Below are positions 1-64,000 of a DNA stretch of 64,000 nucleotides, in pieces. Source of the DNA: Rhodococcus jostii RHA1 (lineage in GTDB: Bacteria > Actinomycetota > Actinomycetes > Mycobacteriales > Mycobacteriaceae); NCBI RefSeq assembly GCF_000014565.1, contig NC_008270.1, forward strand, positions 310,001 through 374,000, written 5' to 3'. The notes under the pieces are model-generated. The model ran no database searches and had not been told where the DNA came from. It saw only the letters and a list, made by a program, of their open reading frames with translations. Every line of letters starts with the position of its first letter. Positions within the stretch are counted from its first letter, which is position 1. The position numbers were made by a program, and so were the translations under genes.

Positions 1-1185
1 TATGGTCTCGTCGCGATGACGATGGTCGCGCTCTCCGCTGTGCTGGCCGCCTGCGGAGGCGGCGCAGGAAGCAACGACCCGAACGGCTCGACAGTGAAGA
101 TCGGCGTCCTCGCCAACGTCACCGGCACTGTCGGCAAGCAGGAGGGTGGCGCGACCCGGGTGCTCGAAGCCTGGGCGCGAAACGTGAATGCCCGCGGCGG
201 CATCGGCGGACGCGAGGTAGAGCTCGTCATCAAGGACACCCGCGCGGACGCTCCGACCACGGCAGCGGCCGCGGAGGAGTTCATCGCCGATGAGTCGGTG
301 GTCGGCGTGTTCTCGCTGACCTTCAGCACCGAGGGCTCCGTGGGCCAGCAGATCGCGGACTCCGATCTGCCGGTCGTCGGTGGAGCAGGATTCAACCCCA
401 AGGTCTGGGGAGCGCTGCCCAACTGGTACGGGATCACCACGTCGTTTCCGAACGTGACGGGCATCCAAGTATGGGCCGCAGCGGAAGCGGGGGCGACGAA
501 GCTCAGCCAGATCTCTTGTGCGGAAGACCCCTCCTGCGTCGCCTCGGAATCCACCTTCAAGTCCGCCGTCGACGAGGTCGGCGCCTCCTACGCCGGTCTG
601 GTGAAGGTGGCAGCGACGGCGCCGAACTACACCGCCGAGTGTCTGGCGATCGCCGATAGGGGCGCCGACTTCATCCAGCTCGGTCTTGCCGAGGCGATCG
701 CCCCGCGCGTCGCCGAGGACTGCATCCGACAGGGCTACACCGGCTCCTTCGGCGCGTCGAGCAACAGCCTGACCGGCACGCTCACGAGCGTGCCCGGCAT
801 CCAGCTCAACGGCGGGCTCAACGCCTTCCCGTGGTTCATGGAGTCACCCGCCGCCCAGAACTACCGCGACGTGATGGCGGCACAGAAGGTCAGCGAGGAC
901 GACTGGTCCTCGACCCCGGCCACTGCCGCCTGGGCCAGCGCCAAGCTCTTCGAGAAGACGATGTCCGGAGTGGTATCCGGGACGACCATCACCAGGGACA
1001 CGGTCCAGGACGCCTATGGCGCCATCAAGGACGAGACCCTGGACGGACTGCTCCCTCAGCCGGTGACCTTCACCCGCGGAGAGCCCTCACCCCGGATCGA
1101 CTGTGCTTGGCTGTACAAACTGGAGAACGGCACCTTGGTCACCTCGGGCGAGCCGCAGTGCAGCGCGCCGAAGATCGCGAGCTGA
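1..1185 (+). CDS. ABC transporter substrate-binding lipoprotein, branched-chain amino-acid type (5' partial)
   Basis: This is an extracytoplasmic solute receptor of the Peripla_BP_6/LivK class. It should deliver a small amino-acid-like or organic-acid substrate to the permease encoded next. The frame is open to the window edge, so the start lies outside. The first visible residues are a hydrophobic signal-peptide core ending in the lipobox LAAC, which predicts lipidation and membrane anchoring. The mature part keeps family features (KIGVLANVTGTVG near the start, NARGGIGGREVEL, VGVFS). The stop is one base before the permease ATG, so the genes form one operon. The substrate cannot be read from sequence; downstream SnoaL and SDR genes suggest a catabolic substrate rather than amino acids. 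Confidence 0.88.
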   Translation, partial: YGLVAMTMVALSAVLAACGGGAGSNDPNGSTVKIGVLANVTGTVGKQEGGATRVLEAWARNVNARGGIGGREVELVIKDTRADAPTTAAAAEEFIADESVVGVFSLTFSTEGSVGQQIADSDLPVVGGAGFNPKVWGALPNWYGITTSFPNVTGIQVWAAAEAGATKLSQISCAEDPSCVASESTFKSAVDEVGASYAGLVKVAATAPNYTAECLAIADRGADFIQLGLAEAIAPRVAEDCIRQGYTGSFGASSNSLTGTLTSVPGIQLNGGLNAFPWFMESPAAQNYRDVMAAQKVSEDDWSSTPATAAWASAKLFEKTMSGVVSGTTITRDTVQDAYGAIKDETLDGLLPQPVTFTRGEPSPRIDCAWLYKLENGTLVTSGEPQCSAPKIAS

Positions 1186-1186
1186 C

Positions 1187-3916
1187 ATGCTCCAGTACCT
1201 CCCCCTGATCCTCAGTGGCATCGCGACCGGCGCGATCTTCGGTCTCGCCGGTACAGGACTGGTCCTGACCTTCAAGACGTCGGGGCTGTTCAACTTCGGG
1301 CATGGTGCGATCGCGACCGTCGCGGCCTATGTGTTCTACTCGCTGCACGTCCAGCTCGGTCTCGGCGCGCTGCCGTCGTTCGTGATTGCGGTCCTCTTCG
1401 TCGGCCCGGTGCTCGGGTTGATCATGGAGCGCGTGGCCGCGCGGCTCGCCCCGCAGCCGGTGGCACTGCAGATCGTCGGCACCGTAGGGATCATGCTTGC
1501 CGTCCAGGGCCTGGCCACCCTCCTCTACGGCCCCGCCACGATCCGCGTTGACCAGTTCCTGCCGTTCGGCACGGACACCTTCTCGCTCGGTGGCGTGGTG
1601 CTGACCTGGGACTTCGTCATCATCACGGGGATCACCCTCGTAGCGGTCGGCGGTCTCTACGCGCTCTTCCGCTTCTCGCGCACCGGCTTGGCGATGCGGG
1701 CCGTTGTGGACGACCCGAACCTGGTCTCGATGCTAGGGACGAACCCGACGAGGGTGCGCCGCACCGCGTGGGTCATCGGGTCGACGTTCACGGCGCTCTC
1801 CGGTGTTCTCGTCGCCCCCGTGATCGGCCTCGACGCCATCGGAATGACGTTCCTGGTGGTGCAGGCCTTCGGCGCGGCAGTGGTCGGTGCGTTCTCCAAC
1901 ATCCCGCGGACCCTGATCGGCGGGCTGGTGATCGGAGTACTGGCCGACCTCTCGAAGGCCTGGGTGCTCGACGCCCCCTGGCTGGCCGGGGTGCCCGCCA
2001 CCCTGCCGTTCCTCGTGCTGTTCATCGGGCTGCTCGTGTTGCCGAAGGGCAGGCTCCCGGTCCCCGACAGGATGCAGCTCCGGCCTCCCCTTCCGCAGTT
2101 CCGCGCGCTAGGGAGGATCCGGATCGCGGTCGCGGTCCTCGTGCTGATCCCCCTGCTGTTGGTCCCCTCCTTCGCGGGCACCACCCTGTCCTTCTGGTCG
2201 ACGGCGATCGCCACGGCGATCATGGTGCTCTCGCTCGGCCTGCTGGTACGGACCTCCGGTCAGGTGTCGCTGTGTCATGCTGCGTTCGCCGCGATCGGTG
2301 CGGTCGCCTTTGCCCAGCTGTCCGAAGGACTGGGCTTGCCGTGGATCGTGGCGTTGCTGGTGGGGGCGCTGGTTGTGGTCCCGGTTGGCGCATTGGTCGC
2401 GATCCCGGCGATCCGGCTCAGCGGCCTGTACCTCGCGCTGGCCACGTTCGGGTTCGGGATCATGGTGCAGCAGCTGCTGTACGGACAGCCATGGATGTTC
2501 ACCTCGTTGTCGGAGGGCCGCCGGATGCCGCGGCCGGAGTTCGCCACCTCGCAGGCGGACTTCTACTACGTCCTGCTCGCGGCGCTGGTAATCGTCGCGA
2601 TCCTCGTCGTCGTGATCGTGCGGAGCCGGCTCGGGCGGGTGCTGCAGGGCATGTCGGAATCGCCAATGGCGGTGACAGCCCTGGGGCTTTCCAGCACCGT
2701 CACCAAGCTGATCGTCTTCTGCATCTCGGCATACCTGGCGGGCATCGGCGGTGCGCTGCTCGGGATGGTGCGACACTTCGCCATCGGCTCGGACCCGTTC
2801 TACCTGCCGTTCAGCTCGCTGCTCCTGCTCACGATGCTGGCGCTGGCCCCGTTCGCGGAGCCCTGGTATGCGCTCGTGGCGCTCACCACGGTATTGCCCG
2901 CCTACCTCCCGGGGGACCAGACCGTCTACATCGTGAACGCCGTCTTCGGCGTCTTCGGTGTGATGGTCGCGATGCAGGGCGGCCCCCCACGGATGCCGAT
3001 TAGGCTCCAGCACCTGCTGGATCGGTTGGGCGGCAGGCAGCCAGATGTGCCGGAAGCCGCGCAGGGGGAGTCGACCGACGGCCTCCGCGCCACGGGCTCG
3101 GCCGTTGAGACCGTGGAGACCGCAGTCCGAGGCGGGCTGGAGGTAGCCGACCTGCACGTGCGCTTCGGCGGTCTGGTCGCCGTCGACGGCGCGACGTTCC
3201 GCGTCCCGACCGGCACGATCACGGGCCTGATCGGCCCCAACGGCGCGGGCAAGACCACGACGTTCGACGCGTGCAGTGGGCTCAACCGGCGCTTCTCTGG
3301 AGCCATCAGGCTGCACGGGGACGACATCACCCGCTCGTCTCCAGCAGTGCGAGGCCGAGCAGGCCTCGGCCGCACCTTTCAGCGGATGCAGCTCTGCGAG
3401 ACCCTCACCGTCATGGAGAACGTCGTGCTGGGGCGGGAGTGCTCGCAGGCGGGCAAGGGTTTCGTCTCGCACCTGGTCGCACGGCCATCAGAGTGGCGGC
3501 TGGCGCGCTCGGCGGCCCGGGCTGCCGTGGTCGAGTGTGGGATCGAGCATCTCGCCGACCGTCAGGTCGCCACGCTGTCGACGGGGCAGCGCCGACTCGT
3601 CGAGCTCGCCCGCTGCCTGGCGGGTCCTTTCGACGTGCTTCTCCTCGACGAGCCGTCGTCCGGTCTCGACGCCACCGAGACGGCCCGACTCGCCGAGGTG
3701 CTCGAGCGCGTCGTAGCGCGCCGGAGAATCGGGATCCTGCTGGTGGAGCACGACGTCGAGCTGGTCATGCGGATCTGCAGCGCGATCTTCGTGCTGGACT
3801 TCGGCCGCATGATCTTCGATGGGACCCCCCTGGACGTCGCGGCCAGCGAGTTGGTGCGCGCCGCGTACTTGGGCGACGATCTCGACCTTGCGGGCTCGGT
3901 AGGAGGTGCCGCGTGA
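1187..3916 (+). CDS. Fused ABC transporter: LivH-type permease + LivM-type permease + LivG-type ATPase
   Basis: One 909-residue polypeptide carries three units that are usually separate. Residues about 1-290 are a LivH-like permease (GLAGTGLVLTFKTSGLFNFGHGA at the start). Residues about 305-590 are a LivM-like permease (TSGQVSLCHAAFAAIGAVAF, AIRLSGLYLALATFGF). Residues about 640-895 are an ATPase with Walker A GPNGAGKTTT (about 684), signature LSTGQRR (about 796), Walker B VLLLDEPSSGLD (about 818) and H-loop VEHD (about 853). The ATG at 1187 follows the receptor stop directly; the frame extends further upstream but only inside the receptor gene. The ATPase domain sits cytoplasmically after the last helices. 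LivM-LivG fusions are known; the triple fusion is less common. Confidence 0.92.
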   Translation: MLQYLPLILSGIATGAIFGLAGTGLVLTFKTSGLFNFGHGAIATVAAYVFYSLHVQLGLGALPSFVIAVLFVGPVLGLIMERVAARLAPQPVALQIVGTVGIMLAVQGLATLLYGPATIRVDQFLPFGTDTFSLGGVVLTWDFVIITGITLVAVGGLYALFRFSRTGLAMRAVVDDPNLVSMLGTNPTRVRRTAWVIGSTFTALSGVLVAPVIGLDAIGMTFLVVQAFGAAVVGAFSNIPRTLIGGLVIGVLADLSKAWVLDAPWLAGVPATLPFLVLFIGLLVLPKGRLPVPDRMQLRPPLPQFRALGRIRIAVAVLVLIPLLLVPSFAGTTLSFWSTAIATAIMVLSLGLLVRTSGQVSLCHAAFAAIGAVAFAQLSEGLGLPWIVALLVGALVVVPVGALVAIPAIRLSGLYLALATFGFGIMVQQLLYGQPWMFTSLSEGRRMPRPEFATSQADFYYVLLAALVIVAILVVVIVRSRLGRVLQGMSESPMAVTALGLSSTVTKLIVFCISAYLAGIGGALLGMVRHFAIGSDPFYLPFSSLLLLTMLALAPFAEPWYALVALTTVLPAYLPGDQTVYIVNAVFGVFGVMVAMQGGPPRMPIRLQHLLDRLGGRQPDVPEAAQGESTDGLRATGSAVETVETAVRGGLEVADLHVRFGGLVAVDGATFRVPTGTITGLIGPNGAGKTTTFDACSGLNRRFSGAIRLHGDDITRSSPAVRGRAGLGRTFQRMQLCETLTVMENVVLGRECSQAGKGFVSHLVARPSEWRLARSAARAAVVECGIEHLADRQVATLSTGQRRLVELARCLAGPFDVLLLDEPSSGLDATETARLAEVLERVVARRRIGILLVEHDVELVMRICSAIFVLDFGRMIFDGTPLDVAASELVRAAYLGDDLDLAGSVGGAA

Positions 3917-4662
3917 ATCCGTCGACTACTGCCGAGACGCCGTCCGACGTGCGAACTGACGTACCAGCGCTTATGGTCGAGGAGCTCAGTGCGGGCTATG
4001 GGAGCACCACTGTGCTGCGGGATGTCTCGCTCACGGTGCCCTCGGGTGGAGCCGTTGCCCTGCTTGGGCCGAATGGCGCAGGCAAGTCCACCCTGCTGGC
4101 CGCTCTGTCCGGGCTGCTGCCGCTCACGGGCGGCCGATTTGCGATGCATGGCGAGGACGTGACCGGGCGGCCCGCGCATCAGCTCGCGGCAGCGGGGCTC
4201 TCGCACATCCCGGAGGGTCGCGGGGTCTTCCGTGGCCTGACCGTGCGTGAGAACCTGGTCATGCAGGCGGGCAGAGGGGCGGAGGATGAGGCGATCGAGC
4301 GCGCGGTCAGCGCGTTCCCGGTCCTCGGTCAGCGCCTCGAACAGCAGGCCGGAACGATGAGCGGCGGCCAGCAGCAGATGCTGGCTATGTCGGCGGCCTA
4401 CGTCCGGCGGCCGCGCCTGGTACTGGTCGACGAGGCGTCCCTGGGACTCGCGCCGCTGGTGGTCGACGAGATCTTCTCATTCCTGGGGCAGCTCGTTGCC
4501 GATGGTGCCGCGCTGCTTCTGGTCGACCAATTCGCCGCTCGTGCACTGAACCTGGCCTCGTACGCCTACGTCCTCAACCGCGGTCGGGTCGTCCACCATG
4601 GGTCGGCGGCAGACCTCGACGAGACGACACTGGCCCGCGCCTATCTCGGCGGTGAATCGTGA
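3913..4662 (+). CDS. ABC transporter ATPase, LivF type
   Basis: This is the second nucleotide-binding subunit of the uptake system, expected to pair with the fused LivG domain. It is 249 residues, normal for LivF. The GTG start at 3913 overlaps the previous stop and follows AGGAGG at 3901-3906. Motifs are Walker A GPNGAGKST (about residue 52), the IPEGRGVF segment typical of LivF, signature MSGGQQQM (about 149), Walker B LVLVDEASLGLAP and a VDQ in place of the H-loop His, which is also usual for LivF. The stop overlaps the next GTG by three bases, which indicates translational coupling. Confidence 0.93.
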   Translation: MNPSTTAETPSDVRTDVPALMVEELSAGYGSTTVLRDVSLTVPSGGAVALLGPNGAGKSTLLAALSGLLPLTGGRFAMHGEDVTGRPAHQLAAAGLSHIPEGRGVFRGLTVRENLVMQAGRGAEDEAIERAVSAFPVLGQRLEQQAGTMSGGQQQMLAMSAAYVRRPRLVLVDEASLGLAPLVVDEIFSFLGQLVADGAALLLVDQFAARALNLASYAYVLNRGRVVHHGSAADLDETTLARAYLGGES

Positions 4663-5108
4663 GCGGGACCATCGATGTGGCCGACCGTCTCGCACTGCAC
4701 GAACTGGCCGCGGCCTACGGCGAGATCGTGGATGCGAAGGACTGGGCTGGACTGGCTCAGATCTTCACCGAGGACGCGGTGTTTGACATGAGCGATATCG
4801 GGCTCGGCGAGTTCCACGGGCTGGCGGCGATCCGGGGGCACATGACCACGACGGATCGGCATCCCCGGGCGCACCTGATCGTCAACGTCCGGGTTGTTGA
4901 GGGGGATCCAGTCGGGTTACGCAGTCGAGTCATTGGGGTGCTGCCGGACCGCAGGGTCGCTGTCGGAAGCTACCGGGATCACGTTGAGCGCACGGTCGAC
5001 GGTTGGCGGGTCCGGCACCGGATCTTCACTGCCGGTCAGCGGGCTGACGGCTCGTTCACCGGCACAGAATCACCACGGCCGGCCTGGGACAGGGGAGCTC
5101 AACGATGA
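4659..5108 (+). CDS. SnoaL-like / NTF2-fold protein
   Basis: This 149-residue protein has the small alpha+beta barrel signature of SnoaL-like polyketide cyclases, dehydratases and isomerases (ADRLALHELAAAYGEIVDAKDW, IFTEDAVFDM, then GLAAIRGHM). Such proteins act on hydrophobic ring or acyl substrates, but the reaction cannot be assigned. Its GTG start overlaps the livF stop and its end overlaps the SDR start (ATGA), so it belongs to the transport operon. A truncated paralogue lies at 36904-37059. Confidence 0.75.
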   Translation: MSGTIDVADRLALHELAAAYGEIVDAKDWAGLAQIFTEDAVFDMSDIGLGEFHGLAAIRGHMTTTDRHPRAHLIVNVRVVEGDPVGLRSRVIGVLPDRRVAVGSYRDHVERTVDGWRVRHRIFTAGQRADGSFTGTESPRPAWDRGAQR

Positions 5109-5965
5109 ATCGACCATCGGCTGCGAAGCCTCTCATCGGCCGAGTGGCCCTGGTGACCGGTGGTGGCCGTGGGCTTGGACGGGCACACTCCCGGGAGCTC
5201 GCTCGGCTGGGCGCGAGTGTGGTCGTGGCGGACACGGGGGTGGCTCTCGACGGGACCGCGCCCGATGCGACCGTAGCCACCTCGACTGTCGACGAGATCT
5301 GTGCGGATGGCGGCCGGGCCGTCGCCGACCACGCCGACGTGCGAACTTTCGCGGGTGCGCAGGCCGCCGTGACAAGTGCGGTGGAGTGTTTCGGTCGGTT
5401 GGACATCGTGGTCAACAATGCAGGCACGTTGCACGGGGCGCCGCTTGAAGCGTTGACCGAGGCCGATCTGCGCGCTGAGCTGGACATTCATGCCGTCGCG
5501 ACGGTTGCAGTCCTGCAGGCGGCCTTTCCGGTGATGCGTGCCCAGCGTTACGGCCGGGTTCTGAACACGATCTCTGAGGCTTCACTTCACCGACACATGG
5601 CCGACTCGATCGCGTACTCGACGGCGAAGGCCGCTGTGTGGGGCGCGACGATGGCAGCTGCAGCGGCAGGGGAGCCGGACGGCATCACGGTCAACGCGCT
5701 GTCGCCCGGGGCCTACACTCGCATGTCGAAGCGCTTCCTCGACGTGCAGGGCATCCCGGCCGGCCTCGACCTCTCCCCGGAACGCGTCGCTGAGGTAGCG
5801 GCAGGGCTGTGCACCGAGGCGGCAGGTGGAATCAACGGGCGGGTCCTGCACACCGCGGGTGGCCACATCCGCGAGTTCCGCCTGGGTCGATTGGACGACA
5901 CCGACCTCGTCGAGTGGCTGAGGCGCTACGTTGACCGACACGTCGCTGGCGCGCCCAACGATTGA
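5105..5965 (+). CDS. Short-chain dehydrogenase/reductase
   Basis: This 286-residue classical SDR has the nucleotide-binding motif TGGGRGLG near residue 19, NNAG in strand 4 and YSTAK as the catalytic Tyr/Lys pair, with Ser residues in TISEAS just upstream. An Asp at the end of strand 2 (VVVADTG) favours NAD over NADP. Expected role: oxidation of a secondary alcohol or reduction of a ketone on the imported compound. It is the last gene of the ABC operon and overlaps the SnoaL gene by four bases. Confidence 0.88.
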   Translation: MNRPSAAKPLIGRVALVTGGGRGLGRAHSRELARLGASVVVADTGVALDGTAPDATVATSTVDEICADGGRAVADHADVRTFAGAQAAVTSAVECFGRLDIVVNNAGTLHGAPLEALTEADLRAELDIHAVATVAVLQAAFPVMRAQRYGRVLNTISEASLHRHMADSIAYSTAKAAVWGATMAAAAAGEPDGITVNALSPGAYTRMSKRFLDVQGIPAGLDLSPERVAEVAAGLCTEAAGGINGRVLHTAGGHIREFRLGRLDDTDLVEWLRRYVDRHVAGAPND

Positions 5966-6463
5966 GAAGGAGGGATGAGCCCCTCAGCGTGAGGGCATTG
6001 AGCTCGCAAGCAGGCTGAGGACCGCAACCCTGCTTGCTGCCGGCTCGGCTCACCCGCACGCAAGGTTCTGCAGGACGCTTCTGATCCCGTCGTGTAGCGC
6101 TCGCCGTGCGAATACTTCTCCTCTTCGCGCCGGCCGGGGTTCTCGGGGTAGGGCACCGGCTCGGCATCATCCCAGCGTGCGAATCAACCCGGCTCGCCGC
6201 TCTGCGGCATCGGTCCACGAGTCGACATCACCGGCCCCACCCAGCAATCGGGAAGGCCGCACCCATCACTAGATTGAACAATCTGGCTGGACGTCACAGT
6301 CGATATGGAGTGGTCTCCTGTCAAGAGGCAGGCTGAGGCGCCCGTCCTGATTGTTCGGGGCGGGCGCCTCGTGCTTGGTCGTCGTGGTGCTGGTCAGTGT
6401 GTCGATGGCGATGTGCGGTCAGACTGATCTTCTGTCAATCATGTGACCTGTAAACGGGTCCCG
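5966..6463. other. Gene-free interval between convergent operons
   Basis: No convincing gene is seen. Just after the SDR stop there is a short imperfect palindrome at 5979-5996. A perfect 10-bp inverted repeat (GAGGCGCCCG with loop, 6335-6370) lies before the convergent TetR gene. Both could end transcription. Confidence 0.5.
6335..6370. terminator. GC-rich hairpin, possible terminator
   Basis: GAGGCGCCCG at 6335-6344 pairs perfectly with CGGGCGCCTC at 6361-6370 across a 16-base loop. It lies between convergent genes (SDR and TetR). There is no U-tract, so it could also be a remnant of an IS end. Confidence 0.4.
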
Positions 6464-7063
6464 TCAGCAGAGTGCCCGGTCGACGAAGTTCAGCAACGAG
6501 GCGACGAGGGGTGCGACGTCTGCACCTTCGGGGAGGGCTATGGCCTGTTCGAAGCCACGGTCCATCAGAGCGCGCACCCACTGGGTGTCGTTGTCGGGGT
6601 CGGCTCGGGGCAACGAGCCGTCCTGTCGGCCCCGGTCGAGAAGGGCCCTGAGGCCCCTCTCCTGTCGCTCGTCATAGTGCTTGCGCTCCGCCGTGTACCC
6701 CTGCGCCCTCATGACCTCGTCGGAGAGCAGGACCGCAACGCGCGGGCGCCGTGTGGGGTCGCCAGCGACATGCAGAAGGGCACCGAGCCAACCGTGCAAT
6801 GCAATCCGGCCGTTCGGGGCCCTCGCGGCGTCCGCCTCCATGTCACCCAGCGCGCGGTCCCCGTCGCTGCGGAACATGGTCAGCAGCAGTTCGTCCTTCG
6901 AGTCGAAGAGGCGATAAAAGGCCCTCGTCCCAAGCCCGGCTTGCGCGAGGATGTCGGTGACAGATGCTGACGCGCCGTCGACGGCGAGGAGCCGATAAGC
7001 CGCCTCGACGATCTTGGCACGCTCGGCCCTACGCCCGTCAGGGCCGTTGCTTCCGGACGCCAC
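6464..7063 (-). CDS. TetR-family transcriptional regulator (intact copy)
   Basis: This 199-residue protein has an N-terminal helix-turn-helix (AKIVEAAYRLLAVDGASASVTDILAQAGLGTRAFYRLFDSKDELL pattern, given here as the region of residues 14-57) and a divergent ligand-binding C-terminus. It is nearly identical over the HTH to the frameshifted copy at 19300-19892, so the two arose by duplication. It follows a hydrolase remnant on the same strand and probably once controlled that hydrolase gene and the CoA-catabolic genes around it. The effector is unknown. Confidence 0.85.
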   Translation of the reverse strand: MASGSNGPDGRRAERAKIVEAAYRLLAVDGASASVTDILAQAGLGTRAFYRLFDSKDELLLTMFRSDGDRALGDMEADAARAPNGRIALHGWLGALLHVAGDPTRRPRVAVLLSDEVMRAQGYTAERKHYDERQERGLRALLDRGRQDGSLPRADPDNDTQWVRALMDRGFEQAIALPEGADVAPLVASLLNFVDRALC

Positions 7064-7162
7064 GCGGATCGTCCTCCCGCCCCACCCGTCCCGACAAGTC
7101 GAGAGGTCACGCGGCTCGTCCGCGCTGCAGTCGAGCCTATCGCAAGGTCGGAGGGTGTCGGG

Positions 7163-7425
7163 TCAGCCCTCGATGATCTGCCGCACGATCTCGGCGAGCT
7201 CGTGGGGGCGATCGCTCTGCACGGAGTGTCCAGCGCCAAGACCGTGCGGACGACGGTGGCGGGACTGCGGTGCACAAACTCGGTGGCGTCCTCGGTGGAG
7301 ACGAACGCCGATGTACCTCCGCGGATCAGTGTGAATTGCGCGGCCGACGCGCTCACGTCTTCCCACAGTGCCGACGAATCGGATCGACTCTTGTCCAGCA
7401 CGTCGTACCGCCATGGCGGGTTTGC
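7163..7425 (-). pseudogene. Alpha/beta hydrolase, C-terminal remnant
   Basis: The reverse strand encodes WRYDVL then SDSSALWEDVSAS and RGGTSAFVS, matching the last third of the intact hydrolase at 20008-20922. A one-base frameshift near 7240 splits it: the terminal GAGHSVQSDRPHELAEIVR, which carries the catalytic His, is in another frame. The nucleophile half is missing. The 5' junction falls directly behind the stop of the tandem GntR gene, so a deletion removed the thiolase, NUDIX and N-terminal hydrolase genes present in the second copy. Confidence 0.8.
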
Positions 7426-7433
7426 GCTCTGTC

Positions 7434-8882
7434 TCAGACTCCTTGGACCGTTGGTGGGCGGCGCAGATGGCGGCCCAGTCGGTGGCGAGCTAGGGCGCTG
7501 TCGCCGTTGAGCAGCGCGCTGAGCACACTTGCATGCGCATCCTGCCCGTCGCGATCGTCGGCCACAGGTACAGCGTCCAAGCCCTCGGCGGCGAGCAGGA
7601 TGTGAGTGAAAAGCTCAAGGATTGGGTCGTCTGCGAGACGGGCGAAGATCACGGCGCGCTCGTCCGCCGTGGCCCCGCCACAAAACTCGGCGGCAGCCTC
7701 GAGGCGCTCGTGCATCTCGGGCTCGTGCAACCGCTCCGTCACGGCAGCCAGTGCACCGAGCTCGAGGATGTCGCGCACCTGCCTCACTTCGTCGGTGGAG
7801 GTTCCCCGGTATCGGAGGTATGTCCCCGCCGCCTCGATGCTCGCCGCCGGATCGGGCTCGGTGATCACGAGGCCGCCGTACGGGCCGCGCCGCATCCTGG
7901 CGATGTGGTGGTGTTCGAGGAGCCGAACAGCCTCGCGGAACACAGCGCGGCTGACGCCCGAGCGCGCCTGCAGCTCCGACTCCGAGCCGAAGATTTGCCC
8001 GGCCTGCATGCCGCTGGTGACGATGTCCGTCATCAGGCGGTGCGCCACCGTCTCCGCGAGTTTGGCAGTGGGTGGAAGCGGCGCGGGGGAGGACGACCCA
8101 CGATCGATTGGCCTCTGCTGCACCGACAGGAGCCAGGCGTTTACTGCACGCAGATGTCGAACCGATCGGTGTTGCGCGAGGACATGATCCCCGGAGACGA
8201 TGGCGTCGACGATCGCCTTATGCGCGTGATCGGACTCCGACTTGAGGTCCTGCAGCTTCCGGTCGATGGGCAGCGTCGGCACCTGCGCGTAGTTGATCGT
8301 TAGTTGGACCAGGACGTCCACAAACAGGGTCAGTACGGCACTGCCGCAGTGATCGGCCAGCACGATGTGGAGTCGTTCGTGACCGGTCGAATCGAATCCT
8401 TCGGCCTCCTGCTCACGGCGCAGAGACGCACGTAGGTGGTTGATCCCATCCTCGGTCAGGCGTTCCGAGGCGAGCCGAGCGGCGGCCGGCTCGAGCAGAA
8501 CGCGTGCCCGGAGCAGGTCTGCGACGTTGGCGCCGACAAATTCGAGGTAGACGGCCATGGCTCGGGCCAGCGGATGCGCGTCGGGAGCCTGTACGACGAG
8601 CCCACCCGGAGAGCTGCGGCGTGTGCGGACGACGCCCCGATGCTCCAAGAGCCGGATGGCTTCCCGTAGCGCGCCTCGACTCACGTCGTAACGGCTACAG
8701 AGGTTCTCCTCGGAAGCGAAAACCTCTCCGACCCGCCAGCCGGCAGCCGCGATGTCGGCTTCGAGTCGCTGGGCGAGGACAGCGGCTAGTTTCCGCTTGC
8801 GCTCCCCTTCGGTGCGAGGAGGGACAGGGGCTGCAGGAATCTGGGTCTGTCGTGTTCCCGTCGACATCGCGCCCCACCTCAC
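7434..8882 (-). CDS. Tandem GntR/FadR-type regulator (HTH-FCD-HTH-FCD)
   Basis: The 482-residue protein contains two full FadR-like regulators in one chain. HTH 1 is at about residues 31-95 (VSRGALREAIRLLEHRG) and FCD 1 at about 110-235. HTH 2 is at about 265-330 (VSRAVFREAVRLLEHHH) and FCD 2 at about 345-470. FadR proteins normally bind palindromes as homodimers with one HTH each, so this chain may bind as an internal pseudo-dimer. ATG at 8882 or 8867 could start translation. A conserved 15-bp box lies just upstream (8897-8911). Paralogues are at 22775-24193 (intact) and 12876 (fragment). Confidence 0.88.
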   Translation of the reverse strand: MRWGAMSTGTRQTQIPAAPVPPRTEGERKRKLAAVLAQRLEADIAAAGWRVGEVFASEENLCSRYDVSRGALREAIRLLEHRGVVRTRRSSPGGLVVQAPDAHPLARAMAVYLEFVGANVADLLRARVLLEPAAARLASERLTEDGINHLRASLRREQEAEGFDSTGHERLHIVLADHCGSAVLTLFVDVLVQLTINYAQVPTLPIDRKLQDLKSESDHAHKAIVDAIVSGDHVLAQHRSVRHLRAVNAWLLSVQQRPIDRGSSSPAPLPPTAKLAETVAHRLMTDIVTSGMQAGQIFGSESELQARSGVSRAVFREAVRLLEHHHIARMRRGPYGGLVITEPDPAASIEAAGTYLRYRGTSTDEVRQVRDILELGALAAVTERLHEPEMHERLEAAAEFCGGATADERAVIFARLADDPILELFTHILLAAEGLDAVPVADDRDGQDAHASVLSALLNGDSALARHRLGRHLRRPPTVQGV

Positions 8883-8896
8883 CTCATCGGTCTTCC

Positions 8897-8911
8897 ATTG
8901 AGTATACTATC
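8897..8911 (-). promoter_or_regulatory. Predicted operator of the tandem GntR regulator
   Basis: In gene direction the sequence is GATAGTATACTCAAT. It matches boxes upstream of the two other GntR-type genes (12766-12780, 24223-24237) at 13-14 of 15 positions and lies 14-29 bp from the possible starts. Autoregulation is inferred. Confidence 0.6.
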
Positions 8912-8984
8912 AAACCTGGTTCGGCCAGGCGACCCTGTGGCTTTTTCGAGGGACGGTCTCGATTTCGACCCCGAATCGAATCGG

Positions 8985-9130
8985 TGACTTATGAGGGGGG
9001 CATGGTTTCTCGTAAGCAGCGTCGTAAGCCGAAGCCGTACAGTTCGATCTGACTGATGCGCAGGAGTTGATCGACCGATGGTCCCGGTACCTTCGGCTGG
9101 TCGCCGCCCATCCACTCTCGTCGCCGGATA
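8985..9130 (+). mobile_element. IS5-family element, 5' end remnant
   Basis: From about 8965 to 9130 the sequence repeats, in inverted orientation and with few mismatches, the 5' end of the IS5-type element at 13030-13870 (start MVSRKQRRKPKPY followed by a shifted FDLTDAQ frame). Only the N-terminal transposase region remains. Confidence 0.7.
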
Positions 9131-9299
9131 ATACCCGAGTCGCTTGACCCGATCACACGCGCTCGGACACGCGAGGATGAGGTCGGGCAGCTCGTGGTCA
9201 CTGATATCGATAAGGCGGTGCGCCGCTCGTTCGATCTGGCACAGAAGATCTCGTGCGCCACTCGTCCTCGCAGCGCCGCTGCGGACGTCACCACTCTCG

Positions 9300-9620
9300 C
9301 GTTTGGCCGCTGGGCCGCTCGGGGGACGTCACAGTTGTACAGGGCCGCGCGGTCATGCCTGTGGAGGTGTGGTCGGCGATTGAGCAGCACGACGAGACCC
9401 GCCTACGGTATTCCAGATAGTGCGGCCGGAGCGCGAAGTTGACAAGCTGCACATCCGCGTGGGCTACAACCGCGAGCGGACAACCAACTTGGACGAGCTG
9501 GTGGAACGGTTGTCTTCCTCTGTCCAGGAGCGGGTCGAAGTCTCTCCAACGGTCGAGTTGATCGAGGAGGGTGTGCTGCTGGCTCGATCTATCTCAGCCG
9601 CCAAGATCCTAGGATTGTGA
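9300..9620 (+). pseudogene. Phenylacetate-CoA-ligase-like protein, C-terminal remnant
   Basis: Frame pieces read GRSGDVTVVQGRAVMP then, after a frameshift near 9410, FQIVRPEREVDKLHIRVGY and RTTNLDELVERLSSSVQERV. This resembles the C-terminal domain of PaaK-type adenylate-forming CoA ligases (GR-D--VV-G--V-P and a final V-VSPTVELI segment). The adenylation domain is absent and the 5' side abuts the IS5 remnant, so it is a dead fragment. It hints at a lost aryl- or acyl-CoA activation gene. Confidence 0.55.
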
Positions 9621-10292
9621 AGGCATGACAAGTCAGTCCATCATCGAGCGATCGGCTGAGCTTGCGGGCAAAGGACCAGCCATGATCGCCGCTTCCGGGT
9701 CGATGACAATCCCTGTCGATTTCACGGTCGGCGAGGAGGACCTTGACCGCGACGCTGCGTTGGCAGGCACACCGGCGAGTTGGATGGGATCTCCCGTGCG
9801 TTCAGGTCTGCCAGCTGCCAGCCCACATTCACCTAGATCTCGGTCAAGCTGCGCCCGAGCTCTGGATCACCTCAATCGTCCCGACACCTAGCCGCGCCAC
9901 ACGTCGTCTACTGAATTCGGCCACCTGGCGTTCCGTCCGGCAATCCGTCATAGCGACGAACCTCCGGAGCACAGTCATAAACGGATTGGAGGGCATCCGC
10001 GAGCCGGCGTGCCCACCTCCTGGCCCCGAGAGGGCACGTCTGAAACCAGGCCGGTTCACACTCACGGATCGAGAAACAGTCGTTCATTGGGCAACCTGAC
10101 ATCCGGCAAAGAACGACCGATGGCGGAACGGACGAGTTCGAGCGCGCACCGGCGCTTTCGCTGCCAATCGCGGATCAAACTCTTGTCTGCCGCTTCTGGC
10201 GCCTGGTATTCGAAAGCCCCACCACCCAACCAGATACGCACGTGTACATCGTCGTCGGCGCCGCTGCCACTTCTGCTCGATAGATGACTGCG
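9621..10292. other. No recognisable gene; degenerate interval
   Basis: A short open frame at 9625-9891 (+) starts MTSQSIIERSAELAGKGP and could be the N-terminus of a broken gene, but it matches no family I recognise and its second half loses coding character. Nothing else is supported up to 10292. Confidence 0.4.
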
Positions 10293-10757
10293 TCAGGTGG
10301 AGACGGCAGAGGGTAATCTGCCACTCTGCCAGGCCGACGTCAAAGTCTCCAACAGTGACCGTTTAAAACATCGCGATTTCTCGGTATCCATTTGACTCGG
10401 CTGCAATCCAGCACGGACCAACTCTTCGAAACGTCTACGGTCGGTGCCGAATGCGACCAGTACGTCGCCGGGCCGAGCACGCCCGAACGGGGCCCACCGA
10501 ATCGCAAACTCGATATACGGCACCGCATGTATGTCGACGCAACGGGCGCCACTCAAAACTTTCAGCTCGTGCAGCGAGGACCTAACCCATTGCGCGCCAG
10601 AATTCATTACTTCCTGTGGCGTCGCCTTGTGGGCGTAAAAGTGTTGCGTTCGCTTTGTAGGTGAGATTTTACCGCCATGTGTGCTGTGACGGCTTTCTCG
10701 TCGATTTTGTAACTCCATGGTTTCCTCGAACTCGGTGGAATCAGAACATACTGTCAC
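10293..10757 (-). CDS. Hypothetical protein
   Basis: The 154-residue frame has a credible soluble-protein composition in its second half (GDVLVAFGTDRRRFEELVRAG). I do not recognise the family. It lies alone between a degenerate region and the acyl-CoA dehydrogenase on the other strand, and it uses many codons that are unusual here, so it may be foreign or spurious. Confidence 0.35.
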   Translation of the reverse strand: MTVCSDSTEFEETMELQNRRESRHSTHGGKISPTKRTQHFYAHKATPQEVMNSGAQWVRSSLHELKVLSGARCVDIHAVPYIEFAIRWAPFGRARPGDVLVAFGTDRRRFEELVRAGLQPSQMDTEKSRCFKRSLLETLTSAWQSGRLPSAVST

Positions 10758-11150
10758 GCCGCTGATATAGAACTTGCCAACACAAGCACCGTCACATCCC
10801 TCGAGCGCAGTCGTCCCCGGGCTCCCCTGCGCGGGTGTTTTATGGATTGGGGGCTACCGAGCGGGACATCCGATCGACTGGTATCTGAAGCACTCTTCGT
10901 TGCTGATCGTCGATTATCGTGTCCTACCAACGCCTGCGCGGCGTTACGCGAGCCACTGAACCGGTAGATGGAGAGACCTACTTTGCCGGGGCCGGTGGTT
11001 GAACGGCGCATTGATCGTGGAAAAGTACTGGATCGCAGCACCGATTGCGATCGGGCCGGTGACCGCGATAGAACCGATCAGAAATCATCAGCGGGGCGTC
11101 CTGCGCGAATACCGCGAGAGCTAGAGACCGAGCGAGGAAGAAGACTGGCC

Positions 11151-12311
11151 ATGCAACGAACTGTGTTCAACGAGGATCACGAAGCGTTCCGCGAGACAGT
11201 GCGGACCTTCATCGCCAAAGTAGTCGCACCCGTCTACCATGAGTGGGAAGCGGATGGGCATCCGCCGCGCGACTTTTACCGGTGTCTCGGTGAACTCGGC
11301 ATTCTCGGCATCCAGGCGCCCGAGGAGTTCGGCGGCGGTGGCGAAGCGTCAGTCAAGTTCAATGCCGTTGTCGCCGAGGAGTGTGCCGCGGCCGGAGTGT
11401 CTTTCGGGGGTTCCTACTCCGTGCACACCAATCTGATCCTGCCGTACCTCACCATGTACGGGACCGGGGAGCAGCTGCAGCGCTGGCTTCCCGGATTCTG
11501 TTCCGGTGACCTGATGTTCGCGATCGCGATGACTGAGCCCGGCACCGGTTCGGACCTCGCCAATATTTCGGCTACCGCCAAGTTGTCCGAGGATGGCAGC
11601 CACTACGTGCTCAACGGCTCGAAGACCTTCATCACGGGCGGCGTATTGGCGGATCGCATTCTCACGGTGTGCCGCACGTCGCCGTTCGACCCGGAAAACC
11701 GCCGCTCCGGCCTGTCGATTCTCGTCGTCGACACCAGCAGCGAAGGCTTCTCCGTGGGACGCAAGCTGCAGAAGATCGGTTTGAAGACGTCCGACACCGC
11801 CGAGTTGTCCTACGACGACGTAATGGTGCCCGTCTCCGACCTGCTCGGAGAGGAGGGCAAGGGCTTCTCGTACCTAACCCACAATCTCGCGCAGGAGCGG
11901 CTCACCATCGCGTTCGACGCGTCCGCCACCGCGTCGGCCGCGGTTCAGCACGCGATCGCCTACACGACCGATCGCAAGGTGTTCGGCAAGCCCGTCGCCG
12001 CGTTCCAGAACACGAAATTCGTTCTGGCCGAATGTTCCACGGAGTTGCAGGCCGTCCAGCTAATGGTCGACAACGCACTCGAACTGCACGACCGTGGCGA
12101 GCTCTCTGTTCAGGATGCCGCCCGTGCCAAGCTGTTCAGCACCGAAGCGGCCGGACGCATCATCGACAAATGCCTGCAGCTGCACGGTGGTTACGGCTAC
12201 ATTCTCGAGTACCCGATCGCGCGCCTCTACGCCGATACCCGGGTGTCACGGATCTTCGGCGGCACCAGCGAGGTGATGAAGACGATCATCGCCAAGGATC
12301 TCGGACTCTGA
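11151..12311 (+). CDS. Acyl-CoA dehydrogenase (isovaleryl/long-chain-type catalytic base)
   Basis: This FAD enzyme should oxidise an acyl-CoA to the 2,3-enoyl-CoA. The ATG at 11151 is preceded by GAGGAAGAAG; 386 residues is the normal length. Motifs: FAIAMTEPGTGSDLANI (FAD/substrate loop), NGSKTFITGG, and LQLHGGYGY near the end. The usual C-terminal catalytic Glu position (EGTSE in medium-chain enzymes) is Gly here (FGGTSEVMK), while NLAQERL carries a Glu at about residue 247. That arrangement is the one known for isovaleryl-CoA and long-chain dehydrogenases. It is flanked by broken genes, so any former operon is lost. Confidence 0.92.
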   Translation: MQRTVFNEDHEAFRETVRTFIAKVVAPVYHEWEADGHPPRDFYRCLGELGILGIQAPEEFGGGGEASVKFNAVVAEECAAAGVSFGGSYSVHTNLILPYLTMYGTGEQLQRWLPGFCSGDLMFAIAMTEPGTGSDLANISATAKLSEDGSHYVLNGSKTFITGGVLADRILTVCRTSPFDPENRRSGLSILVVDTSSEGFSVGRKLQKIGLKTSDTAELSYDDVMVPVSDLLGEEGKGFSYLTHNLAQERLTIAFDASATASAAVQHAIAYTTDRKVFGKPVAAFQNTKFVLAECSTELQAVQLMVDNALELHDRGELSVQDAARAKLFSTEAAGRIIDKCLQLHGGYGYILEYPIARLYADTRVSRIFGGTSEVMKTIIAKDLGL

Positions 12312-12356
12312 TCCTGGGAGTTCTGCCGCGCCGGATACCACCACCGATTCCGCCGG

Positions 12357-12790
12357 ATGGCGACGATCGCCTCGGCGGTGGTGATCGGACCAGCAGTGAA
12401 TGCGGCTGTCGCCGAACCGAACCCGCGCACGCCGTGGGCCAGGCAAACCGTCGCGTAGGGCTACGGCACGCTGGAGAACTTCACCTCCGACTGCCGCGGC
12501 GGTGTGTGGTTGAGCCAGCAGTCTCTCGCCGGCGGATCGGGCGTCCTGCAGCGTCTCGGCGCGGACGGCACGAAGTCCACTGCGGTTGCCAACGTCAGCA
12601 GCCCCGGCGGGATCGTCGTCCGCGGCAACACCGCCTACTTCAATACCTGCAACAGCTTCACCGTCGGGATCACCGGCCAGTAAGGACGGCACGATCCAGG
12701 CGCTGAACCTCGACAACGGCGCGGTCTCGACGGTCGCCACCGGCCTGCAGTTCCTCACCGCCAGCGATAGTGTACTCAATGTGTCACAGG
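12357..12790 (+). pseudogene. Secreted beta-propeller-like protein, remnant
   Basis: A signal-like start (MATIASAVVIGPAVNAAVAEP) is followed by an in-frame TAG near 12458, then GVLQRLGADGTKSTAVANV and GGIVVRGNTAYF, and after a frameshift near 12680 DGTIQALNLDNGAVSTVATG. These are blades of the SMP-30/NHL-like or ScyD/ScyE propeller type. Stops, a frameshift and truncation show that it is dead. Confidence 0.6.
12766..12780 (+). promoter_or_regulatory. Predicted operator upstream of GntR fragment
   Basis: GATAGTGTACTCAAT, the cleanest copy of the box found upstream of the other two GntR-type genes. It lies 95 bp before the GTG at 12876. Confidence 0.55.
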
Positions 12791-12875
12791 GGGCCTAGGT
12801 GCTACGACGGGGAAACGAGAAGGCCCCGTAGCCTCTGCGAACTCTGCAGCTACTCGCCCGAATAAGGATTCCGAA

Positions 12876-13035
12876 GTGAAGCTTGCAAAGATCCTGGCTC
12901 AGCGCCTCGAAAACGACACCGCGGAGGCCGGTTGGCCAGTCGGGAAGATCTTTGCGTCGGAAGACGACCTTCGCCGCCGCTACGGCGTGAGTCGAGGCGC
13001 ACTGCGAAGCCATCCGACTCTTGGAACACCGGGGC
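12876..13035 (+). pseudogene. Tandem GntR regulator, N-terminal fragment (third copy)
   Basis: The sequence reads KLAKILAQRLENDT, PVGKIFASEDDLRRRYG and VSRGALR, matching the first HTH of the two intact tandem GntR proteins. A two-base deletion near 13008 then shifts the frame (the following EAIRLLEHRG is still readable in the next frame). The gene is cut by the IS5 element at about 13030. Confidence 0.8.
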
Positions 13036-13870
13036 GGCGTCCCGGTGTCGGTGCTAGTCGTCGCGTCATGAGCCCGATCATGGCCCACTTGATGAATGCC
13101 TCCGAGTGTGCGGGGAGGCGCTCATAGTCGTGGTCGAGGCGGCGACAGCGCATCAGCCACGACAGCGTCCGTTCGATCACCCAGCGGTGCGGTAGGACAG
13201 CAAACTCACCCTGCCCTTTGGGTTTCCGAACGATATCCAGTGCGATGCGGCAGTGCGTGTCGACCCAGGCGACCAGCTTGCCGGCGTAGCCGCCGTCGGC
13301 CCACACCACGACCATCGACGGCATCGCCGTCTTCGCCCGCGCCAGTACCTGGCGTCCGCCGTCACGGTCCTGCACACTCCCCGCCGTCACCAACACCACC
13401 ACGAGTAGGCCGAGCGTGTCGGTCACCAAGTGCCGTTTGCGCCCATTGACTCGTTTCGCGCCGTCCCAACCGCGCGTGTTCGTGCCGACGGTGTCGGCAC
13501 CCTTGACCGCCTGGGCGTCGACCATCCCCGCCGAGGCCATTGGATCCCGACCACCGCGATCGCGCGCCCGCAGTGCGTCGTGGATCCGGTCGGTCACCCC
13601 AGACTCGTTCCACACCTCGAAGTACCAGTACACCGTCTCCCACTTCGGAAGATCATGCGGCAACTGGCGCCAGGAACAGCCGGTGCGGTTGACATACAAG
13701 ATCGCGTCCACGATCCGGCGTCGAGAGTGGATGGCGGGCGACCAGCCGAAGGTACCGGGACCATCGGTCGATCAACTCCCACTGCGCATCAGTCAGATCG
13801 AACCGTACGGCTTCGGCTTGCGACGCTGCTTACGAGAAACCATGCCCCATCATGAGTCGCCAATTCGTTT
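13030..13870 (-). mobile_element. IS5-family element with frameshifted transposase
   Basis: The reverse strand carries a DDE transposase. The long frame (about 13030-13711) shows ILYVNRTGCSWRQLP, GMVDAQAVKGADTV, GWDGAKRVNGRKRHL, VVWADGGYAGKL and VIERTLSWLMRCRRL, typical of the IS5 family. The N-terminus (FDLTDAQWELID) is in other frames because of single-base deletions near 13737 and 13772. The insertion truncates a GntR gene on one side and a recombinase gene on the other. It is probably inactive. Confidence 0.8.
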
Positions 13871-13899
13871 CGGGGTCGAAATCGAACAGCTTTCCAAAC

Positions 13900-15360
13900 A
13901 CCTACTCAGACGACGGTCACCGAGGTCGACGTCGTCGAGCAGCAACTGGGCGCTGTCCTTGGATCGGGCGGCGTGGATGGCGGCCAGGGCGAGGGCGAGG
14001 CGGGTCGCTGGTGTCGTGGCCGCGCCAGGCCGCCTCGGTGATTTCGTTGTCTTCCAGCGGCGTTATGACGCCGTAGCTGTTCGGTCCAACGCGAATGCGT
14101 GTGGTCGGGTCGCGGAAGATGGTGCCTGTCTTCCGGCAGTGTCCGAAGAGAGACCGCACGACGCCAGATGTCGTCGGCGATCACCCGGGGTTCGGGCCGA
14201 GCAGCTGTGATGCTGCGTGGAGTGGCCAGTGCACGCCCAGGATCGAAGCGTCGCGGTAGCAGATCCCATTCCTGACAGTCGGTGAAGAACCTCCGGATCG
14301 CCGCGAGATGACCGTCCTTGGTCGAGGCCTGAAGCGGCTTGCCGAGACGGTCCTCGATTCCGGTGGTGCGGTGCACGGAGTCGCCGACATTCATCCGGTC
14401 CATCGCGGCGACTCGGGCCGCGCAGGTCTGCCGGGTCCAGGCGGCCGGGTCGGCGGCATCGGGATGCTCGGCTGCGAGCCAGCGGCCGATCTTGAGCATG
14501 CGGGAGCGGACGTCGCCGCGTGCCCGCGGTGTCAATGTCGGAGTGGCGTAGCACCGTTCGACCCACTCGTGCCAGATCTGACCACCGCAGGCCGCCCGAG
14601 CTGTGCCACGACCGGTCGTCGCGGGTGGCAAGTCACAGAACCCCAGCGCAGTCACCGCCCGCTGCACTGCATGCAGAGCGTTCAGCCGGGCGCCGCCGAG
14701 CAGTCCGTCATTGCGGACACGCTCGAACAGGTCGGTGCCGAGATCTTCGAGGTTCGGGCTGCCGTTGAGCAGGAACAGCTGGCATATCACCACCGGCAGC
14801 ATCGTGTCGTCGCCGTGCCCGAGCCGATAACCCCACCCGGCGAGCACCTGACGAAGCCGGGCGATCTCGCCGCCCACGCGGTCGCGCCCGAAGATCCGCC
14901 ATGACAAGGTCAGACGTTGGAAGCTGCCGAGCCGGTGGAACCCCGTGAAGGAGCCCAGCAGGTAGGCATGCGCGACGAGGTAGGAACGGACCTCCTCGCC
15001 GGCCCAGGCGGGTGCGTTCCGGCGGAACTCGACCTGATCCCGGTCGAGCAGATCGACCCATTCCTCCGTGCTCCAGACCCAGAAGGTCCGCCCGATCTCG
15101 GCGCCTCGCACCAGCAGCACCGCGACCGCATCGGCCATGGCCCGCCGCCGATGCACGGTGACAGGCGAATCCAGCCCTGCGTTGACCACCTCCAACGGTC
15201 GCAGCAGTCGTCCGATCACACGCCAGCCCGGCGCGCTCCGATCGTGACACTGCAGCCGCCGCAGGTTTCGTATCCCGAGGTCGCCGATGGCCCTTGCCCC
15301 CTCGTCTCGGACCTCGATAGCGGTGTCGAAGCGATGCGCGACGAGCGCTGAGCACCAACG
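13900..15360 (-). pseudogene. Large site-specific recombinase (second of a pair), truncated
   Basis: The long reverse frame encodes a protein of the type that follows a tyrosine recombinase in Tn554-like or actinobacterial recombinase clusters (SYLVAHAYLLGSFTGFHRL, GRWLAAEHPDAADPAAW, TKDGHLAAIRRFFTDCQEW). Past about 14130 the reading frame breaks twice (GTIFRDPTTRIRVGPN continues in another frame). The catalytic C-terminus is missing at the IS5 junction. It directly follows the recombinase pseudogene at 15402-16467. Confidence 0.65.
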
Positions 15361-15401
15361 TGATTCGAAGTCCGCGGTGACGGACCCCGACAGCCGCGCG
15401 G

Positions 15402-16467
15402 TCACCGCGGCGTGCCTGCGGTCGCAGCGTCCGTGCCTGTGAGCATTCCGATGCGCCAGGCGTGGATGTGGTCCATGCCGCGGCCGAGCTTGTCGGCCAA
15501 ATCCGCCCAGGGAGGTGGATATCGCAGCGTCGAGTCCGTGTGGCGATGCCCGGCGAAGGTCGCGATCGTGTGCAGTTCCCAGCCCATCCGGCCCAGATCG
15601 GTCAGACACAGATGCCGTGTGGTGTGCGTGGAGAACCGCGGAACATCGGGCGGCCAGGGGAATCCGTCGTACCACCTTCGACCATGCCCACAGGATCAAC
15701 GGCTGGGCGCGATTGCGGCGGAACTCCGACAAGAACAGCGGTCCGCGTGCCCTGTTAAGTCTCGCCCGGTGTGCGAGACAGTTCGACAACAGCACTCCGG
15801 TCGGAGCCGAGTAGGGCACGACCCGCTCGGGCCAATTCTTCGTCGTCTCCGCCCGGATCCGCAGGATGCGGTGGGCGGGGTCGAGATCGTCGGTGCGCGA
15901 GCACAGCTCCTCACGGCGCAACGCGGTCGTAGGCCAGGGCGAGCATCACCCCGGTTGCGGACCGGTTCCACGGCGGCGACGGTCAGGATGGCGGCCCACT
16001 GCCCCTCGGTGGGGATCCACGGCAGCTTCGTCAACCGGGGCACCAACCCGCGCTGATTCCCGCCGCCGCATCGGGCGGGTGTGAAACGGCTCCGGTCAAC
16101 GGGATTGGATTCGCGCAGCCCCTCCTCCATGAGCTAGTCATAGAACAGTCGCACCGACACCAGCCGCTGCTGAATCGTGGCATTCGCCAGCCCGCAGCCG
16201 GAGTCGATCGCCACCACGTTCGCGCCACGGCGGCTGGGCCGGTCGGTCAACTCCCGCACGTAGACGCCGACATGCGCCCGACTCGCCGTGAGCGGGTCGA
16301 CACCCCTCCCGCTCGCACGTCTCCAGGTACTCGGCGAGCCGCCGGGCGTAGGTGTCGATCGTCCGAGGCGCCCTCTCGAGATCGGTCCACGCCCGCAGCC
16401 ACCCGGCCGCCTGTACATGCCGGCCCAGCACCGGCCACTTCTCCTCCAACACCACCGTGCCGCGCAA
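15402..16467 (-). pseudogene. Tyrosine recombinase/integrase, frameshifted
   Basis: Pieces in three frames rebuild a phage-integrase protein. The core-binding N-terminus is ERAPRTIDTYARRLAEYL, then ANATIQQRLVSVRLFYDYL, a catalytic Arg region ALRREELCSRT and ETTKNWPERVVPYS. The end is HTTRHLCLTDLARMG followed by IATFAGHRHTDSTLRYPP, giving the HxxRH box and the terminal Tyr region. At least three frameshifts (near 16330, 15920, 15600) make it inactive. The TTG at 16467 is the likely original start. It is a relic of an integrating element. Confidence 0.75.
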
Positions 16468-16707
16468 GCCATCTCCTCAGTTCCGTGGTCAACCGAGGAG
16501 ACATGATCATCCCCACGGCCAGATTCCACGTATCTTTCGAAATGCTCAAACGCCAGATGTACGGCCGGTCGAACTTGGATCTGCTCCGCAAACGCGTCAT
16601 ACACGCCGGATAGCTAAGCGCCCCATAGCACTCACGAAATTCGTGCCAGGTCCAATTTTTGCTGAGCCTCGTCACGAGCTCTCGGCGCGAGGGATGTACT
16701 ACTTCGA

Positions 16708-17145
16708 CTACTCAATCGCCCGGAAGGCCGGGGTCGGCTCTCCGCCGCGGTCGATCCAAGTCAATTCGACCTTCATCCCGATCTGGACCTGATCGACAGG
16801 CAGACCGACTATTGTCGTGGTCACTCGCAGTCCGGGCTGTTCGTCGAGTTCCACGGTCACGACCGGATGCGGTTCGCTGTAATCCACGCCTGGCGCGGGT
16901 GGGCCCTGGTGAAGCAGCATCGTGAGGTAGATGGTGCCTCGTCCGCTGACCTCGGTGGCCTCCACAGCATCCGACCAACAGACGGGGCAGATTCCGCGAG
17001 GGGGCTGCGACCAGGATTTGCATTCCCCGCAGCGGTTGACAAGCAGGCGTTTCTGTAGCCTGCCACGATAAATTTCCTTGTTGTCGTGATCGATCGGGTC
17101 CAACGGGAACGCTTCGAGAATGTCTTGGTCGCTTGGTGTCGTCAT
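16708..17145 (-). CDS. DUF35 protein: zinc ribbon plus OB-fold
   Basis: The 145-residue protein has a rubredoxin-like zinc ribbon (CGECKSW and CPVCW, four Cys at about residues 39-56) followed by an OB-fold (GRGTIYLTMLLHQGPP, HPVVTVELDEQPGLRV). DUF35 proteins partner with thiolase-like lipid-transfer proteins or MaoC-like hydratases; in steroid side-chain degradation ChsH2/Ltp2 are the known examples. The only thiolase-like partner in the window is at 21594-22778. It is the last gene of the operon led by the amidohydrolase and lies 15 bp behind the thioesterase. Confidence 0.85.
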   Translation of the reverse strand: MTTPSDQDILEAFPLDPIDHDNKEIYRGRLQKRLLVNRCGECKSWSQPPRGICPVCWSDAVEATEVSGRGTIYLTMLLHQGPPAPGVDYSEPHPVVTVELDEQPGLRVTTTIVGLPVDQVQIGMKVELTWIDRGGEPTPAFRAIE

Positions 17146-17160
17146 GAGGTCACCTTCTAC

Positions 17161-17784
17161 TCAGGGTTGACCGGGTTGCAGAGTCACGAACAGTCCGCGA
17201 GCTTCGGCGCACAAGACCTGTCCGTCCCAGAGTTCACCACGAGCGTAGGTCTTGCGGCCCTCTTCACGTTCGATCCAGGCCTGCACCTCGAGGTCTCGTC
17301 CGACGGGGGTCACGTTGCGGTAGTCGACGGACAGATTGGCCGTTCGGGCCACAGATGTCTGGTCGTGATTGACCATGCGGCCGAGTACGTCGTCGAACAA
17401 CAGCGGGATGGCACCGCCGTGGGCCGCCCCGTTACCGCCGAGGTGGAAGCTGCTGAACTCGACGCGGCCAGCAACGCGGCCATCCTCAAGCCTGTCGTAC
17501 TCGATGGCGGGGATGAAGGCCTGGCCACGGCCGGGTAGCTCGTCGAGCGTTCCGCTGAGCCGCAGCCACTCGTTCTCCTCCACCGAGGGCTCGAGGAGGC
17601 ACACGATCTCTCGCAGCAGATGGGTCACGTCGGCGACGAGCCCTGCGTCGGGCACGGATTCAGAGATCCGGTCCTGGACGCTGCGAAGCGCCTTCATGAG
17701 ATCGGGGTAGCCGACAGGCGCTGCGGGGGCCTGCCGGCTCATCCACCAATTCGCCCGCGCCGCAGTGGTCTCCTCAGTGGTCAC
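17161..17784 (-). CDS. Hotdog-fold acyl-CoA thioesterase (PaaI-like)
   Basis: The 207-residue protein has a single hotdog domain in its second half (NGAAHGGAIPLLFDDVLGRM, about residues 115-135, the helix with the usual HGG and acidic residue, then DYRNVTPVGRDLEV). It likely hydrolyses a CoA thioester, releasing CoA from an intermediate or dead-end product. The N-terminal ~90 residues are not part of the hotdog core. The GTG start overlaps the stop of the preceding small gene, so the two are coupled. Confidence 0.82.
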   Translation of the reverse strand: MTTEETTAARANWWMSRQAPAAPVGYPDLMKALRSVQDRISESVPDAGLVADVTHLLREIVCLLEPSVEENEWLRLSGTLDELPGRGQAFIPAIEYDRLEDGRVAGRVEFSSFHLGGNGAAHGGAIPLLFDDVLGRMVNHDQTSVARTANLSVDYRNVTPVGRDLEVQAWIEREEGRKTYARGELWDGQVLCAEARGLFVTLQPGQP

Positions 17785-18029
17785 TGCACGCCCATCCGGC
17801 CGTTCGCCGAAGGTACGGGGGCGATGGCGCCTGTGTGCCTGCGCGCCGCTTCCAGGCCGGTCTCCAGGCTCTCCGCCTCAACCTCCCACCGCTCGCAGGT
17901 ACAGGCACACCGATAGCGTCCGTCCGCGCCGAATGGGATCACGGACTGGGCGGCGCACTCGCCGCTCAGCGCCGCTGCCTCGGCCATGATCTCGATTGGG
18001 GCCTCGTAAAGGATGGTCTCGTCATTCAT
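17781..18029 (-). CDS. Small conserved-looking protein with Cys-rich centre
   Basis: An 82-residue protein starts MNDETILYEAPIEIMAEA and contains CACTCERW in the middle. I do not recognise the family. Its position between amidohydrolase and thioesterase, with an overlapping stop-start, supports it as a real operon member. The clustered Cys residues could bind metal. Confidence 0.6.
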   Translation of the reverse strand: MNDETILYEAPIEIMAEAAALSGECAAQSVIPFGADGRYRCACTCERWEVEAESLETGLEAARRHTGAIAPVPSANGRMGVQ

Positions 18030-18049
18030 CGTGTTTGTTCCGCTCGGGC

Positions 18050-19174
18050 TCAGGCCGCGGTCGGGACCGGCGGCACCTGTGGGAAGAGTTCCTGGAACGC
18101 GCCGATCGTCACCCTCTGCTTCACGGCCGGGTCGACGCCGTTGAACAGGTCGTGCAGGGTCTGCTGGGTGTGGCCGTAGGTGCCCTCCATGTGGGGGTAG
18201 TCGCTTCCCCACATGACGTTGTTGTAGCCCATGTGCTGGGCGACGGCGACCGCCGAGGCGTCGTGCTGGAAGGATGCGTAGACCTGGGTGTAGATGGTTT
18301 CTTTGATGTCCCGCTTCAGCTTCGGGCGCACGGCCATGGAGTGTTGGCGGTAGCCCTCGATCATCCGGTCGGCGATGAACGGGACCCAGGTCGCGCCGCC
18401 CTCGGAAACCAGCACCTTCAAGTTCGGGTGTCGGTCGAGCACACCTGCTGCGACGAGCTTCATGACTGCTCGCTGGCCGCCGAATGTGGTCTCGGTGTAG
18501 TTCAGCACCGCACCCCCGGGGCCGCGGTAGACCACTCCTGCCGCCGCGCCCTTGGCCAGGTCGATGGGGTCACTGCCGATATGGAATGCAAGGACCATGT
18601 TCGCGGCCTCGGCTGCAGCCCAGAACGGCTCCCATACGTCCCTGTTCCAGTCCTGCTGCAGTGGGTGCGGCTGAACGGGGAGGTAGACCGCGCGGTAGCC
18701 GATTTCGGCGCAGCGTTCGAGCTCAGCCACGGCGTCGCCGACGTCGAGGGTCGACACTTGTGCGGTGGTGACCAGGCGGGGTGAATACTTCTCGAGCGTC
18801 TCGTAGGCCCAGTCGTTGCTGACTCGCGTGCACTCGCGGAGGACTTCGGGGGTACGGAACGAACTGCTCCACATCCCCAACGAAGGGAAGACCACCTCGC
18901 CCCAGACACCCTCTTCATCGAGGTCTTTCATACGTAGTTCGACGTTGCCCGCGCCGGGGGCACGGACAGTCGCTTCCATGAATTTCATCGCGGCGCTGGT
19001 CGGGAGTTTGCGGCGGAACGCCATGCCGTCGATGTGCACGGTTTCCCACTCACCGTCGGCGTCCTTGACCGAGCGGGGTGTCAGGTCTGCGAGCCGCTTG
19101 GGCAGGTTGTCCCGCCACAGGGTCTCGGGCTCCAAGAAATGAGAGTCTCCCGAGTTCGCCCAGATCTTTCCCAT
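18050..19174 (-). CDS. Amidohydrolase-2 family metal-dependent hydrolase/decarboxylase
   Basis: The 374-residue TIM-barrel protein has the Amidohydro_2 pattern: a metal site near the N-terminus (DSHFLEPETLW, D-x-H), AFHIGSDP with the barrel His at about residue 205, and a C-terminal MWGSDYPHMEGTYG with the catalytic Asp. The family contains 2-pyrone hydrolases, aminocarboxymuconate-type decarboxylases and amidohydrolase-like enzymes of terpenoid and steroid catabolism. It leads the four-gene operon down to 16708. A palindrome 49 bp upstream could be its operator. Confidence 0.88.
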   Translation of the reverse strand: MGKIWANSGDSHFLEPETLWRDNLPKRLADLTPRSVKDADGEWETVHIDGMAFRRKLPTSAAMKFMEATVRAPGAGNVELRMKDLDEEGVWGEVVFPSLGMWSSSFRTPEVLRECTRVSNDWAYETLEKYSPRLVTTAQVSTLDVGDAVAELERCAEIGYRAVYLPVQPHPLQQDWNRDVWEPFWAAAEAANMVLAFHIGSDPIDLAKGAAAGVVYRGPGGAVLNYTETTFGGQRAVMKLVAAGVLDRHPNLKVLVSEGGATWVPFIADRMIEGYRQHSMAVRPKLKRDIKETIYTQVYASFQHDASAVAVAQHMGYNNVMWGSDYPHMEGTYGHTQQTLHDLFNGVDPAVKQRVTIGAFQELFPQVPPVPTAA

Positions 19175-19222
19175 GCCGTCCTCCGATGTTGTGGTCCGCG
19201 CCTCGGCTCGATGGACGCAGAG

Positions 19223-19240
19223 TGAAAATTATCATTTTCA
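19223..19240. promoter_or_regulatory. Palindromic operator candidate for the amidohydrolase operon
   Basis: TGAAAAT-TATC-ATTTTCA is a perfect 7-bp inverted repeat in AT-rich DNA, starting 49 bp upstream of the amidohydrolase ATG. It is AT-rich in a GC-rich context, which favours a binding site; the regulator is unknown. Confidence 0.5.
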
Positions 19241-19299
19241 GTGTCGGTGCCCACACACGTACTGTCAACAGACAGGACCTCAAAATCAGGGGCCTGTTT

Positions 19300-19892
19300 A
19301 CAAAGCGCCCGGTCAATGAAGCCAATCAGACAAGCGAGGAGGTGCGAGACATCCGCTCCTTCTGGGAGGGCAATGGACTGTTCGAAGCCACGGTCCATGA
19401 GCGCGCGTACCCACTGAGCGTCGGCGGTGTCGGCCCGCGGCAACGATCCGTCGCGACGACCGCGGTCGAGCAGAAACTTCAGGCCCGTCTCTTGCCGTGC
19501 GTCGTAGTGCTCACGCTCTTTCGAGTCTCCCTGCGCCCTCATGACTTCGTCGGAAAGCAAGATAAACACGCGGGGGCGCCGTTTGGGATCTGCGGCGACG
19601 CGCGCAGAGCGCTGATCCAGCCGTGCAATGCAATCCGGCCGTCCGGGGCCAGCGCGGCGTCCACCTCCAAGTCACCCAGCGCGCAGTCCCCGTCGCTGCG
19701 GAACATGGTCAGCAGCAGTTCGTCCTTCGAGTCGAAGAGTCGGTGGAAGGCCCGCGTACCGAGGCCGGCTTGCGCGAGGATGTCGGTGACAGATGCTGAC
19801 GCGCCGTCGACGGCGAGGAGCCGATAAGCCGCCTCGACGATCTTGGCCCGTTCGGCCTCCCGTCCATCAGGTCTGTTGTCCCGGGCCGTCAC
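19300..19892 (-). pseudogene. TetR-family regulator, frameshifted copy
   Basis: The first 80 residues match the intact TetR protein at 6464-7063 almost exactly (AERAKIVEAAYRLLAVDG, GLGTRAFHRLFDSKDELLL). A one-base deletion near 19600 shifts the frame; RVAADPKRRPRVFILLSDEVM would continue the alignment. The final DRALC lacks the stop seen in the intact copy, so the shifted frame runs on to 19081. It lies directly behind the intact alpha/beta hydrolase gene, the same order as in the 6.4-8.9 kb block. Confidence 0.85.
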
Positions 19893-20007
19893 GCGGTTGA
19901 GCTCCCTGCCTTATTTATCCCTTATGGCTGGAGATCACACGCCTGTCCGCGCTTGGAGCGAGCGTAGCGCCTCCGGTCTCGGCGACCCGAAGCCGAAAGC
20001 TGTCGGG

Positions 20008-20922
20008 TTAGGTCTCGAGAACGCCCCGCACGATCTCGGCGAGCTCGCGCGGGCGGTCGCTCTGGACCGAGTGACCTGCTTCTGGCACCGTCAGCACAAC
20101 GGTGGAGGCGCTGCGGCGCAGGAACTCCGCCGTGTCGTCGTCGGACACGAAGACGGAATCGCCTCCTCGTACCAGCGTGAACCGCGCCGAGGACGCGCTC
20201 ACGTCTTCCCACAGTGCCGACGAGTCGGATGGCCCCTCGCTCAGCACGTCGTACCGCCACTCGAAGCCGCCGCCGGCCGAGGGCCTGCTGTTGTGCCGCA
20301 CGCCTCGCCTCAGCGCCGCGGGGGAGCGCTGCGGTGCGGCCGCGATGGCTTGGCGAACCATGTCCTCGCGGTCGGGGAACGTGCGAGCGCCGTTGATCAG
20401 TGCCGTGGTGCCGCGCTGGGCTTGGGTCATCCGCCGGTGGCGCAGATGCACTGACGGCGTGACGTCGACGACGACCGCCCGCCGCACGAATTCGGGCACC
20501 AGCGCAGTAAGTCGAACAGTTGTCAAGCCGCCCAGGGACATTCCGACGACCGTCCGGGCGTCGGGTGCCCACCGACGCAGGACAGGGACGACCGCCTCCG
20601 CGGCGGTCCATGCCATGTAGTCGCGGTCGTCCCGCCAACTGGAGTACCCGTGTCCAGGCAGGTCGATCGCAAGCGCCGGGACGTTGAGGTGGAGCAGAAC
20701 GCTGTCCCAGGTGTGCGCGTTCTGCCCGCCGCCGTGAAGGAACACGATCTGCGGGGACTTGTCTCCCCAGAGCAGTGCGCTGACGACGCGCCCTTCGACA
20801 TGCGTGTCTACCCGTCGGACGGGCGGCACCGCGTCGGCTGCAAGGCCGAGCTCGATGGCGTTCTCGGTGAGAAGGGCGAACTCGTCCTCGGTGCCGATCG
20901 GCTCAGGCGACACGGTCGTCAC
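20008..20922 (-). CDS. Alpha/beta hydrolase
   Basis: The 304-residue enzyme has an oxyanion-hole HGGGQNAHTW (about residue 60), the nucleophile elbow GMSLGG (about 133) and a terminal His in PEAGHSVQSDRP. It could hydrolyse an ester, lactone or carbon-carbon bond of a ring-cleavage product; nothing narrows this further. The GTG start at 20922 overlaps the NUDIX stop by 20 bp (an inner GTG at 20913 is also possible). A deleted copy is at 7163-7425. Confidence 0.87.
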   Translation of the reverse strand: MTTVSPEPIGTEDEFALLTENAIELGLAADAVPPVRRVDTHVEGRVVSALLWGDKSPQIVFLHGGGQNAHTWDSVLLHLNVPALAIDLPGHGYSSWRDDRDYMAWTAAEAVVPVLRRWAPDARTVVGMSLGGLTTVRLTALVPEFVRRAVVVDVTPSVHLRHRRMTQAQRGTTALINGARTFPDREDMVRQAIAAAPQRSPAALRRGVRHNSRPSAGGGFEWRYDVLSEGPSDSSALWEDVSASSARFTLVRGGDSVFVSDDDTAEFLRRSASTVVLTVPEAGHSVQSDRPRELAEIVRGVLET

Positions 20923-21601
20923 CCCGTCGACCGTCGGCAGCGATGGTCAGGAGCTGGGCGAGGAGGTCGCCGGTCATTCCCCAGGCATTCAGCTCGCCGA
21001 CGTCGAAGTGGTTGAGCAGCACACCCGTTCCAGGGAATGGGAGCTGGCGATGTACGCTCGGCAGGGCGAGCTCTGCCAGTGACACCGTGACCACCCGCTC
21101 TACCTCGGTTGGGTCGATGAGGAAGTCGGGGCGACCCGTCACCAAGCCGATATACGGACGGACGAGGAATCCTGATGGTGTGGCTATCTCGTCGAGTGAG
21201 GCGAGGACCTCGATGTCCGAACTCTTGACGCCGACCTCTTCCTCGGTCTCGCGCAGCGCCGCCGTCAGCGCGGATTCCCGTGGATGCAAGATCCCACCCG
21301 GGAAGGCGAGCTCGCCTGGATTGTTCGGGGACCGGTGGGAGCGCTCGATGAGGGCGACGTGGGGCTCCCCAGCCTCGTTGAAGACGAAGATCAGGACAGC
21401 GGACAGAACGCTGTTCGGCGCGATGGGCCTCGCGGACTTTCCGGAAGGCAGGCGCAGACAACCTGCTCGCACGTCCGACACCGAGGGCCACCACCCTTCG
21501 TCGACCGCGTCATACCAGCCGGCAGCAATGGGGGCGCGGTGGAAAGATCGCCCACCCTCTGAACCATGCCAGGGTGTAAGAATGCGCTGCTGCTCAGTCA
21601 C
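20903..21601 (-). CDS. NUDIX hydrolase, CoA-pyrophosphatase-like
   Basis: The 232-residue protein carries an NUDIX box (GGILHPRESALTAALRETEE region, about residues 107-129, fitting G-x5-E-x7-REUxEExGU). The box is preceded by LIERSHRSPNNPGELAFPGG, the pattern that marks NUDIX CoA diphosphatases. It would cleave CoA or acyl-CoA to the 4'-phosphopantetheine product, tuning CoA esters. The GTG at 21601 overlaps the thiolase stop (GTGACTGA); an ATG at 21640 would need a longer overlap. Confidence 0.83.
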   Translation of the reverse strand: MTEQQRILTPWHGSEGGRSFHRAPIAAGWYDAVDEGWWPSVSDVRAGCLRLPSGKSARPIAPNSVLSAVLIFVFNEAGEPHVALIERSHRSPNNPGELAFPGGILHPRESALTAALRETEEEVGVKSSDIEVLASLDEIATPSGFLVRPYIGLVTGRPDFLIDPTEVERVVTVSLAELALPSVHRQLPFPGTGVLLNHFDVGELNAWGMTGDLLAQLLTIAADGRRGDDRVA

Positions 21602-22778
21602 GAACAAGCACCATCCCTCCCGAATTGTAGAAAAACCCACCAGGCGTCACGAGCGCCGCAGACGCGTCCGGCACTTGGCGTAGGCCTGCTCGCCCTTGGA
21701 GTTGAACTACAGCCTCACGGACATGACCGGAGCCCTGGGTCCCCCCGGCCGACAGGCTGCCCCCGTGAGTGTTGACCGGTACGCGCCCTTCGATGAGGAT
21801 CCGGTTCTGGGCCTGATCCCAATTCGCTTCAAGAAATGCGCGACCCTCACCGTCACCGCAGTACCCGAGCACCTCGAGCCACCGCAGCGCAAGGACGGAA
21901 AATCCGTCGTAGGGGAACACAACGTCTACATCACTCAACTTGACATCGCTAGTACGCCACAGACGATCGGCAACGATCTGCTGACCGGTGTGCGCGAGGT
22001 CGATCTGCTGATCTTCGTCTGGACGAGGAGACATACCACTGGTCACGGCGTGCACGAGTACCGCCGGGTGCGGAAGGTCCGCGGCTCGCTCGGCAGTGGT
22101 CAGCACGAGAGCATCCGCAGCATCCACCGGGTAGTCCATATCCAGGATGCACAACGGTTCTCGAATCATGCGCGCAGCCAGGTAATCATCCATCGTCAAG
22201 GGACTCTGCAAGGCGGCATCAGGATTGCGGGCCGCGTTCGAGCGGCTGTTGATTGCAATGAGTCCGAAGCCGTCCCGCGTGACGCCGTACTCGTGAAGAT
22301 ACCGCGAGGCCCAGGCGGCGTACCCAGGGGAGCCCGCCAGCGTGTCCGGCGTATGACCCGGACGGTTTGAGCCGAGGCCCGCCCTGGCACGGATGGGATC
22401 AGTGGCAGCCGACCGGGACGTGCCCGGAGCGCGGGTGGTTGCGTGATAGGCCAGCACGACCTCCGCCGCCCCGGAATGAATCGCGTTGACCGCTTCGGCT
22501 ATATGAAAGGTGAACGGTATCGGTGTATCGACCCACCACCCAATGTCGTTCAGTCCGAGACCAGCCACAACGTCGTGCACCGGGACTTGAGTGGATCCGA
22601 TGACCCCATCGACATCGGATGCAGTCAGACCCGCATCTCGCACGGCGTCCCTGCAAGCCCGCAGCGCGAGGCTACAGGCGGTACTTCGAGCATCTCGGAC
22701 GTGCGGGGTGGTACCGATCCCGACGATCGCCACCTTGTCCTTCGTGGGGTTGTACAAGGTCTTGACTCCTTTGGTCAC
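21594..22778 (-). CDS. Thiolase-fold lipid-transfer protein (SCP2/Ltp-like)
   Basis: The 394-residue protein has the thiolase fold start KVAIVGIGTTPH and the internal SAGGTQGSGHVREAVVQLQG near the C-terminus typical of non-decarboxylating or lipid-transfer thiolases. Ltp-type members with a DUF35 partner catalyse retro-aldol cleavage of side chains; others are true thiolases. The usual active-site Cys of degradative thiolases is not evident. The GTG start overlaps the GntR stop (GTGA), and the gene heads a thiolase-NUDIX-hydrolase run. The DUF35 protein at 16708 is a plausible partner. Confidence 0.85.
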   Translation of the reverse strand: MTKGVKTLYNPTKDKVAIVGIGTTPHVRDARSTACSLALRACRDAVRDAGLTASDVDGVIGSTQVPVHDVVAGLGLNDIGWWVDTPIPFTFHIAEAVNAIHSGAAEVVLAYHATTRAPGTSRSAATDPIRARAGLGSNRPGHTPDTLAGSPGYAAWASRYLHEYGVTRDGFGLIAINSRSNAARNPDAALQSPLTMDDYLAARMIREPLCILDMDYPVDAADALVLTTAERAADLPHPAVLVHAVTSGMSPRPDEDQQIDLAHTGQQIVADRLWRTSDVKLSDVDVVFPYDGFSVLALRWLEVLGYCGDGEGRAFLEANWDQAQNRILIEGRVPVNTHGGSLSAGGTQGSGHVREAVVQLQGRAGLRQVPDASAALVTPGGFFYNSGGMVLVRD

Positions 22779-24193
22779 GATTGATGGGTACGGCGGAGAT
22801 GCCGGTTCAGTCGGTGCTGTGCACGCGCGGAGTCCCCGTCGAGCAATGCTGCGAGTACCGCGGCGTATGCGTCGCGGGTCTCGCGATCCATGACGGAGTG
22901 CTCGAAGTCGGGACTCTCAGCAGCCAACAGGATTTGAGTGAATAAGAGGAGGATCGGGTTGTCCGCGAGACGGACAAACAACGTCGGCAAGTCGTCGGAG
23001 ACCGTCTCCGAGAAAGAGTCCGACGCGACCTCTAGAAGCCCGCGCAATTTTGGCTCGTGCAGGCGCGCCGCAACGGTGCTCAACGCACCGAGCTCGATGA
23101 CCTCGCGTACGTGCTGTAGATCATGTGCGGAAGCACCTTGGTACCTCAGGTAGGTGACCGCCGCCTCCACACTCGCCGCCGGGTTGGGGTCGGTAATCAC
23201 CAAGCCACCATGCGGACCGCGCCGCATCCGCGCGACGTGATGATGTTCGAGGAGGCGGACCGCCTCGCGGAAGACGGCGCGGCTGACGTCCGAGCGCGCT
23301 TGGAGCTCCCGCTCGGATCCGAAGATCTCCCCAGCACCTATGCCGCTGGCGGCGATCTCCGTCATCAAGCGGTCCGCAACCGTCTCCGCGAGCTTGGCTG
23401 TCGGAGGGAGTGGTGCCGATGCTGACGAGCCTCGATCGATAGGTGACTGCTTCGCGGACATGAGCCAGGCGTGCACGGCACGTAGGTGCCGAACTGTCCG
23501 GTGATGAGCGAGGATGTGATTTCCAGAGACGACAGCATCGACGATTGCTCCGTGCGCGTGATCAGACTCCGACTTGAGTTCCTGCAGCTTGGGATCGGCG
23601 GGCAGCGTCGGCACTCTCGCGTAGCTGGTAGTGAGTTCCACTAGGACGTCCACGAACAGGGTGAGGGCGGTGTTTCCGCAAAGATTCCCCAACACGACGT
23701 GGAGCCGTTCGCGGCCAGTTGGTTCGAATCCTTCGTTCGCCTGTTCACGGGTCAAACATCCGCGGAGATAATCGATTCCGTCCTCAGTCAGGTGCTGCGA
23801 AGCCACCCGTGCGGCGACCGGTTCAAGTAGCACGCGTGCCCTGAGCAGATCGTCTACTGTTGCACCGACGAACTCAAGGTACACAGCCATGGCGCGAGAC
23901 ACCGGTCTCGCGTCTGGGGCCTGCACGACGAGACCACCGGGAGCACTCCGGCGTGTGCGGACAAAGCCTCGGTGTTCGAGCAACCGGATGGCTTCTCGGA
24001 GTGCGGCACGACTAACGCCGTAGCGGCTTCGAAGTCCGTCTTCTGACGCAAAAATCTCCCCGACTGGCCAACCGGCCCTCGCAATGTCGGCCTCGAGGCG
24101 CTGAGCCAGAACCTTGGCTAGCTTAACCTCAGGATGCTTGGCTGGGCGGATATCTGCCAAGTCTTTCGGTACATGAGGCACCTGTTTCCGCAT
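22775..24193 (-). CDS. Tandem GntR/FadR-type regulator (second intact copy)
   Basis: The 472-residue paralogue of the 7434-8882 protein has the same HTH-FCD-HTH-FCD order. HTH 1 (VSRAALREAIRLLEHRGF, about residue 65), FCD 1, HTH 2 (VSRAVFREAVRLLEHHHV) and FCD 2 are all intact. It is the first gene of the operon and overlaps the thiolase GTG. Its box (24223-24237) is 29 bp upstream, so it probably controls its own operon. Acyl-CoA-type ligands are typical for FCD proteins but not proven here. Confidence 0.88.
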   Translation of the reverse strand: MRKQVPHVPKDLADIRPAKHPEVKLAKVLAQRLEADIARAGWPVGEIFASEDGLRSRYGVSRAALREAIRLLEHRGFVRTRRSAPGGLVVQAPDARPVSRAMAVYLEFVGATVDDLLRARVLLEPVAARVASQHLTEDGIDYLRGCLTREQANEGFEPTGRERLHVVLGNLCGNTALTLFVDVLVELTTSYARVPTLPADPKLQELKSESDHAHGAIVDAVVSGNHILAHHRTVRHLRAVHAWLMSAKQSPIDRGSSASAPLPPTAKLAETVADRLMTEIAASGIGAGEIFGSERELQARSDVSRAVFREAVRLLEHHHVARMRRGPHGGLVITDPNPAASVEAAVTYLRYQGASAHDLQHVREVIELGALSTVAARLHEPKLRGLLEVASDSFSETVSDDLPTLFVRLADNPILLLFTQILLAAESPDFEHSVMDRETRDAYAAVLAALLDGDSARAQHRLNRHLRRTHQS

Positions 24194-24222
24194 CTACCTG
24201 GCACCTCGTTTCATCGCGTACT

Positions 24223-24237
24223 ATTGAGTACACTAAC
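24223..24237 (-). promoter_or_regulatory. Predicted operator of the tandem GntR operon
   Basis: In gene direction GTTAGTGTACTCAAT. It matches the boxes at 8897 and 12766 in 13-14 of 15 positions and lies 29 bp upstream of the start at 24193. Confidence 0.6.
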
Positions 24238-24354
24238 ACCCGCCTACGCCACGCCACCAGCCGTGACATCCCGGATTTTCGAGCGAACTGGGCGGCCGCC
24301 CCGAAACCTCAACTTCATCTACAGCGGCGACCGCAGCCATGCGCAGCACAGAAA

Positions 24355-25788
24355 CTACGACAGTCGTTTGTGCGGCCGGGATGACGAGATCCATGCCGCG
24401 CATATCGCGCTGGCACAACCCGCCACCGCTGCGATCATAAATCCTCGCTGGAAAAGATCCTTGTCAATCTCTCCTCTCGACGCCGACGTTGCGAGTAGCG
24501 CAGCGATTACTGCCGATGCGGATGCGGTACCCAACGAGCGCATGAGTGTGTTTAGTCCATTGGCCGCTCCACTTTGCTTGACCGGCACAGAATTCATGAT
24601 CAGCAGAGGCATAGCTGCGAAACCAATTCCGATTCCCAACCCCACCAAGAGGTTGACCACCAAAATTTGCCATACTTGAACCGACCCAAGCAGCCACAGT
24701 GTCGAGTAACCGACTGTCATGGTTAGTGCCGCCGCGATGAGCAGCGTCTGTGGTCGCAGTATTCGTTCCAATCGGCCGGCTGCCAATGACATGGCCAGCA
24801 TCGCCAATCCTGACGGCATGACGACCAAGCTCGAAGACATCAGCGAGAGTCCACCGCCTCCGACTTCAAGCGGTTGCTGCAGAAATTGGGGAAACATCAC
24901 GCTTGCCGCGAACATCGTGAACCCAAGTCCTAGAGATGCCAGGTTCGTGAACAAGACAGGCCGCTTAGCACTTACCCGCAGGTCAACGACTGGGTCAGTT
25001 CTGCGTAATTCGTACCATCCGCCCATCAGCGCTGAGATGGCAGCTATTGCCGCGCAGATGATCGTAAAAGGTGACGTCCATCCCCACTGGTCTCCGTGCG
25101 AGATCAATAGGAGCACGGTTGTGATGACGGTACTCAGAACGAAGGCGCCAACAATGTCCAGACGGCCACTTCGCTGAACCTCGTCACGTGGCACGAAGCG
25201 CCATAGCGCTGCTATGCAACACAGGCCCAGAGCAGCTGCCATCCAGAACAGCAGGTGCCATTCCGCATACTGGACTACTAGTGCACTGAGCGGCAGTGCA
25301 ACGGCCCCTCCGACACCCAACGTCGCACTGATCAGCCCCACAGCAGACCCCAGTTGTTTCACAGGCAAAATATCGCGTAAGAGAGAGATGCTCAGGGGGA
25401 TCACGCCCACTCCGGCGCCCTGAAGGCCGCGGCCGAACACAAGAACCCAGACACTGGACGTCATGGCTGCGACCACCGAACCGGCAACCAGCAGTAGGAG
25501 CAGTATCGACATCACCCGGCGTTTTCCGTACAGGTCGCCCAAGCGGCCAGCAATAGGAGTCGACACGGCAGAAACCAGCAGGGTGATGGTCAGCACCCAT
25601 GCGGTGTCACTACGTGGGGCGTGAAGAAGTGCAGGCAGATCGTTCTGAATGGGAATGACGAGCGTATGCATAAAGGATGTGCACAGTCCCGCGAGTGCGA
25701 GCGCAGCGAGCGGTGCGACTTGGGATGGCGGGGAAGGCCTAACGCCACGAGCCAGCGGTGATCTCTCTGCGGCCTCGGACTGGATCAC
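24355..25788 (-). CDS. MFS transporter, DHA2 (14-helix) type
   Basis: The 477-residue membrane protein has the DHA2 drug:H+ antiporter pattern: GRLGDLYGKRRVM between helices 2 and 3 (motif A), GRGLQGAGVGVIPL (motif C-like) and 14 predicted helices. It likely exports a hydrophobic compound or pathway intermediate. A perfect palindrome (25799-25814) sits 11 bp upstream of the GTG start. It is close to the MFS protein at 50054-51580 in the N-terminal half. Confidence 0.88.
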   Translation of the reverse strand: MIQSEAAERSPLARGVRPSPPSQVAPLAALALAGLCTSFMHTLVIPIQNDLPALLHAPRSDTAWVLTITLLVSAVSTPIAGRLGDLYGKRRVMSILLLLLVAGSVVAAMTSSVWVLVFGRGLQGAGVGVIPLSISLLRDILPVKQLGSAVGLISATLGVGGAVALPLSALVVQYAEWHLLFWMAAALGLCCIAALWRFVPRDEVQRSGRLDIVGAFVLSTVITTVLLLISHGDQWGWTSPFTIICAAIAAISALMGGWYELRRTDPVVDLRVSAKRPVLFTNLASLGLGFTMFAASVMFPQFLQQPLEVGGGGLSLMSSSLVVMPSGLAMLAMSLAAGRLERILRPQTLLIAAALTMTVGYSTLWLLGSVQVWQILVVNLLVGLGIGIGFAAMPLLIMNSVPVKQSGAANGLNTLMRSLGTASASAVIAALLATSASRGEIDKDLFQRGFMIAAVAGCASAICAAWISSSRPHKRLS

Positions 25789-25798
25789 TGCGGCCGAT

Positions 25799-25814
25799 CA
25801 CTTCGAATGAAGTG
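25799..25814. promoter_or_regulatory. Palindromic operator candidate upstream of MFS gene
   Basis: CACTTC-GAAT-GAAGTG is a perfect 6-bp inverted repeat 11 bp before the MFS start, where a repressor could block initiation. The regulator is not identifiable. Confidence 0.45.
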
Positions 25815-26190
25815 TAGTGGCTCGCTTTTGGAGGTCGAACCGGTGCCGCCGTTGGCTCGGCTCAGGCCCTTGATCGCCTGAGTTCTATTCCAAATGTCTC
25901 CGATCACCGGGCGCATCTGCGATCTCCTACCGCGGTAGTGGGCTCAAGACACAACAATATTTACACCTAGCGCAATATCTAAACAGGCTCCCATATTTGT
26001 CGAATCGGGATCCCAATCATTCCGTGCCAATTGCTGACTTCAGGAGTTCCTACCTGGTAATGGACGGTACTGCCCCCACCAGGGGCTCGGCAAAGTCATG
26101 AGAGATGAGTTCTGAGCTGCTGTTTTGGGGGATGCGACACGCCGTTGAGCCCGTAATCGAGGGCGGGCACGCTAGCTGCGGCGATGATTC
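25815..26190. other. Gene-free interval upstream of MFS gene
   Basis: No gene is seen. The DNA is less GC-rich than its surroundings and probably contains the MFS promoter and the end of the ISAs1-type remnant. Confidence 0.4.
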
Positions 26191-27000
26191 ATGTTCCTAC
26201 ACAAGTACCACCACCAGGAACGAGCCGTGCCCGCGGACCCATCATCTCCCATGCCCGTCACCGTCCGCGAGAGCGGACCGTTTCTCGGCGCGTCACCAGT
26301 CGCCGACAGCGGGATCCTCGGCCTACTGACGAGGTGCCCGATCCCCGTCACCGGCGTGGGGTCCGGCATCGTTTCTCGGTGATCCTCGCGCCCGCTCTGT
26401 CCGCAACCTGTGCCGGTGCCCGCTCGTTCATCGCGATCGCCGAATGGGCCCACGACGCACCCGCCGAGGCGCTGGGCGGACTCGGGGTTTCTGCTGTCGT
26501 CCCGAGCGAATCGACGAGTCGCCGCTTTCTGGCAGGCGTCGACGCGACCGCCCTCGACCAGGTGCTCGGTATGTAGATGTGTGGGTGCGCACCGTGGTCG
26601 ACGGCAGGAGGATCATCGCCGTCGATGGGAAAGACCTGGCGCGGAGCGAAAGACGGCTCGGGTCATCTCACGCACCTGCTGGCCGCGGTCGATCACGACG
26701 CGGGTGTGGTGCTCAGGCAGGTGGCGGTGGGTGCGAGGATCAACGAGATTCCGCTCCTGCTCGACCCCCCTAGAGTTCGCCGACACCGTCATCCGCCGCC
26801 GACGCCCTGCACTGCCAACGGGGTACCGCCGAATACATCGTCGGCCGCGGCGGCCATTACGCGTTCACCGTGAATGCGAATCATCCGAAACCGCTGAAGC
26901 GACTGAAGGCACTGCCGTGGACGAACATTCCGGCGTCGAGGTCGATTGCCGGACGAGGCCACTGCCGGCTCGAACGCCGCATCATTATGTCCACCGAATA
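26191..27000 (+). mobile_element. ISAs1-family transposase remnant
   Basis: Frame pieces rebuild an ISAs1 transposase: ADSGILGLLTRCPIPVTG, SFIAIAEWAHDAPAEAL, VPSESTSRRFLAGVDATALD, then VDVWVRTVVDGRRIIAVDGK and after further shifts GHLTHLLAAVDHDAGVVLRQ and HYAFTVNANHPKPLKRL. At least four frameshifts are needed, so it is inactive. No terminal repeats were identified. Confidence 0.72.
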
Positions 27001-27095
27001 CTGGCGATTGAGGACCCTAAGCACACAGGTCTTTCAATAATCGCAGCCAACGGGTGTGACCTTCTGCCATTGGCGGATTCGGTCATACTTTACTG

Positions 27096-27404
27096 TTGGG
27101 ATGTTTTGCGCCCATTTTGAATACCGTGATGGCGGAAAGCTTTCCGAGCAATCTCCGCACAACTGGCAGCGGCGTGGCCTTTGGTTCCGGTCGTCTGTCC
27201 AACCTGATCGTTCCGTTTACGGTGGCTACCGTGATCTCTACGCTTGGATACGCCATCGTGGGTTGGTACATTTTGATTGCCTGGCTGGCCGTTGCGGCGC
27301 TACTCGTTCCGCTGGCCATCTACAAAACGAGGAGACTCGCCCGCCTGTCACAGACGGTGGACACTTCCGAGAATTCTGCGGGGGACACTACTTTCGTGAG
27401 CTAG
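27096..27404 (+). pseudogene. MFS transporter, C-terminal remnant
   Basis: The frame keeps the last two to three helices of a sugar or aromatic-acid:H+ symporter-like MFS protein (NTVMAESFPSNLRTTGSGVA, the loop motif near helix 10-11, then hydrophobic segments). The first ~75% is missing and the 5' side abuts ISAs1 debris. Confidence 0.7.
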
Positions 27405-28100
27405 GAATGAAGTTCGCGATCCGGTTATCAGTGTCGTCTCTTTCATGTCGCAGGGCAGAGAACATCGCGAGTGTGATACATGCAAACCTGCTACCGAGTG
27501 ACACCGACGTTCTCTCGACATCTGCAGCGTCTACGCAGGACTTGACGAGGGCGGCCCCGGGATCGCCTCTCGCTGTCGCTCGAGCACGTCGGCGCATGGC
27601 ATAAGCCGAACGATGTAGTAACCGACTGTGCCATGTAACGCAATCCGTCGGCTCACCGCACCGCTTTCAAATCTGTGGACGGAGGAAGTAGGCCACCCGG
27701 AGGCGAATACGTGGCCTCGACCACCTGATGGCGATGAAACCGAGATCCGTTACGCGCATCGTTTCAAGAGGGGCATCTCAACAGGGCACTATTTCAGCTA
27801 CCGCACATGAAGTATGTTGCTGAAGCAATGAAAAGTGACGCCACTCAATGTGTCGACGCTGCGCACTCGATACTCGAACCCAGCTTTGCAGCTGCGAGCA
27901 GAATTGTTGCGCTGCTGGTTGTAGCTGACGTGCGATCGCGTCGGGCAGGGAGTTCGGCAGACGCTCCCTTCCTCCATCTGGAGCGGTGTCGGTGTGGTTG
28001 TCCCAGTCGTGTACGACGCCGCCGGCCGCCCGCGCACTCAGTACCCAGAGAGGGGCGAGAAATACAGCTAACTCGTTCTCCGCTTCCGGTCGGACGTTAG
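27405..28100. other. About 700 bp without a supported gene
   Basis: Short frames exist on both strands but none has family features or a good start. The stretch has below-average GC and reads as decayed DNA between an MFS remnant and folE. Confidence 0.4.
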
Positions 28101-28185
28101 CTTGGCTAAGACCGTTCGGGACCAGCCTTCCCGACCCGACGAAGGTTCGATCTTGGTGTTATTGAAGCATACTGGCAAAGACGGT

Positions 28186-28797
28186 GTGACCGTGGTGAAC
28201 GACGTCGTCGTCGCGGTGCAGACGGGGCGCACGTTCGACCAACCCAGGGCAGAGGCTGCAGTACGTGAGCTGCTGGCGGCCGTCGGCGAGGATCCGGATC
28301 GACCCGGCCTCGTCGACACCCCGGCACGCGTCGCGCGCGCGTACAAGGAGATCTTCGGCGGGCTCTACACCGATCCCGACTCCGTCCTCAACACCACGTT
28401 CGACGAAGGCCACCAGGAACTCGTGCTGGTACGGGACATTCCGATGTTCTCGACCTGTGAGCACCACCTGGTGTCCTTCCACGGCGTCGCCCACGTCGGA
28501 TACATCCCCGGCAAGTCGGGCAAGGTCACCGGCCTGTCCAAGCTGGCGCGCGTCGTCGACCTGTACGCCAAGCGCCCACAAGTCCAGGAGCGTCTGACCA
28601 GCCAGATCGCCGACGCGGTCATGCGCAAGCTCGATCCGCGCGGTGCCATCGTCGTCGTCGAAGCCGAGCATCTTTGCATGGCGATGCGTGGCATTCGCAA
28701 ACCCGGTGCCAGCACGACCACGTCGGCGGTCCGTGGCTTGCTGCAGTCGAGTGCTGCGTCACGGGCCGAGGCGTTGGATCTCATCCTTCGCAAATGA
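28186..28797 (+). CDS. folE: GTP cyclohydrolase I
   Basis: It converts GTP to 7,8-dihydroneopterin triphosphate, the first step to folate or pterin cofactors. The protein shows the complete core: [14 protein letters not shown], zinc Cys/His in [41 protein letters not shown] and a terminal [11 protein letters not shown] with the catalytic His/Cys region [11 protein letters not shown]. Start is uncertain: in-frame GTGs at 28186, 28192 and 28195 fit the family N-terminus better than the longer frame to 28102. It stands alone, without other folate genes, so it may be a second copy serving a pterin-dependent enzyme or antifolate tolerance. Confidence 0.92.
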
Positions 28798-28990
28798 TCG
28801 TGCTGCACCTCAAGTGCATTGACCCCGGGCACCCGTCAGGGCGGCGGTAGGCGTGGTCGGTCAGGTTTCCATACCGCTCAAATACCGAACGCGCGGAACT
28901 GACGCGGTGGAATCTGCGGCCTCATGCAGTCACAGACCCCCGAACCGGGGGTACCTGCTAGTGGTCGATTTCGGTAACCGGTCGGGATGC
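28798..28990. other. Short gene-free interval
   Basis: Nothing recognised between folE and the GGDEF remnant. Confidence 0.3.
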
Positions 28991-29340
28991 TCAGCTAGCG
29001 TTCTTCGAACGGCGGAGGGCGGCGTCGGCACGGATAGGAGATATCCACGAACGCTGCATGCGCTCGGCAATATCGGTTGCAGGAGTGGGGCTTCCGAGCT
29101 CGGTGTGCCGGAACAGTGCGACCACGAACTCGTCACCACCGATTACCGTGATCGAATCGTACTTGGCGACAATACGTTACGTGGTAGTGCATAGCATCAA
29201 TTCACCTATGATCTGCCCGTTGGTGTCGTTGATCGTCTTGAAATTGTCCACGTCGATAAACAACAATTCCGGCCGGTGTCGAGAGGTCGCTTGAGACCCG
29301 CCCGATTCGCTCGAACAGGACGGACCGGTTAAGGACGCCG
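28991..29340 (-). pseudogene. Diguanylate cyclase (GGDEF) remnant
   Basis: The reverse strand reads GVLNRSVLFERIGRV, LFIDVDNFKTINDTNGQIIG and then ITVIGGDEFVVALFRH with the intact GGDEF motif (29126-29140), ending at a TGA at 28991. The pieces lie in different frames (shifts near 29290 and 29190) and the N-terminal sensor part is cut off by the IS at about 29340. It is inactive. Confidence 0.8.
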
Positions 29341-29344
29341 GTGC

Positions 29345-30231
29345 GGTCGGTGTTGACGGACACAGTGGGAGTTGCTCGCGCTGCTGTTGCCCATTTCCGA
29401 TGGGCTCCTGGGGCGGAAGTCCCGGAACAATCGTGTGGTGGTCGAGGGGATGCTGTATCGACTGCGGACCGGGTTGCCGTGGCGACATCTCCCGTCGCAT
29501 TTCGGACCGTGGAAGACGGTGTGGAAGCGGCATCGCCGTTCCGCCGGAGAGGGAGCATGGGATCGGGTGCTGACGGCGCTGGTGCGATGGCCGACGCCGG
29601 CGGGAACCTGGACTGGGCGGTATCGGTCGATTCCACGGTCGTCCGTGTCCATCAGCACGGTGCGAACGCCGCCCGCCACACAGGGGGATCTACCGAATTG
29701 CACGAACCTGCGTGACGAGCCTGCCGATCACGGCATCGGCCGGTCGAGGGGCGGGTTGACCAGCAAGGAGCACGTGGCGTGTGACGGTCACGGGCGCCCC
29801 CTGTCGGTGCTGATCGGCCCAGGTCAAGCAGGTGACAGTCCGATGTTCGGCCCACTCCTCGACGGCATCAGCGTCCCGCGGCTCGCCGGCGGAGCGTCCG
29901 CACGCGCCCCGACGAGGTCTGGGCCGACAAGGCGTACTCATCACGGGCCAACCGGGAACTACTGCGCAGCAAGGGCATCAAGGCGGTGATCCTTGAGAAG
30001 ACCGATCAGGCATCGAACCGGGTGAACAAGGGCGGCGCGGGCGGGCGGCCACCAAACTTCGACCCGGAGTCCTACAAGGGCCGCAATGTGGTCGAACGGG
30101 CCTTCAACAAGGCGAAACAGCGGCGCACCGTGGCCACCCGCTACGACAAACTCGCCCTCACCTACCGCGCCGGATTCATGCTCACAGGCATCGTCGAGTG
30201 GCTCAAATTTTTGGGAGACATGCCCTGTTAG
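29345..30231 (+). mobile_element. IS5-family element with multiply frameshifted transposase
   Basis: A DDE transposase can be read across frames: NNRVVVEGMLYRLRTGLPWR, PSHFGPWKTVWKRHRR, then SVDSTVVRVHQHGANAAR, then DHGIGRSRGGLTSKEH and GPGQAGDSPMFGPLLDGI, then DEVWADKAYSS and in the last frame EKTDQASNRVNKGGAGGRPP and YKGRNVVERAFNKAKQRRT. One shift could be programmed as in IS427-group elements; the others look like decay. It interrupts the GGDEF gene. Confidence 0.72.
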
Positions 30232-30234
30232 TAC

Positions 30235-30780
30235 TCAGAGGTCTGCGTTGGCGCCGGACGCTGGGTCGCGCCAGAATACCGCCAGCTGGGTTGCGGCACC
30301 AACGAGCCCAAGGCTTGCCGTCAGAGCCGCGCCTTTGGGGCCTATGAATCTCTTGTCTAATCCGGCGATTCGGTCCACGCTGAATCGGCCTGGACCGATG
30401 GCAGCCAACGCGACCGCAGCAGCGCCGAGGTTGCTGACGTATTCCCAGCCCTCCGCCGTGATGAAGAATCCATTGGGAACGTGGACGGAGCGGGCCGCAA
30501 CAACCATCGTGCCGACTACAGCGGCCGCGGCGAGCGGCGTCGCAGCGCCCGCCAGAAGAAGCGAACCAGACCCAATCTCTACAACGGCGCTAGCCTGAGC
30601 CTGGAGTTTCGGCCGTCGAAAGCCAATAGACCCAAACCAGCCCGCGGTCCCCTGAAGGGAACGCCCGTGCTTCACCCCGTGGACGATCATAGTTCCGCCG
30701 ATTGCGCCGCGAAGCAATAGCGCAGATAAATCACGCCCAGTTCTACGGCCATCGCCGCATTTCGCTCGCCAGTATGTCAT
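30235..30780 (-). CDS. DoxX-family membrane protein
   Basis: The 181-residue protein has four hydrophobic segments and the DoxX pattern (LRGAIGGTMIVHGVKHG, GWFGSIGFRRP, VVEIGSGSLLLAGA). DoxX-like proteins are small membrane proteins, some linked to quinone or redox functions. ATG at 30780 is the likely start. The stop is four bases from the IS, which may have removed downstream genes. Confidence 0.82.
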   Translation of the reverse strand: MTYWRAKCGDGRRTGRDLSALLLRGAIGGTMIVHGVKHGRSLQGTAGWFGSIGFRRPKLQAQASAVVEIGSGSLLLAGAATPLAAAAVVGTMVVAARSVHVPNGFFITAEGWEYVSNLGAAAVALAAIGPGRFSVDRIAGLDKRFIGPKGAALTASLGLVGAATQLAVFWRDPASGANADL

Positions 30781-30887
30781 ATGAGGTAACCCTTTTCAGT
30801 TCGTGCGAAAGCGCACGGTTGCATATTTCCGCAGTTGTCTGCCAGTCAGTTCGCGTCTAGCTCCTCCACCGATCAGGCGTCATCTAA

Positions 30888-31118
30888 TTATTTCCTGACG
30901 CGTTCTCCGGTCAGGATCTCCAATGCTCGTGTGTCCCGGCCGCTGCCAATTGTTCGCCATATATGAACGGACGGCCCGTGAGGCCCGCTTTTAGGCGGGG
31001 CTGCATAGCGGCGTAGTTCAGGCAAGCCCGGCGCCAGCATGCGGTCCAGCAAGACGACCGGCACGCCCAGAAGCCATGACATCGGGGTGGTGAAGAATTT
31101 GTCGATGACGGTGTTCAT
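30888..31118 (-). CDS. Small membrane-associated protein, unknown
   Basis: A 76-residue frame starts MNTVIDKFFTTPMSWLLGVP behind GGAGTC at good spacing. It has one hydrophobic segment near the N-terminus and a basic C-terminus (LTGERVRK). I do not recognise it. It precedes the DoxX gene on the same strand and could share its transcript. Confidence 0.5.
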   Translation of the reverse strand: MNTVIDKFFTTPMSWLLGVPVVLLDRMLAPGLPELRRYAAPPKSGPHGPSVHIWRTIGSGRDTRALEILTGERVRK

Positions 31119-31467
31119 CGAAAAGACTCCTATGTCTTTGGAATAAGGTGGTCCGCGGTCCGGATGGCGTGTCGTTTCCTCGAATTGCCCCACGGGATTA
31201 CCGACCTTGCCCGATCAACCCGCTGGTTGTAAGTACTCGCACCGAAGCTGCTCGCGCGGGATCGCCGGACACATGGTTGCCACCACCGGCGACAACCCCG
31301 ATAGGTTGAAAGTCGGAGTCCGGGTTCGCGATGCTCTTCGGCGTTGCGTCGCTGGGGGCGTCATTTCCAGACGACACAGCGTCACCGGTGCAACCTGGCG
31401 GTGGCAGACCGGCCAACCGCGCCCCGGATCTGCGTAACCGCCGGAGAGCAGGCACAGTGAAGAGAGA
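31119..31467. other. Gene-free interval
   Basis: No supported gene. It contains the likely promoter of the small membrane gene and the region beyond the hairpin that ends the next operon. Confidence 0.35.
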
Positions 31468-31515
31468 GCCGATGGTGTCCACCCCACCTGAACTGCTGGG
31501 GTGGACACCATCGGC
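31468..31515 (-). terminator. Perfect 19-bp hairpin at the operon end
   Basis: GCCGATGGTGTCCACCCCA (31468-31486) pairs without mismatch with 31497-31515 over a 10-base loop, starting 10 bp past the SnoaL stop. On the minus strand it is followed by a pyrimidine-rich run (CTCTCTCTT), which fits a terminator. Confidence 0.7.
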
Positions 31516-31525
31516 GCTTCGTTGC

Positions 31526-31969
31526 TCAGGCGTCGAGCCAGGGGTAGCGCTCCCGGTCCGCGGTCGTGTAGTCGGGGTCGAGGTACACGTTCAGCCGCTG
31601 GATGAGGCCGTCGCGGATCTCGAAGACGTTGCAGAACCGTCCACCGAGGTCGTAGGCCCCCTGCCACGACGTTCCGTCCACCAGCACACCCGAGGTGAAC
31701 CCTTCGACCACCACCACGTCCCCTGCGACGACCCAATTGAAGTACGGCGCGTGATGGGCCATCCGGGCGATCCGCACGGCGATGTCGGAGAACAGATCCT
31801 GGATGTGCTTGATGCCGTGCGCGGGCTTGTGTTTGGGGAAGCACACGTACGCGTTGTCGGCGAACAGCTTCACGAAGTCTCGCCCTGAGTCCATCCGCGT
31901 GAAGTACGCGAGGGCGACGGCCTTGCGCTGCTCGTCGGTCATCGGAGCGGTCAGGAACGGTTCGGGCAC
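31526..31969 (-). CDS. SnoaL-like / NTF2-fold protein
   Basis: A 147-residue protein with the NTF2-like pattern (YFTRMDSGRDFVKLFADNAY, FNWVVAGDVVVVEG, GRFCNVFEIRDGLIQRLNVY, DPDY). The GTG at 31969 has GAGGAAA upstream; an internal ATG ten codons later is possible. It ends the kinase-ACAD operon and may act as an isomerase or dehydratase on the pathway substrate. Confidence 0.78.
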   Translation of the reverse strand: MPEPFLTAPMTDEQRKAVALAYFTRMDSGRDFVKLFADNAYVCFPKHKPAHGIKHIQDLFSDIAVRIARMAHHAPYFNWVVAGDVVVVEGFTSGVLVDGTSWQGAYDLGGRFCNVFEIRDGLIQRLNVYLDPDYTTADRERYPWLDA

Positions 31970-32003
31970 GATGTTTCCTCGGCGATCAGGGATGGATGTC
32001 GAG

Positions 32004-32843
32004 TCACAACGCGCCCGTTCCGTTGCCGTCATTCGTTCCGACGAGTCGGCTTCGGGTGCGGGCGATCCATCCGTCGTAGTCGGTGGCCTTCCGCAGGAAT
32101 GACGCGGCGACTCGCTCATGCGGCAGGACGAGGAAGGGCTCGGCGCCCTCCATCGCGGTGACTGTCGTGTCTGCCACGCTCTCCGGGGTGAGTACCTCAC
32201 CCAGTCCCGGTACGTCTATGGTCGTGTCCGTGTCCTCGTCGTCTGGTGCGCGGCCGAACATTCCGGTGTAGACGGCGTTGGGGCACAGGCAGGAGACCCG
32301 GACACCTCGGTGCCCGTAGTTGAGCGTGACCCACTCGGCGAAGCCGAGCGCCCCGTGTTTGGAGAGGGTGTAGCCGGGTGCAGACGGACCGGTTATCAGC
32401 GCGGCGGAGGAGATGGTTTGCAGCAGATAGCCCTTGCCGCGTTCCGCCATCCCGGGGACGACCCGCTCGGCGGCCCAGACGTGGGCCAGCAGGTTGACAT
32501 CCACGATCCGTCGCCAGGCGTCGGCGGGGACGGACTCGTCCAGGGTGCCGGGCGCCGGGTCGCTGTAGCCGGCATTGGAGCAGAAGACATCGATCGGGCC
32601 GTGTGCCTCTTCGGCGGTGCTGACGAGCCTGCCGATGGCATCAGGGTCGCCGACGTCGCAGGCGAGCCCGACCGCGGGAGTGCCGTTCGCAAGTAGGAGA
32701 TCGGCCGCGCTCTCGGCCCATCCTGCGTTGAGGTCGGCAACGACGATGCCCCGCGCTCCGGCTTGGGCGAAGCGCCGAGCCAGAGCGAGGCCGATGCCAT
32801 TCCCGCCGCCCGTGACGACGACGGAGGTTCCGGTGAGGTCCAT
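32004..32843 (-). CDS. Short-chain dehydrogenase/reductase
   Basis: The 279-residue SDR has TGGGNGIG at residue 11, an Asp after strand 2 (IVVADLN, NAD preference), SNAG in place of NNAG, and TISSAAL with YTLSK as the catalytic set. The start lies four bases behind the acyl-CoA dehydrogenase stop. It likely oxidises a hydroxyacyl intermediate. Confidence 0.88.
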   Translation of the reverse strand: MDLTGTSVVVTGGGNGIGLALARRFAQAGARGIVVADLNAGWAESAADLLLANGTPAVGLACDVGDPDAIGRLVSTAEEAHGPIDVFCSNAGYSDPAPGTLDESVPADAWRRIVDVNLLAHVWAAERVVPGMAERGKGYLLQTISSAALITGPSAPGYTLSKHGALGFAEWVTLNYGHRGVRVSCLCPNAVYTGMFGRAPDDEDTDTTIDVPGLGEVLTPESVADTTVTAMEGAEPFLVLPHERVAASFLRKATDYDGWIARTRSRLVGTNDGNGTGAL

Positions 32844-32847
32844 GGGA

Positions 32848-34086
32848 TCAGATCAGGTCGCCGCCGGAAGCCGGGGCGGTGCTCCCGGTCTCGCGGTATG
32901 CCTTGATCAGGTTGCGTCCGATCTTCCAGCGGTGAACCTCGTCCGGGCCGTCGACCAGACGTTGTCCGCGGGCCTCGGCGTACCACGCGGCCAGCGGGGT
33001 GTCATGCGTGAAGCCCAGGGAGCCGTGGATCTGCATCGCGGTGTCGACCACGTTGTGGAGCATGTGGGCGATGTAGTTCTTGGCGATGGAGTTCTCTTGC
33101 TGGATATCGAGTCCCTTCTCCATCTTGTAGGCGATGTGCATGATCATCAGCCGAGAGATGTAGAGTTCGGAGGCCGCGTCGGCGAGCATCCACTGGATGC
33201 CCTGACGATCCGCGACCGGACTGCCGAAGGTGCTGCGGTTGAGTGCGTAGTCCGTCGCCATGTCCAGCGCGGCCTGTGCCTTGGCTATCGACCACATGCC
33301 GTGCCGCAGCCGCCCATAGCCCAGGCGGTGTTGGCCCATCGAAAAGCCCTCGCCGACCCCGCCGAGCAGGTTTTCTGCGGGGACTCGAAGGTTGTCGATC
33401 TTCACCTCGGCATGCCCGACGGTGACCTCGTTCTCATAGGCGATTTCGCCGACCTCGCCCAGTACCGGGATGTTGCGGACGATCTGGTAGCCCGGATTGG
33501 GCAGCTCGACGAGGAACGTCGAGAACTGCTTGTGCCGCGGGGCGTCAGGGTCCGTTCGCGCCATGACCAGCGCAAGCTGGGAGATCGAAGCGCTGGAGGA
33601 GAACCATTTCTCGCCGTTCAGCACCCACTCGTCGCCGTCGCGAACTGCAGTGGTCTGCATGCCGGTAGCGTCCGCACCCGCGGCGCGCTCGGTCATCGAG
33701 AAGCAAATGCGAATCTTGCCGTCGACGAGCGGTTTGAGATAGCGCTCCTTCTGCTCGTCGGTGCCGTGCGACATCAGCGTGAACATCGTCGCGTCCTGCG
33801 GACCCATGCAGTTCATGGCCCAAGCTCCCAGGTAGGAGAACGAGCGGCCGACCTCGATCTGGACGGCGGCGTTGGCCACGGGGCCCAAGCCCATGCCACC
33901 CCACTCCTTTGGCACGAACGGACACCACAGACCTTCGGCACGGGCTTTGGCCTGCAGCTCGGCGACGATGTCGAAATACGGCCGGGTCCCGATTTGGGAC
34001 TCGGCGGGCAGCACGTGGGTGTCGATGAAGGTGGCGGTCTTCTCACGGACGGCCTTGGCGTCGTCCGGTAGTTCGAAGTCGATCAT
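32848..34086 (-). CDS. Acyl-CoA dehydrogenase, ACAD10/ACAD11-like
   Basis: The 412-residue flavoenzyme has CFSMTERAAGADATG (FAD/substrate loop), NGEKWFSSSA, and a C-terminal VDGPDEVHRWKIGRNLI. That DGPDEVH segment is the hallmark of ACAD10/11-type dehydrogenases, which act on 4-hydroxyacyl-CoA after phosphorylation by a linked kinase. ATG at 34086 was chosen because upstream frame sequence lacks homology. The partner kinase is encoded at 35518-36597. Confidence 0.9.
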   Translation of the reverse strand: MIDFELPDDAKAVREKTATFIDTHVLPAESQIGTRPYFDIVAELQAKARAEGLWCPFVPKEWGGMGLGPVANAAVQIEVGRSFSYLGAWAMNCMGPQDATMFTLMSHGTDEQKERYLKPLVDGKIRICFSMTERAAGADATGMQTTAVRDGDEWVLNGEKWFSSSASISQLALVMARTDPDAPRHKQFSTFLVELPNPGYQIVRNIPVLGEVGEIAYENEVTVGHAEVKIDNLRVPAENLLGGVGEGFSMGQHRLGYGRLRHGMWSIAKAQAALDMATDYALNRSTFGSPVADRQGIQWMLADAASELYISRLMIMHIAYKMEKGLDIQQENSIAKNYIAHMLHNVVDTAMQIHGSLGFTHDTPLAAWYAEARGQRLVDGPDEVHRWKIGRNLIKAYRETGSTAPASGGDLI

Positions 34087-34121
34087 TAGTAGTGTCCTCT
34101 CGCTTACGTTTGGAATCGTGT

Positions 34122-34880
34122 CTACATCTGGCGGAAAGCGCCACCGTCGACGCGGATTATCGCCCCGGTGACGAAGGCGGAGGCCGCCGTGGCGAGCCAC
34201 AGTGCGGTTCCGATGAAGTCCTCGGGCTGTCCCGGTCTGCCGGCGGGTACGTCGCTGACCATCTCGATGAACTCGGGGGTCCATGCATGGGAGATGTCGG
34301 TCATGACGGAGCCGGGGAGGATCGCGTTCGCCCGGACGGTCGGGCCGAACGCCTCGGCGGTGCCGATCGTCAGGGCGTTGAGACCGGCCTTCGCGCAGGC
34401 GTAGACGAGCTCGTTCGCCCCCGGCCGGGTGGACCCAATTGTCGAGACGTTGATGATGCTGCCGCCCTCACCCGCGGCCATCCGGGTCCCGATCGCAGCG
34501 CTCAGCCGGAACGGGCCCTTCAGGTTCACCGACGAGACCTTGTCGTAGTAGTCCTCGGTGATCGACGCGAGGTCGTGGTACTTCGGGGACATGCCGGCGT
34601 TGTTGACGAGAACGTCGCAGCGACCGAACTCGTCGTAGACGCGGGAGATCAGGGCATCGCAGTCGTCCCACTTGCCGACGTGGCAGCCCAGACCGAGGGC
34701 GCGCCGCCCCGTCGCCTCGGAGATCTCCTTTGCGGCCAGGACGCAGGCATCCGCCTTCCGACTTGCGATCACGACATCGGCACCCGCCTCGGCGAACGCG
34801 CCGGCAATAGTCCGCCCGATACCCCGGCTTCCACCGGTCACCAGGGCGACCTTTCCTGTCAGGTCGAACAGATCCTTCAT
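34122..34880 (-). CDS. Short-chain dehydrogenase/reductase
   Basis: The 252-residue SDR has TGGSRGIG at residue 15, NNAG and YACAK, with Ser in NVSTIGS upstream of the Tyr. A basic residue after strand 2 (VIASRK) suggests NADP or dual use. The ATG overlaps the TetR stop (ATGA). Confidence 0.9.
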   Translation of the reverse strand: MKDLFDLTGKVALVTGGSRGIGRTIAGAFAEAGADVVIASRKADACVLAAKEISEATGRRALGLGCHVGKWDDCDALISRVYDEFGRCDVLVNNAGMSPKYHDLASITEDYYDKVSSVNLKGPFRLSAAIGTRMAAGEGGSIINVSTIGSTRPGANELVYACAKAGLNALTIGTAEAFGPTVRANAILPGSVMTDISHAWTPEFIEMVSDVPAGRPGQPEDFIGTALWLATAASAFVTGAIIRVDGGAFRQM

Positions 34881-35521
34881 TTCGGTCCTTTCGCGGACGG
34901 CTGGTCGAGGTCGGCGAAGCGCGCGACGACGAGGTCGAGATGAGCGGCAATGATGTCGGCCGGGTCGTCGGTGCCGGCCCCTGCAACCCAGGAGTCCCAT
35001 GCAGACAGTGCGATCGCACCCAGCGCGGCGGCGATGACCCGTGGGCGCGGGTCCTGCGGGTCCACACCCATCCGTTCGGCAACAAGCGGGACGACCAACG
35101 CGGTCATCGCCGCGTGCTCTCCGCGGGAACGGGCCTGAACGCTCGGCGAGGCGGCGATCGCGCGGAACCGCTGAAGCAGCTCGACGCGTTCCTCCGCTGG
35201 AGTGGTGGACGTGGCGACGAAGGCGGCCCGCAGCGCTGTCACCGCTCCCTCGGAAGGAGGCCGGTCCCGCAGCGCGTCGGCCAGCCGCGTGTCCAGCCGG
35301 CGCTGGTAGCCGAGCAACACGTCGTCCTTGCTGTCGAAGTACCGGAAGAACGTGCGGGGGGAGATAGCGGCGGCAGTGGCGATGTCCTCCACCGAGACGG
35401 CGTCGAACCCGTGCTGGGTGAACAAACGGAGGGCCGCCTGTTCGACCGCGCGTGCAGCGTTTGCCCGGCGCCGCTGGAAACGGTCGGCCGCTGCTGTTCC
35501 GGTGGCCTCCGACAGACTCAC
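34877..35521 (-). CDS. TetR-family transcriptional regulator
   Basis: The 214-residue protein has an N-terminal HTH (about residues 20-66, ending SPRTFFRYFDSKDDVLL). The GTG at 35521 overlaps the kinase stop (GTGA); a longer start upstream would run into the kinase gene. Being inside the operon, it likely represses its own transcript in response to a pathway CoA ester. Confidence 0.86.
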   Translation of the reverse strand: MSLSEATGTAAADRFQRRRANAARAVEQAALRLFTQHGFDAVSVEDIATAAAISPRTFFRYFDSKDDVLLGYQRRLDTRLADALRDRPPSEGAVTALRAAFVATSTTPAEERVELLQRFRAIAASPSVQARSRGEHAAMTALVVPLVAERMGVDPQDPRPRVIAAALGAIALSAWDSWVAGAGTDDPADIIAAHLDLVVARFADLDQPSAKGPK

Positions 35522-36597
35522 GGTCGGCGCTTTCCCGACGCGATCTCGAGTGCGATCCGCAGGAGCCGGTCGTTGATACGGATCCATCCCTCGGCGCCCG
35601 CCTCGTCGCCGTTCGACCGGGCGCGGCGCACCCCGCCCTCCAGGATGACCGCCAGCTTGAACAACGACAGAACCTCGTAGTAGGCCAGTGCGGACAGATC
35701 CCGACCGGATCGCTCCACATACCGGGCTGCCAATTCGGCTCTCGTGGGCAGGCCCTCGCGCGGCAGCAGATCCGGGCGTTCGAGGGCCGGCTCCTCACCC
35801 GGCTCACCCCAGCGTGCGAGGAGGTGGCCGATGTCCAGCAACGGGTCACCGATCGTTCCAGTGTCCCAATCGATTACGGCGGCGAGCCGTTCGGGGCGGG
35901 TGCGTGAGGCCATCACGTTGAAGGGGCTGTAATCGCCGTGCATGATGCCTGGTGCGCCCATTTCGGGCCGGTTGTCCTCCAGCCAGGCCGAGAGCTCAGC
36001 GATATGAGGGACCTCGCGCTGGCGGTAGCTGTCGAGCTGCCGGTTCCAGCGCCTAACCTGCCGCTCGAGGAACCCCTCCGGCCTGCCGAGGCCCTCGAGC
36101 CCTCGGGTCTGCCACTCGACCACGGAAAGATCGGCGATCGCGTCCACCATCGCGAAGGCAAGCGAACGACGAGCCTGGGGGTCGTTGTAGGGCGCGGGGA
36201 GGGTCCCGACCGGCGTGAAACCGTCGACCTCGGACATGACCAAGAACGGAGCGCCGATCACCTCGGTGTCCTCGCAGAGCAGGATCGGCGTCGGGTGAGG
36301 AACCGGGGTGCCCTCGAGGGCCGAAAGAAGTCGCCACTCCCGGCTGATGTCCGAGGCGCCGGGTGTATTCACCACGTTCGGTGGGCGCCGCAGCACCCAC
36401 CGCTCGCCTCCACGGCTGACCACGAAGAGGGCGTTGGCTACGCCGACTCCCTCCCCGATCCGGGTGAGCTCGAGCAGACCGGCACCGGGCAGGCGATCGC
36501 CGACCCACTCGGTCAAACGTTCGGAATCAACAGTCACGGACTGCGCAAGGGAATCGGTCACATCATCACTTTGCGTTGAGGTGGCAGAGTGTGTCAA
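35518..36597 (-). CDS. APH-family kinase (ACAD10/11-linked phosphotransferase type)
   Basis: The 359-residue protein has the aminoglycoside-phosphotransferase-like fold: RWVLRRPP (nucleotide lysine/arginine region), APGIMHGDYSPFNVM with the catalytic Asp, and VIDWDTGTIGDPLLD with the metal-binding Asp. In human ACAD10/11 and in bacterial levulinate catabolism (LvaA) such kinases phosphorylate 4-hydroxyacyl-CoA. Here the linked ACAD at 32848 makes that role likely. It is the first gene of the operon. Confidence 0.87.
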   Translation of the reverse strand: MTHSATSTQSDDVTDSLAQSVTVDSERLTEWVGDRLPGAGLLELTRIGEGVGVANALFVVSRGGERWVLRRPPNVVNTPGASDISREWRLLSALEGTPVPHPTPILLCEDTEVIGAPFLVMSEVDGFTPVGTLPAPYNDPQARRSLAFAMVDAIADLSVVEWQTRGLEGLGRPEGFLERQVRRWNRQLDSYRQREVPHIAELSAWLEDNRPEMGAPGIMHGDYSPFNVMASRTRPERLAAVIDWDTGTIGDPLLDIGHLLARWGEPGEEPALERPDLLPREGLPTRAELAARYVERSGRDLSALAYYEVLSLFKLAVILEGGVRRARSNGDEAGAEGWIRINDRLLRIALEIASGKRRP

Positions 36598-36681
36598 TAG
36601 TGTTTTTAATAGGAGCCGGATTTCTCATTGAGTCTCGCTTGCCGAGCGAATCATGGTTATGCATTTTGGGTTTACTGGATC

Positions 36682-36696
36682 GATGGTGTACTCAGT
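36682..36696 (+). promoter_or_regulatory. GntR-box-like site upstream of the collapsed ABC operon
   Basis: GATGGTGTACTCAGT matches the box upstream of the GntR genes at 13 of 15 positions and lies 95 bp before the ATG at 36791, the same distance as in the 12766/12876 pair. It may also affect the divergent kinase operon (start at 36597). Confidence 0.45.
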
Positions 36697-36790
36697 AGAT
36701 GTTGGTTCCTCCTCTACGTGACTGTCGTTCCTCCACGTGTCGTATAGGCGTCGCTAGTTCCACGCCCCCGAGAACCGAGGAGAACGAGTA

Positions 36791-36903
36791 ATGCGACTCG
36801 TCCCTTCCCGCCCGTCACCCAGCGACCTTCTGCCACGGTCTCCTCGCGACCACTGCGGTCGCGCTGACCGCTGCGCTCACGCGGTCCTCGGCACTGGGCA
36901 GTT
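36791..36903 (+). pseudogene. Lipoprotein signal-peptide remnant of a second ABC receptor gene
   Basis: Behind GAGGAGAA and an ATG at 36791, after a frameshift, the sequence reads HGLLATTAVALTAALT. This aligns with the signal peptide of the first gene (YGLVAMTMVALSAVLAAC). The rest of the receptor, the fused permease and most of livF are missing, and the SnoaL paralogue follows at once. Confidence 0.6.
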
Positions 36904-37059
36904 GTGAGCGAGACCATCGAAGTCGCGGACCGGCTCGCCTTACACGAGTTGGCCACTCACTACAGCGACCTGATCGATGCGAAGGACTGGCCCGGGTTGG
37001 CCGAGGTCTTCACGGAGGACGCCGTGTTCGACATTGCATCGGGACACACTCGTTCATGA
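36904..37059 (+). pseudogene. SnoaL-like protein, N-terminal remnant
   Basis: GTG at 36904 opens a 51-residue frame (ETIEVADRLALHELATHYSD, AKDWPGLAEVFTEDAVFDI) that is about 80% identical to residues 1-45 of the intact SnoaL protein at 4659. After FDI homology ends and a stop follows; IS3 debris begins soon after. Confidence 0.85.
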
Positions 37060-37144
37060 GTGAAACAGGTAATCGCGTCGACCATCAGTCTCGCAATCGT
37101 CTTTGTCGCCTCCCGCTGATGACCCCCCGCCCGTTCCGTACCGG
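37060..37144. other. Junction between SnoaL and IS3 remnants
   Basis: Short linker without recognisable coding content. Confidence 0.3.
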
Positions 37145-37320
37145 GCCGGTGCGCACCGTCAGCGACGTCGAGAAGGCCACCTCGGCGTGGGTGTACTGGT
37201 ACAACACCGCCCGGTTGATGCACCGCCTTGGCGCATCCCGCCGTCGAGTACGAGGCCAAGCACTACGCTGCACACCGTGCCGATCAACCGGTCGCACACA
37301 AACAACAGTGTGTGCATAGC
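37145..37320 (+). mobile_element. IS3-family transposase, C-terminal remnant
   Basis: Two frames give SDVEKATSAWVYWYNTARL and then VEYEAKHYA, the end of an IS3 OrfB integrase core (WYN--R-H--LG---P-EYE). A frameshift near 37230 separates them. Confidence 0.75.
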
Positions 37321-37388
37321 GGCTCGACTGTCGACGTTCGACCCGCGGACTCGCTCAGCCATAGCTGCGCCGGTTTAGGCGCAGGCAA

Positions 37389-37438
37389 AGACTGGACGCC
37401 CGGTTCCTAACCGAGACTGGACGCCCGGTTCCTTACCG
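37389..37438. repeat. Two tandem 25-bp repeats
   Basis: Units at 37389-37413 and 37414-37438 share 24 of 25 bases (core GACTGGACGCCCGGTTCCT). They lie upstream of the kinase/LuxR gene and could be a binding site or slippage product. Confidence 0.7.
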
Positions 37439-37567
37439 GCCGCGGGAGCCAGGTGCCGATCCGTTCGCGATAACGCGCTTTGACGTTGCAGTGAGGGATA
37501 ACCTGGAGTCAGTGACGTTCATGCTCACTCCTGTGCATGAATCGCGTGCCGTGAAGTTGACAAAGTG

Positions 37568-40500
37568 ATGGATGAGGACGACCCGCTCAGGACGCAGAGG
37601 GCCGGAGCGGTGAATATCGCGTCGGACCTCAGGTCCGCAGGGTTCGGCGATGCGTCGGAGATCGGTCGTGGTGGTTTCGGAGTGGTGTACCGATGCGTGC
37701 AGACCGTGCTCCACCGCACCGTAGCGGTGAAGGTTCTCACCGCCGATGTAGGCGACCCGAACTGGAAACGGTTTCTGCGTGAAGAGCGGGTGATGGGCCA
37801 GTTGACCGGGCACCCCAACATCGTGTCTGCCCTTCAGGTCGGGGTTACCGAAGGTGGTCGACCGTTCATTGTCATGCCCTACCACGAACAGGGTTCACTC
37901 GACGACCGGATCCGCCGTCACGGGCCGTTACCGCTGGAGGAGGTGCTTCGACTCGGGGTCAGACTAGCCGGCGCGCTCGAGACCGCGCATAGGCTGGGGA
38001 TCGTGCACCGAGACGTCAAGCCCGCGAACATCCTGCGCACCGACTATGGAGAGCCTGCGTTAACGGACTTCGGCATTGCGCGCATAGCAGGCGCGTTCGA
38101 ATCGGCGACCGGTGTCATCACAGGCTCACCCGCATTCATTGCCCCCGAGGTCCTCTCGGGACAAGCACCAAGCCCCGCCGCCGACATCTATGGTCTCGGA
38201 GCGACTCTGTTTTGCGCGCATACCGGTCACGCCGTCTTCGAACGCCGCAGCGGTGAGCAGGTTCTGGCTCAATTTCTGCGGCTAGCCACCGAACCCGCGC
38301 CGGGTTTGCGGGAGCAGGATCTGCCAGATGACGTCGCTGCCGCCATCGAACGCGCGATGGCACGCGCCCCCCAAGACCGGCAGGCAAGCGCCGCCGTGCT
38401 CGGCGAAGAATTGCGCGACGCCGAGCAGCGACACGGATATCCCGCGAGCGAGATGGCACTTCATGACCCAGCAGACACCAAACCACCAGGCCGAACACCG
38501 ACGCCACCTGAAAATCGGCCGAGGACGGCCAGCAGAATCCGGGGAGATTCGCCGCTGGAGCTCACCAGTTTCATCGGGCGTCGCAGTGAGCTGTCTGAAG
38601 CCAAGAACCTCCTGGGATCCTCTCGGTTGGTGACGTTGACCGGAATCGGGGGAGTGGGGAAGACCCGGTTAGCGTTGAAGGTCGCTGCGAGCGCACAGCG
38701 GGGCTTCGCGGACGGTGCCTGGCTCGTCGAGCTCGATGAAACTGTCGATCACTCACTGGTAATTGAGAAGGTCGCCGCAATATTCGGCCTGCGGGATCAG
38801 GCCGCGAGACGTACCGAAGACGTCCTGGTGGAGTTCCTGTCCAGCCGCGAGGTGTTGTTGTTGCTGGACAACTGCGAGCAAGCTGTCGGCGCAGTTGCCG
38901 GGTTGTCCGCTACCCTGCTCCGGGCATGCCCACGCATACGCATCCTGGCCACCAGCCGTGAGGCCCTCGGCGTCGGAGGTGAGGCGGTGCTGCGAGTACC
39001 TCCGCTGACGGTTCCTGACCCTAACCCACCTGCGATCCGCGGCTTGTCTCGTTACGATGCGGTAGCGCTCTTCGTAGAGCGCGCCGTCACCATGGTGCCG
39101 ACCTTCACCCTGAACGAAGACAACTACACCGCAGTGGCCCGGATCTGTCACCGACTCGATGGGCTGCCCCTGCCCATCGAGTTGGCGGCGGCTCGACTGC
39201 GCGTGTTATCACCCGAGCAAATTCTCCAGCGGTTGTCGGACCGGTTCGCCCTACTTACGCGAGGTAGCCGGAGTGCGCCATCACGGCAACAGACACTACG
39301 GCTGTGCATCGACTGGAGTTATGACCTGTGCAACGCCGCCGAACAACTTGTTTGGTCCCGACTGTCGGTTTTTGTCGAGAGCATCGACCTCGACGCGGCG
39401 GAGCAGGTTTGCGGTGAGGGGCTGACATCGGAGGAACTACTCGACCTAGTCACCGCCTTGGTGGACAAGTCAATCTTGGTGCGGGAGGAGCACGGAACGG
39501 CCGTGCGTTTCCGGCTCCTGGAGACCTTGCGTGATTACGGCAGGGAACAGGCGCAACATGCCGGCGAGTATCAAGACCTGCGCAGGCGGCATCGAGACTG
39601 GTACAGGGGGCTTGCACTCTCCGGTGAGGCGGAGTGGATCAGCTCCCGGCAACTCGAATGGATTGCCACGTTCGATCGGGAGCAAGCGAACTTGCGTGAG
39701 GCGATGGAGTTCTGCGTATCGGACAATCCCGAAGCCGGACTGACGATGGCCGCGGCGTTGTACCCCTTCTGGCTGGCACGAGGCTCTGTGGGCGAAGGTC
39801 GCCGGTGGCTCGACCGCTTGCTGTCCGTCGACGCTGGAACACCGACACTGGGCCGGGTGAAAGGCTTGTTCGCTGACAGCGTGTTGGCCGTGGTGCAAGG
39901 CGACCTCGAAAGGGGAGCTGATTTGGTGGCAGAGGGGCACAGATTGGGCCCACATTTGCAGGATCCGCTCGCGCAAGATCTCATCAATCTCGCAGCGGGG
40001 ATCCTCGCGCTCTTCAGCAACGATCTCCTCCAGGCATGCCCAATTCTGGAAGATGCAGTCGAGGCATTTCGAACTCGAGACACTCCGGCTCTCCAGATCG
40101 ATGCGTTGGACAGTCTCGGCGTGGCCTACGAACTGCGCGGTGACCCAGCCCAAGCTTTGAAATGCTACGAGCAGGTGCGGGCTATAACTGAGTCGTGCGG
40201 GGAGGTCGTGTACCGATCTCAGGCACTGTGCTCGATGGCCGTGGCCGTGTGGATGCAAGGGGACAGTTTGGGGGCAACGTCCCTCCTGGGGCAGAGCCTC
40301 AAGCTGTCTCAGCAGCTCTCTGATCGCATGACCGCAGCGGCTTGCCTGGACCTCCTGGCATGGATCACCGCAAACGACGACGTTCGCCGTGCCGCCGTCC
40401 TCATGGGAGCTGCAGATGAGTTGGCACGTTCGGTCGGCTGCGTGCCTGTTATGTTCCCTAATCGGGCCGTGCACCACGAGGACTGTATTCGGACGGTTCG

Positions 40501-40816
40501 ACGTGCTTTGGGATTGCAGGGATTCGAGGATGGACTAAGGAAGGGTCGGGTTCTCGACCTCGACGCCGCTATCGCTTATGCCCTCGGCAATACTTCGACA
40601 CCGCAACCATTGGCCGATGCGCCAACCAATCTGACCAAACGGGAGCGTCAGGTCGCCGAACTAGTTGCGGAGGGGTTGACGAACCGGAAGATCGCGGACC
40701 GTCTGGTGATATCACCGCGAACCGCGCAAGGACACGTCGAACACGTCCTCACCAAACTCGGCTTCACCTCCCGGGCCCAGATCGCGGCATGGGTTACAGA
40801 ACAAACTCACCGCTAA
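37568..40816 (+). CDS. Ser/Thr protein kinase fused to STAND ATPase and LuxR-type HTH (PknK-like)
   Basis: The ~1082-residue signalling protein has three parts. A Hanks kinase (about 30-290): G-loop GRGGFGVV, VAVK, HRDVKPANI, DFG and APE equivalent; the HRD makes it an RD kinase. A nucleotide-binding STAND domain follows (about 335-600; Walker A GIGGVGKTR, LLLLDNCEQA), then helical repeats. A LuxR HTH ends the chain (LTKRERQVAELVAEGLTNRKIA). No membrane helix is seen, so it is cytoplasmic. Mycobacterial PknK has the same architecture and ~1110 residues. It lies between IS debris and a gene-poor stretch, so its targets are unclear. Confidence 0.92.
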   Translation: MDEDDPLRTQRAGAVNIASDLRSAGFGDASEIGRGGFGVVYRCVQTVLHRTVAVKVLTADVGDPNWKRFLREERVMGQLTGHPNIVSALQVGVTEGGRPFIVMPYHEQGSLDDRIRRHGPLPLEEVLRLGVRLAGALETAHRLGIVHRDVKPANILRTDYGEPALTDFGIARIAGAFESATGVITGSPAFIAPEVLSGQAPSPAADIYGLGATLFCAHTGHAVFERRSGEQVLAQFLRLATEPAPGLREQDLPDDVAAAIERAMARAPQDRQASAAVLGEELRDAEQRHGYPASEMALHDPADTKPPGRTPTPPENRPRTASRIRGDSPLELTSFIGRRSELSEAKNLLGSSRLVTLTGIGGVGKTRLALKVAASAQRGFADGAWLVELDETVDHSLVIEKVAAIFGLRDQAARRTEDVLVEFLSSREVLLLLDNCEQAVGAVAGLSATLLRACPRIRILATSREALGVGGEAVLRVPPLTVPDPNPPAIRGLSRYDAVALFVERAVTMVPTFTLNEDNYTAVARICHRLDGLPLPIELAAARLRVLSPEQILQRLSDRFALLTRGSRSAPSRQQTLRLCIDWSYDLCNAAEQLVWSRLSVFVESIDLDAAEQVCGEGLTSEELLDLVTALVDKSILVREEHGTAVRFRLLETLRDYGREQAQHAGEYQDLRRRHRDWYRGLALSGEAEWISSRQLEWIATFDREQANLREAMEFCVSDNPEAGLTMAAALYPFWLARGSVGEGRRWLDRLLSVDAGTPTLGRVKGLFADSVLAVVQGDLERGADLVAEGHRLGPHLQDPLAQDLINLAAGILALFSNDLLQACPILEDAVEAFRTRDTPALQIDALDSLGVAYELRGDPAQALKCYEQVRAITESCGEVVYRSQALCSMAVAVWMQGDSLGATSLLGQSLKLSQQLSDRMTAAACLDLLAWITANDDVRRAAVLMGAADELARSVGCVPVMFPNRAVHHEDCIRTVRRALGLQGFEDGLRKGRVLDLDAAIAYALGNTSTPQPLADAPTNLTKRERQVAELVAEGLTNRKIADRLVISPRTAQGHVEHVLTKLGFTSRAQIAAWVTEQTHR

Positions 40817-41426
40817 GGTCGCAGTCGTACCTCCGACTTGGAGTGGCCGCACCAGCCACATAACGTTGACACAGTTACGGATCGACAAGTGTGAAACGGG
40901 TCTGAACGTGAGGCTCGCCGTCCTCACGTCACGTCGTCGCCGTTGCCGATCTAATCGTCGATCTATGCGAACTGGGACAGATCGACCAGGTGAAATTCGT
41001 ACCCCCGCATCGAACGCGCCGTGCAGTATGTCCGCGACAACCACTGGGCGGGTTAGGAATTCACAACCATCACGGAAGCGCAGCATCGTGCCGAAAACAT
41101 GATGTCGCCATCAGCGAATCACGGCAGCAGTACGGCATTCACTCGTACTCCAGGCCGCAGTCCGAGGCCTGCCATCCCCGTGCCGTCGTCGTGGCCGGGG
41201 CTGTGGCCACCGCACACTCCACACAGGAACCAGGGACCGCGCCTGCCGCCGGACCGCGTCGACGATCGCACCGGGTGCGTCGTCCAAATCGATGTACTCG
41301 ATCATCATCTTTTCGGCACCCAGCATCACATCCTGCACTTCGTGCACGCCGTTCTCCACACATGGAGCAGACTGGCTCTGGACAAGGCAGAACGCCACTG
41401 GGACAACGGCGTGCGTCCTCGACGTT
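40817..41426. other. Gene-poor interval with unassignable frames
   Basis: Several overlapping frames on both strands, none with family features. A minus-strand piece near 41180-41350 (HEVQDVMLGAEKMMIEYID) may be the remnant of a gene. Confidence 0.35.
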
Positions 41427-41720
41427 TCAGAGTGCGATTGGTTCGGTTCCGTGTCCGAGGCGGGCGACGATCTTGCGGTCGGCATTAATTTCGGAGTAGT
41501 CGACCGTGAGAAAGGTTAGGCGGGTGTATCGGTGACGGAGGTGACTGTCCAGCGGAGCTCGGCGAAGATGTACCAGTCTTCGAGGGCCGCTGGATGACCT
41601 CGATGCTTTCGGGGGTGTAGGTAGCGACGAAGGTGCGGAGGTGCTCCTCTGCCGCGTTGCCGCCCGACGCACTTCCGGTTCACCCCCGCACCGAGTGCGT
41701 ACACGAACGGGCGTGCGGAA
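41427..41720 (-). pseudogene. NTF2-like/SnoaL-like remnant
   Basis: Frame pieces AEEHLRTFVATYTPESIEVI, ALEDWYIFAELRWTVTSVTD and LTVDYSEINADRKIVARLG follow one another but in three frames. The pattern (DWY-F-EL, then DY-EI---GKI) fits an NTF2-like fold. It is disrupted by frameshifts near 41605 and 41530. Confidence 0.5.
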
Positions 41721-42510
41721 AGACATGCCCGTGCCCCGAGCGCAAGTGCCTTGGCGACATCTGTGCCGCGCCTGACGCCGGGCTCCCTAGTGGCCAGGGT
41801 CGTTTGAAGGACAGAACGGAGAAGGTGTGGATGCCGTGGGACCGCAGCGTCGCGGCGACCATCTCCTCCACTTCGTCAGGAGCGGAGCCGGTCGACAGTT
41901 CCAGAGACATTCGTCCGATTCCCGCCGGACCCAACGGCTCGACGGAGATGAGCTTGGGTGGTCGGTCGAGATCCACTACACCAGAATGTATTTGACCATA
42001 CAACCTCGACGCCAGACGCATCGTTGCAACACGGTTAAGTGACGACATAAACCAGTGCGACTACCAACCTGAGGAGATTGCACCGATTGATGGAGAGTGA
42101 TACCCAACTATGTCGAGAAAGTTCAGAGCAGTCAACCGTTTGCGGCGCGAGTGACTAAATAGCGCCCCAATAACTCCGAACTCAACTCCTGCCGCTCATC
42201 GTCTTGACAGACGAGTACGACGACAGCCAGAGTTCATCCATTCGCATGATGCAAGTCACACCGGACGGTGCAACAAGGACAACGCCACCTATCGAACTAT
42301 GAAGTCGCTGCGTGAATACCACCCTTGCCCATTGGGCACTAGGCCGCGATACCGACTTACATTTCCCTTCTGCCAAGGCAACCGTGGTAGTGGGTAACCG
42401 CCGTGCCACAGCATCTCGACGGCGGTTGTCTGATATGCACCGAGCGCACACCTAATGCGAAATGCACCTGCCGATCCCAGTCGATACACCGCAAAGAAGG
42501 AGATTTATCA
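41721..42510. other. Gene-poor interval upstream of the alcohol dehydrogenase
   Basis: No supported gene; a minus-strand frame at 41760-42010 (MRLASRLYGQIHSGVVDLD) has coding-like composition but no recognisable family. The promoter for the leader ORF/ADH pair should lie near 42400-42490. Confidence 0.35.
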
Positions 42511-42597
42511 GTGCCGAAAGTTGATTACGTTGGGTCAGGTTCGTATCACATCGATGACGAGTTACGGCACAGCCGGCGCGAAAGGACGCAGAAGTGA
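42511..42597 (+). CDS. 28-residue leader ORF coupled to the alcohol dehydrogenase
   Basis: GTG at 42511 follows a strong AAGGAG at good spacing. The peptide PKVDYVGSGSYHIDDEL... ends in a basic tail, and its TGA overlaps the dehydrogenase GTG (GTGA). The strong site here and the weak one before the dehydrogenase suggest that translation of the dehydrogenase depends on this ORF. Function unknown; it may also be a remnant of a larger gene. Confidence 0.5.
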   Translation: MPKVDYVGSGSYHIDDELRHSRRERTQK

Positions 42598-43580
42598 GCG
42601 CACCTGCGAAGCGATCGGCCGCGATGCTGGTCGGTCCCGGCGAGCTGGTGATCGAGGAACACCCGATCCCGGAGGTTCGAGAGCGCGACGTACTTGTCAA
42701 GGTGGACCGCGGGGCGATCTGCGGTAGTGACCTGCACGCCGTGTACGACGGTCTGGGCTTTTTGGTCAATCAGTCCAAGCCGGAGGCCGGCGGTCCAGGC
42801 CATGAGGGTGTCGGGACCGTCGTCGAGACGCGGTCCGAGCGGTTCCAGGTAGGGGACCGCGTGCTCATCCTCAATGTGGGCTCCTTCGCCGAGTACACCG
42901 TCGTTTCCGAGGACTGGTTACTGACCCTGCCCGAGGATCAGTCGTTCGCCCGAATGATCATGGCCCAGCAGCTGGGCGTGTGCCTGTACGGGATGGACCG
43001 GTTCTGGCCGCGGGACAGGGAGGCCGGCAAGGTGGCTACGCTGATCGGTGCCGGCTCGATCGGTCTGAACTTCTTGCAGTTGCTCAAGCTTTGGGGCTTC
43101 GAGACCGTCATCGTCTCCGACCTGGAGCAGGCACGCCTGGATGTCGCGCGTGAACTCGGAGCGACCGAGGTGGTTCTCGCGCCGGCGGAGTCAGTCGTCG
43201 AGATGACCCGAAAGTTGACCGGAGGGCTGGGCGCGGATCTCGTGGTGGAGGCGGCAGGGTACGACGAGACCCGGGCCCAGTCGGTCGAGGCGGTGAGGGA
43301 GGACGGCCGAATCGGGTTCTTCGGTTACCCGGAGTCCTATGAGCCGTCCCCGTTTCCCTTTGGAGACGCGTTCTGGAAGGGGCCGATCTCGATTGAGATC
43401 GTCAAGGGCGCACAGCGAATCAAGGGGCTGCCGCACTTCCACGAAGCGATCAAGTTGATCAGCGACGGGACGATCCCTGTCGACCATCTGCTCGATGCAG
43501 AGTATCCGCTCGACGACATCACGACCGCCTTCGAAGCGGCCCGGGCCAGGAAGCACATCAAGGTCCAGCTCGTCGTCTGA
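42594..43580 (+). CDS. Zinc-type MDR alcohol dehydrogenase
   Basis: The 328-residue enzyme has the catalytic zinc ligands CGSDLH (about residue 43) and GHEG, and a Rossmann motif GAGSIGL (about 153) with Asp at the end of strand 2 (VIVSDLE), which favours NAD. The structural-zinc Cys cluster is absent, as in several MDR subfamilies. It would interconvert a secondary alcohol and ketone or polyol. No metabolic neighbours remain: it is flanked by a gene-poor stretch and IS debris. Confidence 0.9.
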   Translation: MSAPAKRSAAMLVGPGELVIEEHPIPEVRERDVLVKVDRGAICGSDLHAVYDGLGFLVNQSKPEAGGPGHEGVGTVVETRSERFQVGDRVLILNVGSFAEYTVVSEDWLLTLPEDQSFARMIMAQQLGVCLYGMDRFWPRDREAGKVATLIGAGSIGLNFLQLLKLWGFETVIVSDLEQARLDVARELGATEVVLAPAESVVEMTRKLTGGLGADLVVEAAGYDETRAQSVEAVREDGRIGFFGYPESYEPSPFPFGDAFWKGPISIEIVKGAQRIKGLPHFHEAIKLISDGTIPVDHLLDAEYPLDDITTAFEAARARKHIKVQLVV

Positions 43581-43794
43581 TGGAACGGGGAGAGGCACGG
43601 CCAGGGCAGGGACGCGAACCGAGCGTCGGCCCTGGGTCGTGCTTCGTCTCACCTGCCCAGGGACCGTTGTGGCACCGATATTGGAGGTAGCCACAAGCGG
43701 TGAGGACAAAGCCGGGTGACCCGCCGGATCTCGTTGGGAATGAGGAAAGTTGGATACGGCGATGCGGGGTCAGGCGGTGGGTGTGAGTGGTCAG

Positions 43795-43984
43795 AGCTGG
43801 CCGACCGCGCGCGCCTTGACCTTGGCGGACTTGCGGGCAATGAAGTCGCCGGCGCTGGCATCGGGGTAGAAGTCACCGCTTCGGAGCATGTTCCAGGCCG
43901 CGACGAGCGTTGCGTGTTCCATGGAGACCAGCGTCTTCATCGGGCCCCGGCGGGACGCGATCCGGTGGTAATGGCCGAGATTTA
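43795..43984 (-). mobile_element. IS110-family transposase, C-terminal remnant (left of nested IS)
   Basis: The reverse strand reads LNLGHYHRIASRRGPMKTLV, EHATLVAAWNMLRSGDFYPD and ADFIARKSAKVKARAVGQL-like text, the C-terminus of an IS110/IS116-type DEDD transposase. It continues on the other side of the inserted element (about 44854-44950, frame PPLCPCPLDGHLNLG), so the younger IS landed inside it. Confidence 0.68.
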
Positions 43985-44850
43985 GAGCGTGTCTCATGTG
44001 GATGAAGTGGCGTGTGGGACATAATGTGACGCGTGTTAGATGGGTTGTCACTGCGGTTGGTGCCGGATGCGTTGTGGGAGATCGTCGAACCGTTGATTCC
44101 GCGATTCGCCGCACGGCCGCAGGGAGGTGGCAGTGCGCCGGTGGATGATCGGGCGGTGTTCACCGCGATCGTGTACGTGCTGACCAGTGGATGTGCGTGG
44201 CGGCATCTGCCGCCCTCGTTCGGGGTCACAGTTCCTACCGCGCACCGAAGATTTACCGTCTGGGCGGCGGCAGGGGTGTTCGAGAGACTGCACCGTGAGG
44301 TGCTCGACCGGCTCGGTAGCGCCGGTGAACTCGACTGGACGGCAGCGATCCTGGACGCCGCGAGCGTGCGGGCGAAAAAAGGGGATCGCTGACCGGGCCG
44401 AGTCCGGTCGATCACGGCAAGAAGGGGTCGAAGATCCACGTCCTGTCCGAGGCCAACGGCATCCCGCTGGTCGTCGATGTGTCCGCGGCGAACACCCACG
44501 ACAGCACCTTGCTGCAACCGATGGTCAGCGCGATCCCGGCGGTGAAGTCCCGACGTGGGCCGCGCCGTCGCAAACCCGGAAAGCTTCGCGCCGATAAGGG
44601 CTACGACTACGACAAGCACCGCCGGTGGCTGCGCGAAGAGGGCATTGTCCCGCGCATCGCTCGTCGCGGAATCGAGAGGAACGACCGGCTGGGCCGGTAC
44701 CGGTGGAAGATCGAACGCACCATCGCCTGGCTCACCGGCTACCGACGCCTGACCATCCGCTATGAACGCCGCGCCGAGCACTTTGCCGGATTCCTCCATC
44801 TCGCGGCCGCGCTCACTTGCTTCAAGAAACTCCCCACATGAGACAACCTC
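43985..44850 (+). mobile_element. Intact IS5-family (IS427-like) insertion sequence
   Basis: Terminal inverted repeats GAGCGTGTCTCATGTGG (43985-44001) and its imperfect complement (44833-44850) bound an 866-bp element. TTA is duplicated on both sides (43982-43984, 44851-44853), a typical target duplication. All internal features are intact, so this is probably the youngest element in the window. Confidence 0.85.
44033..44841 (+). CDS. IS5-family transposase made by -1 frameshifting (OrfA-OrfB)
   Basis: OrfA (44033-44392) has the HTH-like N-terminus and ends KKGDR. OrfB continues in the -1 frame with GPSPVDHGKKGSKIHVLSEA, ADKGYDYDKHRRWLREEGI and WKIERTIAWLTGYRRL (DDE core). The junction is an A6G slip site at 44375-44381. 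The fusion would be about 270 residues. IS427-group elements are known to use such a site. Confidence 0.85.
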
Positions 44851-44950
44851 TTAGGTGCCCGTCGAGCGGGCACGGACAGAGCGGCGGTCCCAAGGGCGCT
44901 CCCGCGTTAGGGTTACCAGGCCGGGACTTCAACGACTTCACCCGTCCCGT

Positions 44951-45258
44951 GAACTCGTCCGAGCCGGGTGCGGTACCCCCCACGAGGCGCGACGGGGAAA
45001 CACGCCCACCTCACCCCCGGTTTCAGCGAGGAACGAGCTATAACAGGGCCCCAATTATTGCTTGATCCACTGAACGCTGTGACCTAGCCTACATTTGGAA
45101 ATCACTGGTAGTCAGACGATTCTGCACAGTGTGAATCAATCTCAGGCGCTTCCGCAAAATATGCTGCAGAGGGTTTCTGGCGTGTTGGGAAACGTCGACA
45201 CTGACACAAAGGAGAATACAGTGCGCGTGTTTGTCGGAATGTCGGGGGTGATTGTGCG
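44951..45258. other. Gene-free interval upstream of MFS gene
   Basis: No gene recognised; AT-richer than its flanks and probably holds the promoter of the MFS gene at 45259. Confidence 0.35.
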
Positions 45259-46725
45259 ATGACGAGCGTTCTAACGGGTAGGCGATCGTCGTCGGTGATT
45301 GTCGTGCTTCTCATCGCGGCCATCGTCGAGTTCCTCGAACTTAACATGATCTACGTAGCCCTTCCCGCAATGTACAAAGAGTACGGCGATCCCGCCATCG
45401 TTGGATGGCTGGTCACGAGCTTCGCTCTCGTCGCCGCGGTCGCGGCCGGCATCGGTGGTCGGTTGGGGGACGTGATCGGCGCCCGACGGGTGCTGGTCGG
45501 CGCGCTGGCGGTCGCCGTGCTCGGGTCGCTGATCAGTGCGCTCGCAGTGAGCTTCCCAATGCTCCTGACCGGGCGTGCCTTGCAAGGGTTCTCGGGGGCG
45601 ATCTTGCCCGTCGCTTATGGCGAGCTTCGGCGGGTCATCACTCCTGCACGGCTGAAGACCGCCATCGGATTACTGTCCGGAGGTGCCTTCCTCGGCGCCG
45701 CACTCGGATTCCTTTCAGCAGGTCTCGCGATCCAGTACTTCGGCTGGCGATCAATCTTCTGTTTGAGCGCGGTCCTTGGCGTCGCCAGCGCCATGCTCTG
45801 CCTGACCCTTCCGCGACCCACCGCTTCGACTTTGCGGGTCCGCGACATCGATTTCGTCGGCGGCACCCTCTTCGCCCCGGCTGTTGCGGCAATTCTGCTT
45901 GGCGTCACCCAGCTGCGCTCGTGGGGAATCGGCGATCTGCGGATCGTCGGCCTGCTCGTCGCCGGGATCGCGCTCCTCGGCGTCTGGGTCAGCTACGAGC
46001 TTCGGCACGCGAACCCCTTCTTTGATATCCGGCTGTTCCGACGTCCCCGGTTCCTCGCCTCCTGCGTCGGGATTGCGCTCTTCTCGGCAGGGGTATTGTC
46101 CCTCGCCGTTCTCGTGTCCCCGATCATGCAGCAGTCCCCCGCGACGGGCATCGGATTCGGACTCAGCGCCTCGGTTTACGGCGTCATATCGATGGCGCTT
46201 GCCTTCGTAGGATTCGCCTTCTCGCCGGTCGGCGGGTTGCTCTCGCAGCGCATCGGTGCGGCGCGGGCGGCGATCATAGGCGCGACCGTCTCGACCATTG
46301 GCATCGTCGGAATGATGATCACACTGCATAGCTCCGTGGCCATGTTCTTGCTTTTCATGGTGCTGGCCGGGAATATCGGTTGTGCCATGACATGGGCAAG
46401 TTTTCCCAACCTTGTCGTGGAGGGAGTTCCGTCGTCGCGAACCAGCGAAGCGACGGGAATGCAGCAGGTCGTGAAGCAGGTTGCGCAGGCCGGCGGGCTC
46501 CAACTGGTCTCGGTCCTCCTCGCCGGTGGCGCGGTGGCGGGTCCCGGCGGAGCAGCTGTGCTGACCGAGAGCAGTTACCGCGCAGCACTCTGGTACTTGG
46601 TCGTTCTCAGCGTCCTCGTAATCCCCGTTGTATACCTGGCGCGACGAACCCCGGCGGAGGACGTCTCCGAAGCCGCCGCGACCACCGTCCCCGTGCGTGC
46701 TGGCGTCGCCGTCGAACCGTCCTGA
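45259..46725 (+). CDS. MFS transporter, DHA2-like
   Basis: A 488-residue protein with about 14 helices. Motif A-like GGRLGDVIGARRVLVG follows helix 2, and LTGRALQGFSGAILPVAYG is the helix 4 region. It is likely an exporter. Helix 1 carries an acidic pair (IVEFLELNMIYVALPAM), seen in several DHA2-type proteins of this window. Its end is 10 bp from an IS element. Confidence 0.87.
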   Translation: MTSVLTGRRSSSVIVVLLIAAIVEFLELNMIYVALPAMYKEYGDPAIVGWLVTSFALVAAVAAGIGGRLGDVIGARRVLVGALAVAVLGSLISALAVSFPMLLTGRALQGFSGAILPVAYGELRRVITPARLKTAIGLLSGGAFLGAALGFLSAGLAIQYFGWRSIFCLSAVLGVASAMLCLTLPRPTASTLRVRDIDFVGGTLFAPAVAAILLGVTQLRSWGIGDLRIVGLLVAGIALLGVWVSYELRHANPFFDIRLFRRPRFLASCVGIALFSAGVLSLAVLVSPIMQQSPATGIGFGLSASVYGVISMALAFVGFAFSPVGGLLSQRIGAARAAIIGATVSTIGIVGMMITLHSSVAMFLLFMVLAGNIGCAMTWASFPNLVVEGVPSSRTSEATGMQQVVKQVAQAGGLQLVSVLLAGGAVAGPGGAAVLTESSYRAALWYLVVLSVLVIPVVYLARRTPAEDVSEAAATTVPVRAGVAVEPS

Positions 46726-46735
46726 CGTCCGGTTA

Positions 46736-47724
46736 GAGCGCGTTTGAAAACCGTCAGGTTCGGGCGAGCCGCCTCGTCATGTGTCGCGATCGTCGCGATG
46801 TGAACCATGGCCTCGTGGTGGTCGGGTCTGGTTTCGTAGTCTCGCACGCAGTGGCGGTGCTTGTTGAGCTACGCGAAACTTCTCTCGACCACCCAAACGC
46901 GGGGTCGGACGTGGAAACCGGTGGCGCCGGGGATGCGTTTGATGATCTGCATAGGCAGGGCGAGAGCGTCTTTCGCCCAGACGGGCAGCCGTCCAGGATA
47001 AGCGCCGTCGGCCCAGACCAGCCGGATGGTGGAGAACCTGCCGCGCAGTGCGGTCAGGAGTCGGTGCGCGGCGTCGCGGTCCTGGATCGAGGCAGCGGTG
47101 ACGACGACGGCGAGCAGCAGTCCGTTCACATCCACGGCAACGTGTCGCTTGACGCCGTTCGTTCTCTTGCCGCCATCCCAGCCGCGGCCCGATCGGGGCA
47201 CGTCGACGCGCTGCGCGACCGCCTGCGGGTGCGTGACGGGCGGGCCCGGTGCCCGACCGCGGCGATCATCGACTCGCAGACGGTACCGGCCGCCGATACC
47301 GATGCGCTGCCACGCGCCGCTGTGGGACCAGCGGGTGAAGATCGCGTACACCGTCCCGGCTGGCGGGAACTCCATCGGCAGTTGCCGCCACGCGATACCA
47401 CCGCGGACGATGAACAAGATGGCGTCCACTATCAAACGGCGGCAATGCTTCGGGTCTGCCGCCTCGGCCTGCCGAGATGCCGGGCGCGGGCAACAGCGGT
47501 TCGAGGGTCGCCCACTCTGCGTCGGTGACCGACGACGGGTACACCACGCAACCGTGCCCGCCCGCCGCGTGGGGCGGGCACGACCGGCATGGCGGTATCG
47601 GCGATGATGTCATTGTGGGCTCCTGGTGTAGTCGGGGACATGCACTCACCGACCCAACCAGGAGCCCTCATTCTTCGATTCTAAGCGAGGCACACGCCCG
47701 CGATCGCGAGTTCTCAAACACCCC
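46736..47724 (-). mobile_element. IS5-family element, transposase inactivated
   Basis: Imperfect inverted ends (GAGCGCGTTTGAAAAC at 46736; complement of GGGGTGTTTGAGAACTC at 47724) and TTA on both sides mark a 989-bp element. The reverse-strand transposase shows VTDAEWATLEPLLP, IVDAILFIVRGGIAWRQLP, GWDGGKRTNGVKRHVAVD and RVWVVERSFA, then a TAG where Trp is expected before LNKHRHCVRDYETRP, plus frameshifts near 47420 and 47250. Confidence 0.78.
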
Positions 47725-47727
47725 TTA

Positions 47728-48317
47728 GCCATGAAGGCCTCGTTGAGATTTGCATCACAATGAACTGTAGGGGCGCCAGCCGTCCAGATTAGTGCCCTAT
47801 ATTGCGACCCTTCGCGGCCACACCAAGCGATGCGAACTCAGACCAACGAATAAGCAGGTATCGGCTGCTGGTCATCGCGCAGATAGCAGCCTCCGCCAAA
47901 CTTCGGTCCGACGCGTCAAGTTCGACGGCGCCTGCCCGCACAAAATTTGGTTCAGTCGGTAAGTCGTCGTCCTCGATAGAGGGGCGACCGACACCGACGC
48001 GAGGTGGTCGCTCACTGCCGGAGGCGGATCGCGTCTCGCCGAAGCCAAGTAGGTCGCCTTACTGAACGATTCCTGACCGATGAGGTCTGTCCGCCGAGGC
48101 TACGACTAATCAACGAATCATTAAGCGCCCAAATAGGACCCCGATTTTCTGCAGTCTCCGGGCTAACGTCTGAAGTCGTCGAGAAGCGAAGGGCCGATCT
48201 GAGCCAATCCCTCGGCCTCCTTCAAGGGCAGCACACAGAAGCCATCCTCTCCCGGCGGCCCCGGTGTACGCGATCCCTGCAGACACGGTCATTAACGACT
48301 GAAAGGGCGATGTTTCA
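47728..48317. other. About 590 bp without a supported gene
   Basis: No family features on either strand. It should contain the promoter for the MFS gene at 48318, which is preceded by AAAGGG. Confidence 0.35.
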
Positions 48318-49865
48318 ATGTCTATCAATGAAGCGCCGAGTGAGGATGGCTGCCCCGAGGGTCAAACTGACGGACGAATCCACGGGGTCCGACGGCAGAT
48401 AGCGATCGTCGCGGTCATCCTGCTGTTGTGCGAACTCAACGCGATGGCTGTCGCAATGCTGGTACCTGGTCTACGCCCTATGGCAGCAGAGTTTCCGGTC
48501 GAAGGACTCGCCTGGACAATAACGATAGTCTCTCTGGTCGGCGCGATGGTGATGCCCCTCGGAGGTAAGCTGGTTGACCGCTTCGGCCAACGGCCGGTGG
48601 TTCTCACCGCCTGCGCGGTATTTCTGGTAGGAAGCCTGATCTCGGCGCTATCGTCGTCTTTCGCCCTGATGATCGTGGGTCGGGCACTCCAGGGGACGAT
48701 AGCGGTGATGCCTGTGATCGCGTACCGGGTGTTCCGGGACTCACTACCACCACGCGTCGTCCCGATTGCGTTAGGGGCACTCGGAACTGGGTTCGGCGTC
48801 TCCGGACTGCTAGCACCTGTCATCGGGGGTGCGTTCGTCGATGGTCTGGGCTACCGGTCGATCTTCTGGTTCTTCTTCGCCTTCACGGCAGTGCTCGCGC
48901 CGCTGAGCGTCATCGTATTGCCCCGCACTCCTCGGCAACGGTCCGCTGAGGTCGGGCGAGTCGACATCCTCGGTGGCCTGCTACTGGCGTTGGGCATCGG
49001 AGGGATCCTGCTTGGGCTTGGGCAGGGTGACAAGTGGGGCTGGCTTGCGCCCCTAACCCTGCTGGTCATTCTCGGTGGATTTATCGCACTGGGCATGTTC
49101 GTGTTGGTCGAGAGCCGGGTTGAAGAACCCATGATCGACCTCCGGGTACTGCGCAACCCAGCCGTCGCGCTGACCCTTACAGTCGGTCTGGTTGGGTTCA
49201 TGGCGTGCGGGATGATGGCGATCGCCCTCCCGCAGATGCTGCAGACCCCTTCCTCCACCGGCATGATGTACGCCTTCGGTCTCAGTGCGTTGATGGTCGG
49301 CCTGGCCCAGATCCCATTCGGGATCACGTCCATGGTGTTCGGACCGCTCGGCGGGCTGCTTACGAAACGCTTCAACCCGCGGGCGATCATGATCTCCAGC
49401 ATGGCCAGCTTCGCGATCGGATCGACGCTGCTGGCTCTAGCGCACCACTCACTGGTACTTGTTCTCGTCTGGTTATGCGTTATGGGTGTCGGGTTCGGGC
49501 TCTTTTGGGCGGCCCAACCCAATCTGATGGTGGAGGCGGTGCCTCGGAAGTACACGGGAGTCTCGGGTGGGATCCAGGTCTGCTCGGTCTCGATCTCAAC
49601 TGCTATCGCCAGTGCAATCGTGGGCGCCGTGCTGTCGAGCAATGTCGCGGACGTAGGCCCCGAAGGGCCGTTATACAACGACGCCGCGTTCACCACAATC
49701 TTCCTTGTCGGTGCAGGGAGCGCTGTCATCGCCCTGATAATTTCCATGTTTATGCGACACGGACGACAGCCCGCCACCGGGGGCGCCGCAACCGACCTCG
49801 AGCTGGACGTCGAGGGTGCTACTTTTGCACGTGTCGGCTCTGCCGACGGGCAGGGCCTCGCCTGA
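48318..49865 (+). CDS. MFS transporter, DHA2-like
   Basis: The 515-residue protein has about 14 helices, motif A-like GGKLVDRFGQRPVVL and IVGRALQGTIAVMPVIAY in helix 4-5. N- and C-terminal tails are hydrophilic. Its helix 1 (LLLCELNAMAVAMLVPGL) parallels that of the 45259 protein. The three MFS genes of 45-51.6 kb face the same way but are separated by IS or 188-bp gaps. Confidence 0.87.
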   Translation: MSINEAPSEDGCPEGQTDGRIHGVRRQIAIVAVILLLCELNAMAVAMLVPGLRPMAAEFPVEGLAWTITIVSLVGAMVMPLGGKLVDRFGQRPVVLTACAVFLVGSLISALSSSFALMIVGRALQGTIAVMPVIAYRVFRDSLPPRVVPIALGALGTGFGVSGLLAPVIGGAFVDGLGYRSIFWFFFAFTAVLAPLSVIVLPRTPRQRSAEVGRVDILGGLLLALGIGGILLGLGQGDKWGWLAPLTLLVILGGFIALGMFVLVESRVEEPMIDLRVLRNPAVALTLTVGLVGFMACGMMAIALPQMLQTPSSTGMMYAFGLSALMVGLAQIPFGITSMVFGPLGGLLTKRFNPRAIMISSMASFAIGSTLLALAHHSLVLVLVWLCVMGVGFGLFWAAQPNLMVEAVPRKYTGVSGGIQVCSVSISTAIASAIVGAVLSSNVADVGPEGPLYNDAAFTTIFLVGAGSAVIALIISMFMRHGRQPATGGAATDLELDVEGATFARVGSADGQGLA

Positions 49866-50053
49866 TCTTCGGTCTCGCGGGATTTCACTCCGATCGAGCA
49901 AGTCCCCAGCGTGCCTTATCCTCGATCCACCGAACGGTTGTGGGTTGGTTAAGGCCCTGGGTGTCAGGGCGAGTTGAGACCAGTGGTTCACAGCAAACCC
50001 GCCTGCAGGGCGAGATACGGATCAACCCGCGATGACGTTTCTCCCACGGTTTC

Positions 50054-51580
50054 GTGACTGATTCTCCCTCCTCCGCGCAACCTGATGGCGCCACGCCTCC
50101 GATCCCGAATGACCCAGGGCCTGCGGTTCGGACCAATGCCGTGGTCGCCGTGCTCGCCTTCGCCGGCGTGGTTGCCGCGGTGATGCAGACGCTCGTCGTG
50201 CCGCTGATCGGCGAGCTGCCCGAGCTGCTCGATACGACGCGCTCGAACGCGACCTGGGTCGTCACCGCAACCCTGCTGGCTGCCGCCGTCGCCACCCCGA
50301 TCAGCGGACGCCTCGGCGACCTGTACGGCAAACGTCGCATCATGCTGGGCTGCTCGGCACTGCTCGTCGCGGGCTCGCTGGTCTGTGCCCTGTCGACGTC
50401 GGTGGTTCCCATGATCGCCGGCCGCGCCCTCCAGGGCGCGGCCATGGGCCTGATCCCGCTGGGGATCAGCGCGATGCGTGACCTACTGCCTCCCGAGAAG
50501 TTCGGTACCTCGATCGCCCTGATGAGTGCGTCCATGGGCATCGGCGGTGCGCTCGGCCTGCCGGTCGCCGCGGCGGTCGCCGAGTACTCGAACTGGCGGA
50601 CGCTGTTCTGGGGATCCACCGTCCTGGCCGTCGCCATCGCGGCGCTCATCTACTTCCTCATCCCCGCCACCCCCGTGACCGCCCGCGGCACGTTCGACCC
50701 GGTGGGGGCGATCGGGTTGGGCATCGGCCTAATTTGCCTGCTGCTCGGTGTCTCGAAGGGTGCCGACTGGGGTTGGACCAGCGGCACCACCCTCGGCCTG
50801 CTGGTCGGAGCCGTCGTCGTCCTCCTCGCCTGGGGCTGGTTCGAGCTGCGCACCCGGGATCCGCTGGTCGACCTGCGCGTGACCGCTCGGCCGGTCGTGC
50901 TGCTGACGAATCTGTCCTCGGTGGTCATCGGTTTCGCGATGTACGCCCAGTCGCTGATCGTGCCCCAGCTTCTCCAGCTTCTCCAGCTGCCGACCGAGAC
51001 CGGCTACGGCCTCGGCCAGGACATGCTCGAGATGGGTCTGTGGATGGCGCCGGGCGGTTTCATGATGATGCTGATATCACCGGTCGGGGCACGCATCTCG
51101 CATGCTCGCGGTCCCAAGACCACCCTCGCTCTGGGCGCGGCCGTCGTGGCCGTCGGCTATCTGGCCGCGGTCGGTCTCATGGGCTCGACCTGGGGTCTGC
51201 TCGTCGCGGTCTGCATCACCAGCGGTGGTGTCGGTTTCGCCTACGGCGCCATGCCCGCCCTCATCATGGGCTCGGTTCCGATCTCCGAGACCGGGTCGGC
51301 CACCAGTTTCAACACCCTGATGCGCTCCATTGGCACCTCTGTCTCGGCCGCCGTCGTCGGGGTGGTCCTCGCTCACATGACCACCACCGACTTCGGCGGT
51401 GTCCCCCTCCCGAGCGAGTCCGGGTTCCAGGTCGGCCTGCTCATCGGAGCCGCGGTTGCCGCGGTCGCCGCACTCCTCGCCCTCCTCATCCCGACCCGGG
51501 CCGCCCGCGAGGCCGAGGAGCGTATCGAGCACGCGATCGACGAGGTCGACGCCGAGGCAGCAGTAGCCGTTCGGCGATAG
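50054..51580 (+). CDS. MFS transporter, DHA2 (14-helix) type
   Basis: The 508-residue protein has GRLGDLYGKRRIM (motif A) and AGRALQGAAMGLIPLGISA (motif C-like). It is the closest match in the window to the 24355-25788 transporter. A small internal duplication (QLLQLLQL, near 50975) looks like a codon-triplet slip. The C-terminus is acidic (EERIEHAIDEVDAEA). GTG at 50054 is the start. Confidence 0.88.
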   Translation: MTDSPSSAQPDGATPPIPNDPGPAVRTNAVVAVLAFAGVVAAVMQTLVVPLIGELPELLDTTRSNATWVVTATLLAAAVATPISGRLGDLYGKRRIMLGCSALLVAGSLVCALSTSVVPMIAGRALQGAAMGLIPLGISAMRDLLPPEKFGTSIALMSASMGIGGALGLPVAAAVAEYSNWRTLFWGSTVLAVAIAALIYFLIPATPVTARGTFDPVGAIGLGIGLICLLLGVSKGADWGWTSGTTLGLLVGAVVVLLAWGWFELRTRDPLVDLRVTARPVVLLTNLSSVVIGFAMYAQSLIVPQLLQLLQLPTETGYGLGQDMLEMGLWMAPGGFMMMLISPVGARISHARGPKTTLALGAAVVAVGYLAAVGLMGSTWGLLVAVCITSGGVGFAYGAMPALIMGSVPISETGSATSFNTLMRSIGTSVSAAVVGVVLAHMTTTDFGGVPLPSESGFQVGLLIGAAVAAVAALLALLIPTRAAREAEERIEHAIDEVDAEAAVAVRR

Positions 51581-51843
51581 ATGAGGCGGGCTGGGCGGCA
51601 ACCAACCAGCCGCCGCGGCCGGTGGGGGTGGAGATCGTAGGCCCTGCGCGACAGTGTTTTCCGTCCTGGAAGGACCTCCCACGGCAGGGTGGTCGCGCAC
51701 TGATGCGGGCGTTGGTGATCGACCTGCAGTCGCTTTGCGCCGTCGGTTGTTACGCCTTTGCGGCCCAGTCGAGCGTCAGCCTTCGCACGTGAACCATGGC
51801 CTCGATGTCGTCGGGCCCTTCGCCCACCCCATGTCTCGGTCGG
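51581..51843. other. Interval with IS5-family 3' remnant
   Basis: Near 51775-51805 the minus strand reads DDIEAMVHV, echoing the C-terminal HHEAMVHIATI of the IS5-type transposase at 46736, so a scrap of that family lies here. No other gene is seen. Confidence 0.45.
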
Positions 51844-52317
51844 TTAGCGGGATGGCTGGCTCGGCGGTTTTGGGGTGAAGTGTCCGTGTACTTTCCGTGG
51901 AGCGGGGTCGAGGCGGTAGAAGGGGGGAGTGTTGCCGAGTGCGGTGCACGGTTGTTGCCACGGCGCGGTGACTGCGGGCGGTGGTGGGGTCCAGTCGTAG
52001 AGCGCGAGGATCGTCGTGGTCGCGGCGGCGGCGCACCGATCCGGGGTCGGCGCAGGTCCCACGCCTAGCCCGTCGAGGAGCACCACCGTTCCGCGGGTCT
52101 GTCCTTGCGCGCCTACCGCCCATCCGAATCGGTGGTTCCAGGCCAGCACGGCCCACTGTGGCCGGAAGTGTTCGATGTGGCAGGGCAGCACCAGTACGGC
52201 GTCGACGCCGTGGTCGCCGTCCCACCACTGGATCGACTGCGCGTCGGCCGCGGCCGCGACCTCCTCGATGTAGTCGGCGACCACGGGCGAGCCCGGGCGG
52301 CGAAGATGGCTGATCAT
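51844..52317 (-). CDS. DUF6292-like protein
   Basis: The 157-residue protein reads MISHLRRPGSPVVADYIEEV, then AVLVLPCHIEHFRPQWAVLA, NHRFGWAVGAQGQTRGTVVL and a Pro-rich tail. The order of a short helix, an acidic/aromatic strand and a GWA--- segment resembles actinobacterial DUF6292 proteins, which have no known function. The ATG at 52317 was chosen since the longer frame overlaps the antitoxin gene. Confidence 0.5.
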   Translation of the reverse strand: MISHLRRPGSPVVADYIEEVAAAADAQSIQWWDGDHGVDAVLVLPCHIEHFRPQWAVLAWNHRFGWAVGAQGQTRGTVVLLDGLGVGPAPTPDRCAAAATTTILALYDWTPPPPAVTAPWQQPCTALGNTPPFYRLDPAPRKVHGHFTPKPPSQPSR

Positions 52318-52518
52318 CGTCACGTCCTCCTGGTCTGCCCCGGGGCCACGAGTGCCCGGATCGTGAGGACTGGAAACGGCGCTGGGTCGTTCGTTCGGCA
52401 GGCGAGCGGTGGTGACTGGCGGCCCGATCCCGGAATCAGCGGCGGCGTCATCGGGTGCGCGGTCATCGTCCTCGGTGTGGGAGGCAGTGCGAGGCATCGA
52501 GCGGGTCGAGCACGCCGC

Positions 52519-52554
52519 GTTGCGTTTGTTTCGTTTGTTGCGTATATTTCGTTT
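52519..52554 (+). promoter_or_regulatory. Four 9-bp repeats forming the antitoxin promoter/operator
   Basis: Four 9-bp units (GTTGCGTTT, GTTTCGTTT, GTTGCGTAT, ATTTCGTTT) run directly into the AGGAGG of the antitoxin gene. They contain a plausible -35 TTGCGT (52520-52525) and -10 TATATT (52543-52548) with 17-bp spacing. A related 3-unit array lies at 53869-53895. Confidence 0.55.
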
Positions 52555-52566
52555 AGGAGGTGTGTG

Positions 52567-53004
52567 ATGTCCGCAGCACATGAGCAGCCGACCGTGGTCG
52601 AGCAGGAGCAGGCCCTGCAGGCCCTGCAGTTGCTTCGTGACGTGGATCCGGCGGGGGAGACCCTGGATGTGACCGTGGCCGGCACTTCGGAGTCGGTGCA
52701 CCTTCCGCGCGCGGCACTCGATCTGATCCTCGAGGTGTTGGCGAATATGGCTGCGGGGCAGGGGGTCACCGTCGTCCCGGCGCACGCGGAGTTGACGACC
52801 CAGCAGGCCGCGCAGATGCTCAACGTCTCGCGCCCGCATGTGATCAAGCTTCTCGACGAGGGGAACATCGAGTACCGGATGGTCGGCCGGCATCGCCGGA
52901 TCCTGGCATCGTCGCTGCTCACGTATCAGCGGACGCAGCTGGGGACCTCGCGGGCGGCCGCGGACGAGCTGGCGGCCCTGACGGAAGACCTCGGGTTGTA
53001 CTGA
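52567..53004 (+). CDS. HTH (excisionase-type) antitoxin
   Basis: The 145-residue protein ends in a MerR/excisionase-like DNA-binding unit (LTTQQAAQMLNVSRPHVIKLL, then EYRMVGRHRRILASSLLTYQ) preceded by a dimerising N-terminus. Such proteins are the antitoxins of PIN-domain toxins. ATG at 52567 follows AGGAGG (52555-52560). The stop is two bases before the toxin start, as usual for TA pairs. It likely binds the repeats in its own promoter. Confidence 0.82.
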   Translation: MSAAHEQPTVVEQEQALQALQLLRDVDPAGETLDVTVAGTSESVHLPRAALDLILEVLANMAAGQGVTVVPAHAELTTQQAAQMLNVSRPHVIKLLDEGNIEYRMVGRHRRILASSLLTYQRTQLGTSRAAADELAALTEDLGLY

Positions 53005-53005
53005 C

Positions 53006-53602
53006 GTGACCTTCACCGTGCTCTATGACGCGAATGTGCTGTACCCGAATGTGTTACGCGACGTGCTGATCCGGCTCGCGCAGACCGGCCTGGTGCACGC
53101 GCGGTGGACGGATCGCATCCTGGACGAGACGTTCGAGAAGTTGGCGGAGGATCGCCCGGACATCCCGGCGTCGACGTTGACGAAGCTGCGGGAGCTGATG
53201 AACTGCCGGCGGTACCGGACTGCCTGGTCACCGGCTACGAGACCCTCATCCCCGCACTCACGCTGCCGGATGCGGACGACCGGCATGTGTTGGCCGCGGC
53301 GATCCGCGCCGGCGCCCAGGTCATCGTCACCGCGAATCTGCGGGACTTCCCCGACTCGGATCTGGCAGTTCGGCGTCGAGGCCAAGCATCCGGACGAGTT
53401 CGTGATGGATCTGTTCCACCTCGACGGGGTGCGGGTGCATCAGGCGGTCAGTGCGACGGCGGCGGCGTGGCGTCATCCACCGGGGACCCCCGCCGATGTG
53501 TGTGACCGTCTCGCGGCGGCGGCGCTGCCTATTTCGTCGGCGCCGATCCGGGCGGCCTGGGTGCGGTCGGTCAGCGTGGGTCCATCGCCAGCAGGGCGGT
53601 GA
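53006..53602 (+). pseudogene. PIN-domain toxin with two compensating frameshifts
   Basis: The start MTFTVLYDANVLYPNVLRD and TDRILDETFEKLAED carry the first acidic residues of a PIN ribonuclease. The middle (VPDCLVTGYETLIPALTLPD, DADDRHVLAAAI, ANLRDFPDSDL) with the remaining acidic residues is in another frame. The C-terminus (FGVEAKHPDEFVMDLFHLDG) returns to frame one. Shifts are near 53206 (one base missing) and 53363 (two missing). As written the toxin is inactive; sequencing error would have to occur twice. Confidence 0.78.
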
Positions 53603-53830
53603 CCTGGATGCGGACCAGGTGCATCTCGGGGCGGGCGGCGAGTTCGGAGGCGACGACGTCGATCACTTCGGGGGTCGACAGATCCGACAACGGTGCCATT
53701 CGTCCGGCGACGGAGCGGCGTGCGGGCGGTCACTGGTGCGGGTGTCGTGGCCGGCCTCGGTGTCTCGGCGCAGGCGGTAGCCGGCGAGCTTGTGGTGCTG
53801 CCAGGGAGAGATCGATCGGTGAGTCGACAT
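53571..53830 (-). pseudogene. Possible small minus-strand gene, frameshifted
   Basis: AGGAG upstream of ATG at 53830 starts MSTHRSISPWQHHKLAGYRL; a second frame ends SDLSTPEVIDVVASELAARP and stops at 53571. A single shift near 53690 would join them into about 85 residues. I do not recognise the family; the end overlaps the toxin 3' end. Confidence 0.35.
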
Positions 53831-53868
53831 ACGCACTCCTTGCTGCGTTTGCACCGCAGTCTTACATC

Positions 53869-53895
53869 GTTGCGTTCGTTGCGTTCGTTGCGGCG
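53869..53895 (+). repeat. Three 9-bp repeats between divergent small genes
   Basis: GTTGCGTTC-GTTGCGTTC-GTTGCGGCG, the same unit as in the antitoxin promoter at 52519-52554, lies between the minus-strand start at 53830 and the plus-strand start at 53920. It is a likely second operator. Confidence 0.55.
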
Positions 53896-53919
53896 AGCAG
53901 AAGGGGCCCGCAGTTGATG

Positions 53920-54117
53920 ATCGCCCACTCAGGGCAGGATGAGACCGTGAGCGATCGCACCGCAGCAGACCTCGAGCGTGAACTCGCCATGCTCGCCGAC
54001 GTACGCGACCGACTGCGGGCTTCGGAGGGCAACGACTTCCGCATCCCAACCACCGCCGTCGACCAGGTCCTCGATGAGTTCAACACTCTCGAACGATCAC
54101 CGCGGGACCCCACCTGA
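53920..54117 (+). CDS. Small hypothetical protein
   Basis: A 65-residue frame (GTG at 53947 is an alternative start) reads TAADLERELAMLADVRDRLR and VDQVLDEFNTLERSP, a highly charged helical protein. Family unknown. It lies behind the 9-bp repeat array. Confidence 0.45.
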   Translation: MAHSGQDETVSDRTAADLERELAMLADVRDRLRASEGNDFRIPTTAVDQVLDEFNTLERSPRDPT

Positions 54118-54241
54118 TGCCGTGCAAGGCCCGCGGCACTGGTCACCGGGGTGAAGGGGGCGACCCCCGGCGACGTCACCGGGGGTCTGGCATGCGCTGC
54201 CACGCCACCCCCGCGCTTGGAAACCAGCCCACTTTTCCAGG

Positions 54242-54697
54242 TCAGGGCACCGTCCAGATGCCCATCCCCGGCCAGAATGTGGTGCTGTGCGGGAGGCCCA
54301 GGGTGATGGTGGCGACGAGGACACCGGACCCGGTCGCGGCGGCCACTGGCGGCGGTGATTGCGGGGAGTTGGATGCTCGCACCTCGGCATCCCCGGTCGC
54401 GCCGGTGGTGAGGTTGCGCCAATGCACGGTCCCGGTGCATCCGGTCTCCATGCGGAAGTACGTGAGACCCGGTGTCGCGGTGTCGGTTCGCGCGATGACG
54501 CGGCCCTGGCAGATGCCCATCCACGTCGCATACTGAAACGACAGCGTGTTGCCGGCCACCGGCACGGGCAGAACCGTATCGACCGGTGCCGCGGCGGACA
54601 TGGTCGGTGCACCGACGATCGCAGCAGTCAGCGTCGCCAGGGTGGCGATTCCGGCCGCGAGAATGCGCGGCAGACGGGGGCGCGATGAATCCTTCAT
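54242..54697 (-). CDS. Small secreted protein, unknown
   Basis: A 151-residue protein starts MKDSSRPRLPRILAAGIATL with a clear Sec signal peptide and AxA-type cleavage near GAPTMSAAAPVD. The mature part is strand-rich with two Cys (GICQG, ETGCTG) that could form a disulfide, and ends in LPHSTTFWPGMGIWTVP. Family unknown. Confidence 0.72.
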   Translation of the reverse strand: MKDSSRPRLPRILAAGIATLATLTAAIVGAPTMSAAAPVDTVLPVPVAGNTLSFQYATWMGICQGRVIARTDTATPGLTYFRMETGCTGTVHWRNLTTGATGDAEVRASNSPQSPPPVAAATGSGVLVATITLGLPHSTTFWPGMGIWTVP

Positions 54698-54982
54698 GAC
54701 CGGTCCTCTCGGGCGATGTAAGGCCATCTTCCGCCGGACGTCCACCACGGTGTACCGAAATCGTGGACTCCAGTGGCGACGTCGGCGTGTGCGCGGCGAC
54801 CTGGGGTACGAGGGAGGCGGGCGATCGATCGCGGGCGGGATAGCTGCAGGACGCGTCTTCTGCGTGGTGCGGCCCGGCCGGGAGCCACACGTTGAGCCCG
54901 CGGCTGTCGGATTGCCGCCACTCCTGGCCCACTTCTCCTGGTTTGCAATGTCATTCACAAGGATGACACCGGTCGGCCCGGG

Positions 54983-56090
54983 ATGGTCGACCTGTTGACG
55001 CCGTGCGGTTCCACGGTGATGCATCGTCCGCCGGGTGGTATCCGGGAGTGCACTCGCCTCAATCAACTCGCCCACGAGTTCCACACCGACCGCAGCGCGA
55101 TCGTCCGCGTCGCACTGCACCGCTTCCTCACCGCGGCGGGACGATTCCGGCACCCGGTTGCTCCGCGAAGACGCCCGCACCGATCTGACCTGCCGCACCC
55201 GCGTGTACGTCAACCCCTCCACACTGGTCCGGCTCGAGCAGCTGATCAGCCGCAACGGCGACCCCCTCACCTCTGCGGCCATTCGGGTCGCGGTCCGCCG
55301 ACTCCCCGACGACCCGGGAGACCTCGCCGCCGACCTGGCCACGATCGGCGCCGCCCGCGACCTGACCCCGGAAACCCTCGGCCCGCGCACGAACGTGCAC
55401 CTCGACGACGACCTGCGCGACCAACTCGACACCCTCGCCGGGCAGCTCGACTCCGACCGCGCCGAACTCATGCGCCTGGCCGCCCGCCAGCTCCTGGCCA
55501 ACCCGCGAGACCTCGAGAAGGCGGTGACCGAGGAGATCTACCGCGGGGACGCCAACCGGGCCAGACTCCTCGCCCGGAACACCCGCCGGCAGACCGCGGA
55601 CCAGGCCACCGCCGAGCCCCCTGTCCGCAAGGCGCCGAGCCCGCAAGGGAACCCGTTCGGGAAACGGCACGTCTTCCGGTTCGATGAGGACACCAAACGC
55701 CGCCTGGAAGACCTGGCGGACGAGTACGGTCCCCGCCGGCTGTCCGCGCTGCTCCGCGGCGTCGGGATTCGCAGACTCATCGAGAACCCGGCAGCCGATG
55801 AGGCACTGGCGCAGGCACGCCGCGTCGCCGCCCCGCCGCGCACAGCCCGGGTCGACGTCGCCCTCGACGACGAACTCCTCGCGCACCTCGACGCCCTCGC
55901 CGAACGGCTCGGCTCGAACCGCCAGGAACTGGTGCATCTGGCGGCCACACGCATCCTCCGTTTCCATCACAACATCGAGAACCGGATGCTCGACGAGATG
56001 TTCCGCGCCCCGACCAGCCGGAAACACCTGCTCGCCAAACATGCCCGCCGTGAGCGGATTCGTCGGAGAGATCGCGGCAGCGGCACCTGA
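54983..56090 (+). pseudogene. Protein of five tandem ribbon-helix-helix units (one frameshift)
   Basis: The frame 55035-56090 encodes four ribbon-helix-helix-like units, each a short strand followed by two helices and a linker. They start near TRVYVNPSTLVRLEQL, TNVHLDDDLRDQLDTLAGQL, HVFRFDEDTKRRLEDLADEY and ARVDVALDDELLAHLDALAE. A fifth unit (RECTRLNQLAHEFHTDRSAI) is in another frame at 54983-55135, joined by a one-base shift. RHH proteins normally bind DNA as dimers of one unit, so a chain of five is unusual. Whether the shift is real or the first unit is lost is unclear; the four-unit form could still be translated. Confidence 0.65.
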
Positions 56091-56138
56091 CCTGCGAGAA
56101 TGGGCGGTGGGTCGGGTCTCGCACCACCGGAGGACCCA

Positions 56139-56471
56139 TGTCTTTCGTTTCTGCGCCTCGCTGTCCTCGCGGCCACCGCGGCCGCCGCCCTGTCCCTGAC
56201 CGCGGCGCCCGCACACGCCGCCCCAGCGCCGAGTGGGTGCGACATACAGTTCTTCGCGGTCGGTGCCATGTCGACCTGCGCACCCGGATCGGTGAAGACC
56301 CACCAATTGGAACTGGTGTGCGCCCCGTTTACCAATCTGATTTATCCCGTCAACACCATCACCGTGTGGGGGCCGGAGGTGCCCACCTTCTTGCCCTCCA
56401 TCGCACTGTGTCCGCCACCCATCTACTTCGCGCTCGGCCCCCTGGGGGACACCCGGGTGCACACCCGATAG
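56139..56471 (+). pseudogene. Secreted small protein with early frameshift
   Basis: GGAGGA then ATG at 56139 is an ideal start, but the signal peptide (LRLAVLAATAAAALSLTAAP, cleavage AHA) is in another frame from about 56150. One missing base would join them. The mature part has four Cys (GCDIQF, STCAPG, LVCAPF, ALCPPP). A start at 56100 in the second frame is possible but poor. Confidence 0.55.
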
Positions 56472-56510
56472 GACCAGCCCCCGGCTGCTCCTGCGCCGTA
56501 CAACCGGCAT

Positions 56511-56540
56511 GTGACCTGCGGAAATGACACGTCCCCGGGG
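56511..56540 (+). repeat. 30-bp dispersed element, copy 1
   Basis: Core GGAAATGACACGTCCCC, preceded by TGACCTGC. It lies 75 bp before the Lsr2 start and upstream of TAGGGT (possible -10 near 56570). See copies at 57321, 59195 and 60237. Confidence 0.75.
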
Positions 56541-56614
56541 TCGGTTGCCCTGATCGGCCGCGGCCGCCAGTAGGGTTCTGCCTGCTGTATCGAGACGTGA
56601 GAGATCGGGGAACT

Positions 56615-56977
56615 GTGGCGTGCAAGGTAGTTGTCGAACTGGTCGACGACATCGACGGAACCGTCTTCGGTGGGGACGGGGAGAGCATCACCTTTTCCGT
56701 CAACGGGGTGGATTACGAAGTTGATCTGAAAGGCAAGCACGCCAGCGAGTTTCACAAGCAGATCGGATTCTTCATTGAGCACGCCACCCGGGTCGGTGGC
56801 CGCAAACGACGTTCCGATCGTTTCGCGGTCTCGGACGCCCCGGTGCGGCGGCGCGGGAACGGCAAGGAGATCCGCGCCTGGGCGGCCGAACAGGGCTACG
56901 AAATCTCCTCGCGCGGGCGCATTCCCGCCGAGGTCGAGCAGGCGTTCCAGGACGCACTGAACGCGAAGGAGCGTTGA
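56615..56977 (+). CDS. lsr2: Lsr2-type nucleoid-associated protein
   Basis: The 120-residue protein has the Lsr2 order: KVVVELVDDIDGT, a strand-rich dimerisation domain (FSVNGVDYEVDLKGKHA), a linker and the DNA-binding C-terminus with the RGR motif (EIRAWAAEQGYEISSRGRIP). Lsr2 bridges DNA and silences AT-rich foreign genes. A copy on an accessory replicon can mask the element and its cargo. GTG at 56615 fits the family N-terminus. Stop overlaps the next ATG. Confidence 0.92.
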   Translation: MACKVVVELVDDIDGTVFGGDGESITFSVNGVDYEVDLKGKHASEFHKQIGFFIEHATRVGGRKRRSDRFAVSDAPVRRRGNGKEIRAWAAEQGYEISSRGRIPAEVEQAFQDALNAKER

Positions 56978-57306
56978 TGCGATCGCTGCGTAATCCCTGG
57001 TACCGGGCCTCGGTGCGCCGAGCGGCGAGCGCGCATTGGCTGACCACCGGCAGCCGCGGGTTACGAGGCATGACCGGTGAGCCGGTGGAACTCAGCGACA
57101 CCGAGGCGGCTACCGTCCTCGCTGCCCTGGTCGAAACCACCGGTGGTCGGTGGCCGGCCCACCCCGCGCGTATCGCCCGCACGCTCCGCCGGCTCGGCAT
57201 CGACGGCAACACCGAGCAGATGGCCACTGCCATCACCGCTCTGGTACGCGACCCGGACTGGTCCCACCGCGCCCGAGAGATCACGTCCAGCGCATCGGAC
57301 TGGTAA
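56977..57306 (+). CDS. Hypothetical protein coupled to Lsr2
   Basis: ATG at 56977 overlaps the Lsr2 stop (TGATG). The 109-residue protein has a basic N-terminus (RSLRNPWYRASVRRAASAHW) and a helical second half (DTEAATVLAALVETTGGRWP, IARTLRRLGIDGNTEQMATA). Family unknown; coupling suggests a function with Lsr2. Confidence 0.55.
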   Translation: MRSLRNPWYRASVRRAASAHWLTTGSRGLRGMTGEPVELSDTEAATVLAALVETTGGRWPAHPARIARTLRRLGIDGNTEQMATAITALVRDPDWSHRAREITSSASDW

Positions 57307-57320
57307 GCCGGATTGGCCCA

Positions 57321-57350
57321 TTGACCTGGGGAGATGACATGTCCCCATCG
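57321..57350 (+). repeat. 30-bp dispersed element, copy 2
   Basis: TTGACCTGGGGAGATGACAT-GTCCCCATCG, about 24 of 30 bases like copy 1. It follows the stop of the Lsr2-coupled gene. Confidence 0.75.
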
Positions 57351-57393
57351 ACCGCAGTCCGGGCCCGGCTATTGGCACAGGGAAGCTCTCTAG

Positions 57394-57930
57394 TCAGGCG
57401 TTCTCGCTCTGCTTGTTCGCCACTTCGCCGACTGCACTCTTGAGCCACCACCGGAGATTCCGCCTTCCGACCAATCGCGCACCATCTCCGAACCGGCTTC
57501 GTTCCTGCGAAATGAACGGAACCGAATTGCCCTCGACCACAGGCTCTTGTGTCCAACGGTGCGGCGACCCGTAGATCGCATTGAGGGCGTCGCGGTCATT
57601 TCCCAGCTCTACTAGCTCATCTTCGGAGATTTCATGGTGATGGAGCGGATCGGGAGCACCATCATTTCCTACTCGACGATTGAGCTCCTCGTAGAGCCTG
57701 ACCAGCTCACCAGCAGCCTCTCCCACCTCGGAATGTCCGCGCAGACGTTCGATAAGGAAGGGCAGTACAGGGATGAGGGCCCTTCCTTCTGCGCGGTCGA
57801 TCCAATCGTCTTCCCAACCGAGGGTTCCGTCGGGGCTTGTCTTTGGCTCCCCGAAGAGCTGACGTGCTCCATCGACGGTATATCCCTGGTCGTACAGTTC
57901 TTGGGCAGTGATCCACGACTGCTCGGGCAT
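57394..57930 (-). CDS. Hypothetical protein
   Basis: ATG at 57930 has AGGAG at good spacing. The 178-residue protein is acidic (GWEDDWIDRAEGRALIPVLP, ISEDELVELGNDRDAL) and starts MPEQSWITAQELYDQGYTVD. No family recognised; not a secreted or membrane protein. Confidence 0.6.
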   Translation of the reverse strand: MPEQSWITAQELYDQGYTVDGARQLFGEPKTSPDGTLGWEDDWIDRAEGRALIPVLPFLIERLRGHSEVGEAAGELVRLYEELNRRVGNDGAPDPLHHHEISEDELVELGNDRDALNAIYGSPHRWTQEPVVEGNSVPFISQERSRFGDGARLVGRRNLRWWLKSAVGEVANKQSENA

Positions 57931-57945
57931 TTCACTCCTGCTCAC

Positions 57946-58133
57946 TCTTGTTACGAGCTTCTCAGTCGGACAGTTGCGCGGTGCTTGGCGCGAAGACAGT
58001 GAATCCGCCAGGTGATGGTTTCTCCAAGGACCCCCGCACGCGCTCGGGCGTGTCGCTCAGCCGGACAGTAGTCGCGCCAGCTGAAAGTCAGGTCCTCAAT
58101 GGTCCGATCCGCCGCTGGGTCAGCGGATCCAGG
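57946..58133. other. Short interval without gene
   Basis: Contains the likely promoter of the 57394-57930 gene; nothing else seen. Confidence 0.3.
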
Positions 58134-59081
58134 TCAGAGGTTCCAGAGTCGGAGTAGCGCGGCACGCAGGCTGGCGGAGATGATCCGGTGATCTGTGGTC
58201 AGCCGGGGATTGGGGTGCCCGAAATCGGCGAGCTGTTGTTCGGCGTCCGCAACCGAGACCGGCTGCAGATCCGCCCGAACGAGCAAGAGGTGGCCGAAGG
58301 CCCTGTGCGTGTGCGGAATCGCGATGGCGTCTGAGTCCACGACTGCCGGCGGGTAAATCCAGTCATTGTCGTCGGTGAAGATGAGAACATCGCCACGCCT
58401 GAGGCGGGCGCGCCGGTCGTCGAGGCGGAACCATTCGAGCTGATATGTCGCTGCGGGCCCCGCGGTGGCGGTGTGATGCCGGCGCGCCTGGGTGTCCCAG
58501 GTCTGTTGCTCGGTGACGCTGGGTTCGTATTCGACGATGTGCCGCAGGAACATCCGGGTCACCCGTGCAGGAAGGAAATCCAGTTCGGCGCGCAACCGGC
58601 CACCGATCCCGGGTATCGGCACCGACCGACCGATCTGCCATGCGGTGGTGGCGTTGTCGAGAAACGCCTGATCAACCTCGGTGATCTCCTCGATACCGTC
58701 GATGAACGTCCAGGCGGCGGCCACGACCTCCGGGTCGTCGGTGATGACCACGGCTTCATCGGCGATGGTCGAGCTGTGGGAGGCATTCGCGGAGCCGATG
58801 ACCGCCCGCCGACTGGTGGCGATGACGTTGGCGTGCAGGTTCGGCGACGACAGGACCCTCACACCGGCCTCGACATAGTACGCAAGCGCAATCGGCGAGG
58901 TCACATGCGCGCGCACCGCCGCCCGGGAGGCGTTCACGACGAGGAGATCGCCGGCCCGCAACGGCAGCAGAGTGGGTGCGTCCTCGCCGAGGTAGGCGAT
59001 CGCGGCGTGACGCGGCCCTCTCACTCGAATGGCGCGGGTGATGTGCGGCCAGGGACCCGGCCCGTGAAATGTCGTCCCCAT
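58134..59081 (-). CDS. Phospholipase-D-like protein
   Basis: The 315-residue protein has one PLD-like site: LHANVIATSRRAVIGSANAS. The His and the GSxN are present, but the usual Lys two residues after the His is Asn, which would weaken catalysis. Many bacterial PLD-like proteins with one motif act as dimers on nucleic acids or phosphodiesters. The remainder (RRGDVLIFTDDNDWIYPPAV) is unassigned. Confidence 0.65.
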   Translation of the reverse strand: MGTTFHGPGPWPHITRAIRVRGPRHAAIAYLGEDAPTLLPLRAGDLLVVNASRAAVRAHVTSPIALAYYVEAGVRVLSSPNLHANVIATSRRAVIGSANASHSSTIADEAVVITDDPEVVAAAWTFIDGIEEITEVDQAFLDNATTAWQIGRSVPIPGIGGRLRAELDFLPARVTRMFLRHIVEYEPSVTEQQTWDTQARRHHTATAGPAATYQLEWFRLDDRRARLRRGDVLIFTDDNDWIYPPAVVDSDAIAIPHTHRAFGHLLLVRADLQPVSVADAEQQLADFGHPNPRLTTDHRIISASLRAALLRLWNL

Positions 59082-59194
59082 ACGTCGAACGGTAGCGCGG
59101 ACGTGATGTGCTGTACCCCTATTGGCTCGGACCCGGAGCGTACGGTGCAGCCCATGAGGCCAAATGATCCCGCCGGTCTCTGCGAAAAGCTGTG

Positions 59195-59224
59195 ATGAAC
59201 TGCGGATATGACACGTCCCCATCG
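59195..59224 (+). repeat. 30-bp dispersed element, copy 3
   Basis: ATGAACTGCGGATATGACAC-GTCCCCATCG. It lies between the starts of the PLD-like gene (minus) and the end of the next minus-strand gene. Confidence 0.75.
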
Positions 59225-59252
59225 TTTCTGGTCGACGCCGCCGCGTCCCGCC

Positions 59253-60089
59253 TTACAGCGGCGGCGGCGGTTCATCCCCGTGGACGAGCCTCCACCACAG
59301 GGTCGCGCGCCGACGAGGGATCGGGCCGACGATGATCACGTCGGCCCGATCTGCGGCGGCGAGCATGTAGGGCCGGCGGCGTTCGCGCCATTGCGCGGCG
59401 ACATCCTCGAGGCCGTCGATGCTCATCGGACTGTCGAGGGTCTCGCACGCCAGTTTCAGCCACGGGACGAGATGGCGTTCGGCTTCCCGGCTGATTCCGT
59501 TGCCCGCGAGGGTGTTCTCGACGAGAAGAATTGTCAGATCGCGGCGGATCCGCCACCGCAGTTCAGCTTGATCGACAATGCAGGACCGCTCGGTGGCCCG
59601 ATCGTGGTCGGCGCCGGTCGAGTCGCCGGGGGCGGTGCGAAGCCGTCGGGTGGTCCTGCGGGGTACTGCCCCGAATATCTCGGGTCGTTGGTGTTGATCG
59701 AGGGTGCGGGCGTGGGTGCAGGCGTCGCCCAGTTCGGTGAGCGCGGGCACAGATGGCCGCCGGTGGGTGGCGAGTTGGGCGAGCATATCGGCGCCGAGGT
59801 CTTCGGCGCGCGCAAAGACTTCCAGCCCGTGCCGGTAGCGCAGGACCGCGGCGTTCTCCCAGTGGCGGGCGAGTGCGCGTTCGCGGCGGGGGAGGCCAGC
59901 GACAGCTGCGAAAAATCGTTCCTGGGCTTGGCGTGCTCTATCCCGTAACTCGGTGTCCGCGGCATCGCGGCGGTCGGGGGTGAGGCCGTGCAGCGGGATC
60001 AGCGCTTCCCGCAACTCCTGCGCAGCGTAAGCGAGGTTTTCGAGATCGACGGGGTGGGCGCGCGTGCGTCGCGTGGGTCCAAGCGCCAT
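59253..60089 (-). CDS. Hypothetical protein
   Basis: The 278-residue protein is helical and charged (DLENLAYAAQELREALIPLH, RRDLTILLVENTLAGNGISR, LVPWLKLACETLDSPMSIDG). ATG at 60089. No family recognised; its size and position suggest a replicon-borne accessory gene. Confidence 0.6.
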   Translation of the reverse strand: MALGPTRRTRAHPVDLENLAYAAQELREALIPLHGLTPDRRDAADTELRDRARQAQERFFAAVAGLPRRERALARHWENAAVLRYRHGLEVFARAEDLGADMLAQLATHRRPSVPALTELGDACTHARTLDQHQRPEIFGAVPRRTTRRLRTAPGDSTGADHDRATERSCIVDQAELRWRIRRDLTILLVENTLAGNGISREAERHLVPWLKLACETLDSPMSIDGLEDVAAQWRERRRPYMLAAADRADVIIVGPIPRRRATLWWRLVHGDEPPPPL

Positions 60090-60236
60090 GCTGGGAAGCT
60101 TAACCGGACCGGTAGGGCCGCGATTGCGGCGCCGACCGCGACCGAGCTTGCCGGCCGGGTGAGAACTCGCACCAGCGGCACCGGCTATACATCAGCGCTG
60201 GCGATAGTGGTGTCGCATCAGCCCCAGAAGTGTCCT

Positions 60237-60266
60237 TTGACCAGTAGAAATGACACGTCCCCTGCC
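60237..60266 (+). repeat. 30-bp dispersed element, copy 4
   Basis: TTGACCAGTAGAAATGACAC-GTCCCCTGCC. It shares the 14-base core AATGACACGTCCCC exactly with copy 1. Confidence 0.75.
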
Positions 60267-60507
60267 CCGTGGTTGCGTGCGCTGGTAGTCTTGTCGCCGC
60301 GCTCCCACCCGGGAGATTCCTGAGGTCTGTCGTGGTCGGCTTCAGAAGTGGCAATGAGCTTGTGGCACAAGTGTATCCAAGTGCCGCAGCCCTCCCCGGG
60401 TGGATCAACCGTGTCGATTCCGCCCCCGGGCGTCGTCCTCGATTTTGTGGGGCAACGGCGACTGACTGTCTGACAGGGGATCGGATCGAGACGGATGGAG
60501 GAACCGC

Positions 60508-60628
60508 ATGAGCGAGCAACGTCGACGTGACTTCAAGGTCGCACCCTTCGGTGGGCGTGCAGATCGGACATCGGAGGAAGCAGCGCCCGCAGACCGTGGT
60601 CCGGCAACCGGCCAGCCGGCCGGGTTAG
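60508..60628 (+). pseudogene. Small gene interrupted by IS701-type insertion
   Basis: ATG at 60508 opens MSEQRRRDFKVAPFGGRADR, which is cut at about residue 40 by the insertion. If the IS and one TTAG are removed, the frame continues GRRGNGDLGSAIDGR and stops. Family unknown. Confidence 0.45.
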
Positions 60629-61977
60629 TACTGCAACGGCACTTGCTTGACAGGTAGACGATACTGGTTGTGTGGTCCTCGATCTGGTTGCTGCCGAGTT
60701 GGAAGCGTTGCATGAGCGGATCTCCAGTCGGTTCGCCCGGTCGGAACCGCGGTCCCGGGTCCGTGAATATGTGACGGGTTTGGTTGCGGGTCTGGAACGC
60801 AAGAACGGGTGGACCCTCGCCGAGCGAGCCGGTGAAATGAGCCCGGACGGTATGCAACGCCTGCTGCGGCGGGCCGACTGGGACGTCGACGGGGTCCGCG
60901 ACGACGTGCGTGACTATGCGGTCGAACGCCTCGGCGATCCGGCCGGCGTGTTGATCGTCGATGACACCGGTTTCCTCAAGAAGGGCACCCGCTCGGCCGG
61001 GGTGCAACGCCAGTACTCGGGCACCGCCGGGCGCGTGGAGAATTGTCAGATCGGGGTGTTCCTCGCCTACGCGTCCGGCGCCGGGCACGCGCTCATCGAC
61101 CGGGAGCTCTACCTCCCCGAGTCCTGGACCTCCGACCGGGACCGGTGCCGCGCCGCCGGGATCGGCGACGAGGTGGAGTTCGCGACCAAACCCGTTCTGG
61201 CGCAGCACATGATCGAACGCGCCCTCGACGCACAGGTCCCATTCTCCTGGGCCACCGCCGACGAAGCCTACGGGCAGGTGAAGTACCTGCGGGTCTGGCT
61301 CGAGGAACGCGACATTTCCTACGTGCTGGCCACCCGCCGCAACGACGACGTGTTCACCCCGGATGGCCGCGCCGGCCGCGCCGACGAGATGATCGCCGCG
61401 ATCCCGCCGAAACAGTGGCGCCGCATCTCCGCCGGCGACGGCGCCCACGGCCGACGCGAGTACTCCTGGGTCCGGATCCCGATCCGGATCGCCTGGGCAC
61501 CCGGGCGCGGGCACTGGTTGCTCGCCCGCCGATCACTGTCGGATCCGACCGAGATCGCGTACTACATCTGCGCCGGACCCCGCCGCACCACGCTCACCGA
61601 ACTCGCCACCGTCGCCGGCTCGCGGTGGCGGGTCGAGGAATGCTTCCAACAGGCCAAGAACGAGGCCGGCCTCGACCAGTACCAGGTACGCACCTACCGG
61701 GCCTGGTACGCCCACATCACCTTGTCGATGCTCGCCCTCGCCTGGCTCGCAGGCACGAAAACCGAAGCCATAAAAGGGGAATCGGAACCGATGATCAGGA
61801 CATGATCGGCTACACGGTACCCGAGATCCGCCGCCTACTCGTGTATCTGATCCTGCGACACGCCCACCCCGACGAGCACACCTGGTCCTGGTCACACTGG
61901 CGGAGACGCCGACAACACCAGGCCCGCACCTCCCACTATCGAACCCGCGGTCACCTGCCATAAGTGCCGTTGCAGTA
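60629..61977 (+). mobile_element. IS701-family insertion sequence
   Basis: Perfect 16-bp inverted repeats TACTGCAACGGCACTT at 60629-60644 and 61962-61977 enclose the transposase gene. TTAG is duplicated at 60625-60628 and 61978-61981, the 4-bp type target site known for IS701 elements. Insertion lies between two small host genes. Confidence 0.88.
60672..61805 (+). CDS. IS701-family transposase (C-terminal frameshift)
   Basis: The 377-residue DDE transposase has VLIVDDTGFLKKGTRSAGVQ, SWATADEAYGQVKYLRVWL and SRWRVEECFQQAKNEAGLDQ. Just before the stop the frame leaves homology at an A4G4 run (61771-61778); in the -1 frame the end GYTVPEIRRLLVYLILRH and WSHWRRRRQHQA continues to 61963, the usual IS701 C-terminus. 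So either the last ~50 residues are lost or they are added by frameshifting. Confidence 0.85.
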   Translation: MVLDLVAAELEALHERISSRFARSEPRSRVREYVTGLVAGLERKNGWTLAERAGEMSPDGMQRLLRRADWDVDGVRDDVRDYAVERLGDPAGVLIVDDTGFLKKGTRSAGVQRQYSGTAGRVENCQIGVFLAYASGAGHALIDRELYLPESWTSDRDRCRAAGIGDEVEFATKPVLAQHMIERALDAQVPFSWATADEAYGQVKYLRVWLEERDISYVLATRRNDDVFTPDGRAGRADEMIAAIPPKQWRRISAGDGAHGRREYSWVRIPIRIAWAPGRGHWLLARRSLSDPTEIAYYICAGPRRTTLTELATVAGSRWRVEECFQQAKNEAGLDQYQVRTYRAWYAHITLSMLALAWLAGTKTEAIKGESEPMIRT

Positions 61978-62395
61978 TTAGGCCGTCGTGGGAATGGTGA
62001 TCTCGGCTCTGCCATCGATGGCCGATAGCAGGTAATGCGGGCAGGTGACCACTTGCCGCGGCAGGGGAATCGCCCGGCGGTCGGTGTCGAGGTAGAGGCG
62101 GTATGCGAGCTGCCCGCGCCGATGGACGCCGGTGCCTGGGTCGACGGAGCCGAGGAAGTACCCATGCGCGGAGTCGAGGGTCGAGAAGATCGCCCGCGCC
62201 CACTCGGCAGGCTCCGCGGGCGGCAGATGCCGTGGCACGCCCGTCTGCGCGTCGACGGTGTGCACGATGACCATGACGGCGAACCCGGCCGCCGCAGGGA
62301 ACCACTGCTCGGCCGCGACGTCGAACGGTGCAATGGACGTGTGAATCCGCAGCTCGATGTGCGTTTCCGGTGCGCGCCGCGGCTGTGACGATGTG
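61978..62395 (-). pseudogene. Unknown protein, 5' end lost to ISL3 element
   Basis: The reverse frame reads APFDVAAEQWFPAAAGFAVM, EWARAIFSTLDSAHGYFLGS and ends AEITIPTTA at the TTAG target of the IS701 insertion. Composition is credible and the end intact, but the N-terminus runs into ISL3 sequence at about 62395. Family unknown. Confidence 0.5.
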
Positions 62396-62800
62396 GGGAT
62401 CCGACAGCAACCCCGAGGCGAGTGGCCAGCCGGGCCCCTGCCCTTCCGGCCACGGCCAATCCGATCGCTGTGACCATCGCGCCGAGCACGGGCGTGCGTC
62501 GCGACCGTGCTCGGGTCAGACCCGGCACCTGCTCGGCGAAAGTCTTTGCCGTGCAATCAATTTTGTCACAGAAGAATCGACGCACCCGAAGGCCGATCAT
62601 GCCCGGATGCCCACCGATCGCAGTGTCGGCCAGCTGCCGGCGGTACCGGGAATGCACGCGAGCGGACTCACCATCACAGCCCGGACACCTGCCCCGGTCG
62701 CCCTTCGGCTCCGCCGAAATGCGGATCGTAGAACCGACCCGATGCACCCCCGCGACAACGACACCAACCAGATGGGGCAGCAACGCCCGCACGCCCTCGA
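62395..62800 (-). mobile_element. ISL3-family transposase, N-terminal fragment
   Basis: The reverse frame has LPHLVGVVVAGVHRVGSTIR, a zinc-binding CPGCDG and FFCDKIDCTAKTFAEQVPGL, then ARSRRTPVLGAMVTAIGLAV, the N-terminal half of an ISL3 transposase. It breaks off at about 62395 where the preceding gene is joined, so the catalytic domain is missing. Confidence 0.72.
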
Positions 62801-62985
62801 AATCACACGCCGACGATCCTCACCCGCCGCAGGTCAGCACACCGTGGCGACACGCCGAACACCTTCACGAAAAGTGCGCCAGATCCACTTTCGCCGAGCG
62901 TCATCACCAGAGCCGGGGCAGTCCCTAGGGGTCAAGTCCATGGGGGTGGTGTACGAGGGTCATCGCGTGACTCCTCGTTGGTGAG

Positions 62986-64000
62986 TCAGGCAGTCAAGGC
63001 CGGTGTCACCTCCTCGGTGGACTCGGTGCTGCTGTCGGTGGGCTTGTCGTTGCGGGAACGGGCCAGAACGTCCAGGCCGAGATAGCGGCGCCCTTCGATC
63101 CACTCGTCGTGTTGTTCGGCCAAGACCGCACCGACGAGCCGGATCAGGGCGGTACGATCCGGGAAGATTCCGACCACATCGGTTCTCCTGCGGATTTCCT
63201 TATTGAGGCGCTCCTGCGGATTGTTGCTCCAGATCTGTTTCCAAATCTGCTTGGGAAATGCGGTGAACGCCAACAGGTCCGGTCGTGCTGCGTCGAGGTG
63301 GTCAGCGACCCTCGGCAACTTCTCCGACAGTGCGCCGATGATTCGATCATATTGGGCATGAACAGAATCCGCGTCGGGTTGGTCGTAGACCGAGTGCAGC
63401 AACGTCTTCACCCAAGGCCACGATGCCTTCGGGGTCACCGCCATCAGGTTTGTCGAGTAATGGGTTCGGCACCTCTGCCACGAGGCGCCCGGCAGGGTCC
63501 CACCGATCGCCGCCACCAGCCCGGCGTGCGCATCGGAGGTCACCAACCGCACCCCGCCCAAACCGCGGGCGACGAGCGATCGGAAGAACGCCAGCCAGCC
63601 GGCACCGTCCTCGGACGAGGTCACATCCACGCCCAGGATCTCGCGGTAGCCCTCGGCGTTGACGCCGACCGCGACCAGGGTGTGTACATTCACCACCCGA
63701 CCGTTTTCCCGCACCTTGAGCACCAGGGCGTCGGCGGCGACGAAGGTGTACGGCCCGGTATCGAGCGGGCGGCTGCGGAACGCCTCGACCTGGGTGTCGA
63801 GGTCCTTGGCCATCACGGACACCTGCGACTTGGACAGGCCGGTGATGCCCAACGTGTCGACGAGCCGGTCCATCCGCCGGGTGGAGACCCCGAGCAGGTA
63901 GCAGGTGGCAACCACGGTAGTCAGGGCCTTTTCGGCGCGTTTGCGACGCTCGAGCAACCAATCGGGGAAGTACGAACCGGACCGCAGCTTCGGGATCGCC
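62986..64000 (-). CDS. IS256-family (mutator-type) transposase, 5' partial
   Basis: The frame runs off the window. It reads KLRSGSYFPDWLLERRKRAE, LLGVSTRRMDRLVDTLGI, DGAGWLAFFRSLVARGLGGV, SDAHAGLVAAIGGTLPGAS, RCRTHYSTNL and NNPQERLNKEIRRRTDVVGI, the IS256/MULE pattern with DDE residues intact. It is probably a functional transposase gene. Confidence 0.88.
   Translation of the reverse strand, partial: AIPKLRSGSYFPDWLLERRKRAEKALTTVVATCYLLGVSTRRMDRLVDTLGITGLSKSQVSVMAKDLDTQVEAFRSRPLDTGPYTFVAADALVLKVRENGRVVNVHTLVAVGVNAEGYREILGVDVTSSEDGAGWLAFFRSLVARGLGGVRLVTSDAHAGLVAAIGGTLPGASWQRCRTHYSTNLMAVTPKASWPWVKTLLHSVYDQPDADSVHAQYDRIIGALSEKLPRVADHLDAARPDLLAFTAFPKQIWKQIWSNNPQERLNKEIRRRTDVVGIFPDRTALIRLVGAVLAEQHDEWIEGRRYLGLDVLARSRNDKPTDSSTESTEEVTPALTA

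What the first reader, a model, noticed from the sequence alone, without database searches (positions are those of the whole stretch)
56511..60266. Four copies of an unexplained ~30-bp element, all in one direction
Copies at 56511, 57321, 59195 and 60237 share the consensus GGAAATGACACGTCCCC with a leading TTGACCTG. All are on the same strand and outside genes; one is 75 bp upstream of lsr2. They do not look like IS ends. They could be promoter elements recognised by one sigma factor or regulator, partition/replication iterons, or sites for an unknown DNA-binding protein such as the multi-RHH protein nearby.
Basis: seen in the sequence. Interest (0 to 1): 0.7.

Follow-up and report, generated by a model that had tools for sequence, protein, structure and literature searches.

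The report
Shared joint sites of linear plasmids
The four repeats belong to a large, apparently undescribed family of 25-base sites that sit between genes and near the tips of linear DNA molecules in Rhodococcus and its relatives, at the points where gene blocks and ends have been swapped.

Summary
The repeat is real and far from chance. The window lies on a 442-kb contig of a Rhodococcus opacus-like strain with linear replicons. The four copies belong to a family with consensus TGAMCWGSGGARATGACAYGTCCCC and a weak A-tract upstream. Sites are on all four own replicons and on all seven PLSDB plasmids searched whole (4 to 21 each; reversed control 0). They are mostly intergenic, often just past stop codons, and in one direction only locally. 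Seven of eight own replicon ends, chromosome included, carry a site 523-548 bp from the tip, pointing at it. Between genera several sites stay in place although their flanks have diverged. Between close relatives homology often breaks at sites; twice a block between two direct copies is missing and one hybrid site remains. Promoter, intrinsic-terminator, attC-hairpin and transposon-end readings were tested and are disfavoured. Lsr2 and the RHH protein are absent from three site-dense plasmids. Best reading: recognition sites of a linear-replicon factor, used as joints for block and telomere exchange. A dedicated recombinase is inferred, not shown; the densest plasmids carry no Tyr/Ser recombinase gene. 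An AlpA/Xis-like 89-aa protein is the best candidate binder. A non-recombining binding site is nearly as likely.

The parts
56511..56536 (+). site copy 1, GTGACCTGCGGAAATGACACGTCCCC, upstream of lsr2 and 40 bp past the stop of a 123-aa ORF
57321..57346 (+). site copy 2, TTGACCTGGGGAGATGACATGTCCCC, 15 bp past the stop of orf110; right flank differs between relatives from this point
59195..59220 (+). site copy 3, ATGAACTGCGGATATGACACGTCCCC, upstream of the PLD-like gene; right flank exists in several types in relatives
60237..60262 (+). site copy 4, TTGACCAGTAGAAATGACACGTCCCC, upstream of orf278
59209..60250 (.). 1042-bp block (orf278 plus one site) absent from the paralogous array on own plasmid C4, which keeps one hybrid site
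55035..56090 (+). 351-aa protein with two RHH_1 matches, not on the three site-dense plasmids tested
56597..56977 (+). lsr2 (ORF as listed; the annotated start of homologues is a little later)
56974..57306 (+). orf110, hypothetical, no Pfam or NCBIfam match
57394..57945 (-). orf183, hypothetical, no Pfam or NCBIfam match
58134..59081 (-). PLD-like protein, weak PLDc_2 match below the cut-off; frequent neighbour of sites
59253..60089 (-). orf278, hypothetical, weak MZB match below the cut-off

Best explanation
The repeats are recognition sites of a factor that serves linear replicons of Nocardiaceae. The core is 25 bp, TGAMCWGSGGARATGACAYGTCCCC, with a weak A-tract about ten bases upstream and an imperfect dyad GACNTG-N9-CANGTC. 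Shown: a specific, mostly intergenic and telomere-proximal family, kept in place across genera; sites coincide with joints at which gene blocks and telomeres differ between relatives; two clean losses or gains of a block between direct copies leave one hybrid site. Inferred: the bound factor, or an enzyme it recruits, joins two sites by site-specific recombination within ATGACAYGTCCCC, so that blocks are excised, inserted or moved between replicons and the telomere piece of about 550 bp can be exchanged, which would keep the ends of different replicons alike. Best candidate binder: a strongly conserved 89-aa AlpA/excisionase-like protein. The catalytic enzyme is not identified.
For: Genome-wide: 31 sites with at most one mismatch, 27 on the three plasmid contigs (1.9 Mb) and 4 on the 7.8-Mb chromosome, reversed control 0. 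Seven whole PLSDB plasmids: 14, 4, 17, 21, 16, 18, 12 sites, control 0. Logo from 100 sites with unrelated 5' flanks. Homology ends within 12 bp of sites 154 times against 30.6 (sd 10.3, max 65) in 300 shifted sets; 45 of 116 sites carry a break against 61 of 660 gene 3' ends and 22 of 443 intergenic midpoints without a site. Two clean two-site events with hybrid sites: own C4 against the window and plas2 against pNSL1. About 12 exchange families by my grouping. Telomere homology of C4 left and right begins one base outside the site, and that of plas2 and pNSL1 ends at the outer 5' edge of the site. Candidate binder: 44 of 52 plasmids with it appear in the displayed site listings, and 8 of 11 loci have a site within about 0.3 kb of its gene, by my reading.
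Against: No Tyr or Ser recombinase family match on pNSL1, plas2, USK13_2 or contig G150:C10. Break counts are not independent, and when only features with adjacent homology are compared the contrast shrinks: 45 of 87 sites, 61 of 200 gene 3' ends, 22 of 140 midpoints. The sharp break is not at one fixed base: it lies at the right edge in copies 2 and 3, inside the core in the two clean events, and at or left of the left edge at telomeres. Several events are one-sided, the other end not being at a site: the inserts beside copies 2 and 3 end at window 57413 and 59227-59249, and a methyltransferase block in plas2 starts and ends away from sites. Slippage between 25-bp direct repeats would also leave hybrid sites. 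The candidate protein may only mark the plasmid family: sites occur on plasmids without it, and in own DNA it was found on C2 only, not on C3 or C4.
Confidence: 0.42

Rival explanations
1. Dispersed protein-binding sites for segregation, tethering or DNA architecture of linear replicons, comparable to the dispersed centromere sites of N15 (recalled). The joints are a by-product of recombination or slippage between short dispersed repeats.
For: Sites are kept in place across genera at places where flanks are near shuffled identity in 8 of 10 printed pairings. At telomeres the site and about 170 terminal bases are the only parts that align between pNSL1 and the R. opacus-type ends. Intergenic placement without a strict strand rule. 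Six direct copies beyond the par operon of G150:C10. No recombinase on the densest plasmids.
Against: The orthologous par region of C4 has only two weak scores, so sites are dispensable there. C3 has no site of score 22 or more in its first 366 kb. The by-product view does not by itself predict telomere homology starting at the site.
Confidence: 0.34
2. Short REP-like repeats with no host function that spread within this plasmid family and sit where they do least harm.
For: Many copies, mostly at gene 3' ends; a few at degenerate scores.
Against: The sharp 25-base profile in 100 unrelated flanks, in-place retention across genera and a telomere copy on 7 of 8 own ends. In the places compared I saw no gain of a bare site into an otherwise intact gap, but I made no systematic search for one.
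Confidence: 0.1
3. Regulatory element for transcription: promoter, operator or directional terminator.
For: Copy 1 is upstream of lsr2; sites follow same-strand stops at a median of 31 bp.
Against: Only 31 of 94 same-strand downstream starts lie within 100 bp, while 80 of 107 same-strand upstream stops do. Tandem sense 69 against antisense 57, p 0.33; convergent to divergent 38 to 25 against a background of 204 to 224, Fisher p 0.08. Mean folding z of site and sense flanks between -0.06 and -0.13, terminator-like hairpins in 5 of 106 3' flanks and in 5 shuffled ones. The antisense strand of the 3' flank is a little more folded (mean z -0.39, 15 of 106 below -2).
Confidence: 0.07
4. Solitary terminal inverted repeats of a Tn3-like transposon, moved by one-ended transposition.
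For: Read on the other strand the site has a sharp GGGG edge, a looser inner part and about 38 bp in all; 5'-side homology often ends at that edge.
Against: Tn3 transposase matches lie only on the own chromosome and on 1 of 7 PLSDB plasmids; no site at score 12 in the two Tn3 loci scanned, L133 and L137. 0 of 83 outward-facing site pairs share a 5-bp flank duplication, and 1 shares 4 bp with 0.44 expected. Direct arrays dominate the window.
Confidence: 0.04

Closest known systems
pdif / dif-module sites of Acinetobacter plasmids, recombined by XerCD (recalled, no call)
   Same: Short repeated sites between small gene modules of plasmids, with modules gained and lost at the sites
   Different: Sequence is not dif-like as I recall dif; linear replicons; telomere copies; enzyme unknown. 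Not compared by alignment.
Integron attC/attI arrays (recalled)
   Same: Sites often follow the stop codon of a gene in the same orientation; blocks of gene plus site differ between relatives
   Different: No hairpin potential above shuffles, no integrase beside the window array, gene order of one arm conserved between genera
Dispersed centromere sites of N15 (recalled)
   Same: Several intergenic sites scattered on a linear replicon
   Different: Different sequence and host; partition role not tested here
Telomere exchange in Streptomyces (PMC7205883, passages read)
   Same: Ends of linear replicons are swapped
   Different: The passages give no site; the term site-specific does not occur in the text

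Membership tests
Integron (attC/attI + IntI) | attC-type inverted repeats that fold as a hairpin on one strand | tested here: not met
   mean z of the site -0.06 over 100 sites, 8 below -2
Integron (attC/attI + IntI) | tyrosine integrase gene beside the array | tested here: not met
   in own C3 the PF00589 match nearest to the window array (366.5-370.3 kb) is at C3:325519, below the cut-off; the nearest over the cut-off is C3:421925. None on pNSL1, plas2, USK13_2
Integron (attC/attI + IntI) | gene-plus-site blocks gained or lost between sites | tested here: met
   two clean cases
XerCD dif / pdif modules | 28-bp dif-like site with 11-bp XerC and XerD arms | not tested
   no dif of this host was located or aligned
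Tn3-family inverted repeat | cognate transposase on the element and 5-bp target duplication | tested here: not met
Plasmid centromere (parS/parC) | sites at the par operon and binding by the partition protein | tested here: inconclusive
   six copies beyond par in G150:C10; only two weak scores around par in C4; binding not testable
Promoter or operator | position upstream of gene starts on the coding strand | tested here: not met
   31 of 94 same-strand downstream starts within 100 bp; 80 of 107 same-strand upstream stops within 100 bp
Intrinsic terminator | hairpin followed by a T run | tested here: not met
   5 of 106 3' flanks, 5 after shuffling

The most novel reading that the evidence does not exclude
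Linear replicons of Nocardiaceae, chromosomes included, share one site-specific exchange system with an unknown enzyme that both shuffles gene modules and swaps telomeres, and so keeps the ends of unrelated replicons alike and builds chimeric linear megaplasmids.
Probability: 0.28. Interest if true: 0.88.

Novelty: new variant of a known kind. Interest (0 to 1): 0.72.

Why it matters
Rhodococcus linear megaplasmids are mosaic and their telomeres are alike across replicons; the passages I read do not explain how blocks and ends are exchanged. A common 25-bp site that marks block joints and the edge of the shared telomere piece gives that question a testable handle, a sequence with which to mark modules on these replicons, and possibly a recombination tool for actinobacteria.

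Tried and rejected
Promoter/operator: positions argue against it. Directional terminator: no strand rule, no structure or terminator excess. Tn3 inverted repeat, suggested by the 38-bp GGGG-edged logo: no transposase on the own plasmids, no duplication. PLD-like protein as the recombinase: 8 of 151 family genomes have a strong match (E below 1e-40) and all 8 have a site, but G071 (7 sites) and G012 (3) have no match, G150 and G053 only weak ones, about half of the PLD loci with an N terminus lack an upstream site, and the HxK and GSxN residues are lost in many. Tandem tyrosine recombinases beside some sites are not general. RHH and Lsr2 proteins: no match on three site-dense plasmids. Strict telomere-pointing polarity: true for the telomere-proximal copies and for two telomere arms, not elsewhere. 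Phages: 7 records with weak or partial matches, none convincing; IMG/VR none for the strict pattern. PDB by sequence for the PLD-like protein: none. Literature: seven searches listed no paper that names the site by title or abstract start; the core 12-mer occurs in 4 held papers whose titles concern human or animal cell studies (listing only; presumably primers). Most subscription papers are not in that library. Limits: gene calls outside annotated records come from my own codon-score script; the matrix was trained on 45 distinct sites; the scan keeps only windows with A/G, T/C, G, A, CC at set core positions, so variants such as the chromosome telomere copies (TCTCC) and one copy in L057 were missed by it.
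Full report
WHAT WAS CHECKED. The four repeats are present at the stated places on the + strand. The 17-mer with up to 3 mismatches gives 4 matches against a shuffle mean of 0.27, and 0 of 100 shuffles reach 4. A weight matrix finds exactly these four above score 12 in all 64 kb and none in the reversed sequence.

WHERE THE WINDOW LIES. It is positions 310001-374000 of a 442,536-bp contig (C3) in a 9.7-Mb genome of four contigs: C1 7.80 Mb, C2 1.12 Mb, C3 0.44 Mb, C4 0.33 Mb. The related plasmids found are from Rhodococcus opacus and neighbours. Five of the six ends of C2-C4 share an invertron-like terminal sequence; the left end of C3 is of another type.

THE FAMILY. With at most one mismatch to a 16-base core this genome has 31 sites: 4 on C1, 10 on C2, 8 on C3, 9 on C4, and 0 for the reversed pattern. 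Exact matches of a similar core occur in 10 of 28 genus genomes, reversed control 0 in all 28. A strict 25-base pattern gives 11 stretches in the GTDB representatives: 6 Rhodococcus, 3 Nocardia, 2 of one Mycobacteriaceae MAG; none in IMG/VR. Seven PLSDB plasmids searched whole hold 14, 4, 17, 21, 16, 18 and 12 sites with at most two mismatches, reversed control 0. In 151 family genomes 28 have a match, 9 of them three or more; the reversed control gives three hits in all, so many single hits may be chance. PLSDB blastn with a consensus at E up to 10 finds 75 records: 58 Rhodococcus, 11 Prescottella, 6 others that are probably chance.

THE SITE. From 169 sites, 100 with unrelated 5' flanks give the logo: weak AAA at -23 to -21, then TGAMCWG, then SGGARATGACAYGTCCCC with a sharp edge; further flanks carry little information. 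Symmetric pairs -12/+8, -11/+7, -10/+6, -8/+4 and -7/+3 are complementary in 57 to 94 of 100, as the column make-up alone predicts; the other six pairs in 2 to 25. Folding of site and sense flanks does not exceed shuffles; the antisense strand of the 3' flank is slightly more folded.

POSITION. 108 of 116 sites lie outside predicted genes although 68% of that sequence is predicted coding. In a set of 212 distinct sites, 11 lie inside predicted genes and 12 lack a gene on one side; the rest lie in tandem gaps (69 sense, 57 antisense), convergent gaps (38) or divergent gaps (25), at a median of 31 bp after a same-strand stop. At own replicon ends the near edge of a site lies 545 (C1 left and right), 548 and 523 (C2), 545 (C3 right), 548 and 546 bp (C4) from the tip; C3 left has none. 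The distance is 541 bp at both ends of pNSL1, 550 and 546 in pR1CP1, 520 at the right end of pROB01 and 774 in contig G150:C10. Those 13 copies, and two near record ends that may be truncated (plas2 left, pRoPD630_1 left), all point at the tip.

CONSERVATION IN PLACE. pNSL1 and the 73-kb contig G150:C10 of another genus share gene order. Ten pairings of 9 pNSL1 sites with orthologously placed C10 sites were printed; two sites had two possible partners. In 8 of 10 the 60-bp flanks have identity 0.55-0.70 against 0.53-0.59 for shuffled ones; in the other two (47083 and 47966, the latter inside a gene) flanks are conserved. Raw site identity is 0.58-0.85, and in three pairings it is no higher than that of the better flank, because variable positions differ; the C10 partners nevertheless all score above 20. 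Between pNSL1 and the R. opacus-type telomeres about 170 terminal bases and about 30 bases at the site align; the stretch between does not.

JOINTS. Ends of homology between loci fall within 12 bp of sites 154 times against 30.6 (sd 10.3, max 65) in 300 shifted sets. 45 of 116 sites carry a break, against 61 of 660 gene 3' ends and 22 of 443 intergenic midpoints without a site; restricted to features with adjacent homology, 45 of 87, 61 of 200 and 22 of 140. The comparisons are not independent; I group them into about 12 exchange families. Two are clean. Own C4 matches the window up to 59220 and again from 60250, so 1042 bp with orf278 are missing there and one site remains, its left half nearer to copy 3 and its right flank like copy 4. 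plas2 lacks the block between the direct sites 60309 and 58888 of pNSL1 and keeps one hybrid site. Both happen at the site next to a PLD-like gene. In others only one side changes at the site (for example L047/L048, L048/L042, L045/L079, L056/L073, L054/L043), and some inserts end away from any site. For telomeres, C4 left and right are alike from one base outside the site to the tip, and plas2 and pNSL1 share their left end up to the outer 5' edge of the site; other own ends share more beyond it.

WHAT DOES IT. No Tyr or Ser recombinase family match lies on pNSL1, plas2, USK13_2 or G150:C10. The PLD-like protein is a frequent neighbour, but site-rich genomes lack it and its catalytic motif is often lost. 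An 89-aa protein (pNSL1 11778-12047), invariant at 36 of 91 alignment columns in ten relatives, matches a PHROG of DNA-binding proteins (1e-13) and, weakly, excisionase families; its best PDB profile match, an AlpA protein, has E 0.25 and is not significant. It occurs in 52 PLSDB plasmids, 44 of which appear in the displayed site listings. In the own DNA examined it is on C2 (L040, L041), not on C3 or C4.

JUDGEMENT. That the sites are a conserved element family of linear replicons and coincide with exchange joints is well supported. That a dedicated recombinase makes the joints is an inference (0.42). A binding site for segregation or architecture whose repeats recombine as a by-product is nearly as likely (0.34).

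LITERATURE. The WAY2 genome paper (PMC7276702, passages) says that its telomeres share 88-93% identity along the first 500 bp except one end of another type; the passages shown name no such site. The Streptomyces paper (PMC7205883, passages) infers telomere exchange. Analogies to pdif, attC, Tn3 and N15 are recalled.

Noticed in passing
G000:C3 left end (L078) and right end (L080): The two ends of the window's replicon are of unrelated telomere types; all C3 sites of score 22 or more lie in the last 77 kb, as if C3 were a fusion of two replicons.
   Followed up: partly
G000:C1:780347-780371 (L087 around 3348): Internal chromosomal site with about 66 bp of the telomere-type right flank, then no telomere homology.
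   Followed up: partly
G150:C10:61109-62116 (L171): Six direct sites within 1 kb, with very short or no genes in the last gaps, directly before the AlpA-like gene and beyond the par operon.
   Followed up: partly
pNSL1 left arm and G150:C10 right arm: Sites of the telomere arm nearly all end in CCCG or CCCA instead of CCCC and point at the telomere, a possible subtype.
   Followed up: no
NZ_CP069243.1 (USK13_2): Site positions are mirror-symmetric about 100,984, so much of the 173-kb record appears to be an inverted duplication (real or an assembly effect).
   Followed up: no
L040 7995-11164 and L055 8106-11279: An insert of about 3.2 kb with a tyrosine recombinase match breaks the PLD-like gene at the same place in two plasmids.
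   Followed up: no
PLD-like family: The HxK and GSxN residues are replaced (for example LHTG and GPAS) in several plasmids while the rest of the protein is conserved.
   Followed up: partly
window 60672-61805 and 62986-63957: Long ORFs that look like transposases by eye, right of the array; not searched.
   Followed up: no
L060 1-2415, G000:C1:7488529-7490800, C3:263780-266391, C4:136589-138828: Recurrent tandem pairs of tyrosine recombinase matches with open frames of about 414-423 aa and 720-1037 aa; two of the pairs have sites within about 3 kb.
   Followed up: no

Follow-up and report, generated by a model that had tools for sequence, protein, structure and literature searches.

Genes and repeated element at the locus

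The window (the whole 64-kb stretch of Rhodococcus jostii RHA1 DNA analyzed here) contains an lsr2-like gene (56597..56977, + strand), whose product has the Lsr2 dimerisation and DNA-binding domains, followed by a 110-aa ORF (56974..57306, + strand) and, on the – strand, a 183-aa ORF (57394..57945), a gene for a PLD-like protein (58134..59081) and a 278-aa ORF (59253..60089). The 110- and 183-aa ORFs are without a Pfam match. The PLD-like protein matched PLDc_2 with an E-value of 0.0028, under the curated cut-off, and its orthologue is annotated as cardiolipin synthase family. We took the start of its gene as 59081, following the 948-bp annotated orthologue on L066, and not as 59222.

Exactly four matches to GGAAATGACACGTCCCC (≤3 mismatches) were found in the window, all on the + strand, at 56520, 57330, 59204 and 60246. 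One hundred shuffles of the window gave a mean of 0.27 matches and a maximum of 2, never reaching four, and a repeat search recovered the same four copies as one 29-nt family. Copy 1 (56501..56536, core 56512-56536) lies upstream of lsr2, whose start, taken from the longest ORF, is 60 bp past the copy; the annotated L065 orthologue starts 78 bp past its own copy. Copy 2 (57311..57346, core 57322-57346) is flanked by two gene ends, and copies 3 (59185..59220, core 59196-59220) and 4 (60227..60262, core 60238-60262) follow. Provided that the PLD-like gene starts at 59081, all four are intergenic, so the first-pass annotation, which had described four same-strand copies outside genes, was right on this point. 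It had also given the copies a leading TTGACCTG, which is exact in copy 2 only, the remaining copies reading GTGACCTG, ATGAACTG and TTGACCAG.

The consensus of 106 non-redundant copies consists of an A/T tract, a 6-nt spacer and then TGAMCWGSGGWRATGRCAYGTCCCS, with information content spanning about 36 bp. Among the window copies only copy 3 has the full AAAA tract (59185-59188); the tract position reads CAAC in copy 1 (56501-56504, weak), GATT in copy 2 and GAAG in copy 4. An Rfam scan of the window returned one sub-threshold match (58739-58800), which is not at a copy. Stems of ≥6 after the core occurred in 45 of the 106 copies compared to 37.4 (sd 3.8) in shuffles; this hints at an excess at best, and an RNA or hairpin element was rejected.

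Distribution of the element in the genome

The replicon-wide motif search that had been proposed for this element yielded 35 copies (≤3 mismatches) in the R. jostii RHA1 genome, 30 of them on three plasmids and 5 on the 7.8-Mb chromosome; the reversed motif gave 0 matches in the same genome. Linear plasmid records carried 1–17 copies each (15 records; W06 excluded). The closest spacings between copies were about 80–140 bp. Neither random scatter through coding DNA nor a known IS or promoter consensus, either of which would have counted against the observation, was found: 39 of 152 copies fell inside ORFs, in DNA of which 68% was called coding by a rough ORF caller. The same caller lies behind the gap-break and polarity counts below, and loci and records share ancestry, so that the counts are not independent. 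Copies at telomeres, copies on the chromosome and the outward polarity of the element go beyond the first-pass annotation.

A description of the element was not found in the literature searched, where motif strings matched only papers judged unrelated by their titles and abstract openings. The element of strain RHA1 in the available part of PMC12169178 is a different one. Viral contigs contained 0 exact matches to the motif pattern, and 20 phage records gave weak matches, the best with an E-value of about 2.

A tip-facing copy at the inner edge of the telomere

A copy was present within 700 bp of 27/38 replicon ends, and every such copy faced the tip. In the RHA1 genome, 7 of 8 replicon ends had a copy 523–549 bp from the tip. 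Among the 15 linear plasmid records, 20 of 30 ends had a copy within 700 bp, all tip-facing; these end counts and the polarity counts below are partly biased, as a motif match near an end was the reason for choosing 8 of the 15 records, while the 7 records picked solely for similarity to the window had such a copy at 9 of 14 ends. W06 (NZ_CP069243.1), whose copies mirror each other, was excluded from the end and polarity counts.

When 14 ends, six of them from the RHA1 genome, were aligned, the copy began 489–549 bp from the tip in the same direction in divergent telomeres. The core block was 0.95 conserved, compared to 0.25–0.62 just outside and ≤0.57 inside. C3L, which has another telomere type, and L13d_R were excluded from this alignment; neither had a copy in its first 3 kb. 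The ~545 bp faced by the telomere copies was gene-free in both annotated telomeric stretches checked. At the inner edge of the conserved Rhodococcus telomere stands one copy, ~490–550 bp from the tip and facing it. The first roughly 500 bp of Rhodococcus invertron telomeres are reported to be 88–93% identical (PMC7276702), and the element sits at the inner edge of that stretch; terminal repeats and a GCTXCGC motif, but not the element or its internal copies, are described in the available part of that report.

Orientation and conservation of the arm copies

Away from the telomeres, the copies are mostly intergenic and mostly directed at the nearer end. In the 15 linear plasmid records, 102 of 120 copies pointed outward, as judged from the replicon midpoint and not from mapped origins, and 79/97 still did so once copies within 1.5 kb of an end were removed. 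In the locus set, 59 of 88 flank groups were outward (p 0.0018). Part of this polarity may follow gene direction, since the genes of the locus set also lean outward (281/447).

The core is better conserved than the DNA around it. In 19 flank-anchored comparisons of orthologous copies against one reference, the core was 95% (0.954) and the flanks 88% (0.875) identical, with core identity exceeding flank identity in 17. The two reversed cases both concerned copy 2, in L055 (core 22/25, flanks 97/98) and in L071. Profile-selected copies gave a larger contrast (core 0.91, flanks 0.52), which is inflated because these copies had to match the profile.

Alternative explanations

The element could be a regulatory site scattered among plasmid genes, at which a repressor, a silencer or an elongation stop acts, and its telomere copies would then have a separate role or none; we consider this unlikely. 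The stoperators of mycobacteriophage L5 are 13-bp asymmetric phage repressor sites that lie between genes with a preferred direction, and the element shares the asymmetry, the dispersal between genes and the directional preference, but stoperators are shorter, serve a phage repressor and have no telomere copies. The gene on the TGAC side ended towards the site in 67/96 cases (background 53%), 55 of 88 flank groups had the site and that gene in the same direction (p 0.025), and lsr2 is preceded by a copy on several plasmids. On the CCCC side, however, gene starts were not in excess (49/96; background 397/846 gene ends), and site direction agreed with the gene in 46/84 groups (p 0.45). Some copies, such as copy 2, also lie between two gene ends, and the telomere copies face DNA that was gene-free in the two annotated stretches checked. 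The lack of excess gene starts likewise leaves the promoter suggested by the first-pass annotation unsupported; a sigma-70 promoter, with a –10 box about 17 nt past a –35 box, was rejected, as the core of the consensus is not followed by a conserved A/T box. Recombination at the element, either between movable gene modules in the manner of cassettes or between arms and telomeres, appears distinctly unlikely. In C4 the 278-aa gene is missing, and a single hybrid copy (C4:79041) joins the left flank of copy 3 to the right flank of copy 4; a PLD-gene module between direct copies in L069 and L070 is 93.8% identical over 1030 bp next to unrelated upstream DNA; and, with telomere loci excluded here and in the gap-break test, 15 of 115 flank groups had homology blocks that stopped at the edges of the motif, a figure matched by 1 of 196 shifted controls. 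But a simple deletion between direct repeats can account for the hybrid copy, and alignments end at the motif because a conserved 25-mer stands in variable DNA. Moreover, the excess of gene-order breaks expected at attC/pdif-type sites was not seen: intergenic gaps with a copy showed breaks in 352/717 comparisons and gaps without one in 454/772, although the shortest class (60–150 bp) went the opposite way (0.67 and 0.48; 13 and 32 gaps). No recombinase linked to the sites was identified. The gap-break test and the alignment-end effect weakened cassette recombination as the lead reading, and we keep it as a rival.

The internal copies might instead be functionless relics of former telomeres, which we regard as improbable. 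Some internal copies are indeed followed by telomere sequence: pROB01:453899 and R. opacus strain 9:565613, which represent one event because their flanks are the same, C1:780347 and three G015 copies; at PD630:201155, telomere-like sequence on the inner side reaches the site. Such an origin of some internal copies would by itself make copies point outward. Yet a scan of 140 flanks found a match to the telomere profile at no internal copies beyond these few, many copies without a telomere flank are still recognisable at 25 bp, and the better conservation of the core also argues against functionless relics. It is very improbable that the element serves as operator for the multi-RHH protein, of CopG type, whose gene lies next to the cluster in the window and which the first-pass annotation had named as a possible reader. 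A protein with several RHH units could recognise an asymmetric site of this length, the gene adjoins the cluster on several plasmids, and it occurs in 8/17 site-bearing compared to 0/11 site-free genomes (p 0.01). Nonetheless, 9 of the 17 site-bearing genomes, including G004 (23 copies) and G015 (20 copies), lack a homologue (E 1e-8), and the window gene itself lacks the opening portion of its orthologue and shows a frame change. Partition or replication iterons, also raised earlier, are not supported, the copies being spread over whole plasmids and sitting at telomeres. The earlier judgement that they do not look like IS ends holds, as no recognisable IS end was found. We give hardly any credence to a transposon end of the Tn3-like kind (GGGG tip, A/T-rich inner part). 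The reverse complement of the element begins SGGGACRTGYCA and has its A/T tract near position 33–36, which we take to be a likeness to Tn3-family ends; but Tn3 transposase (PF01526) matched only in C1 (121 kb and 3.27 Mb), with no motif copy near, the four window copies all face one way, and the two close pairs that face outward have no body in common. MITE-like pairs were also rejected, as G011:C5:464923/465148 and G015:C2:68811/69036 share just about 36 bp at the site.

A putative docking site for end and arm maintenance

We tentatively favor, with somewhat less than even confidence, the view that each copy is an asymmetric ~36-bp protein-docking site serving maintenance of the ends and arms of Rhodococcus invertron-type linear replicons. 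The earlier suggestion of sites for a DNA-binding protein is thereby retained as a putative reading. A single protein would recognise the A/T tract together with the conserved blocks TGAMCWG and ATGRCAYGTCCC and would act in an end-directed manner; it might, for instance, load or stop a DNA motor, or tether the arm and the end. More specifically, and here we lean against the idea while considering it possible, the copies may form a directional address code, in which 36-bp arrows along each arm show the way to the nearest telomere, the outermost standing ~545 bp from the tip, and one putative reader or motor uses them all; such a reader would sense which way the DNA end lies. To our knowledge, end marking, protection and inheritance in actinobacterial replicons of the terminal-protein type are largely open beyond terminal palindromes, Tap and Tpg. 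A conserved polar site shared by most of the Rhodococcus telomeres examined, with related sites on the arms, offers a defined bait for the putative reader and can be deleted or turned round in laboratory strains.

If the copies are docking sites, a first guess for the reader, though a weak and unlikely candidate, would be an FtsK/TraB-family plasmid translocase or its adaptor, and a second guess a Tap-like telomere factor. A plasmid FtsK/SpoIIIE-type protein was found in 14/17 site-bearing compared to 1/11 site-free genomes, a co-occurrence that simply tracks the presence of linear plasmids. KOPS, the sequences read by FtsK, and SRS, the polar sequences of SpoIIIE, are dispersed and point from the middle of the replicon towards its end, as the element does. 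However, the known FtsK-type signals are much shorter, KOPS being 8 bp and far commoner, whereas the element is ~36 bp, occurs at most 17 times per plasmid record (W06 excluded) and has a copy at telomeres; it thus shares the polarity of KOPS/SRS but not their length or very high frequency. The TRS of the TraB clt in Streptomyces conjugation are 8-bp tandem repeats at the transfer locus. Although element-bearing plasmids encode the same motor class, the element forms long single sites along the arms and at the ends, in place of short tandem direct repeats at one transfer locus. The linear plasmid pVAPN encodes a TraB translocase, according to the available part of PMC5434932. In the portion of PMC4170104 available to us, sps of Streptomyces pIJ101 is a 12-bp palindrome in or beside spdA that is bound by SpdA2 and affects stability; like sps, which is bound by a plasmid protein, the element is a short stretch of DNA that actinobacterial plasmids have in common, but it is asymmetric, long, dispersed and telomeric.

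Distribution and consensus of the motif

The four same-direction copies described in the first-pass annotation held up: all lie on the + strand, with 25-bp cores at 56512, 57322, 59196 and 60238, and their count is above chance. The window occupies G000:C3:310001-374000 in the four-replicon host genome (chromosome C1, plasmids C2–C4), which we take to be that of Rhodococcus jostii RHA1 with plasmids pRHL1-3; in that case C3 is pRHL2. At ≤3 mismatches, TGANCTGNGGANATGACAYGTCCCC matched 35 times genome-wide (C2 12, C3 10, C4 8, C1 5), and the reversed sequence gave 0 matches over the same four replicons. Paralogues of the four-copy cluster were found on C2 at 100-108 kb and on C4 at 79-82 kb.

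The consensus was drawn from 149 copies in loci of ≥5 kb, 106 of them non-redundant by sequence with flanks. Information in these 106 was confined to positions -10 to +26, laid out as an A- or T-rich tract (-10 to -7), an open spacer (-6 to 0) and then TGAMCWGSGGWRATGRCAYGTCCCS; among the window copies, only copy 3 has the full AAAA tract.

Across the genus, 17 of 28 genomes carried the motif, with a single match in total to the reversed control and no copy in the one-contig genomes G001, G014 and G025. The family scan (≤2 mismatches) found it in 11 of 201 genomes and 5 of 31 genera, and an exact-pattern search of genome contigs returned five stretches, four from Rhodococcus and one from Nocardia. 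A search of 72,556 plasmid records with the 37-nt consensus matched 77, of which 56 came from Rhodococcus and 11 from Prescottella; among the matches listed, the best match lay 68-652 bp from the record end in 21 of 60 plasmid records. Phage records gave weak matches, and a pattern search of viral contigs gave none. No published description was recognised in the literature searched, which included PMC7276702, PMC4170104, PMC5434932 and PMC12169178.

Telomeric copies and outward polarity

At seven of the eight replicon ends of the host genome, the motif sits 523-549 bp from the tip with its CCCC side tipward; C3L, the C3 end with a different telomere type, is the one of the eight without a telomeric copy. 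Among 15 linear plasmid records, 20 of 30 ends had a copy within 700 bp, all tip-facing, although eight of these records had been picked for a motif match, mostly near an end. The other seven, picked for similarity to the window, had such a copy at 9 of 14 ends. When 14 telomeres were aligned, the core formed a block scoring 0.95, with adjoining stretches at 0.25-0.62 outside and ≤0.57 inside; a second conserved block (0.98) lay ~100 bp from the tip. Several ends had an extra copy 0.5-1.1 kb inward of the telomeric one (C2L, an end of C2, 1076; loci L146, 1169, and L152, 1581).

Polarity was scored towards the nearer end, with the record midpoint as the divide. In the 15 linear records, 102 of 120 copies pointed outward, as did 79 of 97 once those ≤1.5 kb from an end were removed; in the loci compared, outward copies numbered 96 of 135, and when copies were grouped by their flanks, 59 of 88 such flank groups pointed outward. 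Gene direction likewise leaned outward (281/447 genes). The motif avoided called ORFs (39/152 copies inside, coding fraction 0.68). The gene on the TGAC side presented its end in 67 of 96 cases (background 53%), and that on the CCCC side its start in 49 of 96 (background 47%). In L070 (NZ_CP069243.1, 173 kb), copies were mirrored along the record, resembling an inverted-duplication assembly.

Telomere remnants adjoin internal copies in several replicons (loci L162, L163, L164; L109; L126, L129). Two internal copies with shared flanks, one at pROB01:453899 and one at R. opacus strain 9:565613, have ~40 bp of telomere sequence directly after them, by eye, before other DNA begins. C1:780347 retains 57 bp of telomere sequence, and for three copies in G015 the match to the telomere profile spans 116-157 positions. 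At PD630:201155, telomere-like sequence runs on the inner side up to the motif and ends at its outer edge. These remnants are signs that the arms have grown beyond old ends, and such growth accounts for part of the outward polarity.

The recombination hypothesis and constraint on the core

Recombination at the motif would fit plasmid C4, which lacks the 278-aa gene between copies 3 and 4 and has a single hybrid copy there. The edge of the motif also coincided with the end of a homology block in 15 of 115 flank groups, a number that 1 of 196 shifted controls reached. However, breaks were no commoner in motif-bearing gaps (352/717) than in gaps without it (454/772); by gap length, motif gaps broke more only in the 60-150 bp class. 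We believe that the edge effect mostly reflects conserved sequence amid changing surroundings. Within flank groups (175 pairs), core identity was 0.912 compared to 0.515 and 0.520 for the flanks, a contrast inflated because copies had to match the profile. When window copies were instead mapped by flanks alone (19 two-sided comparisons from 40 tried), the core still averaged 0.954 vs 0.875 for the flanks and was higher in 17; in two plasmids copy 2 did the reverse, its core falling below the flanks.

Candidate readers and neighbouring genes

Nine of the 17 genomes with sites lack the multi-RHH protein encoded beside the cluster, which was earlier named as a possible reader. Its window gene (55035-56090) matches only about residues 88-435 of 435-aa orthologues, in two frames, and looks broken compared to full-length copies in G008:C3 (a genus-scan genome) and C4. 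A plasmid FtsK/SpoIIIE-type protein occurred in 14 of the 17 genomes with sites and in 1 of the 11 without them (p 0.0003), and a TraB translocase is described as a conserved module of linear plasmid pVAPN in PMC5434932. Both observations follow from the location of the sites on linear plasmids and count as weak evidence for such a protein as the reader.

Motif-rich stretches of Rhodococcus plasmids share genes for an ADP-ribosyltransferase, an ADP-ribosylglycohydrolase, DUF6884 and Lsr2 (loci L120, L155, L158-L161). In the window, an insertion at 60626-61979 (end repeats 60621-60644 and 61962-61985) holds a transposase-like ORF (60672-61805) and is missing at the same point in C4 and in six of the other plasmids in the comparison. 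The PLD-like gene bears a large insertion at the place equivalent to window 58641-58644 in both C2 and R. pseudokoreensis (loci L054 and L068, 7404-10379), and that in L068 contains recombinase/integrase genes.
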